From the NCBI GenBank assembly GCA_018661775.1, contig JABJHO010000029.1:1-35688 (forward strand): DNA of 35,688 nucleotides, in the 5' to 3' direction. The translations under genes and the position numbers were made by a program. Positions 1-35,688 of the stretch are shown in pieces (within the stretch, counting starts at the first letter, position 1; each line of letters starts with the position of its first letter). This DNA comes from Candidatus Magasanikiibacteriota bacterium. Its GTDB lineage: Bacteria > Patescibacteriota > Patescibacteriia > Magasanikbacterales > UBA922. The notes beneath the pieces are model-generated. The model was not told the origin of the DNA and did no database searches. It saw only the letters and a list, made by a program, of their open reading frames with translations.

Positions 1-1
1 C

Positions 2-862
2 CGACCTCGTCCTGGGTCGAGTAATGTAAATTACTCAATTAAGGGTGAACGACGCCGCTTTCGCAATGCGCGCCGTGGTTCAGTCGACCAAGAGGTCGTT
101 GTCTGTGAGTGCAAGGAGTTTGCTCCGGCTCACGACAACGAGCTCTGTGAGTACTGTGGTGGTTTTGAGAGTGCGCCTGACCGCTTCGGTGTCGATGGTG
201 TGCTCGGAGACGCAGAGTTCCAGAATTTCGACTCGCTGTTGCGTTCTCGAATGCGCCCAAGTGGTCATGATGCTCGTTATTTACGATTAAACGAGTATCT
301 CCAGCCATTGGAGTCTCTTTTCCTCCACCGTATTGGGTATTCTTGGAATGAGATCTACTCGTTTATTCGGAAGAATGTACGAGTGGGGTCAGCCGTCGGT
401 GAGCACATTCTTCAGCATATTGAAGACTTCGTTCACTACCGTGGGGTTGTGGATGATATCGCTGAAGGTGAGCTACTCACCCATGGTGGTCAGGAGATCT
501 ATCAACCTTTTTTTGTGGACGGTGAGGGTGTGCTTCGTGCAAACCCAAGCCTTAGTCCAGGTTTAGCGCGATTTAGCTGGACTGGTCAAAAAGAAGGTTG
601 GGTGCAAATCGAAGGCCGCTATTACATCCTTCGGGATGATGGTCATTGGTTTGAGGTAGTGAGCCGCTCGAGCCGAGTGAACCCTCGGGACCTTAAGAGG
701 TTTCAGGAGGAGTTCGGTGTCGAAGGTGTCCCGTACGGGCTTAAGAGAATGTTGAGCAGCTACCATAGCTTCGGCACCGGGTTTTGCTACCCAGTGCTCC
801 GAGCCGTGTATGGCTCAGAGTTAGTTATGGTCCGCGCCAAGGCTGCTGAGAACACCATCTAA
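2..862 (+). CDS. hypothetical protein, 5' truncated by the window edge; N-terminal CxC...CxxC metal-binding-like motif
   Basis: Frame 2 is open from base 2 (RPRPGSSNVNYSIKGERRRFRNARRGSVDQEVVVCECKEFAPAHDNELCEYCGGFESAPDRFGVDGVLGDAEFQNF...) and continues into the listed ORF 200..862, so the listed ATG at 200 is probably internal. Confidence 0.75.
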   Translation, partial: RPRPGSSNVNYSIKGERRRFRNARRGSVDQEVVVCECKEFAPAHDNELCEYCGGFESAPDRFGVDGVLGDAEFQNFDSLLRSRMRPSGHDARYLRLNEYLQPLESLFLHRIGYSWNEIYSFIRKNVRVGSAVGEHILQHIEDFVHYRGVVDDIAEGELLTHGGQEIYQPFFVDGEGVLRANPSLSPGLARFSWTGQKEGWVQIEGRYYILRDDGHWFEVVSRSSRVNPRDLKRFQEEFGVEGVPYGLKRMLSSYHSFGTGFCYPVLRAVYGSELVMVRAKAAENTI

Positions 863-932
863 AAAACCGGTTACTGGTCCGGCCTAAAACCAGTACATAC
901 ACATGCGAGTCAACGCTATCGACTCTGTGTGG

Positions 933-960
933 CCACGTACTTCTTGTAGGTGGTTTTTTT
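933..960 (+). terminator. rho-independent terminator
   Basis: CCACGTAC-TTCTT-GTAGGTGG (one mismatch) followed by T7. Confidence 0.7.
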
Positions 961-1024
961 GATACAATACTATTGTGGGTGTGTGTATTGCTTTTTTTCC
1001 TTTTGACATGTATTATAGGCATAT

Positions 1025-1840
1025 ATGAGTTATATAAAAACACAAGAAGAAATACAGTATATCCTTGATGGAGGAAAAATACTTGGTGAGATCTTGGAAC
1101 ACCTCACCACATTGACTGTTCCTGGGGCAACAGCGTTTGACATAGATGCGGTTGCCGAGCGTTTAATTCGTGACGCTGGCGGAAGACCGGCGTTTAAAGG
1201 CTATAGACAAAGTAAACGAGATCCAAAATTTCCCTCAACAATTTGCGCTTCTGTGAATGAGGAGATTGTTCATGGAGTTGCAACAAAAGATAAAATCTTA
1301 AAAGAAGGTGATATTTTTAGTATGGATATTGGGATGCAGTGGCCAATGAATTGTGGAAAAGGGGAGAAGGGGAATGGTTTTTTTACCGACACTGCCATAA
1401 CGGTTCCGGTAGGTAAGATTGACACAAAAACTGAGAAATTATTGTCGGTAACAAAAAAATCACTTGAAATTGGCATTGAGCAAATGCAGATTGGTAATAC
1501 GGTGGAGGATATTGGAAAAGAAATTGAGCGATATGTGGCACCTCAGGGCTATGGGATTGTGCGACAGCTCTCTGGGCATGGTGTTGGGCATGGTGTTCAC
1601 GAAGATCCGTATGTACCAAATTATCACGATAGAAGTTTGTCTGAATGGAAGATTGAACCAGGGGTAGTATTGGCAATTGAACCAATGATCACATTGGGTA
1701 CTCATGAGATTGAAGTACTTGATGATGATTGGACTATTGTGAGTAAAGATCGGTCATTGAGTGGGCATTTTGAACACACCATTGTGGTAACAGAAAATGG
1801 TCCGGTTGTTGCCACCAGAAGACCGGGTGAAAAGAAGTAA
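1025..1840 (+). CDS. map: type I methionyl aminopeptidase
   Basis: Full-length ORF with GHGVGHGVHEDPYVPNY, VLAIEPMIT and FEHTIVVTENGP motifs. Confidence 0.96.
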   Translation: MSYIKTQEEIQYILDGGKILGEILEHLTTLTVPGATAFDIDAVAERLIRDAGGRPAFKGYRQSKRDPKFPSTICASVNEEIVHGVATKDKILKEGDIFSMDIGMQWPMNCGKGEKGNGFFTDTAITVPVGKIDTKTEKLLSVTKKSLEIGIEQMQIGNTVEDIGKEIERYVAPQGYGIVRQLSGHGVGHGVHEDPYVPNYHDRSLSEWKIEPGVVLAIEPMITLGTHEIEVLDDDWTIVSKDRSLSGHFEHTIVVTENGPVVATRRPGEKK

Positions 1841-1841
1841 T

Positions 1842-2231
1842 ATGAATATTTTAGGTGTTGATTTTGGTACAAAACGTATTGGTCTTGCGTGGATGCAAAC
1901 CGGTCTTGATATTGTTCTTCCGTTTGGTGTGGTAGAAAGAGGTTCACAAAATGATGTGCCAGACGCGTTGTTGCAGTGCATTAAAACAGAAAAAATTACC
2001 AAAATTGTTCTCGGTTTGCCATATACCTTAGAAGACAAAAGTGAAAATCAAAACACCCAGCGCGTGCGCGAATTTGCCAAAAAACTTGCGGATGCATCTG
2101 GGGTGTTGGTCGTGTTTACCGATGAGCGGTTAACGTCTTTTGAGGCAGATAATATGGGTGGGGAAGCGAGTCGTGATGAAAAGGCGGCAATGGCCATTTT
2201 GCACACATACAAAGATGAGCAAGGCATGTAG
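1842..2231 (+). CDS. ruvX: Holliday junction resolvase-like protein RuvX/YqgF
   Basis: MNILGVDFGTKRIGLAW start; VLGLPYTLEDKSE and VVFTDERLTSFEA motifs; start 1 nt after the map stop. Confidence 0.9.
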   Translation: MNILGVDFGTKRIGLAWMQTGLDIVLPFGVVERGSQNDVPDALLQCIKTEKITKIVLGLPYTLEDKSENQNTQRVREFAKKLADASGVLVVFTDERLTSFEADNMGGEASRDEKAAMAILHTYKDEQGM

Positions 2232-2232
2232 T

Positions 2233-2964
2233 ATGCGAGCAATTGTATTGGCACGAGAAGCATATAGGGAATATGATCAGCGTATTACGGTGTTAACACA
2301 AGAATACGGAAAGCAAGTGTATATTGCCAAGGGTGTAAAAAAGATTACGAGTAAAAATAGCGGTGCACTGGAGCCGTGTTCTGTTGTGGATATACACACT
2401 ATTCAAGGTAAAGAGAGTAAATATGCAACCTCAGTTCATTTGATTGAGGTGTTTTTTGTTTTACGACAAGACATGCATGCGTTGTTGTGTGCGCAGCATA
2501 TTGCTCAGACTATGTGCCGCGTACTTGCGGTTGGCGAAAAAGATGTTCGAGTATATGCTTTGTTTTTTGATTGGCTTTCTGCTGTCAACAGCGGGTCGCT
2601 TTTATTGGTTCACTGTGTGGAGTATTTTTACATTTCTTTTCTCGAAGTGTTGGGGTATTCGTTGCAAGATATTATTGCTTTTGGTTCTGCTGTTTCAAAA
2701 GGTGATACGACGTGGTATTACTATTCTTTTGCAGATGGAAGAGTATATACAAAAGAGGTGGCACCAAACCAAGAGCGAGGCTGTGTACGTGTTTCTGGTG
2801 CATGTATTGCTGCGTTACAGGAAGCATCTTTGGGTGTGTCTGTCAAAATACGCATATCGGTGCAGCAAGAAGTGCGTGAATTTTTGCATGCGGCACTTGA
2901 GTATTATACAGAAAAGCCACAAGTGCATTGGCATATGATTGCGCATGTAGGACAAAGTGCATAA
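2233..2964 (+). CDS. recO: DNA repair protein RecO
   Basis: MRAIVLAREAYREYDQRITVLTQEYGKQVYIAKGVKK is a RecO N-terminal OB-fold signature; ATG 1 nt after the ruvX stop. Confidence 0.85.
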   Translation: MRAIVLAREAYREYDQRITVLTQEYGKQVYIAKGVKKITSKNSGALEPCSVVDIHTIQGKESKYATSVHLIEVFFVLRQDMHALLCAQHIAQTMCRVLAVGEKDVRVYALFFDWLSAVNSGSLLLVHCVEYFYISFLEVLGYSLQDIIAFGSAVSKGDTTWYYYSFADGRVYTKEVAPNQERGCVRVSGACIAALQEASLGVSVKIRISVQQEVREFLHAALEYYTEKPQVHWHMIAHVGQSA

Positions 2965-3050
2965 CTGTATGCTATTGTATGGTGCATACAATTGTGCTAT
3001 GATTACCTTGGTAAGAGAGGTTTTTTCTCTCTCATTTATTTTATTGTATT

Positions 3051-3914
3051 ATGCAAAAATTACAACAACTCTTTAGAGATTTTGGTAAAAGTCTCTATGA
3101 TTTCGAATGGATTGCCAGGCAGCGTGGCGCAGGTTTGCGTGGTATGAAACTTGTTGCATTGCTTGCAGGAGTGTCGTGTATTGTGGCGATGATTTTTATT
3201 TCTCAAGGCATTACATATGTGGCCGGAGACATAAAAAAAGAAGTGCAACAGCTACCTGACTTTACGGCATCATTTGAGGAAAAAGTGCTTACAGTTACTG
3301 GTATAGAACAACCATTTACTAGGCGATTTGAAGATGTAGAAAAAAAAGATGATAATGCTCCTGTTGTTTTTCATGTTGACACGAATTCAGATGTAGCTAT
3401 TGACCCAAAAACACTGCAAGAAAATGATGATGAAGTGGTGATTTCTGTTGGAAAAGAATCAGCAAGTTTTTATGATCCTATGCAAAAAAAAGCTGAAACC
3501 TTTTGGTATCCAGAAAGTGCCTCCTCGTTCACCAAAGGGGATGTGGTTAGTATGGTTGGGAAGCTGATAGGTGTGTATGGCTATGCACTTGGCTTCTTTG
3601 CGGCGCTTATTATAGTGTCTATGGTATTTGCATGGAAACTTGCGTATTTGCTTCTACTCACATGGTTTGCGTATGTGTATAATCGCCTTGCGAAGAAACA
3701 GTGGACATTTTCTGAATTATACGGCGTTGGATTGTATGCAATTATTTGTCCATCACTGGTATTTTCTGCATTAATGGTGTTTGATGTGTTCTTGCCGTTT
3801 GGTTACTCAGTGCTTGTGCTTGTGTTCTTTTTTATGATAATAAGAAGAAGTGGGTCACAAAATGAACAAAAAGCACTGGAGGCGGATAATACTACATCAG
3901 AAAAATCTTCGTAG
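3051..3914 (+). CDS. integral membrane protein, DUF1189-like
   Basis: One N-terminal TM segment, an extracytoplasmic domain and several C-terminal TM segments; N-terminal FGKSLYDFEW resembles DUF1189. Confidence 0.6.
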   Translation: MQKLQQLFRDFGKSLYDFEWIARQRGAGLRGMKLVALLAGVSCIVAMIFISQGITYVAGDIKKEVQQLPDFTASFEEKVLTVTGIEQPFTRRFEDVEKKDDNAPVVFHVDTNSDVAIDPKTLQENDDEVVISVGKESASFYDPMQKKAETFWYPESASSFTKGDVVSMVGKLIGVYGYALGFFAALIIVSMVFAWKLAYLLLLTWFAYVYNRLAKKQWTFSELYGVGLYAIICPSLVFSALMVFDVFLPFGYSVLVLVFFFMIIRRSGSQNEQKALEADNTTSEKSS

Positions 3915-3953
3915 GGGTGGTTAAAAAGCATAGCGGAATACATTGAGAAAGCC

Positions 3954-3982
3954 TTGCCTTTTGGTTCGTTCTCGTGTATTCT
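3954..3982 (+). promoter_or_regulatory. sigma70-type promoter for tRNA-Trp
   Basis: TTGCCT-N17-TATTCT about 12 nt upstream of the tRNA. Confidence 0.55.
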
Positions 3983-3993
3983 ACTGTGTACAT

Positions 3994-4067
3994 GGGCGCG
4001 TCGGTTAATGGTAAACCACTGGTCTCCAAAACCAGAACTGTAGGTTCGATTCCTACCGCGCCTGCCA
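3994..4067 (+). tRNA. tRNA-Trp (anticodon CCA), 3' CCA encoded
   Basis: Cloverleaf: acceptor GGGCGCG/CGCGCCT, anticodon arm CTGGT-CTCCAAA-ACCAG, T-arm GTAGG-TTCGATT-CCTAC, then GCCA. Confidence 0.93.
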
Positions 4068-4077
4068 TCGTGTAATG

Positions 4078-4103
4078 ACAGAGGTTAAATCCTCTGTTTT
4101 TGT
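4078..4103 (+). terminator. rho-independent terminator after tRNA-Trp
   Basis: ACAGAGG-TTAAAT-CCTCTGT followed by TTTT. Confidence 0.8.
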
Positions 4104-4149
4104 GTTTCTGTGGTAAAATAGGGACAGACTAATTTTTGTAATACATCTT

Positions 4150-5625
4150 ATGATAAAACGATCATTAGTTTTGCGTAAACTGTTACTTGGTCACCAAAAC
4201 CCACATACACATATTGCTGTCGCAGAAACAGAGGATAAAAAATATAGGTATAGTGTTATACAAAAATCAACTCGGTCAAAAGAGGAGAATGGTTTATTAG
4301 AAGATGATAGAGATAGATTATTTTCTTGTTTTAAGAATCTTCAAAATGATTATAAGAAACAGACAGATGAAGTATTTGCAAAAGAGTATGCAGATTTTGT
4401 TTCGGCACGTAATGATTTTTTGATTCGTTATTCTCCTACTTTTGCCCATAATAAAAATCCAAGGAAGTTTTCCGTAGACTTTGTTCCCATTCTTGAGTTG
4501 CATGGCTTAAATGAGTTTTTAGACTCCTTTCCATTACAATTTATTCCAACAAAATGTGAGATTGCAAGAATACTTGGTTTGGCAAAGCGTATGCACGAAA
4601 TTCGTTTATGTCGTGGTGAAAAACACAAAAAAGACCCAATAGAAATAGTAGATATTGGTGGAGGAAACGGAGCGCTAGGAAAACTGATTACGAATTTGGC
4701 AGCTGAAAATAATATTGTAATTAACTACACAACTGTTGATCCAGATAAAACAACAATACAATCTGCTTTAGATTATTATAAAAACGACAAAAGCTTAAAT
4801 TTTTTTATAGGAAATGCAGAAGATTTTGTTTTAGAAATGTATAAGGAGGTTCCAAGTGTTTATACACTTTTAAAAGAACGCAAAAAACTAATTTTGGAAG
4901 GTGAGGAGAGGATATCCGATTTGCAAATTGTGTTACAAACTATCTTACAAAATGAAAACCACCAAGACACATGTTCTGTGCCACTTTTGTTTTTAGACGT
5001 ATTAGAAAAAGATTTTGGAATAACTTACTTTAATTTGGTTATTGATTTAAAAAGTGAAATTATTTCTAGTATTGAGGAAAAATATATAAATAACTGGCGA
5101 GCTAAAATAAACGAACTTACACAAAAAATAGGAAAGGTAATCGCAGAACAACCCGCGCGGTTTGATCTTGTAATAAATTCGTGGATGCCTCCGGGAATTG
5201 ATTTTACAAAAGATATTCGTGAAGCTGGAGGTGTTGCAATTTTGTATGCTCTTGAAAGAAATGGTATTTCTGGTTGTAGAATCGACTTGTCTTACAACGA
5301 TACAATAAAAACACTAGGTTATGAAGAAAGTTATGTGCCAGGACCATATTATGAGCAATTGTATGGGTGGTTAAGCCACTCCACACCACAAGCCAGAGCA
5401 ATGGATCAGCTTGGGCAGGAATATTTTTATAAAGACGTGGGGAAATGGGCAAAGTCATTTTCAAATGCGTTTGTGGTACAAATTCATAAGGATTACACTA
5501 GAGGTGGTCATTTCTTAAACCAAAAGGGCACTGATTTAGTGTCTAGAGAAATTTATCCCTGGGAAGAAGATCTTATGCGGCGCGGCGGGCCAGAAAAGCC
5601 CGTTTTTACAGAGTTTACCGTTTAA
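4150..5625 (+). CDS. SAM-dependent methyltransferase-like protein of unknown specificity
   Basis: Glycine-rich motif I IEIVDIGGGNGALGKLI followed by an acidic residue (TTVDPD) typical of Rossmann methyltransferases. Confidence 0.65.
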   Translation: MIKRSLVLRKLLLGHQNPHTHIAVAETEDKKYRYSVIQKSTRSKEENGLLEDDRDRLFSCFKNLQNDYKKQTDEVFAKEYADFVSARNDFLIRYSPTFAHNKNPRKFSVDFVPILELHGLNEFLDSFPLQFIPTKCEIARILGLAKRMHEIRLCRGEKHKKDPIEIVDIGGGNGALGKLITNLAAENNIVINYTTVDPDKTTIQSALDYYKNDKSLNFFIGNAEDFVLEMYKEVPSVYTLLKERKKLILEGEERISDLQIVLQTILQNENHQDTCSVPLLFLDVLEKDFGITYFNLVIDLKSEIISSIEEKYINNWRAKINELTQKIGKVIAEQPARFDLVINSWMPPGIDFTKDIREAGGVAILYALERNGISGCRIDLSYNDTIKTLGYEESYVPGPYYEQLYGWLSHSTPQARAMDQLGQEYFYKDVGKWAKSFSNAFVVQIHKDYTRGGHFLNQKGTDLVSREIYPWEEDLMRRGGPEKPVFTEFTV

Positions 5626-5713
5626 TCATTTCATTAACGTATACCTGTTTTTGACAATAAGTGTTTTTTTTGGTTTAGTATATGCAGCTCTTTTCATTTC
5701 CTTGGAGGAAACA

Positions 5714-7102
5714 ATGGAAGATTCTATAATTTATTTACCACAAACCCGATCTAGCGGATTGCGTGAAATTCTTGTTGGTGCTGCAAATCCACGATCAATA
5801 TTCATGAGATCTGATGTGCATGACACTATGGAGGATGGTACAAAATGTATCACTCGTTTGTCAACAAGAGACTCTTTTAAAAAGATTGTACAACGTCCTG
5901 CTTTTTGGTATGTTCCAAGATCAGTAGATGTTGCACGTGTTCTTACCGCGGCACAACACGCACATCTGTCTCGTGTAAAGAAAGGATTAAAATGTGCGTC
6001 TGACCCTATAACAATTGTTGATGTAGGGAATGGGTACGGCGACTTGTCTGCACTTATTCTTGCTACAGCCAGAAAACAGCGCTTGCGTGTTACTTGTCAG
6101 GTTGTGAGCCTACAGGCATCCACTATCCAAACGCAAAAAGAAGTTTATCGCTCTACCAGAGAACTCTCTTTTTTTTGTGAATCACAATTACAAATGTTAT
6201 TACGTATTTGGGGTGATCAACCACATATTGTTTCGGAGATTTCTGCGCTTGCAGAACGTATAACGCGATCAAAAGAGCCTTTGTTTGATTTACGCAGACT
6301 TGGTCAAGTGTATACTACCAATTTTAATGCACGTAATATATCTCTTGGTGATGTACACAGCTATACGCGTATTTTGAAGGAAGATTTTGGCATAAAATTT
6401 CCGTCTGATTTTGTAATTCGTTCTGGAACATTGTATCAATTATTTGAAAGAGGTGTACAGTTTACGCAGTTTACACCACTTTTGGAGTTTATGGCTAAAA
6501 AATATTCAGATATATGGATCAAAAGACTCGAGCGCGTAGAAGATTTTTTGGTCAAGTCAAAAGAGTGTGGAGCAGACATGGTGTTGCAAACCCAAACATC
6601 TCTTGACCATGGTGTTTCTGCATATGTGCGACTGGTTCGTGCTGGTATTGTTGGGCATGTTTTTGACTGTGGAACACGTAAACAGGATTACAGAAGCACA
6701 CCGCGTGCAGATACTACTTCATTTAATGTTGTCGATGATTGTGCTCTTGGAGATCAGTATGCACCGTCTTGTGTGTGGAAAGGGGTTTCTGTAAAAGAAT
6801 CCACTAAAGATGGTGTAGGGTGTGAGGATATATTTGCCACATTCTCACGATCTGGGTGTGCTGCTCAAAAGCTAAAAAGGAAGGTTAGTAAACGCCCTCA
6901 ACCGCTGTTCTTGTTGCATGGGTGTACTTATTTATTAGACAGCGAAGATGTGTATAAGGTGGTAAACAATGCTAAGAGTCTCGGGATGTTTGGGTGGGAA
7001 AAATCACAGGTAATTAAAGAAGTGGTTTGCACAGGTGTTACTTCATTACAAGATGTATCGCATTACTCTATACGTAATATTAAAAGAGTAGTGAGGCGTT
7101 AA
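5714..7102 (+). CDS. diverged paralog of the preceding methyltransferase-like protein
   Basis: SD GGAGG at 5704-5708 supports the ATG at 5714. ITIVDVGNGYGDLSALIL aligns with the upstream motif I; KYSDIWIKRLERVEDFLVKSKECGADMVLQTQTSLDHGVSAYVRLVRAGIVGHVFD aligns with KYINNWRAKINELTQKIGKVIAEQPARFDLVINSWMPPGIDFTKDIREAGGVAILYALERNGISGCRID. Confidence 0.65.
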   Translation: MEDSIIYLPQTRSSGLREILVGAANPRSIFMRSDVHDTMEDGTKCITRLSTRDSFKKIVQRPAFWYVPRSVDVARVLTAAQHAHLSRVKKGLKCASDPITIVDVGNGYGDLSALILATARKQRLRVTCQVVSLQASTIQTQKEVYRSTRELSFFCESQLQMLLRIWGDQPHIVSEISALAERITRSKEPLFDLRRLGQVYTTNFNARNISLGDVHSYTRILKEDFGIKFPSDFVIRSGTLYQLFERGVQFTQFTPLLEFMAKKYSDIWIKRLERVEDFLVKSKECGADMVLQTQTSLDHGVSAYVRLVRAGIVGHVFDCGTRKQDYRSTPRADTTSFNVVDDCALGDQYAPSCVWKGVSVKESTKDGVGCEDIFATFSRSGCAAQKLKRKVSKRPQPLFLLHGCTYLLDSEDVYKVVNNAKSLGMFGWEKSQVIKEVVCTGVTSLQDVSHYSIRNIKRVVRR

Positions 7103-7156
7103 AAAAGTGGGGTGTAGATAAGAGATTCTTTTGTTGGTGTGGTTAATTAAAAAAGT

Positions 7157-7179
7157 AAGAGGCTAAAGCCTCTTTTTTT
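7157..7179 (+). terminator. rho-independent terminator
   Basis: AAGAGGC-TAAA-GCCTCTT followed by a T run. Confidence 0.85.
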
Positions 7180-7247
7180 ATTCAGACATATTTAGTGGGG
7201 ATAGTATAAAAAGTATGATACATTAATCATTTTTGTGAAAAAACAAT

Positions 7248-8240
7248 TTACAGAAAAACACATAAACCAATTTGTTCACCCGCGCCTGTTGCCGCGATTC
7301 CATACGTTCCAATAAGTATAAAAGGTTCTGATGCAAAAAGTGTGGTTGATTTGCCGATCCATGGTTGAAAAACAGTTGCGTAAGGTTGGTTTTTAAGCAC
7401 TGTACTGCCCGGGTCAACGAGCCAGCTATAATACCCTGCAATTGGTGCGTGTAAATGATTGTGTTGACTAAGAGGAACGCATTTGACTGGGTTTGTTTTT
7501 TTATTTTGCCAAACCACTTCTAAGAATTCTGTCAATTGCTCAAACCTGTTGTTGAGTTTTTCTCTATCTATTGTTCCGTGACAATCCACTTCCCACGTTG
7601 CGGCATGTGGTGTTTTATCAAAAGGAAGTGTTTCAAGAAACGGAATAACATGTGATTCATCAAATGCACCAATTGCCACATCTTTTTCCCATAAAATTTG
7701 CACCATTGGATCAAGTGCGGCAAATAGATGTGAACTTTTTTTGTGAGTAAAAATATGTGGAGCTGTTTTATTACCAGTGGTGTGAATGTCTAGAATAACA
7801 TCACTACCTATGCTTAATAACATTAAGTTTGCCGCCAGACTTTCTTCAATGGAACCATTGCTCTTTTTAAGTTGATTGAGATAATACACTTCTTGTTCTT
7901 TGGTCGACTTCCATTTTTTGTCTACAGTAAAAATTCTATTCCAATTTATACCACTTATTGGATTTGATCTTCCGGTAAGTGCATTATACGATTTTTGCTG
8001 AACAGCAATGGGGTTTGCGCAAGGGACCATAGAAACACTTCCGGTAATAGAAGCTTTTTTTTCTAAATATTCTATTAATTTGGTAAGTAATGCAGTGCCA
8101 AACACCTCTGGACCATGCAGGTTAGCTTGAATATACACTTTTTTTCCTTCTAAACCAGAGTCAAAATTGTACTCATGAATCATAAGTATTTCTCCTGTTG
8201 GGAGTTGTTGCACGGGGATTGTTTTTTTTGTATATATCAT
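7248..8240 (-). CDS. succinylglutamate desuccinylase/aspartoacylase family (M14-like) protein
   Basis: VYIQANLHGPEVFGTALL (HGxE zinc motif), VPCANPIAVQQKSYNALTGRSNPISGINWNR and DVILDIHTTG motifs. Confidence 0.82.
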   Translation of the reverse strand: MIYTKKTIPVQQLPTGEILMIHEYNFDSGLEGKKVYIQANLHGPEVFGTALLTKLIEYLEKKASITGSVSMVPCANPIAVQQKSYNALTGRSNPISGINWNRIFTVDKKWKSTKEQEVYYLNQLKKSNGSIEESLAANLMLLSIGSDVILDIHTTGNKTAPHIFTHKKSSHLFAALDPMVQILWEKDVAIGAFDESHVIPFLETLPFDKTPHAATWEVDCHGTIDREKLNNRFEQLTEFLEVVWQNKKTNPVKCVPLSQHNHLHAPIAGYYSWLVDPGSTVLKNQPYATVFQPWIGKSTTLFASEPFILIGTYGIAATGAGEQIGLCVFL

Positions 8241-8254
8241 AAGATAAAAATGTG

Positions 8255-8288
8255 GTTCTCAGCCAAGTGTGGTGGCTTGACTGAGAAC
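8255..8288 (-). repeat. intercistronic stem-loop between the GNAT and aspartoacylase-like genes
   Basis: GTTCTCAG-C-CAAG ... CTTG-A-CTGAGAAC: 8 bp + mismatch + 4 bp, 8-nt loop. Confidence 0.7.
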
Positions 8289-8294
8289 AATAAA

Positions 8295-8768
8295 TTAAGG
8301 GATAAAGAGCCAAAGTTGACACTCATTGTCTACTGCTCTAAATGGGCACATAGTCTTTTGCGCTTCTTGGACTCTGTCACAAGGTTTGCATGTGGCACAC
8401 CATGGAACTATATTCCATGTGGAAATAGTTGCTTTTGCCCAATTAAACTTTTCTACTTGTTTTACAACTTTCTTGTTGTGGGTGATAAGCATGAGTTTAT
8501 TCACATTATTTTTCATTAGGGTAGAAAATACTTTACTAGATAAACCTTTACCGCGGTGTATATGGTTTACCCAAAGAGTTCCTAACTCTCTCCAATGTGG
8601 ATCAGGCGTTTCCCATAACGCACCAAAAGCGATAATTTCTCCATTTTCCTCCTCATACGTAGCGTAGTTATTATACACAAGGTCTTGTAGTGTTGCGCCG
8701 GTAATACGTGGCAAAAGTAAAGCATCTTCTTTTTCTAGTTCTGTGACAAGAGTATGCCATTTTTTCAT
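8295..8768 (-). CDS. GNAT-family N-acetyltransferase-like protein with Cys-rich C-terminus
   Basis: IAFGALWETPDPHWRELGTLWVNHIHRGKGLSSKVFSTLM resembles the GNAT core; SD AAAGGAGG upstream on the minus strand. Confidence 0.72.
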   Translation of the reverse strand: MKKWHTLVTELEKEDALLLPRITGATLQDLVYNNYATYEEENGEIIAFGALWETPDPHWRELGTLWVNHIHRGKGLSSKVFSTLMKNNVNKLMLITHNKKVVKQVEKFNWAKATISTWNIVPWCATCKPCDRVQEAQKTMCPFRAVDNECQLWLFIP

Positions 8769-8794
8769 TTTTTGCCTCCTTTGTTTTGGTGGTG

Positions 8795-8857
8795 CGGTTC
8801 AGACCGCCTATCGATGTATAAACAGTGTGATTATACATCAATGTTCGGTCTGAATCG
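8795..8857. repeat. long imperfect inverted repeat/hairpin between the divergent GNAT and pyrD genes
   Basis: CGGTTCAGACCG (8795-8806)/CGGTCTGAATCG (8846-8857) flanking a perfect inner IR GATGTATAA (8813-8821)/TTATACATC (8831-8839). Confidence 0.85.
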
Positions 8858-8892
8858 GCTAGATTGCATTAAAATAAAAAACGCCCATGTTA

Positions 8893-8951
8893 TGAGAGTT
8901 GTGTGTGGGTGAAATTAATTTTAGTAATTATATACCAAAAGACAACTCTCA
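8893..8951. repeat. 10-bp perfect inverted repeat with 39-nt spacer
   Basis: TGAGAGTTGT (8893-8902)/ACAACTCTCA (8942-8951). Confidence 0.7.
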
Positions 8952-9132
8952 AACAGAAGAGCGTCTACGACGAACAATAATATTTTTATGTAGTGTATTC
9001 ATACTTTTTGTATGGTATAAGAAAAAAGTGTTTTTGTAAAGGGGGTGCTGTGAACAAAGCTGGTAATTAGAGAGATAATCAGTTACCTCCTTTTTTTATT
9101 TCTCAAAATTAGTTATACTACGAGCCACGCAT

Positions 9133-10242
9133 ATGACATCTATAAAACAACATATATTTCGGTTTTTATACAAGTATATTGGTAAGCCAGTATTTTTTCG
9201 TATTGACCCAGAAGTAACACATGATGTGGTGTTATGGTTTGGGAGAATGTTGGGGAAATACTCACTGCTCCAAAAATGCACGCGGTGGTGTTTTGATTAT
9301 CGCAATCCAGCACTTTCGCAGCATATAGCCGGTATTCACTTTCCCAATCCCGTTGGTGTTGCGGCTGGTTTTGATAAAAATGCACAACTCATGAGTATAT
9401 TACCAGAGGTTGGTTTTGGTTTCGAAGAAATTGGTTCGGTAACAGGAAAACCTTGTGCAGGAAATGCAAAACCACGATTGTGGCGGCTTAAAAAGTCACA
9501 GTCATTGCTGGTATATTATGGATTAAAAAATGATGGGTGTGAAGTGGTAAAAACACGGGTTGCCGGTAAATCATTTCGATTTCCTATTGGTATAAGTATT
9601 GCAAAAACAAATAATACAGAAACAGTAGACGCACAAAAGGGGATTGCCGACTATGTGCAATCGTATCGCACACTTGCAACATATGCCGACTATATTGCTA
9701 TTAATATTAGTTGCCCAAATTCATTTGGTGGCTTGGCGTTTACTGATGCTCATCTTTTGGATCAATTACTTGCCGAAATAGAAAAAGAACCGCTAAAAAA
9801 ACCAGTATTTTTAAAACTTTCCCCAGATTTACAAGAAAAAGATATAGACGCTATTCTTGTGGTGTGTGAAAAATATACCATTACTGGATTTATTTGTAGC
9901 AACCTTACCAAAGTACGAAAGAATGAAAAAATAGTAGATGTGGTGCCATCAAAAAATGGGGGAATGAGTGGTAAAGTGGTAGCTGATTTGGCAAATTCAT
10001 GTATTAAGTATATCTATAAAAAAACACAGGGAAAATATATTATTGTTGGCTGTGGTGGAATTACCACCGCTCACGATGCCTACGAAAAAATAAAAGCAGG
10101 AGCCTCGCTTGTACAACTTATTACCGGAATGATTTTTGAAGGACCGCAAGTTATTGGAGAAATAAACAAAGGGTTGACTGAGTTACTTAAAAAAGATGGA
10201 TACAAAAATATTTCAGAGGCGGTTGGAACGTCGATAAAATAA
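9133..10242 (+). CDS. pyrD: dihydroorotate dehydrogenase (class 2-like)
   Basis: Class 2-type N-terminal extension (FFRIDPEVTHDVVLWFGRMLG), NPVGVAAGFDKNA, GFEEIGSVTGKPCAGNAKPRLWRL, INISCPNSFGG, IIVGCGGITTAHDAYEKIKAGASLVQLITG. Confidence 0.93.
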   Translation: MTSIKQHIFRFLYKYIGKPVFFRIDPEVTHDVVLWFGRMLGKYSLLQKCTRWCFDYRNPALSQHIAGIHFPNPVGVAAGFDKNAQLMSILPEVGFGFEEIGSVTGKPCAGNAKPRLWRLKKSQSLLVYYGLKNDGCEVVKTRVAGKSFRFPIGISIAKTNNTETVDAQKGIADYVQSYRTLATYADYIAINISCPNSFGGLAFTDAHLLDQLLAEIEKEPLKKPVFLKLSPDLQEKDIDAILVVCEKYTITGFICSNLTKVRKNEKIVDVVPSKNGGMSGKVVADLANSCIKYIYKKTQGKYIIVGCGGITTAHDAYEKIKAGASLVQLITGMIFEGPQVIGEINKGLTELLKKDGYKNISEAVGTSIK

Positions 10243-10247
10243 AAACG

Positions 10248-10346
10248 ATGGATAACTTTTTTGACGAGTATATTTTTTACAGTGCAATTACTTTTGTTGG
10301 TATAACTCTATGGTACACCAATAGAAGAAAAATTCAATACCTCTAG
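10248..10346 (+). CDS. putative 32-aa single-TM microprotein
   Basis: MDNFFDEYIFYSAITFVGITLWYTNRRKIQYL; starts 5 nt after the pyrD stop; hydrophobic core with basic tail. Too short for the supplied ORF track. Confidence 0.3.
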   Translation: MDNFFDEYIFYSAITFVGITLWYTNRRKIQYL

Positions 10347-10407
10347 GTTTTGTTCGATATTCATCCAGTCTATGGTTCTGAATGTGTCCAGTAGGGGGGG
10401 CAATGTT

Positions 10408-10719
10408 TTACAATGCGTATCTGTCTGTTATATTTACCTTAAGTTTTGATAATACAGGATTTGGAATATGTTCTTCTACTCGTTTTATTGTGGCATCAGG
10501 TAGGATGCTGTGAAGATATTCAACAATAAGCGAGGGGTCTTCTTTTGAGGGGATGGCAAACCGTACAGATTTTTCTTTGTCTTGTGTGTTTTCTACCAAG
10601 ACATTTCTTTCCTTCTCAAGATAGAGTTTTCGTATTCTCCCACGCAACATAACACCACGTATCGGTGTTTCTTTTGTTTGGATTTCATATATGTCCCAAT
10701 AAATAAGTTTACTTGTCAT
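10408..10719 (-). CDS. hypothetical protein, possibly acylphosphatase-like fold
   Basis: 103-aa ORF in an otherwise non-coding interval; RIRKLYLEKERNVLVENTQDKEKSVRFAI spacing weakly resembles acylphosphatases. Confidence 0.5.
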   Translation of the reverse strand: MTSKLIYWDIYEIQTKETPIRGVMLRGRIRKLYLEKERNVLVENTQDKEKSVRFAIPSKEDPSLIVEYLHSILPDATIKRVEEHIPNPVLSKLKVNITDRYAL

Positions 10720-10825
10720 ACGTGTTTGGTAAAAAATAATAATCTATTGTGTTGAATACAATATATGTTTGTAGTATACCTTCTTTGGGAGGGTGTGTAA
10801 AAATAGTAGGACTTTCTACAACAAC

Positions 10826-10853
10826 AAAACCACCAATAAGATTTGGTGGCTTT
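10826..10853 (-). terminator. rho-independent terminator of the GH1-like gene
   Basis: Minus strand GCCACCAAATCTTATTGGTGGTTTTG. Confidence 0.65.
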
Positions 10854-10859
10854 TGGGGA

Positions 10860-12215
10860 TTACAAAGAATCAATATGATTCACGAGTGCGTTTCCCCAGG
10901 GTGTAAATACACACGGTGTGTTGGTGTCGCAACCATCAAGAATATGAAAAAACCATTCTCCAGCGCTAAATTCTGCACTTTCAAACAAGGTGTGAATACC
11001 AATATTTTTTTCTAAGTTTTTTGCATGGTTTTCTTGTACAATTTTACTATAGCTTAGGAGCCACTCTTTGGTTTTTTGTGTGTCCCCAGAAGAGAGTCCA
11101 ATTTCTGCTATTGTTATTAGACTGTTCTTGTACCTCTTGGCGGTGTTGAAGATAGCTCGAGAAAAATATCTACTGCTTGGAGAAAAATCCATTTCCGGAA
11201 GGGGCATTTGCAAGAATAAGGTTGGTGTGGGCTTTATTAATACAGCTTCTTCCTTGTTTTGCATTGTTCCGTAATAAGTTATACCAACAGTAAACGGAAT
11301 TGTTTGGCTATAATATTCCGAACACTCTCTTGAGAAAAAATTATCTACACAACTGTTAACAAGTGCGTCTAGAAGCCACCAGTTAAACACATAGTCAAGT
11401 ATAGGGTCAAGTGTATCTTCTTCTTTTTTTACTCGAATATTTTTTGCAACCGCTGGCTCCCATTGTGCCTCTTGAATACGTTTTCCACCTTCATGTACAG
11501 CGTCTCTTAGGTTGATCATGGCTGAGTAGAGCCCTGCTATAGCTCTTTTTCCGCCCGGTGGCCAGTTACCGTTTCCCAGGTAGCTGTTAAACAGCATCGC
11601 AACAGGTTCGTTTATAAGGTAAACACGGGTTCCTGTTGGCAAAATTGGCTTGAACAAACGGATTACATCGCTTACGTATGCAATATATGTGTTTTTGGCT
11701 TCTGGGTTTGCCCAACCAGATCGTGCGATTTGTGCTGATCCGCCTGGTTTGTGGAGTGAAGCTGGGTAGCTGTCATGGTGAGAAAGTGTTAGTTCTATGA
11801 CAAAACCAGCTTCCTGTAGGTTTTGGACTGTATCCACAATATTGTTTCTCCATGTGATATTACCAAAACATGGCCAAGAAAGAGAGAGGCGAAGTGTTGG
11901 TATTTTTTCTCCTATTAGTGAAAAAGCTTTTTTTGCAGCTTGTGAAAATTTTCCTAAGCTTCTGAACCTTTTAACATATTGTTCTTGTAGGGACACACTT
12001 GCGGATTCTCCTGATTCTTTTAGTTGTGAAAAGAGCATTGTCCAGCCACTTGGGCATATCTCTTCTGATAAGCTTTCTGTTACAAGCTGGTTGGTAGAAG
12101 AGACGGCTGTCCAAGAAATGTTTGTTCTGTATACTGTCGGCACGTCTGGTGTCGTGTCGCATGACAACAAAGTATACGTTAAAGATATAACACAAATAAT
12201 CGCACGTGTGTTCAT
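10860..12215 (-). CDS. predicted secreted lipoprotein with glycoside hydrolase family 1-like TIM barrel
   Basis: Signal peptide/lipobox MNTRAIICVISLTYTLLSC; GH1-like LRLSLSWP, ELTLSHHDSYPASL, GW(A)NPEAKNTYIAYVSDVIRLFK, YLINEPVA (NEP) and LITIAEIGLS (TENG-like). SD AAAGGAGG upstream of the ATG. Confidence 0.72.
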   Translation of the reverse strand: MNTRAIICVISLTYTLLSCDTTPDVPTVYRTNISWTAVSSTNQLVTESLSEEICPSGWTMLFSQLKESGESASVSLQEQYVKRFRSLGKFSQAAKKAFSLIGEKIPTLRLSLSWPCFGNITWRNNIVDTVQNLQEAGFVIELTLSHHDSYPASLHKPGGSAQIARSGWANPEAKNTYIAYVSDVIRLFKPILPTGTRVYLINEPVAMLFNSYLGNGNWPPGGKRAIAGLYSAMINLRDAVHEGGKRIQEAQWEPAVAKNIRVKKEEDTLDPILDYVFNWWLLDALVNSCVDNFFSRECSEYYSQTIPFTVGITYYGTMQNKEEAVLIKPTPTLFLQMPLPEMDFSPSSRYFSRAIFNTAKRYKNSLITIAEIGLSSGDTQKTKEWLLSYSKIVQENHAKNLEKNIGIHTLFESAEFSAGEWFFHILDGCDTNTPCVFTPWGNALVNHIDSL

Positions 12216-12333
12216 TTTGTAACCTCCTTTTAGGTTGTATTATTATAACATAAAAAAGTATATTTATACATGTTTATTTTTGTGGTATACTGCTATATAA
12301 TAAGAAAACTTTTTATTTATTTGGTGATATTTT

Positions 12334-15300
12334 ATGCCAGGAGAACCAACAGGTATACCAAGTGGGCTTTCACGGGAAAAAGTTCCTTCAAAAGAGGTGG
12401 TCAAAGTTCAGGAAACAGGAGAATCTACGCCACCAAAGTCAGTGGACGGCGTTAGTCGTTTCCTTGAAAATGGAATTACAACCACTGTGCATGAAGTTGC
12501 AGTAGAAGCAAGAAATTATTCTCGTAGTGTGTGCGAGTTTCGTGAAATTTTTAGAGGTGAGAAAAATGTCAAGGGTTTTGGTAGGCTTTTAGAGGCTATT
12601 GAGAGAGTGCAAAATATACACACAACAGAAACTAATCCACGACAAAGCTATGATAAAAAAATTCAGAGCTTATTACAGACATTAGAAGGTGCTCAAAGGG
12701 TAACAGGTTTAACAGGAGAATTTTTACGAGCTGTGCTTGTGGAAGCTATAGATAATGATGAGGTGAGAGGTCTGTTTCCGGCCGGAAATACGGGCGTGCA
12801 GGGCTTGGTTGATAGGCTCTCTGGATTAGATAGTCAAACAGGTAACAGGGACCAGCGAAAAAACTATATTAAACATTGTCTTTTTGGTTGTGTTACAGAA
12901 AAAGAAGGTGAGAGTCCTGAAAGTTTACAAGAAAGACGGAGACAATCTTGGGAGCAAAAACATACGGTTTTGACTAAGAAATTTTTACAATCATTCAAAA
13001 TTTTACAACAAAGGGATAAGCCAACAGAACCAACAGAACCAACAGAACCAACAGAGCCAACAGAGCAAACAGAACCACCAGTGACACCTCCTGAAAATGA
13101 CAAAATAACACCTGAGAATCACGAAAAAAAAGAAGGAGGAGAAAAACCACCGGCACATTGGACAATTACACCATCTTTTAAAAACACAAAATATTTCATC
13201 GGCAGTAGATGTGATCATTTTAATACGGAAACATCTATATGGGAGCGACGTGAGGAACGACATTTTATTCCGTGTAGCCCTATCCCTAAGTATGAGGGTG
13301 AAAAAGGCGCAGGACAGGGAAATTTTGCATATAACATAGAAATGAGCGGAAAGGTGTATTGTGGTGAAGATAACACTGTTCACCTTACATATACTCATGG
13401 TTTTAGTGAGATAGAATTTTTGGATGACATAGACAGAAACTATACTGTGACAGAGGATCAGCATGGTGGTTTACGCTTGGTGATTCATAAGGCAGGAGAA
13501 GATGATTCAGTCGCATCTGTGAAGATTGTGTTGGGGCCCAGAGAGGATCACAGGAGGGCATATCAGCGTTCTCGTGACGGAGCAGATCCAAGGATCCCAC
13601 ACTTTGACTTTGATGAGAGTAAGTTGACAGACAAGACCAAAAAGGCGATTGAAGCTATAAAAAGCAGTGGAAAAAGTATCGAAGAGCAGATATTTATGCT
13701 AGGCATGTATGTGAGGGCTAATATAAAATACTCTACCGATGAATCTAAGAATAGTTTTTATAAAAGTCACGATGATGGGTATGTGGTGGCGGTAGACCAT
13801 GCTGAAGAAGGGAATTGTGGTGTTGCTAATACGTTTTTTGCAGGTCTTTGTGCAAAACTTTTTGAAGTACCTGTAAGAATGTGTGGTGGACATAGTGTGA
13901 AAGGAAATAGTGGTGATGGTACTTCAAGTATTAACAGTGGCACGGGTCATGCTTGGTGTGAGGTTTGGGATACAAAATTAGGAGCTTGGAAAATATGTGA
14001 CGTTACCTCAGGAGATGATCCAAACGTGAATGATGACGAGACGGATGGTCCAGTAGCAGATGTTGATGGTGATGAGCAAGATACTGGAATTGAAGAGAAA
14101 CCAAAAACTGATGAGGAGTTAGAAGAGTATCGAGATCAGCTAGAGGAAAATGCCGAAAAAACAAGTTATAGTACGGAAGAGCTGGAACTTGCAGAAGCGG
14201 CTAATATAGAACCAAAAGAAGCAAGGGAGATTGTCAAAGAGATAAATGAGGCACTGGATCACAAGATAGATGGTAAACTACTTATTCAGCATCTTGAGGA
14301 CATGTTTACTCTTGTTGTTGCCGAGCTCAAAAAGAGTAAACCAGTCAAAAAAGGCCCTCTTAGAAAAAGGGAGGGTGGTGGAAAGGTGATGAGAGATAAA
14401 ATGATAAAATGGTATATAGAGGGGGTAAAGGGAAATATTCCAGATCCGAGTGTTCGTGAATACGAGGCCACAAAAGAAGAAAAAGAAGATTTTTTTGGTG
14501 GGTTTAATGTCTATTTTATTGGTGATAAGTCTGGTTCTATGGGTGGAGGTGACAATTCACTTCTTGCAATGCAGAGAAAGGCTATACACCTTATGTTACA
14601 TTCGCTTCATGTTAATTTTCAGTACAAACTAAATAACAACAACATCCAACCAGACAAGGCGCTGACTGTTGAAACTCGAGTGACGTCTTTTCGTGGCGAA
14701 CATGAGATTGACGAAGATCTTCCGTTAAGCACAGAGCTTCATCAACTTGCCAAGGTGACATTATGGAACAGTCTCTCTGGCGGAGGTGGAGGGAACGGGG
14801 ACGTTGCGGCACTGTCTGACACATATAGGCAGATTGCCGAAGAGGTTCGACAAGAGAAAAAGGAGGCCGAAGAACGTGGTAATGAATATAGGCCAAAACT
14901 ACGCCTTGTCTTGCCTTGTTCGGATGGTGCACCAGTAAGGCCAGCAGAAGTAAGGGCATGGGCCGCACTAATTGGTCGAATAGGTGTGGATGATAATTTA
15001 CTGGAATTTGACGAAAAGGGAGTGCTTACAGAAGAATCACAGAAGATGTTTGCTGAGCTGGTTGAAAAAACAAATGAACAGATGGTTGCTGAGAGAAGTG
15101 GATCTATGTCAAAAGATATAGCTGTACATGATTCTCCAACAATTGTTGTAGGTATGGGATTAACTACTTCTGCAAACACAGTGCCAGACATATATACTTC
15201 ACCATACAGCAGAGGGGTGTTGGTGCCAAATATTGATGATTTACCGATTGTTGTGGCAGAACATTTGGTGGGTGCGCTTATTAAACTTTTACCAGAAAAA

Positions 15301-15390
15301 GTTAGAGATAAGAAGAGGGCGGAGCTTAAGGATAAATTGGAAAGTCTTAGTAAGAGGAGTGGGGTTTTGGGGGAAAGTACAGGCGAGTAA
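12334..15390 (+). CDS. large multidomain protein: transglutaminase-like domain plus von Willebrand factor A domain
   Basis: TG-like Cys/His/Asp: EEGNCGVANTFFAGLCAKLFEVPVRMCGGHS ... GTGHAWCEVWD ... WKICDVT. VWA MIDAS: FNVYFIGDKSGSMGGGDN. Confidence 0.82.
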   Translation: MPGEPTGIPSGLSREKVPSKEVVKVQETGESTPPKSVDGVSRFLENGITTTVHEVAVEARNYSRSVCEFREIFRGEKNVKGFGRLLEAIERVQNIHTTETNPRQSYDKKIQSLLQTLEGAQRVTGLTGEFLRAVLVEAIDNDEVRGLFPAGNTGVQGLVDRLSGLDSQTGNRDQRKNYIKHCLFGCVTEKEGESPESLQERRRQSWEQKHTVLTKKFLQSFKILQQRDKPTEPTEPTEPTEPTEQTEPPVTPPENDKITPENHEKKEGGEKPPAHWTITPSFKNTKYFIGSRCDHFNTETSIWERREERHFIPCSPIPKYEGEKGAGQGNFAYNIEMSGKVYCGEDNTVHLTYTHGFSEIEFLDDIDRNYTVTEDQHGGLRLVIHKAGEDDSVASVKIVLGPREDHRRAYQRSRDGADPRIPHFDFDESKLTDKTKKAIEAIKSSGKSIEEQIFMLGMYVRANIKYSTDESKNSFYKSHDDGYVVAVDHAEEGNCGVANTFFAGLCAKLFEVPVRMCGGHSVKGNSGDGTSSINSGTGHAWCEVWDTKLGAWKICDVTSGDDPNVNDDETDGPVADVDGDEQDTGIEEKPKTDEELEEYRDQLEENAEKTSYSTEELELAEAANIEPKEAREIVKEINEALDHKIDGKLLIQHLEDMFTLVVAELKKSKPVKKGPLRKREGGGKVMRDKMIKWYIEGVKGNIPDPSVREYEATKEEKEDFFGGFNVYFIGDKSGSMGGGDNSLLAMQRKAIHLMLHSLHVNFQYKLNNNNIQPDKALTVETRVTSFRGEHEIDEDLPLSTELHQLAKVTLWNSLSGGGGGNGDVAALSDTYRQIAEEVRQEKKEAEERGNEYRPKLRLVLPCSDGAPVRPAEVRAWAALIGRIGVDDNLLEFDEKGVLTEESQKMFAELVEKTNEQMVAERSGSMSKDIAVHDSPTIVVGMGLTTSANTVPDIYTSPYSRGVLVPNIDDLPIVVAEHLVGALIKLLPEKVRDKKRAELKDKLESLSKRSGVLGESTGE
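13021..13074 (+). repeat. 9-bp in-frame tandem repeat (CCAACAGAR)n encoding a PTE linker
   Basis: Six consecutive units: CCAACAGAA x3, CCAACAGAG x2, CAAACAGAA. Confidence 0.9.
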
Positions 15391-15448
15391 GCATGATCAA
15401 ATAACGTTTAATTGTACACACATTATTTATTTTAAACTATACAATAAT

Positions 15449-18199
15449 ATGAGAACTCAAGAGATACTCAAACAACCGTATATCCCAGAAGGGGTCAAAG
15501 AGGTAAAGGTAACCAAAGAGAACAGTGTTGAAACCGCAAGAAAATGGGTAGACAGGATTGTGCCCAAGGAAAAAGGAGATGTGTCGACGACATTAGACCT
15601 AGATACTCGTGGTGGTTTTGAGGGTGAAAGTGTACAAGTCTATACATCTGATTTCGGTTTGTATATAATTGGTGAAAACAATGAAAGGGTTTTTCTTGGT
15701 AAAACACAAGAGGAATTAGCAGGGGCGGCCCCTGATGAATTATCCACCTTGATTACAGAGACCAAAAAAGAAGTAAGTGAACAATCCAAGGCAAATGTTG
15801 GAAAGAGTGATAGTGAAAAGATACGAGAAATGCACAGACTTGTTTTGAGTATAATTAAACATGCAAGTGATCAAAAAAAAATAAAGCAAAGCTGTATAGA
15901 TGAAGGTGATGAGTATTTATACGAACGAGTTCCAGTTGAAAAAGAAGATCTTAATGAGTTTGCATTATTGGCACTCGACAAGGAGCTTATGGAAAAAGGT
16001 TTTGCGTTGTGGGGACAAGAGGTGCCAAAAATGATTATACAAGAAGGAGAAGTATTACGGACTGAACTATTTAGATTGATAGGTGATTTGGAGGGGGCGC
16101 GCCAGAAGGTGAGTGGTACTATAAGAGAGATTTCTCTTTTTACACCAAGAAAGACTCCAGGAGAAATACGTAGATTAACGAATATAAAAAAAGAGGAGAT
16201 GAGGAGTGATTCGCAGCTTTATAGTCCGGATGGTGAGATCACAGAAGAGGGAAAAAAGGTGTTAAAAGAGTATTTTCAAATGCTAAACAGAGGTGGTGCA
16301 AATAAAGGCGCGCTAACAAGTCGTTTAGTTACGGCAAAAAACGTAGAACGGAGATTAGAAAAAGAACTTGCACAAAAATTACATCCTGAAGTGCCTACAG
16401 AAGAGTCTGTTGAGGCAATAGCTGACTATAGGTACGTTGAATTGCAAGAATATTTGGATCAGCTTAATACAGGAAAATTTATGTGGACGCCAAGCAGAAG
16501 AAAATTTTTGCAAAATATGTTAGGTCAGTCAGAGAAAGATATATTAGTTATACTTGGGCCATCTGGGACAGGAAAATCTGTATTAGCAGAAGCATTTGCA
16601 AGAATAACAACAGGACAGGAATCACTAACAGTGAACTGTAGTGAAAAAACAAGTCAGGAGGTTGAGGCAGAAATGGGGTTTAAAGATGGGGAGTCTGTCT
16701 GGAATCTAGGACCTTTGGCACAGGCTATGAAGGATGGCAGAGTGTGTAGATTTGAGGAAGCCTATAGGATGAATCCTGAAGGGGACCTGTTTGCTATCTT
16801 GAAAACCATACAACAAAAAAGTATTGGAGACAAGTATAGACTTCCAGGTGGTGAGGAGATAACTATTCAGCCTGGTTTTAGAATACTATTTACCACCAAT
16901 CCAGAAATGGAAGGCAGGTATCCTGGGCGTAATAATCCAGAATCGGCGTTTAGGCGTGAATGTGCTATTCTTAATCTACTAGACATGGAGCAGAGCAATG
17001 AGAATCCAGAGGTGCACACTGCGCTGTTGGTGGCAAGTTCGACCGAAGGAAAGCTTACGTCTATAGATAAGGATGATCTTGGGCCAGCCTACACCACTAT
17101 AAAAGGTTTAAGCGAAAGTGTTAAAGATGCCCAAGGCAATGACAGAACTATAATAGAAAAACAAGAAATTATTGAGGATCCCGCAGACTTACGTCATGGT
17201 GCGTTGTGGCGTTTGGCAAATGCGAGCAAGGCACTATTTGATGCCTTTTCTGCAGCGGAGATAGTTGCAGAGAATAAAAAACCTAAGGTGTTACAAGTTG
17301 TTATTAAGGAAGGCAAGAGAAGAGTTGCGACAGAAAGTGACTCGGGTGCAGTAAACATACACACAGATACCAAGTTATCAATAGGACCTTTGATTGACTG
17401 GGTGCAAGGGTATGAAGTGTGGAAAAAAGATAAAAAGAGCCAAGAAAGTAGCTTAACCACCTATTTGAATGAACGTATTAGGCAGTATTTAGAGAAAAAT
17501 GAAAATGAGGTGGAGGATATGGATGCTGCTAGGGCAGTGTTTGAACACTATGGGTTTCTTGATGATGAAAAGGCTAAAGCAAAAGAAGGTGATCAATTTG
17601 CCACATTTATTGACATTGCCATGGCTTCGCCTACTGTACCAAGGGCGGTAACATTTGAAATAATAGAAGAAGAGGAGGTTAAGGAAGTTGAAACTATTGA
17701 AATTGCTGAAGACGTGGACATTGATACAGAAGGTGCAAATATCTTAGAGCTTATACTTGATGGAGGGTTTGAAAACTATAAGGTGACTCCGGTGGCGCTT
17801 GAAATAACACACACAAAAGACGGGGAAAGTGTGGTAACTACGTATTCACCAGGAACTAAATTTCTTGATGCAGCTGGTGTGGAATATGAATTTGTGGGCA
17901 CAGTAAATGAAGGGCAAGACAAGGCAGGTAAAGTGGTGGCAAAAGTAAGAGATAAGGATGAGTATAAAACATTTGAGCAGCCAAGTAGTGACACAGAAAA
18001 AACCATTGAACGCGGTATTTACAAACATGAGGCAGAACGTATGATAAAAGAGGTGGGTGATTTAGAAGGAATATGGAAAGGGTATACATATCAGGAAGAA
18101 CATAATGACTACGAAACAGATGGAAGTGGGAATTTCAAAGTGTCTGGGGCGTTAATAGAGTTTAAAGGATTTATGGAAATGGTTTGTAGCGAAGCATAA
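15449..18199 (+). CDS. MoxR-like (AAA_5/dynein-related) AAA+ ATPase with long N- and C-terminal extensions
   Basis: Walker A ILVILGPSGTGKSVLAEAFA, Walker B-like GRVCRFEEAYRMNPEGD, sensor 1 FRILFTTNPEMEGRYPGRNNPESAFRRECAI. ATG at 15449 avoids overlap with the upstream gene; the listed 15233 start is less likely. Confidence 0.85.
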   Translation: MRTQEILKQPYIPEGVKEVKVTKENSVETARKWVDRIVPKEKGDVSTTLDLDTRGGFEGESVQVYTSDFGLYIIGENNERVFLGKTQEELAGAAPDELSTLITETKKEVSEQSKANVGKSDSEKIREMHRLVLSIIKHASDQKKIKQSCIDEGDEYLYERVPVEKEDLNEFALLALDKELMEKGFALWGQEVPKMIIQEGEVLRTELFRLIGDLEGARQKVSGTIREISLFTPRKTPGEIRRLTNIKKEEMRSDSQLYSPDGEITEEGKKVLKEYFQMLNRGGANKGALTSRLVTAKNVERRLEKELAQKLHPEVPTEESVEAIADYRYVELQEYLDQLNTGKFMWTPSRRKFLQNMLGQSEKDILVILGPSGTGKSVLAEAFARITTGQESLTVNCSEKTSQEVEAEMGFKDGESVWNLGPLAQAMKDGRVCRFEEAYRMNPEGDLFAILKTIQQKSIGDKYRLPGGEEITIQPGFRILFTTNPEMEGRYPGRNNPESAFRRECAILNLLDMEQSNENPEVHTALLVASSTEGKLTSIDKDDLGPAYTTIKGLSESVKDAQGNDRTIIEKQEIIEDPADLRHGALWRLANASKALFDAFSAAEIVAENKKPKVLQVVIKEGKRRVATESDSGAVNIHTDTKLSIGPLIDWVQGYEVWKKDKKSQESSLTTYLNERIRQYLEKNENEVEDMDAARAVFEHYGFLDDEKAKAKEGDQFATFIDIAMASPTVPRAVTFEIIEEEEVKEVETIEIAEDVDIDTEGANILELILDGGFENYKVTPVALEITHTKDGESVVTTYSPGTKFLDAAGVEYEFVGTVNEGQDKAGKVVAKVRDKDEYKTFEQPSSDTEKTIERGIYKHEAERMIKEVGDLEGIWKGYTYQEEHNDYETDGSGNFKVSGALIEFKGFMEMVCSEA

Positions 18200-18242
18200 A
18201 CAACTCAAGCATAATTGATTTTCGTATCCAAACATGGGTAAG

Positions 18243-18275
18243 AAAAAAGATGCGATAGTATTCGCATCTTTTTTA
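18243..18275 (+). terminator. rho-independent terminator after the MoxR-like gene
   Basis: AAAAAAGATGCGA-TAGTAT-TCGCATCTTTTTT. Confidence 0.9.
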
Positions 18276-18416
18276 ATAAAAAAATGTACATAAAAACCCA
18301 ACCGATATAAGGTGATTTGTCAAGTCTTTTCTCGTGTATTATATAAAAATATACGTTTTTTTGGCTAAATTAAGCAAAAAATCTACATGTTTTGTGTATG
18401 TAAACAGTTGTGTTTA

Positions 18417-18445
18417 TTCACAGTATGATTTTTTTGATGTATACT
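18417..18445 (+). promoter_or_regulatory. sigma70-type promoter of the response regulator gene
   Basis: TTCACA-N17-TATACT. Confidence 0.6.
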
Positions 18446-18476
18446 ACAAGTACTATTTGTAATATCTCAGGATTGT

Positions 18477-18875
18477 ATGCCAAAAAAGAAAAAACACACC
18501 ATATTGATTGTTGAGGATCACGATGCATTGCAAGATATTCTACACACCAAGTTTACAGAAGAAGGGTTTGATGTGGTAAGTGCAACAGATGGACAAGAAG
18601 CGCTCACAAAAGCTATGGAGCATCACCCGGACATGATAATCCTGGACTTGCTTATGCCAAAAATTGATGGACGACAGGTGTTGCAAAAATTACGTGCAGA
18701 CAGTTGGGGTAAATTGGTGCCGGTAATCGTGTATACCAATGTTTCTGAAGCAGAAGGGGTTGATGAAGTGTACAGGAATCAGTCATATGATTATATGGTA
18801 AAAGCGAACCATTCACTTGCAGATGTGGTGACACGGGTTCGGCAGCGATTAGCGATGCGTGGTTTGGCTGGGTAA
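18477..18875 (+). CDS. stand-alone response regulator receiver domain (CheY-like)
   Basis: ILIVEDHDALQDIL, MIILDLLMPKIDGRQVLQKLR and VIVYTN motifs; no output domain. Confidence 0.93.
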   Translation: MPKKKKHTILIVEDHDALQDILHTKFTEEGFDVVSATDGQEALTKAMEHHPDMIILDLLMPKIDGRQVLQKLRADSWGKLVPVIVYTNVSEAEGVDEVYRNQSYDYMVKANHSLADVVTRVRQRLAMRGLAG

Positions 18876-18902
18876 CATGGTTTTGTTTGAGAATCTGACA
18901 TA

Positions 18903-18931
18903 TTGTCTTTTTTTTGTATTTATGATACAAT
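18903..18931 (+). promoter_or_regulatory. sigma70-type promoter
   Basis: TTGTCT-N17-TACAAT upstream of 18953. Confidence 0.5.
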
Positions 18932-18952
18932 CTTTCCAAATGATATATACAT

Positions 18953-19369
18953 ATGAAATTTAAACAATACTCTTTCTTTTCTCGGGTTTTTCGACATTTT
19001 TATGCTATGCCATTTATTTACTCCATGATTATCCCGATTGTTATTTTGGATGTATTTTTAGAGGTATATCATAGATTTGCTTTTCCGCTCTATGGTTTGC
19101 GGTATGTTAGGCGTGCTCGGTATATTGCAATAGATCGTCACAAACTATCTTATCTTAATGTGTTTGAAAAAATACATTGTATGTATTGTGGATATGTAAA
19201 CGGCTTACTTGCATATGCTGTGGTTGTGGCTGGTGAAACAGAAAAATATTGGTGTGGCATTCAACACAAGAAGAAATCAGGTTTTACACAACATGCATTT
19301 AGTGAAGACTTGCTTCCTTATGGCGATAAAAAAGCATTCGACAAATTTGTAAAAAAACAGGTCAAATAA
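18953..19369 (+). CDS. conserved hypothetical membrane-associated protein
   Basis: One TM segment followed by a Cys-containing motif IHCMYCGYVNGLLAYAVVVAGETEKYWCGIQH; own promoter and terminator. Confidence 0.75.
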   Translation: MKFKQYSFFSRVFRHFYAMPFIYSMIIPIVILDVFLEVYHRFAFPLYGLRYVRRARYIAIDRHKLSYLNVFEKIHCMYCGYVNGLLAYAVVVAGETEKYWCGIQHKKKSGFTQHAFSEDLLPYGDKKAFDKFVKKQVK

Positions 19370-19380
19370 AGCCTGTTTTT
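19351..19380 (+). terminator. rho-independent terminator overlapping the stop codon of 18953..19369
   Basis: AAAAACAGG-TCAAATAAAG-CCTGTTTTT. Confidence 0.8.
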
Positions 19381-19450
19381 GGATATGCTTGTTTTTGGTG
19401 TATTTCCTTGCTAGAATCAAAAGGTATGTAGAATAATATACTTACTAATT

Positions 19451-20578
19451 ATGGAACCGCTTGCAGCAAAAATACGCCCACAACATTTAGATGAATTTAT
19501 TGGTCAACCGCACTTGGTTGGCAAAGGAAAACCACTTCGTGTTGCCACAGAAAATGGGCACATGTTTTCTTGTATTTTTTGGGGACCACCAGGGGTGGGG
19601 AAGACAACACTTGCAAAAATATATGCCAACGGACTTTCGGCAATTCTTTATGAATTATCTGCGGTTTCGGCAAAAAAATCAGATATTACAAAAATAGTAA
19701 CAGCAGAAGAAGAGAAACAGAAGGTGGTATTTTTGGACGAAATTCACAGATTTAATAAAGCGCAACAAGATTATTTACTACCGTTTGTGGAAAGCGGTGA
19801 GATTGTATTGATTGGTGCAACCACAGAAAACCCGAGTTTTGAGGTGATCTCTGCATTGCTTTCGCGGTGTCGTGTATTTGTTTTATGTGAGCATACAGAT
19901 GAGGACATGAAGAAGATAGTTGATCGAACCGGATTTTTGCTTGAGAACGATGCGAAAGAGTGGGTGGTACAAATGGCAAAAGGTGACGCTCGGCAAGCAA
20001 TTACTCTGCTTGAGCAAACACAAGAATTGTATGGGAGTATAACTATTACAACACTTAAAGATGCCTTGCAGTCAACGCATTTGCGATATGATAAAAAAGG
20101 TGAAGAACACTATAACACTATAAGTGCATTTATAAAAAGCATGCGCGCAAGCCAGCCTGACGCAGCGGTGTATTATTTGGCACGAATGCTTGAGGCGGGC
20201 GAAGACCCAAAGTTTATTGCCAGAAGAATGGTTGTTTTTGCAAGCGAAGACATTGGTTTGGCGCAACCCACAGCACTTGTGGTAGCAAACGATGTGTTTC
20301 GTGCGGTAGAGACTATTGGGCTTCCGGAATGTGCTATTAATCTGTCTCATGGTGTAGCCTATTTATCTCAGTGTAAAAAAGATAGGAGTAGCTACAATGC
20401 ATTGCGAAGCGCGCAAACAGATGTAAAAAAATACGGAAATCTTCAAATCCCACTAAAACTCAGAAATCCACAGACAAAACTTATGGAAGATATTGGATAT
20501 GGCAAAGGATACACGCAATACACAAAAGAAAGTTATTTACCAGAGAAGTTGCAAAAAAAGCGGTATTTTGACGGGTGA
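19451..20578 (+). CDS. rarA: replication-associated recombination protein RarA/MgsA (AAA+ ATPase)
   Basis: PLAAKIRPQHLDEFIGQPHLVG, FWGPPGVGKTTLAKI, VVFLDEIHRFNKAQQDYLLPFVE, LIGATTENPSFEV. Confidence 0.95.
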   Translation: MEPLAAKIRPQHLDEFIGQPHLVGKGKPLRVATENGHMFSCIFWGPPGVGKTTLAKIYANGLSAILYELSAVSAKKSDITKIVTAEEEKQKVVFLDEIHRFNKAQQDYLLPFVESGEIVLIGATTENPSFEVISALLSRCRVFVLCEHTDEDMKKIVDRTGFLLENDAKEWVVQMAKGDARQAITLLEQTQELYGSITITTLKDALQSTHLRYDKKGEEHYNTISAFIKSMRASQPDAAVYYLARMLEAGEDPKFIARRMVVFASEDIGLAQPTALVVANDVFRAVETIGLPECAINLSHGVAYLSQCKKDRSSYNALRSAQTDVKKYGNLQIPLKLRNPQTKLMEDIGYGKGYTQYTKESYLPEKLQKKRYFDG

Positions 20579-20908
20579 ATACTTCAAGAGTGAGTATACC
20601 ATTTATTTTTTCAGATATTTTTAACCCGTTGCGCATAGTTGTGAAAAGGAGGTTTACGAACAAAAAATGATCCAGAAATGTGTTATGTATGCTTTAATTC
20701 TGTAAAGAGTATGAACACTGCCATAATAGACCAATAATATACAATTACCTACATTTGATTGGTAGACGTAAACGTCATTACAAAAAGGAATACTATTGCT
20801 CCCAAAAAAAGACGCCAGAATCTCATGCATACCCCCAAAGAAGAAAAAGAACGATACAAGCCGTATTCTGCCAATTATTTGTGGTTTCGTCTATTTTTTA
20901 TAATTAAA

Positions 20909-20937
20909 TTGAAAATCTTGAGATTCCATGCTATAGT
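20909..20937 (+). promoter_or_regulatory. sigma70-type promoter of asnS
   Basis: TTGAAA-N17-TATAGT, 18 nt before the ATG. Confidence 0.65.
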
Positions 20938-20955
20938 TTTATCATTATAATAAAC

Positions 20956-22254
20956 ATGTATATGCAACAATATATCAAAGATATTGTCAAATTTGTAGAC
21001 AAAGAAGTGACTATTAAAGGCTGGGTGCATAATATGCGTTCTTCTGGCTCAATCGCGTTTCTAGAGATTCGTGACGGAAGTGGGTTTATTCAAGCCATTG
21101 TGTCAAAAAATGAAGTCGAAGAAGGTGTGTGGGAGGCTGTTCAAAAACTCACTCAAGAAAGCGCAATTGAGGTGTTGGGTAACGTGAGTGCTCACCCAAA
21201 AAAAGAGGGTGAATATGAAGTGCAGGTGGTGAGTCTTTCTGTTGTTCAGATAGCAGAAGAATACCCGATTGCAAAAAAGGAGCATGGACCAGATTTTTTA
21301 CTCGACAACAGGCATTTGTGGTTGCGTAGCAAAAAGCAGTGGGCGATTCAAAGAATTCGGGATGTGATTATTTCTTCAACGTACAGCTTTTTTCAAGAAC
21401 GTGGATTTACCAAAATTGATACGCCAATTTTTACACCAAATGCATGCGAAGGTGCAACCGAATTATTTTCTATAGAATATTTTGATGAAGGAAGTGTGTA
21501 TTTAACACAATCCGGACAGTTATATTTAGAAGCCGCCATTATGTCTGTTGGGAAAGCATTTGATTTTGGCCCAGTGTTTCGCGCGGAAAAAAGTAAAACA
21601 CGAAAACATCTTACCGAATTTTGGATGATGAATGCAGAAATGGCTTTTGCAGAACACACAGAAAATATGGATGTACAAGAAAAACTCGTGCAATATATTG
21701 TGGCGTCATGTCTAGAAAAATGCCCAAAAGAATTTAGTATATTAGAAAGAGATATTGCACCACTTCAGGCCATTGCGCAACCATTTTCTAGGTTAACGTA
21801 TCCCGAAGCGGTAGAAAAATTACAAAAACTTGGCTCAAATATTACATTTGGTGATGACCTTGGTGCAGAAGATGAGGAATTACTTACAAAAGATTCAGTC
21901 GTACCAATATTTATTCACAAATGGCCAAAATCCATGAAGCCGTTTTATATGAAGCAAGACCCAGAAAATTCAGAGCTAGTACTTAATAATGATCTTATTG
22001 GAATAGAAAATGCCGGAGAATTAATTGGCGGTTCACAAAGAGAGGATAATTATGATGCGCTTGTAGAAGAAATTAAAAAAGATGGATTAGAAGGCCCAGA
22101 ATATGAGTGGTATTTGGATTTGCGCAAATATGGCTCGGTGCCACATTCTGGTTTTGGATTGGGATTAGAACGAATGGTTCGTTGGGTAAGCGGTGCGCAA
22201 CATATTCGCGAAACCATTCCATTTCCACGAATGATTAATCGCGTAAAACCATAG
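20956..22254 (+). CDS. asnS: asparaginyl-tRNA synthetase
   Basis: OB-fold IKGWVHNMRSSGSIAFLEIRDGSGFIQAI; class II motifs FGPVFRAEKSKTRKHLTEFWMMNAEMAFA and GFGLGLERMVRWVSG. Confidence 0.94.
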   Translation: MYMQQYIKDIVKFVDKEVTIKGWVHNMRSSGSIAFLEIRDGSGFIQAIVSKNEVEEGVWEAVQKLTQESAIEVLGNVSAHPKKEGEYEVQVVSLSVVQIAEEYPIAKKEHGPDFLLDNRHLWLRSKKQWAIQRIRDVIISSTYSFFQERGFTKIDTPIFTPNACEGATELFSIEYFDEGSVYLTQSGQLYLEAAIMSVGKAFDFGPVFRAEKSKTRKHLTEFWMMNAEMAFAEHTENMDVQEKLVQYIVASCLEKCPKEFSILERDIAPLQAIAQPFSRLTYPEAVEKLQKLGSNITFGDDLGAEDEELLTKDSVVPIFIHKWPKSMKPFYMKQDPENSELVLNNDLIGIENAGELIGGSQREDNYDALVEEIKKDGLEGPEYEWYLDLRKYGSVPHSGFGLGLERMVRWVSGAQHIRETIPFPRMINRVKP

Positions 22255-22256
22255 GT

Positions 22257-23252
22257 ATGGGAAAAAAGAATAAACAAAAGAAGCGGAAAAATTTACCAAA
22301 GGAATTGCCGGAAAAGTTTGTAGAAAGACTCACAAATATTGTGGGTTCTTCTACTTTAACTCGTGTCATGAAAACGTTTGTAGATAAACCAACCACGTTT
22401 CGAGTAAACACGATTAAAGCGAAAAAGAAAGAAGTGGACACAGCACTAAAAGAGCAAAATTATAAAACAAAATATGTTTCTTGGTACGATCATGCCTATA
22501 TTTTACAAAATCAAACCAAGCGCGGGCTTACTGAATTAGACATATATAAAGAAGGAAAAATATATATTCAAAGTTTGGCAAGTATGGTTCCGCCGCTTAT
22601 TCTTGACCCAAAACCAGGAGAAAGAGTGCTCGATCTTACCGCGGCTCCGGGAAGTAAAACCAGTCAAATTGCGTCGCTTATGGAAAAGCGTGGAGAATTG
22701 GTAGCAAATGAATTAAACAAAGTTCGGTTTTTTCGTTTACAGCACAATATGCAGCACCTGGGCGTATTAGACCCACAAGATGATTGGGATTTTACTTTGC
22801 GCATGGAAGATGGCTCGGCACTGTGCAAAGAATATGAGCAATATTTTGATAAAATTTTGGTTGACGCGCCATGCAGCGGAGAAGCACGATTTATACAGGG
22901 CTATCCAAAGAGTTATGGTTTTTGGTCCGAGCATAAAATAAAACAAGTTGCATACAGGCAACATAAGTTACTCATGGCTTCCTGGTTTGCACTCAAACCA
23001 GGCGGTGTTTTGGTGTATTCAACGTGCACTATGGCGCCAGAAGAAAATGAAGCAAGAATAAGCAAGCTTATTGAGCGGTTTGGCGAAGAAGTAAAAGTGG
23101 AAAAAATAGAATTGCCAAACGTTGCTAGTATTACACCAATTCTAGAATGGAAAGGAAAAACATATCACAAAGACGTGGCAAAAACATTTCGCATGCTTCC
23201 GACACAGGAGGTAGAAGGGTTTTATGTGGCACGGTTGCGGAAAGTTACGTGA
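22257..23252 (+). CDS. NOL1/NOP2/Sun family RNA (cytosine-5) methyltransferase
   Basis: VLDLTAAPGSKTSQIA, LVDAPCSGEARF and VLVYSTCTMAPEENEA; both catalytic Cys motifs present. Confidence 0.92.
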   Translation: MGKKNKQKKRKNLPKELPEKFVERLTNIVGSSTLTRVMKTFVDKPTTFRVNTIKAKKKEVDTALKEQNYKTKYVSWYDHAYILQNQTKRGLTELDIYKEGKIYIQSLASMVPPLILDPKPGERVLDLTAAPGSKTSQIASLMEKRGELVANELNKVRFFRLQHNMQHLGVLDPQDDWDFTLRMEDGSALCKEYEQYFDKILVDAPCSGEARFIQGYPKSYGFWSEHKIKQVAYRQHKLLMASWFALKPGGVLVYSTCTMAPEENEARISKLIERFGEEVKVEKIELPNVASITPILEWKGKTYHKDVAKTFRMLPTQEVEGFYVARLRKVT

Positions 23253-23334
23253 TGATTTTTTGTATAAATAAAAACCCCTCAAAAACGGAGTAAAAAGTGG
23301 ACCTTAAGTAGTTTTATTTAAGAGTATTCATTTC

Positions 23335-23363
23335 TTGACAATACATACTAATATGTGTATAGT
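23335..23363 (+). promoter_or_regulatory. strong sigma70-type promoter
   Basis: TTGACA-N17-TATAGT upstream of the ORF at 23406. Confidence 0.8.
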
Positions 23364-23405
23364 AAAAACAGTAACATAAGCACATTAACAACAAAGGAGA
23401 GTGGT

Positions 23406-23753
23406 ATGACTAATGACCGTTTTGCGCGATTTATTGGAGGTAGTGTTAAACTAGTGTCCCATTTAAATGATATAGCATATGGAGTGTGTGCAGGTATTGA
23501 ATTAGATGATTACTTTTGTTATGTTTTTGTAGAACATTGGAGCGCTTCTCCAAATTCTACTGTTCCTGTAACGCCCGATGAAAGAATATACAAGATATTG
23601 AAAAGCCCAATTCGCTATCTAGAGTCAAGTGTGATTATTATGGAAAGTAGTTCAAAACTAGAAATTCTACGCCCTAGTTTTAGTGTTGGTGGTTTATATA
23701 TAGAAAGAGTTGAGCACGAGAGTAATAGTGGATCTTTTAACACACAGATATAA
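23406..23753 (+). CDS. hypothetical protein (115 aa), monocistronic
   Basis: SD AAAGGAGA upstream of the ATG at 23406, strong promoter and intrinsic terminator. Confidence 0.75.
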   Translation: MTNDRFARFIGGSVKLVSHLNDIAYGVCAGIELDDYFCYVFVEHWSASPNSTVPVTPDERIYKILKSPIRYLESSVIIMESSSKLEILRPSFSVGGLYIERVEHESNSGSFNTQI

Positions 23754-23759
23754 TTTGGC

Positions 23760-23790
23760 ACCCTCTTTTAATTTATTTGAGGGTTTTTTT
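23760..23790 (+). terminator. rho-independent terminator
   Basis: ACCCTC...GAGGGT followed by T7. Confidence 0.75.
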
Positions 23791-25543
23791 ATTCTTTTAA
23801 ATATCCACCACTTTGTTTTTTCCACATTGCAGCGTATACACCTTTTTGCTTTAGTAGTGTTTTGTGATTGCCGTCTTCTATTACCCCTCCTTTGTCTAAT
23901 ACAATAATCCTATCCATTGTCATCAGCGTAGAGAGTCTGTGCGCAACGGCGATAACTGTTCTGTCTCTCATGAGTTTTTTGAGTGCATCTTGGATAAATA
24001 CCTCACTTTCTGAATCAAGTGCGCTTGTGGCTTCATCTAGTACGAGTATGGGAGAGTTTTTGAGTATTGCGCGGGCAATGGTAATGCGCTGTTTTTGCCC
24101 ACCGCTAAGCATAACACCTCGCTCACCAACGCGTGTATTATATTGTTGCGGCATTTGTGTAATAAATTCATGCGCATGAGCTGTGATAGAGGCAGCTTCT
24201 ACCTCTTTTCTAGTAACAGAAAGTCCGTAAGAAATATTATCAAATATTGATCGATTGAAAAGTTGTGAATCTTGTGTAACAGTAGAAATATTGGCACGCA
24301 AGCTCTTTTGTGTGATACGCGCTATATTTTGTTCGTCTATTGTGATTTTACCGTCTTCTAGCTCATACAGCCGTAGGAGGAGTTTTATGAGTGTTGTTTT
24401 GCCGGCACCACTACGACCAACAATACCAATTTTTTGTTTTGAAGGGATGTGGAGGTGGAGGTGAGAGAAAATTTGCTGTGTATTGTAGAGGAAGGATATG
24501 TCTGAAAAGTGTATGTCTCCCAGAGTTACTTTTAGTGGTTTTGCATATTTTTTGTCTACAATGTCATGGGGTTTGAGAAGCGTACCAAGCCCTTCTTCGA
24601 GTTGACCATACTGGTCAAAGAAGTTATCAATTGTGGCAGTAATGTGCGCTATGCTTGACTGTAGCACCTCCCCAAGAGCCAAGAACATAACAATATCTCC
24701 AACGGTAATTAATCCTTTTTTCCAAAACATGATTGAGGTGAAAAAAATAACCGCAATAAGTATGAATTTAAGAATGTTATTAATTAAGGTGATTGTTGCT
24801 TTATAGGAGTAGAGTGCAACACCCGTCTCCTTGCGTTCATTGCTTTTTTGAACAATTCTTTTTAACTCTTGCTGTTCTTTGGAAAATATTTTAACTAGGT
24901 TGATATTGGAAATAACATCCACAACTTCTCCGGTAAATGATGATTTGGTTGCGGCGTGGTGCCTTGATAGTGTTTTAATTCTTTTGAGCAGATGAATGTT
25001 TATGGGTAAAAAAACAAGTATCCATCCTGCCATAATAAGGGCTAGACCAATATTTGTAATTGCCGCAAGAACGAGTGTGGTGGTGAGTTTTATTCCAATT
25101 GGGAGAAAGGCATTTCCAACTTGAAACACGATGTGTACCGAGCTGTCTGCGGTGTTTATTTTATTTGCAAGCGCACCGGAGTAATGTTTGCTGAAGTAGG
25201 CATTTGAATGTTTTGCGATGTGTTTGTGGAGTGTTGTGCGCATGTCATGTCCCATTTTGGCACGGACATCGGTATTTATTACTTCTTTGATCCACAAAAA
25301 TAAAAAGGAAAATAGGTAGAGACCAAGGTATGCAGTTATAAACCACCATAAATTTTCTAGGTCACGCGCCTCTTCTGTGGTATACGTAATAATATCTACA
25401 ATTTTTTTCATGACGTATGGGAGTATACTACTGCTGAGTGTTGCGAGTATAATACATCCCACAGAAGCAAGCATAAGCTTCCATTGTTTTTTACTAATTC
25501 GTAGTGCAAAGATGAACGGGTTGTTGTTGTATATCTGTTTCAT
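23789..25543 (-). CDS. ABC transporter, fused permease-ATPase (MsbA/MdlB-like exporter)
   Basis: TM region then IGIVGRSGAGKTTLIKLLLRLY, MLSGGQKQRITIARAIL and ILVLDEATSALDSESE. Start chosen at the internal MKQIYNNNP Met; the listed ORF begins at 25570. Confidence 0.93.
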   Translation of the reverse strand: MKQIYNNNPFIFALRISKKQWKLMLASVGCIILATLSSSILPYVMKKIVDIITYTTEEARDLENLWWFITAYLGLYLFSFLFLWIKEVINTDVRAKMGHDMRTTLHKHIAKHSNAYFSKHYSGALANKINTADSSVHIVFQVGNAFLPIGIKLTTTLVLAAITNIGLALIMAGWILVFLPINIHLLKRIKTLSRHHAATKSSFTGEVVDVISNINLVKIFSKEQQELKRIVQKSNERKETGVALYSYKATITLINNILKFILIAVIFFTSIMFWKKGLITVGDIVMFLALGEVLQSSIAHITATIDNFFDQYGQLEEGLGTLLKPHDIVDKKYAKPLKVTLGDIHFSDISFLYNTQQIFSHLHLHIPSKQKIGIVGRSGAGKTTLIKLLLRLYELEDGKITIDEQNIARITQKSLRANISTVTQDSQLFNRSIFDNISYGLSVTRKEVEAASITAHAHEFITQMPQQYNTRVGERGVMLSGGQKQRITIARAILKNSPILVLDEATSALDSESEVFIQDALKKLMRDRTVIAVAHRLSTLMTMDRIIVLDKGGVIEDGNHKTLLKQKGVYAAMWKKQSGGYLKE

Positions 25544-25674
25544 ATAGTTATAGTAACAATAGTATATCATATTTTTCAGCTAATTACTGCACCACGGCAC
25601 TCTTTGAAGTGTTGTGTATTTTGTATATCCTTGTTATACTATCTCATATTGATTCTAATTTTGAGTTTAATTAT

Positions 25675-26088
25675 ATGGCTGAAGAAAAAAAAGTATTACA
25701 CACCATGGATTTTTTTGACCCAGATTTTATTGCAGAAATAAAAGAGACTCTTTTGCAAGAAGAGCAAAAGATGCGAAAAGAGCTTTCTTCTTTTGCGCAT
25801 AGAAATCCAAAAACTTCCGTAGAGGAGTATAATGCAGATTTCCCTGATTATGGTGATGAAGATGACGACAATGCTCGAGAAGTTGCAGACTTTACAGTGA
25901 ACAAAACACTAGAAGTTACGTTAGAAAAAAATTTACGAGACGTGCAAGAGGCATTGAAGCGAATAGAAAACAATACATACGGTATTTGTAAATACACTGG
26001 TGAGCCAATAGAAAAAAAGCGTCTTCTTGCCAGACCAACATCAAGCTCTTCTGTTACAGCAAAAAAGGTACTAACAAACGAAGCGTAG
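25675..26088 (+). CDS. TraR/DksA-family protein with degenerate zinc finger
   Basis: NLRDVQEALKRIENNTYGICKYTGEPIEKKRLLARPTSSSSV matches the DksA C-terminal pattern but lacks the CxxC pairs. Confidence 0.8.
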   Translation: MAEEKKVLHTMDFFDPDFIAEIKETLLQEEQKMRKELSSFAHRNPKTSVEEYNADFPDYGDEDDDNAREVADFTVNKTLEVTLEKNLRDVQEALKRIENNTYGICKYTGEPIEKKRLLARPTSSSSVTAKKVLTNEA

Positions 26089-26111
26089 TGCAAAATACAG
26101 GTTATTATATC

Positions 26112-26140
26112 GAATGTCCCTTTTTGAGGGATATTCTTTA
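26112..26140 (+). terminator. rho-independent terminator
   Basis: GAATGTCCC-TTTTTGA-GGGATATTC then TTTATT. Confidence 0.65.
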
Positions 26141-26245
26141 TTATACACAGTATCTGAGCGGCCTCTTGACGTATTTCCATATTTTAGGTATACTAGTCCT
26201 GCTTACAAAGGCGATATACTTTAATTTCGCTTAATTAAGAGTAAT

Positions 26246-26521
26246 ATGTCAAGAAAATGCGATCTTCTAGGAACTGGTGTCACCACAGGAAACAACGTGA
26301 GCCATTCTAATAGAAAAACAAAGAAAATATGGCGCCCTAATCTTCAAAAGAAGAATATCTCTATTCCAGAGCTTGGAAAGACTATCTGTGTGACAATTTC
26401 ACAGAAAGCTATGCGAACTATTGATAAAAAAGGCGGAATTGCGGCTGTGCTTCGGCACATGCCAGATGAACAGCTTTCACTCACCCTTAGGCGAGTAAAA
26501 AAGCAATTATTTGTTAAATAA
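26246..26521 (+). CDS. rpmB: 50S ribosomal protein bL28
   Basis: [34 protein letters not shown] ... [10 protein letters not shown]. Confidence 0.94.
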
Positions 26522-26526
26522 TACGT

Positions 26527-26697
26527 ATGTCTCAAGATAATCTCGTAAAACTTGAGTCAGAGGGTACAGAGCAAGGAAAAGGAAAGGGGCACATCCTTTT
26601 TACCAAAAAGAATAAAAAGAAGCTCAAAGAACGCCTTAGACTTAAAAAATACAACCCACTTGCAAAAATGCATACGTGGTATAAAGAAACAAAATAA
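26527..26697 (+). CDS. rpmG: 50S ribosomal protein bL33 (cysteine-free type)
   Basis: 56-aa ORF absent from the supplied track: MSQDNLVKLESEGTEQGKGKGHILFTKKNKKKLKERLRLKKYNPLAKMHTWYKETK. The TKKNKKKLKERLxLKKYNPxAxxHTxYKETK pattern is bL33; it follows rpmB by 5 nt. Confidence 0.85.
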   Translation: MSQDNLVKLESEGTEQGKGKGHILFTKKNKKKLKERLRLKKYNPLAKMHTWYKETK

Positions 26698-26725
26698 CCT
26701 CTTAGTAACCCTAAGTGGTTTTTTG
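26697..26725 (+). terminator. rho-independent terminator after rpmG
   Basis: ACCTCTTAG-TAACC-CTAAGTGGT (one mismatch) then T run. Confidence 0.65.
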
Positions 26726-26758
26726 TTACTAAAAAACACCCAATCATGGGTATTTTTA

Positions 26759-26819
26759 TGGCGGACCGGACGGGGCTCGAGCCCGCAACTTTCCCGACTG
26801 TCTCAGTCGGGACACTCTA
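26759..26819 (-). pseudogene. 3'-partial duplicate of tRNA-Asp with replaced anticodon arm
   Basis: Shares CTAGAG...AAGTTGCGGGYTCGAGCCCCGTCCGGTCCGCCA and the downstream terminator with the tRNA-Asp at 26858-26934 (99-bp offset). Lacks the 5' acceptor strand; the anticodon arm is a 9-bp hairpin TCCCGACTG-AGA-CAGTCGGGA. Confidence 0.8.
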
Positions 26820-26857
26820 GGTGTTAACTAAAAAACACCCAATCATGGGTATTTTTA

Positions 26858-26934
26858 TGGCGGACCGGACGGGGCTCGAACCCGCAACTTCCGCCGTGAC
26901 AGGGCGGTGCTCTAGCCAATTGAACTACCGGTCC
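26858..26934 (-). tRNA. tRNA-Asp (anticodon GTC), 3' CCA encoded
   Basis: GGACCGG/CCGGTCC acceptor, CCGCC-CTGTCAC-GGCGG anticodon arm, GCGGG-TTCGAGC-CCCGT T-arm, GCCA. Confidence 0.94.
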
Positions 26935-26973
26935 GTAAATTTTTTTTAGCACTATGTGTTTTTTCTCTACAAC

Positions 26974-27002
26974 AGTATATCACAAGATTTTGTATGGATC
27001 AA
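26974..27002 (-). promoter_or_regulatory. sigma70-type promoter of tRNA-Asp
   Basis: Minus strand TTGATC-N17-TATACT. Confidence 0.6.
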
Positions 27003-27010
27003 GTAGTGTG

Positions 27011-27157
27011 CTACAATGATCCATACATAATCTCATGAAGAAGTTGGCCTGGAGTTTTTTCTTTTGCCATGCGCTTTATTCGCTTTGCATTTCTTTTCAA
27101 GCGAGCGACAAGCCTTCTTTGCTTCTCTATCTGGTTGTTCTTTTTTCTTCTCCCCAT
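27011..27157 (-). CDS. putative 48-aa highly basic small protein
   Basis: MGRRKKNNQIEKQRRLVARLKRNAKRIKRMAKEKTPGQLLHEIMYGSL; preceded by a consensus promoter on the same strand. Shorter than the ORF-track cut-off. Confidence 0.55.
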   Translation of the reverse strand: MGRRKKNNQIEKQRRLVARLKRNAKRIKRMAKEKTPGQLLHEIMYGSL

Positions 27158-27216
27158 AGAATGTGTTACTAATAAAAGCTGGAATAGTACAGAAAATTGT
27201 ATACTACAGTGTGAAT

Positions 27217-27245
27217 ATAATACTATAATCCAGAATATATGTCAA
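27217..27245 (-). promoter_or_regulatory. sigma70-type promoter of the 48-aa ORF
   Basis: Minus strand TTGACA-N17-TATTAT. Confidence 0.65.
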
Positions 27246-27357
27246 CTATTTTTTTTATTCTTGTGGATTATTTCTCAGAGTATGTCAGTGTTTCATTGTA
27301 AAATATTCTTTTTTTGTGCTGTGTATTGTGTGTGTTATTGTGGTGTAAATCTGTCAT

Positions 27358-27539
27358 AAAAAAAGACCTGCACTATGTTCGATACGAGTATTGAGGTAAA
27401 GGAGGGGAACCTCGCTACTCAAGCATCGAACATGCTACAGGTCTTTTTTGCTATACTGATGAGTATGTTCAGTACGAGTGTAAGTAAAGGAGGGGAACTT
27501 ACAACTCAAGCACCGAACATATTCATCACTATATTCAGA
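27358..27539 (-). ncRNA. candidate small RNA with two tandem hairpins presenting identical UCCCCUCCUUU (anti-SD-like) loops
   Basis: Hairpins at 27458-27527 and 27364-27444, both with loop AAAGGAGGGGA on the plus strand; consensus promoter at 27546-27574 and terminal stem AGACCTG/CAGGTCT followed by T6-7. Exact 5' end inferred. Confidence 0.82.
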
Positions 27540-27545
27540 CGCTCT

Positions 27546-27574
27546 ATTATAGCATGGTATGACTGTTTTGTCAA
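27546..27574 (-). promoter_or_regulatory. perfect sigma70 consensus promoter of the candidate sRNA
   Basis: Minus strand TTGACA-AAACAGTCATACCATGC-TATAAT, 17-nt spacer. Confidence 0.9.
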
Positions 27575-27617
27575 GCTCAACCTTGTGTTTCATTCTTACA
27601 TACACCCACAACACCGG

Positions 27618-27655
27618 ATAAAAAACAACACCCACGGCTTTCTGTGGGTGTTGTT
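27618..27655 (-). terminator. rho-independent terminator of topA
   Basis: Minus strand AACAACACCCAC-AGAAAGCC-GTGGGTGTTGTTTTTT. Confidence 0.9.
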
Positions 27656-27658
27656 TCA

Positions 27659-29995
27659 CTATTTTTTTGGCTTTTTTGGGGCAGGCTTCTTTTTCTTTGC
27701 CGCGGTCTTCTTTCTTCCTTTACGGCCGGGTTTTGCATTTTTTAACATTTCTATACATTGTTCTAGTGTGTAGTTTTCAGGGTGCTCTTCGTCTTTTGGT
27801 ATGCGTGCATTTTTTGTGCCGTCCGTAATATATGGACCATACGGGCCACGCAGTATTTGTATACCTTCTTCTACAAAAGTACGAATAATCTTTTTTGCCT
27901 TTTCTTCTCTTCCAAGAGTTATGATTTCTTTTGCTTCTTCAAGTGTAATGGTGTAGGGGTCTTTTTCTGCTTTTTTGATAGAGAAGTATTCTTTACCTAC
28001 TTGTACATATGGTCCAAACCGCCCCACATTAGCCTTGATGTCTTGCTCTTCATTATCCTTACCAAGTGTTCTTGGAAGACTGAGTAGTGTCAATGCCTCG
28101 TCTAGGGTAATGGTTTGAATCATTTGCCCTTCACGGAGAGATGCAAAACGTGGTTTTTCTTCATCATCTTTTGTTCCAAGCTGCACAAACGGTCCGTACC
28201 TTCCTATTTTGGCAGACACTGGTTTTTTGGTTTCTGGGTCTATACCAAGTTCTTTGGCATGAGATATGTCTTCGCGAGAAACGTGTTCTGTTTTTTCTAC
28301 AATGGTTTCGTGGAATGGTATGTAAAAAGCTTTCACGATAGGTTTCCACTCTTTTTTACCCTCTGCTATTGCGTCTAAGTCTTCTTCCATTTGGGCGGTA
28401 AAACTGTAATCAACTATTGCGGTAAAGTGTTCTACGAGCACTTCATTGACAATATGCGCAACATCAAGTGGAAGAAATTTTTTATTTTCATCCCTGTCGA
28501 CATATTTTCTTGCTTCAATGGTTGCTATTGTTGGTGCGTAAGTAGAAGGGCGGCCAATACCTAGTTCTTCCAATGTTTTAATGAGGGTTGCATCAGAATA
28601 GCGAGCTGGTGGTTGAGTGAAGTGTTGTTCTGGGGTAAGCTCTGAGCAGGCCATGTTATCTTTTACGGCAGTTTCTGGGAGAGTGTCTTCTTTTACCGTC
28701 TGAGGGTATAAGCTGAGCCAACCAGGAGATGTAATAATTTGACCTGTTGCTCTAAACCCATACACTTTTTGGGTTTCTGTACTTTCTATATCTATCGTTG
28801 TCTTGTCCAGCTTTGCATCGCTCATTTGGGTGGCAACAGCTCGTTTCCAGATCAAAGAATAGAGTTTAAGCTGTTGTGGCGTAAGATACCCAGATATAGC
28901 TTCTGGGGTTTTGTTTGGGTCTGTGGGCCGAATCGCTTCGTGAGCCTCTTGGGCACCTTTTGTTTTTTTTGCGTACACCCGTGTTTTTGGTGCACAAAAG
29001 TTTTCACCGTAGGTATTACGAATAAAATGTTGGGTTTCTGATAAAAATTTTGTCGAAAGGTTGTTTGAATCTGTTCGCATGTAGGTAATTAATCCAACAT
29101 GCTCGGATCCTATGTCTACACCTTCATAGAGTTGTTGTGCCAGGCGCATGCTTTGTTTTGAGGAGTATCCCAACTTTTGGTTTGCTTGCTGCTGGAGTGT
29201 GGATGTTCTGTATGGAGGTGGGGGAGTGCGCTTTGCTTCTTTTTTTTCTATGCTCGAAACAGTGTATTTTTTGTCTTTTAGGTCAGAAAGAAACGTATCA
29301 ACCTGTTCTTTGTTTTCTATTGCCAGTTTTTTTAGTTTTTTTCCGTCTACGGTGTTGAGTTTTGCTTCAAAAGTGTGGTCGGTGTTGTCTTTTTTGGAAA
29401 ACACACCTTTAAGAGACCAGTACTCTTGGCTATTAAAGGCGTCACGTTCTTTTTCTCTTTCTACAACAAGCCTTACGGCAACAGACTGTACGCGTCCTGC
29501 AGAAAGCCCGGGTGAAACTTTTTTCCATAAAAATGGTGAAAGCTCATAACCAACCAATCTATCAAGCACACGCCGCGCCTGTTGGGCATCAACAAGCTTT
29601 TGATCTATATGTCTTGGGTGCTGCAGTGCTTCTTCTACCGCATGTTTTGTAATCTCATGAAATGCAATGCGCTGTGCACGGTCTGGGTCAATGCCTAAAA
29701 TTTGTGCCAAGTGCCAAGAGATCGCTTCTCCTTCTCTGTCTTCATCAGTGGCAAAAATAATATTATTTTCACATTTTTTTGCTAGCTCCTTTAACTTTTT
29801 TACCTGCTGTGTCTTGTCTGGCGAAACACGATATTGTGGGGTAAATGTGCCATGCTCTGTGTCTATTCCCATGGTGCTTTTTGGAAGATCACGCACATGC
29901 CCAAATGAGGATGTGACAATATAAGACGAACCAAGGAATTTGGATATAGTTTTTGCTTTTGTAGGGGATTCTACGATAACGAGTGTTTTTGGCAT
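27659..29995 (-). CDS. topA: DNA topoisomerase I
   Basis: TLVIVESPTKAKTISKFLG, FATDEDREGEAISWHL, GLITYMRTDSNNLS, GIGRPSTYAPTIATI; C-terminal basic tail AAKKKKPAPKKPKK. Confidence 0.97.
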   Translation of the reverse strand: MPKTLVIVESPTKAKTISKFLGSSYIVTSSFGHVRDLPKSTMGIDTEHGTFTPQYRVSPDKTQQVKKLKELAKKCENNIIFATDEDREGEAISWHLAQILGIDPDRAQRIAFHEITKHAVEEALQHPRHIDQKLVDAQQARRVLDRLVGYELSPFLWKKVSPGLSAGRVQSVAVRLVVEREKERDAFNSQEYWSLKGVFSKKDNTDHTFEAKLNTVDGKKLKKLAIENKEQVDTFLSDLKDKKYTVSSIEKKEAKRTPPPPYRTSTLQQQANQKLGYSSKQSMRLAQQLYEGVDIGSEHVGLITYMRTDSNNLSTKFLSETQHFIRNTYGENFCAPKTRVYAKKTKGAQEAHEAIRPTDPNKTPEAISGYLTPQQLKLYSLIWKRAVATQMSDAKLDKTTIDIESTETQKVYGFRATGQIITSPGWLSLYPQTVKEDTLPETAVKDNMACSELTPEQHFTQPPARYSDATLIKTLEELGIGRPSTYAPTIATIEARKYVDRDENKKFLPLDVAHIVNEVLVEHFTAIVDYSFTAQMEEDLDAIAEGKKEWKPIVKAFYIPFHETIVEKTEHVSREDISHAKELGIDPETKKPVSAKIGRYGPFVQLGTKDDEEKPRFASLREGQMIQTITLDEALTLLSLPRTLGKDNEEQDIKANVGRFGPYVQVGKEYFSIKKAEKDPYTITLEEAKEIITLGREEKAKKIIRTFVEEGIQILRGPYGPYITDGTKNARIPKDEEHPENYTLEQCIEMLKNAKPGRKGRKKTAAKKKKPAPKKPKK

Positions 29996-30023
29996 AAAAT
30001 ATAAAAATAGAGTAACTCAGGAT

Positions 30024-30053
30024 ATAGTAAACGAATAGTAGGTATTTTGTCAA
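30024..30053 (-). promoter_or_regulatory. sigma70-type promoter of topA
   Basis: Minus strand TTGACA-N18-TACTAT. Confidence 0.6.
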
Positions 30054-30100
30054 GCACTATACACTATACCATGAATTTATGCGTGAGCATACATTCTTTG

Positions 30101-31183
30101 CTATGTGTAGACAATATACATCATATTTCCGATATTTTTTACCATACCTTTCATTTCCATGAGTGTGAGCGTGCTGGTTACTTCTGCGCTTTGCATGTCG
30201 GTTTTTTTTATAAGCATGTCTATGTGGATTGGTTCGTGGGTAATATATTGTAGTATGATAGCTTCAGTAGGGGAGGCAGGGATGACATTTTTGTTTTCTT
30301 TGTATTGCGTACGTGCTTCAACTTCGAGTATTTCCAAAATATCACTTGCTTGTGTGACTAAGTGTGCGCCAGATTGGATGAGTTTGTGCACACCTATTGC
30401 ATTTGGTGAGTTAATGTTTTGTGGTACAGCAAACACATCACGATGTGCATCAATGGCGCACTGTGCAGTAATAAGTGCTCCCGACTTTTTCCCAGCTTCT
30501 ATTATTAGTGTGCCTATGGACATGCCCGCTACAATTCTATTTCTTTTTGGAAATGTAAATTTGGTTGGTACGGTTCCAGGTGGAAATTCAGATAAAATAG
30601 CGCCCCCACTTTCAACTATTCTGTCGGCAAGCTCTGTATGGGCAACAGGTGTTATGTGATATTTATCTACACCACCTCCAAGCACAGCAATGGTGTTTCC
30701 TTTTGCCAAAAGTGCGGTAGAGTGTGCAATCGCATCTATCCCATATGCTAAACCACTCACAATACTTACTCCGGATCCGACAAGTTCTGTCACCAACTCT
30801 GTGGCAACGTGTTTTCCGTATGGTGTATTTTTTCTTGGACCAACCACAGCCAAGGGAATTGCGCATTCTTTGAGTGACCCGCGCATAAACAAACAGAATG
30901 GTGGGTCATACACATCTTGGAGTAGTGTTGGGTAGTCAGGATCATTTGGCAACACATATACAATATCTTGTTGTTCTAGTATTTTTTCAGCTTTTTCTTC
31001 GTCAAAATCTTTTTTCCAAAAAAAGAACTCGTCTATAAGTTCTTTTTTCCATTTGGTTTCTTTAAAATCTTTTTTTTGTGCTAGCCATGCAGTGTCTAGT
31101 GAGGAGAATATCTCAATAAGTTTGTTATATCGTGCACGTGTGTTTTTTGGGAAATATGAAAACAACACCTCCTTTGGCAACAT
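30101..31183 (-). CDS. dprA: DNA processing protein DprA/Smf
   Basis: AVVGPRKNTPYG, SGVSIVSGLAYGIDAIAHSTALLAKGNTIAVLGGGVDKYHI, FPKRNRIVAGMSIGTLIIEAGKKSGALITAQCA; C-terminal winged-helix-like segment. Confidence 0.95.
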   Translation of the reverse strand: MLPKEVLFSYFPKNTRARYNKLIEIFSSLDTAWLAQKKDFKETKWKKELIDEFFFWKKDFDEEKAEKILEQQDIVYVLPNDPDYPTLLQDVYDPPFCLFMRGSLKECAIPLAVVGPRKNTPYGKHVATELVTELVGSGVSIVSGLAYGIDAIAHSTALLAKGNTIAVLGGGVDKYHITPVAHTELADRIVESGGAILSEFPPGTVPTKFTFPKRNRIVAGMSIGTLIIEAGKKSGALITAQCAIDAHRDVFAVPQNINSPNAIGVHKLIQSGAHLVTQASDILEILEVEARTQYKENKNVIPASPTEAIILQYITHEPIHIDMLIKKTDMQSAEVTSTLTLMEMKGMVKNIGNMMYIVYT

Positions 31184-31184
31184 A

Positions 31185-31733
31185 TTAGGTAGTTAGAGAA
31201 TAAATTTCAGCAACACCTGCTTCTACAGTCTTGTGCAAATCTCTTTTTTCAAAGAGACCAAACTTTCCAAGAACAAATTTTGCTGTATCTGCCATTTTTC
31301 TTTCACTTGTTGCCGCTATTCCCACGCGTATTCGGTTAAAATCTTTTGTGCCTATGTGTTGTATAATAGACTTAATACCATTGTGACCTGCGTGTCCACG
31401 GTCTTTTTGAGTTTTTGTTATACCTAAGGCAAGATCTTTCTCATCATGAACAACAGTGAGTTTCTTATGCGGAATATTGTAGTATTGCATAAGAAGGTTT
31501 ACCGACTGGCCTGACTCATTCATAAAAGTCATTGGCTTTGCAAGAAGTATTTTGGTACCATCTTTGTGTATTGTGGCAATTTCTGCATTGTGTTTTTTAC
31601 TTAGTTTCCACGAAAGAGAATTGTCGTGTGTACGTTCTTTTTCAAGCAATGCATCAAGAATCATAAATCCTATGTTGTGGCGTGTTTTTTGATAGCGTTT
31701 TCCTGGATTTCCAAGTCCAACTACAAGATGCAT
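31185..31733 (-). CDS. pth: peptidyl-tRNA hydrolase
   Basis: HLVVGLGNPGKRYQKTRHNIGFMILD, KPMTFMNESGQSV, VVHDEKDLALG, RGHAGHNGIKSI. Confidence 0.95.
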   Translation of the reverse strand: MHLVVGLGNPGKRYQKTRHNIGFMILDALLEKERTHDNSLSWKLSKKHNAEIATIHKDGTKILLAKPMTFMNESGQSVNLLMQYYNIPHKKLTVVHDEKDLALGITKTQKDRGHAGHNGIKSIIQHIGTKDFNRIRVGIAATSERKMADTAKFVLGKFGLFEKRDLHKTVEAGVAEIYSLTT

Positions 31734-31734
31734 A

Positions 31735-33135
31735 TTATTTTTTACTTTTTGTAAGCTTAATTACTATTGGAGTTGCAAAAAAATTGAATTGCTCTCTGAG
31801 TTTGTTTTCCATATAATTCATATACGATCTGTGGAGTGACGTACGATATTTTACGATAACTTCAAAAATAGGCGGTGCACTATTGATTTGTTTGAGCCCA
31901 AGGAGTCGTGGGTGGCGTGTACCTTTTCCACGCGATGGTCGGTGTTTTTGGGTGACCTGTTTGAGAAAGTTATTGAGTGCGGCCTGTGGAATAACTGTGT
32001 GCCGTGCATCCCAGGCCTGCATAATAATCGGAAAAATATTGTGCACACCGTACCCTGATTTCCCACTTACAAATATAATCTCTGCAAACTTAAGGTGTGG
32101 AAAATAACTATACACCATTCTTTTTACCTGCTGCCTATTTGTGTCACTCGTGTCTTCTGCTAGATCCCATTTGTTTACGAGTAGTATAACACTTTTTGAT
32201 CGTTTTTCTATAAGCCCACCAAGTTGCATGTCTTGTGAGGAAATTGGTTCAGACCCATCTATGGTAAAGAGGATAATGTCTGAATCATCAACCGTGTTAA
32301 TACTTTTTCCTATTCCTTCTCGTTCAAGCTTGCCTTTTACTCTAGATTTTCTTCTAATTCCTGCAGTATCAATAAAGGTAATAGGTTGTACAATTTCCTC
32401 GTCACCAACTTTGTGGGTGTATGTCACGTCTGTGTCGTATGGTTCACGTGTGGTATGTGCAATATCACTGACGATCACTTTGTCTTCTTTTATGATTTGG
32501 TTAAAGAGTGATGATTTACCAACATTTGGCTTACCAACTAGGCTAATGGTGATATTATTTTTGATTGGTTCTTGTGCGGTATCTTTTGTTGAGATGTTTC
32601 GCTCTTTTGCTAAATCAAATATATGGTCTAGTAGATCACCGGTGTTTCTTCCGTTCACTGCAGAGATAGGAAAAGGTTCTCCAAGGCCAAGCTTGTACCA
32701 ATCTGGTGTTGTTAGTGTTTCAGCAATTCTTTTGTTGTCTACTTTGTTTGCTACTAGTATTACGGGCTTTTCTATAATTCTTCGTAATTGTTTTGCGAGT
32801 GCCATTTCTTGTGGTAGAACCCCTGCTTTTGCATCGGTAATAAACAAAATAACATCAGCTCGCTTCATGGCTTTTTTGGATTGTGCTAAAATTTCTTTTT
32901 CAAAAAGAACCCCATCTTCAAAGGTAAGTCCTCCGGTGTCTATAATGTGTACGTCTTTTCCACGCCAAATACAGTTTCCCTCATTGCTTGTGCGTGTAGT
33001 TCCTGGGGTGTTTGATACTATTGCTTTTTGTGACTCGATAAGTGCATTAAATAATGTCGATTTTCCAACATTAACCCTCCCTACCAGTGCTACTGTAAGA
33101 GTGTTTGTTGGTGTTTGTTTCATGTTTGTTGTCAT
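31735..33135 (-). CDS. der: ribosome-associated GTPase Der (EngA)
   Basis: Two tandem G domains: VALVGRVNVGKSTLFN and ISLVGKPNVGKSSLFN; C-terminal KH-like domain. Confidence 0.95.
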   Translation of the reverse strand: MTTNMKQTPTNTLTVALVGRVNVGKSTLFNALIESQKAIVSNTPGTTRTSNEGNCIWRGKDVHIIDTGGLTFEDGVLFEKEILAQSKKAMKRADVILFITDAKAGVLPQEMALAKQLRRIIEKPVILVANKVDNKRIAETLTTPDWYKLGLGEPFPISAVNGRNTGDLLDHIFDLAKERNISTKDTAQEPIKNNITISLVGKPNVGKSSLFNQIIKEDKVIVSDIAHTTREPYDTDVTYTHKVGDEEIVQPITFIDTAGIRRKSRVKGKLEREGIGKSINTVDDSDIILFTIDGSEPISSQDMQLGGLIEKRSKSVILLVNKWDLAEDTSDTNRQQVKRMVYSYFPHLKFAEIIFVSGKSGYGVHNIFPIIMQAWDARHTVIPQAALNNFLKQVTQKHRPSRGKGTRHPRLLGLKQINSAPPIFEVIVKYRTSLHRSYMNYMENKLREQFNFFATPIVIKLTKSKK

Positions 33136-33139
33136 ACAT

Positions 33140-34567
33140 TTATTCTAAAAAATCTTCTCCTAAAATTATAAGTATATCTGTCGTGCTTGTTGAAAAAGAA
33201 CTTGTTGGTGCTGTAAATGATTGTTTAATGGGGAGTGTTTTCTTAAGTGCCTCTATTGTGTTTGGCGACACATCGCCTGCAATATAGAAATATGATTCTT
33301 CCGTTGGCCGTTCCTTACTGTTTTGAATCAGCGACACATGGAAGGTGTTTTCAAGTAAGGTCTTTTTTGTTCTTGCTGCAAGCCCAGCGCGCCAAGTTCC
33401 ATTGTGTATTTCTATGTTTACGTTATCGTAACGCAGTGTCGGCTCCTTTGGTCTAGAGGAGGTGTTTTCTTCTTTGTATTCTTTTTTTTCAAATATCATT
33501 TCAATTGCTTCGTTTATTCGATCAAAGTTTTCTTCTTTTGGTATAAGAACATATTCTCCGCGTTCGTTTTTTCCATGATCAAGGAACCCTTCTGGTCCAC
33601 TTGCTATGTTAAGTGTGGTAATATGGTCTATGTCGAAATTTTTTGCCAGCTTTGTCATGGTTATAATATCTGAGAATGCAAGATTTGTTACAATATTGCT
33701 CCCGAGTGTTTGAATAATTGACTGTATCTTGAGTGGGTTTGCAAGAGTCTGAAATGATAATGCTTTTTCTTTTATCGCAAGGAGCACTCTCTGTTGGCGC
33801 TTTGAGCGGGCAAAATCAGACCCTTCATTATTGTTCCCATGACGGGATCGAACAAAGGTGAGCGCTTTTGTGCCATCCATTTGTTGTACACCTTGAGAAA
33901 AGTGTACGGTTTGGAATTCATCATTTGGTGCTGGGTATTCTTGGTCTGTAAACGTGCGCTCAACATCTACGGTAATACCATCAATTTCATTTATTATTTC
34001 TTTAAATGCCCGAAAATCCACTCGAATATAGTAATTAATTGGAATATCGAATGTTTTTTCAATAACTTTTTTAGCCAACTCTGGACCTTGTTTGTAATTA
34101 GCAGACTCTCCAAATGCATTGGCGTGGTTAATCTTTCTGATTCCGTGTTTTGGTATGTCAACCGCCAGGTCTCGCGGAATAGAAATCATAGCCACTTCTT
34201 TGGTTGATGGCTTAATACTGGCAATAATTATGGTATCTGTCAAGTAGGGGCCATCATGTCCGGGGCCACCTTGCCCAAGTAATAGGATATTAATACGGTC
34301 TTTTTTCTTTCCTGCTAGGTGAGGTTCTTGGCTAAACACTAGTTTGCGCATTTTACCAAAAAAGCCTTTTCTTTCTAAGGGTTCTAGCGTTACCGGGTCA
34401 TAGGCTGCAGCCTCTTGTGGAAGATTTTTAAAAAAGAATTTTTCACTTACACAGCCAGATAAATACAATATACCAAATACAATAAAAACAAAAAAAACCC
34501 GTCGATATTTCTTCGAACTGGCACGTTGAGTTCCATTGGCCAGAAAATTCACAGGTTCTATTCTCAT
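33140..34567 (-). CDS. LytR-CpsA-Psr (LCP) family cell-envelope protein
   Basis: TM near N-terminus; ILLLGQGGPGHDGPYLTDTIIIASIKPSTKEVAMISIPRDLAVDIP, KINHANAFGE, VRSRHGNNNEGSDFARSKRQQRVL. Start moved from the ORF-track 34654 to 34567 because a promoter lies inside the longer ORF. Confidence 0.88.
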   Translation of the reverse strand: MRIEPVNFLANGTQRASSKKYRRVFFVFIVFGILYLSGCVSEKFFFKNLPQEAAAYDPVTLEPLERKGFFGKMRKLVFSQEPHLAGKKKDRINILLLGQGGPGHDGPYLTDTIIIASIKPSTKEVAMISIPRDLAVDIPKHGIRKINHANAFGESANYKQGPELAKKVIEKTFDIPINYYIRVDFRAFKEIINEIDGITVDVERTFTDQEYPAPNDEFQTVHFSQGVQQMDGTKALTFVRSRHGNNNEGSDFARSKRQQRVLLAIKEKALSFQTLANPLKIQSIIQTLGSNIVTNLAFSDIITMTKLAKNFDIDHITTLNIASGPEGFLDHGKNERGEYVLIPKEENFDRINEAIEMIFEKKEYKEENTSSRPKEPTLRYDNVNIEIHNGTWRAGLAARTKKTLLENTFHVSLIQNSKERPTEESYFYIAGDVSPNTIEALKKTLPIKQSFTAPTSSFSTSTTDILIILGEDFLE

Positions 34568-34575
34568 ACTGCTTG

Positions 34576-34604
34576 AGTATATACTAAAAGTAGGAAAAAA
34601 GCAA
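34576..34604 (-). promoter_or_regulatory. sigma70-type promoter of the LCP operon
   Basis: Minus strand TTGCTT-N17-TATACT, -10 ending 8 nt before the ATG at 34567. Confidence 0.6.
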
Positions 34605-34679
34605 TGACCTGCCGCACTCTTTTCAACCATCTGTAATATGTGGTATACTATCACTAAATTCGTCTATAACATTATACAT

Positions 34680-35183
34680 ATGCCTGAAATTATTTCTCAA
34701 GACACTATTATCGGAAATACGCTTTCGGCGTGGCAGGTAAAAGAGTTTGAACAGCATGACCGCACTCGTCGATGGTATATTGTTATTGGTCTTTTGGGGG
34801 TGTTATTGTTTTGGTATGGGGCAAAAAGTGGCAACTTCCTCTTTTCTCTTATTATTATGCTTTTTGGTATAATTCTGTACCTTCAGGCAAACCAAAAACC
34901 TCAACCGGTTGATGTGGCGGTGTGTGAGTTGGGGCTTATAGTGGGTTCGCGGTTTTATCCCTGGAAAGAGTTAAAAGAGTTTTATATTATTTATAAACCA
35001 CCAGAAGTAAAAACAGTATTTTTTCAACCAGAGTCAATGTATCAGCCAAAAATATATTTAGATTTGGCTCATGTTGACCCCGTTGCGTTGCGGAATGTGT
35101 TACTTGAGTATTTAGAAGAGAACTTAGAGGAGGATGCTGAACCAGCAAGCACACGGTTTGCAAGAAATTGGCAAATTCATTAA
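34680..35183 (+). CDS. hypothetical membrane protein with two TM helices and a cytoplasmic domain
   Basis: MPEIISQDTIIGNTLSAWQVKEFEQHDRTRRWYIVIGLLGVLLFWYGAKSGNFLFSLIIMLFGIILYLQ...; ATG at 34680 follows a TATACT at 34644-34649. Confidence 0.78.
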   Translation: MPEIISQDTIIGNTLSAWQVKEFEQHDRTRRWYIVIGLLGVLLFWYGAKSGNFLFSLIIMLFGIILYLQANQKPQPVDVAVCELGLIVGSRFYPWKELKEFYIIYKPPEVKTVFFQPESMYQPKIYLDLAHVDPVALRNVLLEYLEENLEEDAEPASTRFARNWQIH

Positions 35184-35205
35184 TAATTATTTTGTGTACG
35201 TAATG

Positions 35206-35228
35206 AAGAGTGGGTGACCACTCTTTTT
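35206..35228 (+). terminator. rho-independent terminator
   Basis: AAGAGTGG-GTGA-CCACTCTT then T run. Confidence 0.85.
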
Positions 35229-35240
35229 GCGTTTGTATTA

Positions 35241-35269
35241 TTGACAAAATCAGAAAAATTCCGTATACT
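35241..35269 (+). promoter_or_regulatory. strong sigma70 promoter of tRNA-Arg
   Basis: TTGACA-N17-TATACT. Confidence 0.85.
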
Positions 35270-35286
35270 AGTCACGAACTGTTGAA

Positions 35287-35358
35287 GCTCTCGTAGTTTA
35301 ATGGATAGAACAGTGGCTTGCGGAGCCATAGGTCTAGGTTCGATTCCTGGCGAGAGCA
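35287..35358 (+). tRNA. tRNA-Arg (anticodon GCG), CCA not encoded
   Basis: GCTCTCG/CGAGAGC acceptor, anticodon arm GTGGC-TTGCGGA-GCCAT, T-arm CTAGG-TTCGATT-CCTGG, discriminator A. Confidence 0.9.
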
Positions 35359-35362
35359 CAAA

Positions 35363-35388
35363 AACACCCTTTATTGCTGGTGTTTTTT
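35363..35388 (+). terminator. rho-independent terminator after tRNA-Arg
   Basis: AACACC...GGTGTT then T run. Confidence 0.75.
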
Positions 35389-35573
35389 GTTTATTAATCC
35401 TTTTTTTTGGACAGAATACGGTTTTTTTACTATAATTGATGGAGTGTGTCAACAGTTGAGCACATGGCCGTCATAGGAGAAATGTTTATGTATAAAACGT
35501 CTCAGCAAGGAATATCTGTTTACTCTTTTTTCTGTTTTCATGACCCACCGTTAGTTGTAGGTGTGTTGTGAAC

Positions 35574-35688
35574 ATGTCCACCATTTGTGGTCAGACAGAA
35601 TTTGACCGAGAGATACAAAGCTCCGACCTCCCAATTCTTGTATATTTTTGGAACCCTCTTTGCGAGCACTGTGTTCGTGTTATTGATC
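35574..35688 (+). CDS. thioredoxin-like protein, truncated at the window end
   Basis: MSTICGQTEFDREIQSSDLPILVYFWNPLCEHCVRVID: thioredoxin N-terminus with CxxC (CEHC). Not in the supplied ORF track. Confidence 0.72.
   Translation, partial: MSTICGQTEFDREIQSSDLPILVYFWNPLCEHCVRVID

What the first reader, a model, noticed from the sequence alone, without database searches (positions are those of the whole stretch)
12334..18199. Transglutaminase-VWA fusion adjacent to a MoxR-like AAA+ ATPase: candidate uncharacterised NTP-dependent system
The 1018-aa protein combines a transglutaminase-like Cys/His/Asp domain with a C-terminal VWA domain (intact MIDAS DKSGSM), joined to its N-terminal region by a PTE-repeat linker. 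The next gene is a ~916-aa MoxR/AAA_5-type ATPase with large unassigned extensions. MoxR and VWA pairing is established (RavA-ViaA; MoxR-VWA ternary systems proposed in conflict and chaperone roles), and transglutaminase genes occur near MoxR/DUF58 loci. A TG-VWA fusion in a two-gene module, bounded by a divergent lipoprotein gene and a strong terminator, is unusual. I see no signal peptide on either protein, suggesting a cytoplasmic TG protease or crosslinker gated by the AAA motor (inference).
Basis: partly seen in the sequence, partly recalled or inferred. Interest (0 to 1): 0.8.

Follow-up and report, generated by a model that had tools for sequence, protein, structure and literature searches.

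The report
Peptidase-VWA and AAA+ motor pair
Two neighbouring genes in a tiny uncultured bacterium encode an ATP-driven motor and a partner that joins a protein-cutting domain to a peptide-grabbing domain; in its relatives the same pair sits beside sensor proteins that a reverse transcriptase deliberately mutates, so it looks like the core of a self-diversifying recognition (probably immune-like) machine, of which this copy has lost, or never had, the sensor.

Summary
Window 12334-15390 encodes a transglutaminase(TG)-like domain (Cys495/His539/Asp556) followed by a VWA domain. 15449-18199 encodes a MoxR-class AAA+ ATPase. Structure models match TgpA, Rea1-MIDAS and NorD for the first protein, NorQ for the second. 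The pair is not isolated. It forms a patchy family found here only in Patescibacteria/CPR: 18 of 19 TG-VWA loci with room on both sides carry the ATPase on the same strand. In 15 loci of the wider family a diversity-generating retroelement sits alongside: reverse transcriptase, Avd in the five loci tested, and template/variable repeats with 417 of 444 mismatches at template adenines. The variable repeat ends the ATPase gene itself in 13 of them, or ~300-aa companion genes. In the window's own clade a third gene recurs: an N-terminal helical hairpin fused to C-lectin, WD40, LRR or beta-repeat domains, up to about 14 copies per genome. The window's genome has no detectable RT, repeat pair or third gene: an orphan core. 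Best reading: a TG-armed variant of MoxR-vWA "ternary" sensing systems; the defence role is inferred. No report of a CPR TG-VWA/ATPase/DGR unit was found in the open literature searched.

The parts
12334..15390 (+). TG-VWA protein, 1018 aa
   Evidence: ORF; Transglut_core; 32-member alignment A5; AlphaFold model mean pLDDT 78
12448..13017 (+). N-terminal all-helical region, residues 39-228
   Evidence: model secondary structure; NTERM profile shared with relatives
13024..13068 (+). PTE-repeat disordered linker, residues 231-245
   Evidence: sequence; pLDDT <50
13159..13539 (+). beta-rich domain preceding the TG core, residues 276-402
   Evidence: model secondary structure
13621..14043 (+). TG-like papain-fold domain, residues 430-570; Cys495 (13816), His539 (13948), Asp556 (13999)
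   Evidence: Pfam, invariant triad, Foldseek TgpA
14110..14475 (+). helical connector, residues 593-714, shared with relatives
   Evidence: LINK profile, model
14482..15294 (+). VWA domain, residues 717-987; MIDAS DxSxS at 14524-14538, Asp864 at 14923
   Evidence: alignment, TG-less homologues hit PF00092, Foldseek Rea1-MIDAS and NorD
15449..18199 (+). MoxR-class AAA+ ATPase, 916 aa
   Evidence: AAA_5; profile hits Midasin, NorQ, CbbQ; Foldseek NorQ hexamer and NorQ-NorD complex
16406..17128 (+). AAA+ core, residues 320-560: Walker A GPSGTGKS 370-377, Walker B FEE 435-437, sensor Asn484, Arg503, helix-2 insert strands 407-420
   Evidence: invariant columns, model
17744..17974 (+). post-AAA beta module, residues 766-842; a related segment occurs in relatives' variable proteins. 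No variable repeat follows it here
   Evidence: AAAC profile, model, repeat scan negative in window
18243..18275 (+). intrinsic terminator closing the two-gene unit
   Evidence: RNA fold -16.8 kcal/mol, z -6.3

Best explanation
The pair is the NTPase/output core of a MoxR-vWA-type sensing system peculiar, as far as tested, to Patescibacteria. Shown by sequence and models: a MoxR-class AAA+ protein and a VWA protein carrying a TG-like domain with an intact Cys-His-Asp triad, conserved side by side; in many relatives a DGR diversifies the C-terminus of the ATPase or of companion proteins; in the window's clade a third gene with an N-terminal hairpin and swappable ligand-binding-type domains (CLec, WD40, LRR, beta repeats). 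Inferred: the AAA+ ring (hexamer by analogy with NorQ) docks the VWA domain through its MIDAS as NorQ docks NorD; the sensor binds a foreign or altered protein; ATP-driven remodelling frees the TG-like cysteine peptidase, which cleaves the captured or another protein. The window's copy is an orphan form without DGR, variable repeat or recognisable sensor: it either uses a diverged sensor elsewhere in the genome or works on a fixed target.
For: Synteny: 18/19 roomy TG-VWA loci have the AAA gene on the same strand, 11/19 an RT within 8 kb. TR/VR pairs: 26 pairs in 15 loci of the wider family, 417/444 mismatches at template A; the VR lies 1-20 nt from the 3' end of the AAA gene in 13 of those loci. 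Of the 15, 12 show a TG-bearing gene, G043 shows only the AAA gene at a contig edge, and G403 and G179 have a TG-less VWA protein. RT and Avd identified in example loci. Third gene: hairpin + WD40/LRR (Pfam 4.7e-73, 1.5e-35) or CLec-like ends, beside the pair in L127, L129, L130, L131, L136, L139 (cut off by the contig end) and L140, and beside the TG-VWA alone in G029; up to ~14 copies in one genome. Folds: NorQ / NorQ-NorD, TgpA, Rea1-MIDAS, NorD. Catalytic triad invariant in 32 sequences. Patchy spread, several versions inside one family.
Against: Nothing tests function. In the window genome no RT and no hairpin protein was found, the window has no adenine-specific repeat, and its TG-VWA is a long branch. 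No PADLOC defence family matches beyond what look like generic P-loop hits. Neighbouring genes in the window are housekeeping-like, no defence island seen. In published ternary systems the effector is typically C-terminal of the vWA and the hosts are mostly multicellular (PMC7159879, PMC8195603).
Confidence: 0.55

Rival explanations
1. Dedicated assembly/maturation chaperone: like NorQ-NorD or CbbQ-CbbO the pair remodels one endogenous complex, and the TG-like domain trims a pro-peptide of that client.
For: Closest folds are NorQ and NorQ-NorD complexes, then CbbQ and Rea1; the window copy has no diversified sensor.
Against: No conserved client gene beside the pair across clade-A loci other than the hairpin genes; DGR mutation and swappable repeat domains in relatives do not suit one fixed client; patchy distribution.
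Confidence: 0.2
2. DGR-diversified attachment or host-recognition system: the variable domains act in contact of these epibionts with host cells or other bacteria, and the AAA/TG-VWA proteins process or deliver them.
For: PMC10907252 suggests that one group of CPR/DPANN DGRs mediates host interaction; CPR targets were reported to lack recognisable domains (PMC8144416).
Against: No hydrophobic N-terminus in the window proteins (relatives not tested); in DGR loci the variable repeat is fused to the ATPase itself, which fits a cytoplasmic sensor better.
Confidence: 0.15
3. The window copy is a decaying remnant of a lost DGR system with no present function.
For: Long branch, no RT, TR/VR or sensor.
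Against: Both long ORFs are intact with the catalytic triad, most of the MIDAS, Walker A, sensor and Arg-finger residues kept, a terminator is present, and other RT-less relatives keep the pair.
Confidence: 0.1

Closest known systems
MoxR-vWA ternary conflict systems (VMAP, iSTAND, FtsH, beta-propeller; Kaur et al. 2020, PMC7159879) and TERNS3/iSTAND2 (PMC8195603)
   Same: MoxR-clade AAA+ plus vWA protein plus a third variable component; frequent DGR coupling; peptidase, occasionally TG-like, as a component
   Different: TG-like domain sits N-terminal of the vWA in the same chain; the variable repeat is on the AAA+ protein itself or on small hairpin proteins rather than on the vWA protein; third component shows no Pfam match to a named ternary component; CPR hosts, which that study left out of its multicellularity statistics for lack of information
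CPR DGR targets 'CLec fused to AAA ATPase' (Paul et al. 2017, as cited in PMC10907252)
   Same: AAA ATPase with a C-terminal DGR-diversified repeat in CPR
   Different: the TG-VWA partner and the WD40/LRR third genes are not described in the papers that could be read; the original paper is not held
NorQ-NorD and CbbQ-CbbO
   Same: closest structures for the AAA+ core (NorQ, CbbQ) and, among the closest, for the VWA (NorD)
   Different: no nor or cbb gene recognised among the neighbours read; TG domain fused; large unrelated N-terminal regions
TgpA transglutaminase
   Same: TG fold match
   Different: the TgpA match is its periplasmic domain; this protein shows no hydrophobic N-terminus or membrane-like stretch
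RavA-ViaA
   Same: MoxR + VWA principle
   Different: RavA is not among the listed sequence or fold hits; the TG domain is not part of ViaA as known (from memory)

Membership tests
MoxR-vWA pair (general) | MoxR-clade AAA+ with helix-2 insert and arginine finger | tested here: met
   strands 407-412 and 415-420 in the helix-2 position, Arg503 invariant, NorQ/Rea1 among top folds
MoxR-vWA pair (general) | adjacent VWA-domain co-chaperone | tested here: met
Kaur ternary conflict systems | a known third component (VMAP, iSTAND, FtsH, beta-propeller pair, TERNS3) | tested here: not met
   hairpin third genes of relatives have no such Pfam hit at 0.01; in the window genome no third gene found. Whether every named third component has a Pfam model was not checked
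Kaur ternary conflict systems | effector fused C-terminal to the vWA | tested here: not met
   TG lies N-terminal of the VWA
Kaur ternary conflict systems | activity against invaders | not testable with these tools
   no experiment
DGR-associated system (relatives) | reverse transcriptase, TR/VR with adenine-specific mismatches, Avd | tested here: met
   RT and Avd in example loci, TR/VR in 15 loci
DGR-associated system (window copy itself) | RT in the genome and TR/VR in the window | tested here: not met
NorQD / CbbQO | encoded with its nor or cbb client genes | tested here: not met
   window neighbours scanned and conserved neighbours of clade-A relatives are neither
TG-like superfamily (papain fold) | Cys-His-Asp triad in the TG fold | tested here: met
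TG-like superfamily (papain fold) | peptidase or crosslinking activity | not testable with these tools
   none

The most novel reading that the evidence does not exclude
Patescibacteria carry an anticipatory, receptor-repertoire immune system in which one MoxR AAA+/TG-VWA executioner is shared by many interchangeable sensors with a common N-terminal adaptor hairpin (CLec, WD40, LRR, beta repeats), diversified either by a DGR or by gene duplication; the window holds the bare executioner core.
Probability: 0.35. Interest if true: 0.9.

Novelty: new variant of a known kind. Interest (0 to 1): 0.7.

Why it matters
The CPR DGR literature that could be read left the role of the commonest CPR DGR target (AAA ATPase + CLec) open: most CPR targets were said to lack recognisable domains (PMC8144416), and one CPR/DPANN group not to be tied to conflict-system domains (PMC10907252). 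A conserved TG-VWA partner gives those ATPases a testable output (a cysteine peptidase) and ties them mechanistically to MoxR-vWA sensing systems. The shared hairpin on CLec, WD40 and LRR proteins suggests two routes to sensor diversity, mutation and duplication, feeding one core, in bacteria with ~1 Mb genomes.

Tried and rejected
(1) The search for related loci with the ATPase alone in genome contigs found nothing; the 10-row TG-VWA alignment found 38 named loci. (2) The first unbiased repeat scan gave no adenine-specific pair because untrimmed edges added noise; I changed the script to trim to the best segment and lowered its window and identity thresholds, after a scan restricted to adenine mismatches had already shown the pairs (one search is therefore a second setting, not a blind test). 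(3) Phage/virus or plasmid origin: no match in viral contigs, phages or plasmids. (4) Known defence family: PADLOC hits only within the ATPase, apparently generic P-loop. (5) RT-less loci as one clade: not supported, RT presence is scattered on the tree. (7) A PDB sequence hit for the TG-VWA: none convincing by phmmer (best 0.56) or by profile; fold comparison was needed.

Full report
OBSERVATION. The two ORFs lie where stated. The first, 1018 aa, has a TG-like core (Transglut_core 1.4e-6) with Cys495, His539 and Asp556 invariant in 32 relatives, and a C-terminal VWA domain. Pfam does not see the VWA in the window protein, but the homologous region in TG-less relatives scores up to 1.6e-12 against PF00092, and an AlphaFold model built only from window and the search for related loci sequences (mean pLDDT 78, TG and VWA about 90) matches the TgpA periplasmic TG domain, the Rea1-MIDAS domain and NorD VWA. 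The second, 916 aa from ATG 15449, is an AAA_5 protein whose model (mean pLDDT 64, core 70-90) matches NorQ hexamers and NorQ-NorD complexes best; a 10-row profile finds Midasin, NorQ and CbbQ among PDB sequences. Strands 407-420 sit where the MoxR clade has its helix-2 insert. The unit is closed by a strong terminator. No hydrophobic N-terminus in either protein.

DISTRIBUTION. The window is contig C45 of a 981-kb genome. TG-VWA homologues occur in 10 of 144 genomes searched, the window's own included. A 10-row profile finds 31 of 381 class genomes and 41 of 380 phylum genomes, both including partial TG or VWA matches, many of them weak in the phylum set. A pattern scan over one genome for each of 84,980 species gave 38 loci; the titles that name a lineage are CPR (Uhrbacteria, Magasanikbacteria, Falkowbacteria, Moraniibacteriota, Komeilibacteria, Doudnabacteria, Gracilibacteria, Peregrinibacteria, Berkelbacteria, Levybacteria, or Parcubacteria/Patescibacteria group), others read only 'bacterium'. 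Nothing in viral contigs, phages or plasmids at the sensitivity used. The single same-genus genome sampled lacks it, and within the window's family copies from different clades occur (G000 and G029 in one, G018 in the other), which suggests horizontal spread or repeated loss.

SYNTENY AND DGR. After removing duplicates, 40 ORFs hold TG plus VWA. Of the 19 with at least 3 kb on both sides, 18 have the AAA gene on the same strand and 11 have an RT within 8 kb. RTs tested in three loci are RVT_1, and the two tested match a PHROG reverse-transcriptase family. Bordering genes match bAvd in six of six proteins tested (one, L135, below the Pfam cut-off) and the PHROG 'Avd protein of DGR' in three of three. 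A direct-repeat scan finds 26 template/variable pairs in 15 loci of the wider family, with 417 of 444 mismatches at template adenines; pairs were kept only if at least 85% of mismatches were at adenine, so the pooled figure is partly set by that filter, but the other imperfect repeats in the same loci mostly show 26-50% and none lies between 0.61 and 0.82 (one repeat at 0.83 in G430b was left out). Of the 15 loci, 12 have a TG-bearing gene in view, G043 shows only the AAA gene at a contig edge, and G403 and G179 carry a VWA protein without TG. The variable repeat lies 1-20 nt from the 3' end of the AAA gene in 13 loci, and also at the ends of ~300-aa companion genes. So in these relatives the motor protein itself carries the hypervariable tip.

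THIRD COMPONENT. In the window's clade (18 of 37 rows, SH-aLRT 100) most ATPases are short (about 680-810 aa) and end near the post-AAA beta module, like the window's; L134 and L137 are exceptions that carry the variable end. Instead of a variable tip, neighbouring genes share an N-terminal helical hairpin that begins M-x(1-5)-C and continue into different domains: CLec-like (L127 twice, L130, L131; CLec judged by eye, no Pfam hit), WD40 (L129, 4.7e-73), LRR (L136 three times, 1.5e-35) or beta repeats (G029, L140). One genome (G237) has about 14 hairpin loci with no RT; G131 has 8-9 with RTs. Caveat: the hairpin profile was seeded with genes beside the pair, so co-occurrence in G029, G131, G237 and G377 is circular for presence; non-seed support is G071 (hairpin and VWA on one contig), G120 (weak) and the many unlinked copies inside seed genomes; G371 has a hairpin gene without a TG-VWA hit.

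THE WINDOW COPY. The genome (completeness 100%) has no RVT_1 hit, no adenine-specific repeat in the window, no hit with one variable protein or the hairpin profile. The TG-VWA is a long branch, and the Walker-B aspartate reads Glu. It is intact but sensorless as far as can be seen.

MECHANISM. Shown: domain content, catalytic and nucleotide-binding residues, synteny, DGR targeting of the ATPase C-terminus in relatives, exchangeable third genes. Inferred: ring assembly, VWA docking, ligand sensing, release of the TG peptidase, immune role. The published model for MoxR-vWA systems (vWA captures a peptide, ATPase remodels; PMC7159879) and the alternative in which the DGR target senses and the ATPase relays to a peptidase (PMC10907252) both fit; having sensor and motor in one chain favours the second.

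NOVELTY. MoxR-vWA conflict systems, TG-like peptidases as occasional parts, DGR coupling, and CLec-AAA targets in CPR are known. Searches of the open-access library found no TG-VWA partner, no such unit in CPR and no hairpin repertoire; Paul et al. 2017 is not held, so absence there is unverified. Two defining features of the named ternary systems were tested and not met, hence 'new variant', not member.

Noticed in passing
L079, L081, L082, L083, L123 (RT in the locus); L124, L125 (no RT in the stretch read): Variants with a ~620-716 aa VWA protein lacking the TG domain, several with RT and/or AAA genes alongside: the TG part looks optional or replaceable.
   Followed up: partly
L086:4-7073, L164:128-7150; similar TG protein in L084, L087, L161, L163: A second architecture: ~1040-1095 aa TG protein without detected VWA, in two loci right after a ~1290-1308 aa protein with an AAA domain near its C-terminus.
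   Followed up: no
L124:3-8664 and 14108-15073: About nine ~270-340-aa variable-protein-like genes, mostly in tandem, beside a VWA/AAA pair, with no RT found in the 18 kb read.
   Followed up: no
G237 (Falkowbacteria, L131; L179, L186, L189, L191, L193, L209, L211, L220, L221): About 14 hairpin-sensor loci scattered over one ~1.1-Mb genome with no detectable RT; several truncated or interrupted by stops, one WD40-type.
   Followed up: partly
L127:7059-8312 and 13418-14698, L184: Three hairpin-CLec paralogues with divergent C-terminal tips in a genome with no detectable RT: possibly frozen products of a lost DGR.
   Followed up: partly
L218:6802-7962, L216, L219, L212: Further DGRs elsewhere in genomes that carry the TG-VWA pair (adenine-only TR/VR mismatches), not next to it.
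   Followed up: no
window 18477-18875: Stand-alone response-regulator receiver domain directly downstream of the pair's terminator; no histidine kinase noticed.
   Followed up: no
window 10860-12215 (-): Divergent 451-aa lipoprotein-like gene with a sub-threshold GH1 match; no homologue beside the pair in the relatives compared.
   Followed up: partly
L036 (G029) 1-1083: Two hairpin genes next to a TG-VWA with no AAA hit in this single-contig genome; the contig end falls in the repeat, so an assembly gap is possible.
   Followed up: partly

Follow-up and report, generated by a model that had tools for sequence, protein, structure and literature searches.

What kind of element lies behind topA on the minus strand of this contig, and what could it do in the cell? 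A preliminary description of the window (the whole 35,688-nt stretch of DNA analyzed here) had pointed to a promoter, two tandem hairpins with identical 11-nt loops and differing inner stems, and a terminator. All of these parts are present on the minus strand, at the following positions:

27546..27574, minus strand: sigma-70-type promoter of the sRNA, TTGACA-N17-TATAAT, from sequence reading
27451..27530, minus strand: hairpin 1, without U-tract, loop UCCCCUCCUUU at 27486-27496; fold z -7.0; 64.3 bits under model R1, whose seed includes this copy
27358..27443, minus strand: hairpin 2, which with its U-run forms an intrinsic terminator, loop UCCCCUCCUUU at 27398-27408; fold z -11.3; 75.5 bits under R1, whose seed includes this copy too
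27358..27540, minus strand: sRNA transcript of ~180 nt, predicted from promoter and terminator, starting ~7 nt past the -10 box
27619..27653 (about), minus strand: terminator-like hairpin of topA, between topA and the sRNA, sequence CAACACCCAC..GTGGGTGTTGTTTTTT
27659-29995, minus strand: topA, just upstream of the sRNA
27011..27157, minus strand: very basic ORF of 48 aa, MGRRKKNNQ..., from sequence
26861..26934, minus strand: tRNA gene downstream of the RNA

Anatomy of the element

On the minus strand, TTGACA occupies 27574-27569 and TATAAT 27551-27546 with a 17-nt spacer between them, and hairpin 2 pairs from 27443 to 27361, its T-run ending at 27358. The folding energies are -37.7 kcal/mol (hairpin 1) and -47.8 kcal/mol (hairpin 2); the z values given above are relative to dinucleotide shuffles, 0 of 200 of which were equally stable. 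The inner stem reads GUAAGU/ACUUAC in one hairpin and GAGGU/ACCUC in the other. Genome-wide, TCCCCTCCTTT is found at three sites, the third of which (contig 56) lies outside any such hairpin. Because topA has a terminator-like hairpin of its own ahead of the promoter, the window RNA appears to be transcribed as a unit of its own.

The 48-aa ORF has its own promoter-like TTGACA-N17-TATTAT at 27217-27245. It is a conserved, same-strand downstream neighbor of the RNA in up to ~19 genomes, is not always present, and has no match among Pfam or NCBIfam families. A tRNA is located on the same side of the RNA at L006, L015, L028 and L035 as well.

A conserved RNA family in Magasanikbacteria

A search with the loop pattern in the same GTDB family retrieved seven further hairpins of the same architecture. 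R1, a covariance model built from nine sequences, matches 41 of the 46 family genomes and at least 60 of the 86 genomes of the order (Ca. Magasanikbacteria), with best E-values of 1e-10 to 1e-26, the match counts being limited by fast filters and the E-values coming from a short calibration. Three genomes of the order scored as lacking the RNA (G060, G073, G079) do contain the hairpin on direct inspection, the fast filter having missed it. Among the five family genomes without a match, G038, G039, G043 and G044 are also without a detected rplT, and in G033 rplT runs off the contig end. Nearly every genome of its own GTDB family carries the RNA, which is also widespread in its class, probably ABY1 from the GTDB placement.

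In an alignment of 70 Magasanikbacteria hairpins (68 distinct), which was fitted to the model and hence leans towards structure, standard pairs fill 94.4% of the pair cells, compared to 38-46% in controls with one side of each pair shifted by 1-3 columns. Two-sided compensatory change is seen at 29 of the 31 base pairs of these 70 hairpins, and the covariation score of this alignment is 0.721 versus 0.292 +/- 0.009 after shuffling. Both the sliding control and a MAFFT alignment of nine sequences agree with the model-fitted result. The 8-nt loop CCCUCCUU is identical in 70/70 hairpins. Selection on structure plus loop sequence, which had been proposed from the covariation between the two window hairpins, is thereby borne out at the level of the order.

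The locus had been put forward as a candidate new sRNA. Covariance-model searches recovered homologs throughout the order and the class, and a cmscan of the element against Rfam 15 gave no family at or above the gathering score, with only far sub-threshold chance matches. In the open-access literature we found no account of this RNA, or of any sRNA, in the Magasanikbacteria lineage. The structured-RNA family is real, not a product of chance, and previously undescribed.

A mobile repeat was considered and rejected, since genomes carry 1-3 copies and those linked to rplT all share its orientation; so was a phage or viral origin, the four pattern matches in viral contigs not fitting the model. 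Scores of the model on the antisense strand mirror those of the hairpins themselves. On the minus strand of G030, at C5:149867 (in L290), a possible divergent second hairpin with a CACCCUCCUUC loop was observed.

Promoter, terminator and genomic setting

A TTGACA/TATAAT-like promoter (TTGACA-N16-18-TATAAT, at least 10 of 12 matches) is positioned directly upstream of 52 of 61 first-copy homologs (~85%), versus 4% in shuffles. None of the 9 copies standing second or third in a tandem array has such a promoter directly upstream, which is what a single promoter for all hairpins of an array would predict. A U-tract ends most final copies in Magasanikbacteria, and some tandem copies are without it. 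Given the promoter upstream and the U-tract at the end, the element appears to be mostly a free-standing sRNA gene of 85-180 nt, in line with the preliminary call of a new structured sRNA gene with predicted promoter and terminator. A promoter and terminator of its own and a conserved unpaired seed are features of the functional class of trans-acting base-pairing sRNAs, and both are found here.

Most often the element is located 12-300 nt behind rplT of infC-rpmI-rplT; in the window genome and in G001, its sister, it follows topA. Copies at a distance from rplT, in the window and in G001, G009, G010, G013, G030 and G047, have kept the loop unchanged. This retention argues for action in trans, and a role in cis on the rplT operon can therefore not be the general explanation. 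No good promoter precedes the hairpin in G004, G005 and G026, where it is located 12-38 nt behind rplT and where the RNA may be released from the rplT transcript. As a separate observation, a 164-aa protein (MNIKLLSRKYNY...) adjoins the element in G009 and G010, and a similar protein is encoded in G030 (L104, L111, L082, downstream of the element). The only family match is a weak one to DUF6782, a putative metallopeptidase family.

A second variant in class relatives

The weaker matches outside the order represent a second variant with a loop that is mostly YCUCCUCCU(U) and with strong covariation of its own (22 of 29 pairs). R3, the model of this variant, matches at least 34 of 192 sampled class genomes from many families, five of these genomes belonging to the order; these counts are lower bounds. 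In a phylum sample in which 24 candidates per genome were scored, R3 matched no genome outside the class, and the RNA was not found in the sampled genomes of other Patescibacteria classes.

In this second variant a promoter is usually present, and many copies are without U-tract and are followed by a secreted-protein gene led by a Shine-Dalgarno (SD) sequence. At the 8-kb element loci of the relatives, signal peptides, called by a crude rule, occur in 9/9 SD-led genes versus 18/62 others (p = 6e-5). The order promoter, YCUCCUCCU-loop hairpin and secreted SD-led gene is seen at L162-L172 and L382-L412, where a Wzz-like gene often adjoins. Some leaders share, by eye, a further motif like CAATMAAAWCGA.

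Shine-Dalgarno use in the host genomes

The preliminary description had proposed that the loop could pair with AAAGGAGG ribosome-binding sites. All 12 genomes checked have an intact 16S 3' end, GGAUCACCUCCUUU, with the anti-SD. Our genome-wide gene tests relied on simple ORF calling and covered the complete genome G026 and about half of G030 (573 kb). For 223 orthologous core genes of these two genomes, GGAG/GAGG/AGGA occurs in 4.9% versus 4.6-4.8% in shuffles, which amounts to no SD, and a U precedes the start codon at -1 in 91% (U-AUG starts). The core genes of G026 and G030 (L231-L270, L312-L321; L283-L311) thus apparently follow an SD-independent initiation mode, and no description of SD-less initiation in the Magasanikbacteria lineage was found in the open-access literature. 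Similarly, infC, rpmI and rplT carry no SD in about 59 genomes, and cis-control of this operon by SD pairing was rejected for Magasanikbacteria on that ground. Because the core genes sampled in G026 and G030 have no SD, general blocking of ribosome-binding sites is untenable for core genes and was rejected as a role across all genes. The proposed pairing thus fails as a general rule and keeps as its candidates only the minority of SD-led genes.

This minority is distributed unevenly. In G026, AAGGAGG is located upstream of 38/553 lineage-specific versus 1/277 core genes (p = 2e-6); in the 573 kb of G030 it precedes only 1/526 classified genes, with the loop fully kept. Across 46 genomes there are ~742 AAGGAGG-N4-8-ATG sites versus ~408 for the reversed control; accepting 6-nt matches as SDs gave too much noise to be of use. 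Of the 26 ORFs called in the window, 3 are led by an SD and the majority of the others start with U-AUG, the start caller used here preferring a T at -1, unlike the one behind the test of 223 core genes. Strong or extended SDs, mostly RGGAGGUGA, precede rpsU in 30/30 Magasanikbacteria genomes read (L352-L381). G001 has GAGAGG as its rpsU SD, which fits the loop poorly. Strong SDs are limited to a minority made up of rpsU and lineage-specific genes. Signal peptides are found in 16% of the SD-led genes of G026 versus 11% (p = 0.17, not significant), and G030 has no signal-peptide enrichment among its SD-led genes. Also in G030, a possible hairpin showing two AAGGAGG motifs before a terminator was noted at C5:202151-202169 (in L293; ~202140-202175).

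Comparison with known systems

The alpha-r14/NfeR1 and cuckoo RNAs, including CcsR1-4 of Rhodobacter, consist of several hairpins with an identical unpaired anti-SD motif, CCUCCUCCC, and variable stems; NfeR1 has a sigma-70 promoter, and CcsR is associated with a small protein gene (PMC10746234, PMC10253847). These alphaproteobacterial RNAs are the closest analog, as had been recognized beforehand: in both cases identical anti-SD loops are displayed on hairpins with strongly differing stems. The loops themselves are different, being CCCUCCUU in Magasanikbacteria and mostly YCUCCUCCU in the class relatives instead of CCUCCUCCC. In addition, the RNA described here belongs to an unrelated phylum, matches no Rfam model, forms long single-helix hairpins, neighbors infC-rpmI-rplT and resides in hosts with SD-less core genes. 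The DUF1127 protein of the CIN1 locus was not found, and the 48-aa neighbor has no family match, as stated above. Consequently, the likeness appears to be one of kind, not of descent, and by sequence the RNA is not a member of that family.

Unpaired C-rich motifs for which pairing with SD regions is reported or proposed are also found in the UCCC-motif sRNAs of Staphylococcus, in LhrC of Listeria and in the icaR 3'-UTR. Structures, phylum and genomic setting differ from those here, homology having been compared via Rfam only.

In the Bacteroidia, the anti-SD is hidden by bS21/bS18/bS6 and rpsU controls its own expression, according to the available part of one account (PMC9976891). The combination of SD-less mRNAs, an intact anti-SD and a strong rpsU SD in Magasanikbacteria resembles what that part describes, and the strong rpsU SD also recalls Flavobacteriales. 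An RNA of this kind does not feature in the available part of the account (PMC9976891). By analogy, the rpsU SD pattern suggests that anti-SD control or occlusion of the Bacteroidia kind, together with bS21 autoregulation, may exist independently in this lineage.

Proposed mode of action and alternatives

The element is a conserved and mostly free-standing sRNA gene. A strong consensus promoter precedes 1-3 long hairpins in tandem, the invariant loop contains CCUCC, and a terminator is present in most Magasanikbacteria. We propose that it acts as an antisense RNA masking the SDs of a minority set of SD-led genes, a best reading to which we assign a probability of just under one half. The loop would pair in trans with AAGGAGG-type SD sequences and translation would be blocked. 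Ordinary genes here do not use an SD, so the effect of the RNA would be selective and limited to the few SD-led mRNAs, i.e., those of lineage-specific, lipoprotein and secreted-protein genes and possibly rpsU. In the class relatives, the version in the leader of an SD-led gene may act in cis. The window holds three candidate targets:

10860..12215, minus strand: SD-led (AAAAGGAGGTTACAAAATG), lipoprotein-like gene with a weak Glyco_hydro_1 match below cut-off
8295..8768, minus strand: SD-led (ACAAAGGAGGCAAAAAATG), GNAT-like gene
23406..23753, plus strand: SD-led (ACAAAGGAGAGTGGTATG), without Pfam family; predicted loop-TIR duplex -10.9 kcal/mol

For a duplex with AAAGGAGGG, the loop reaches -15.9 kcal/mol and the 16S tail -12.2 kcal/mol at the same site. 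Against masking, G030 has hardly any AAGGAGG targets, yet it keeps the loop, and the SD-led genes of G026 are not significantly enriched in signal peptides. There is also no excess of AAGGAGGG targets to go with the constant first C in CCCUCCUU. The GAGAGG SD of G001 weakens the case for rpsU as the only direct target.

The main rival to SD masking is that the RNA mimics the 16S rRNA 3' tail, its CCUCCUU loop being bound by anti-SD-hiding protein(s) (bS21/bS18/bS6, as in the Bacteroidia) or by another binder of the 16S tail, which it would titrate or report. CCUCCUU is indeed common to the loop and the 16S end in the 12 genomes checked, the SD-less core genes and the strong rpsU SD parallel the Bacteroidia, and retention of the loop even where AAGGAGG genes are few fits such a role. 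In addition, the available part of one source reports bS21 in the OLE RNA complex (PMC12054373). We nevertheless regard a mimic as unlikely: immediately before CCUCCU, Magasanikbacteria have C and the other copies mostly U or C where the 16S rRNA has A, so that the likeness is imperfect at an invariant site.

Still less probable is a cis-acting leader or 3'-UTR element that would control the SD-led secreted gene behind the hairpin in the class relatives and terminate infC-rpmI-rplT in the promoterless Magasanikbacteria. The order promoter-hairpin-SD gene in many relatives and the promoterless hairpins close behind rplT in G004, G005 and G026 speak for it, whereas most Magasanikbacteria copies have their own promoter and terminator, infC, rpmI and rplT offer no SD to pair with, and the hairpin is retained away from rplT. 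It is very unlikely that we are dealing with an ordinary strong terminator or structural RNA with an incidental loop sequence. The U-tract at the end of most copies would suit a terminator, but the 8-nt loop is constant in 70 hairpins while nearly all stem pairs vary, the element has its own promoters, and there are tandem copies without U-tract. The most economical, though unproven, interpretation is that the RNA masks the SDs of the few SD-led mRNAs.

Implications

One source (PMC9868632) puts Patescibacteria at one third of the world's microbial diversity. Bacteria in which SD-based initiation has largely been abandoned might retain a class-wide, strongly promoted anti-SD RNA as a switch or filter reserved for the few proteins that depend on an SD, encoded by lineage-specific, secreted-protein and possibly foreign genes; this is a tentative idea that we consider doubtful. 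Most genes in these ultra-small bacteria have no SD, and the RNA could therefore control the few that do. An anti-SD RNA in a setting where core mRNAs are without SD makes it testable whether an RNA can separate two translation initiation modes in one cell.
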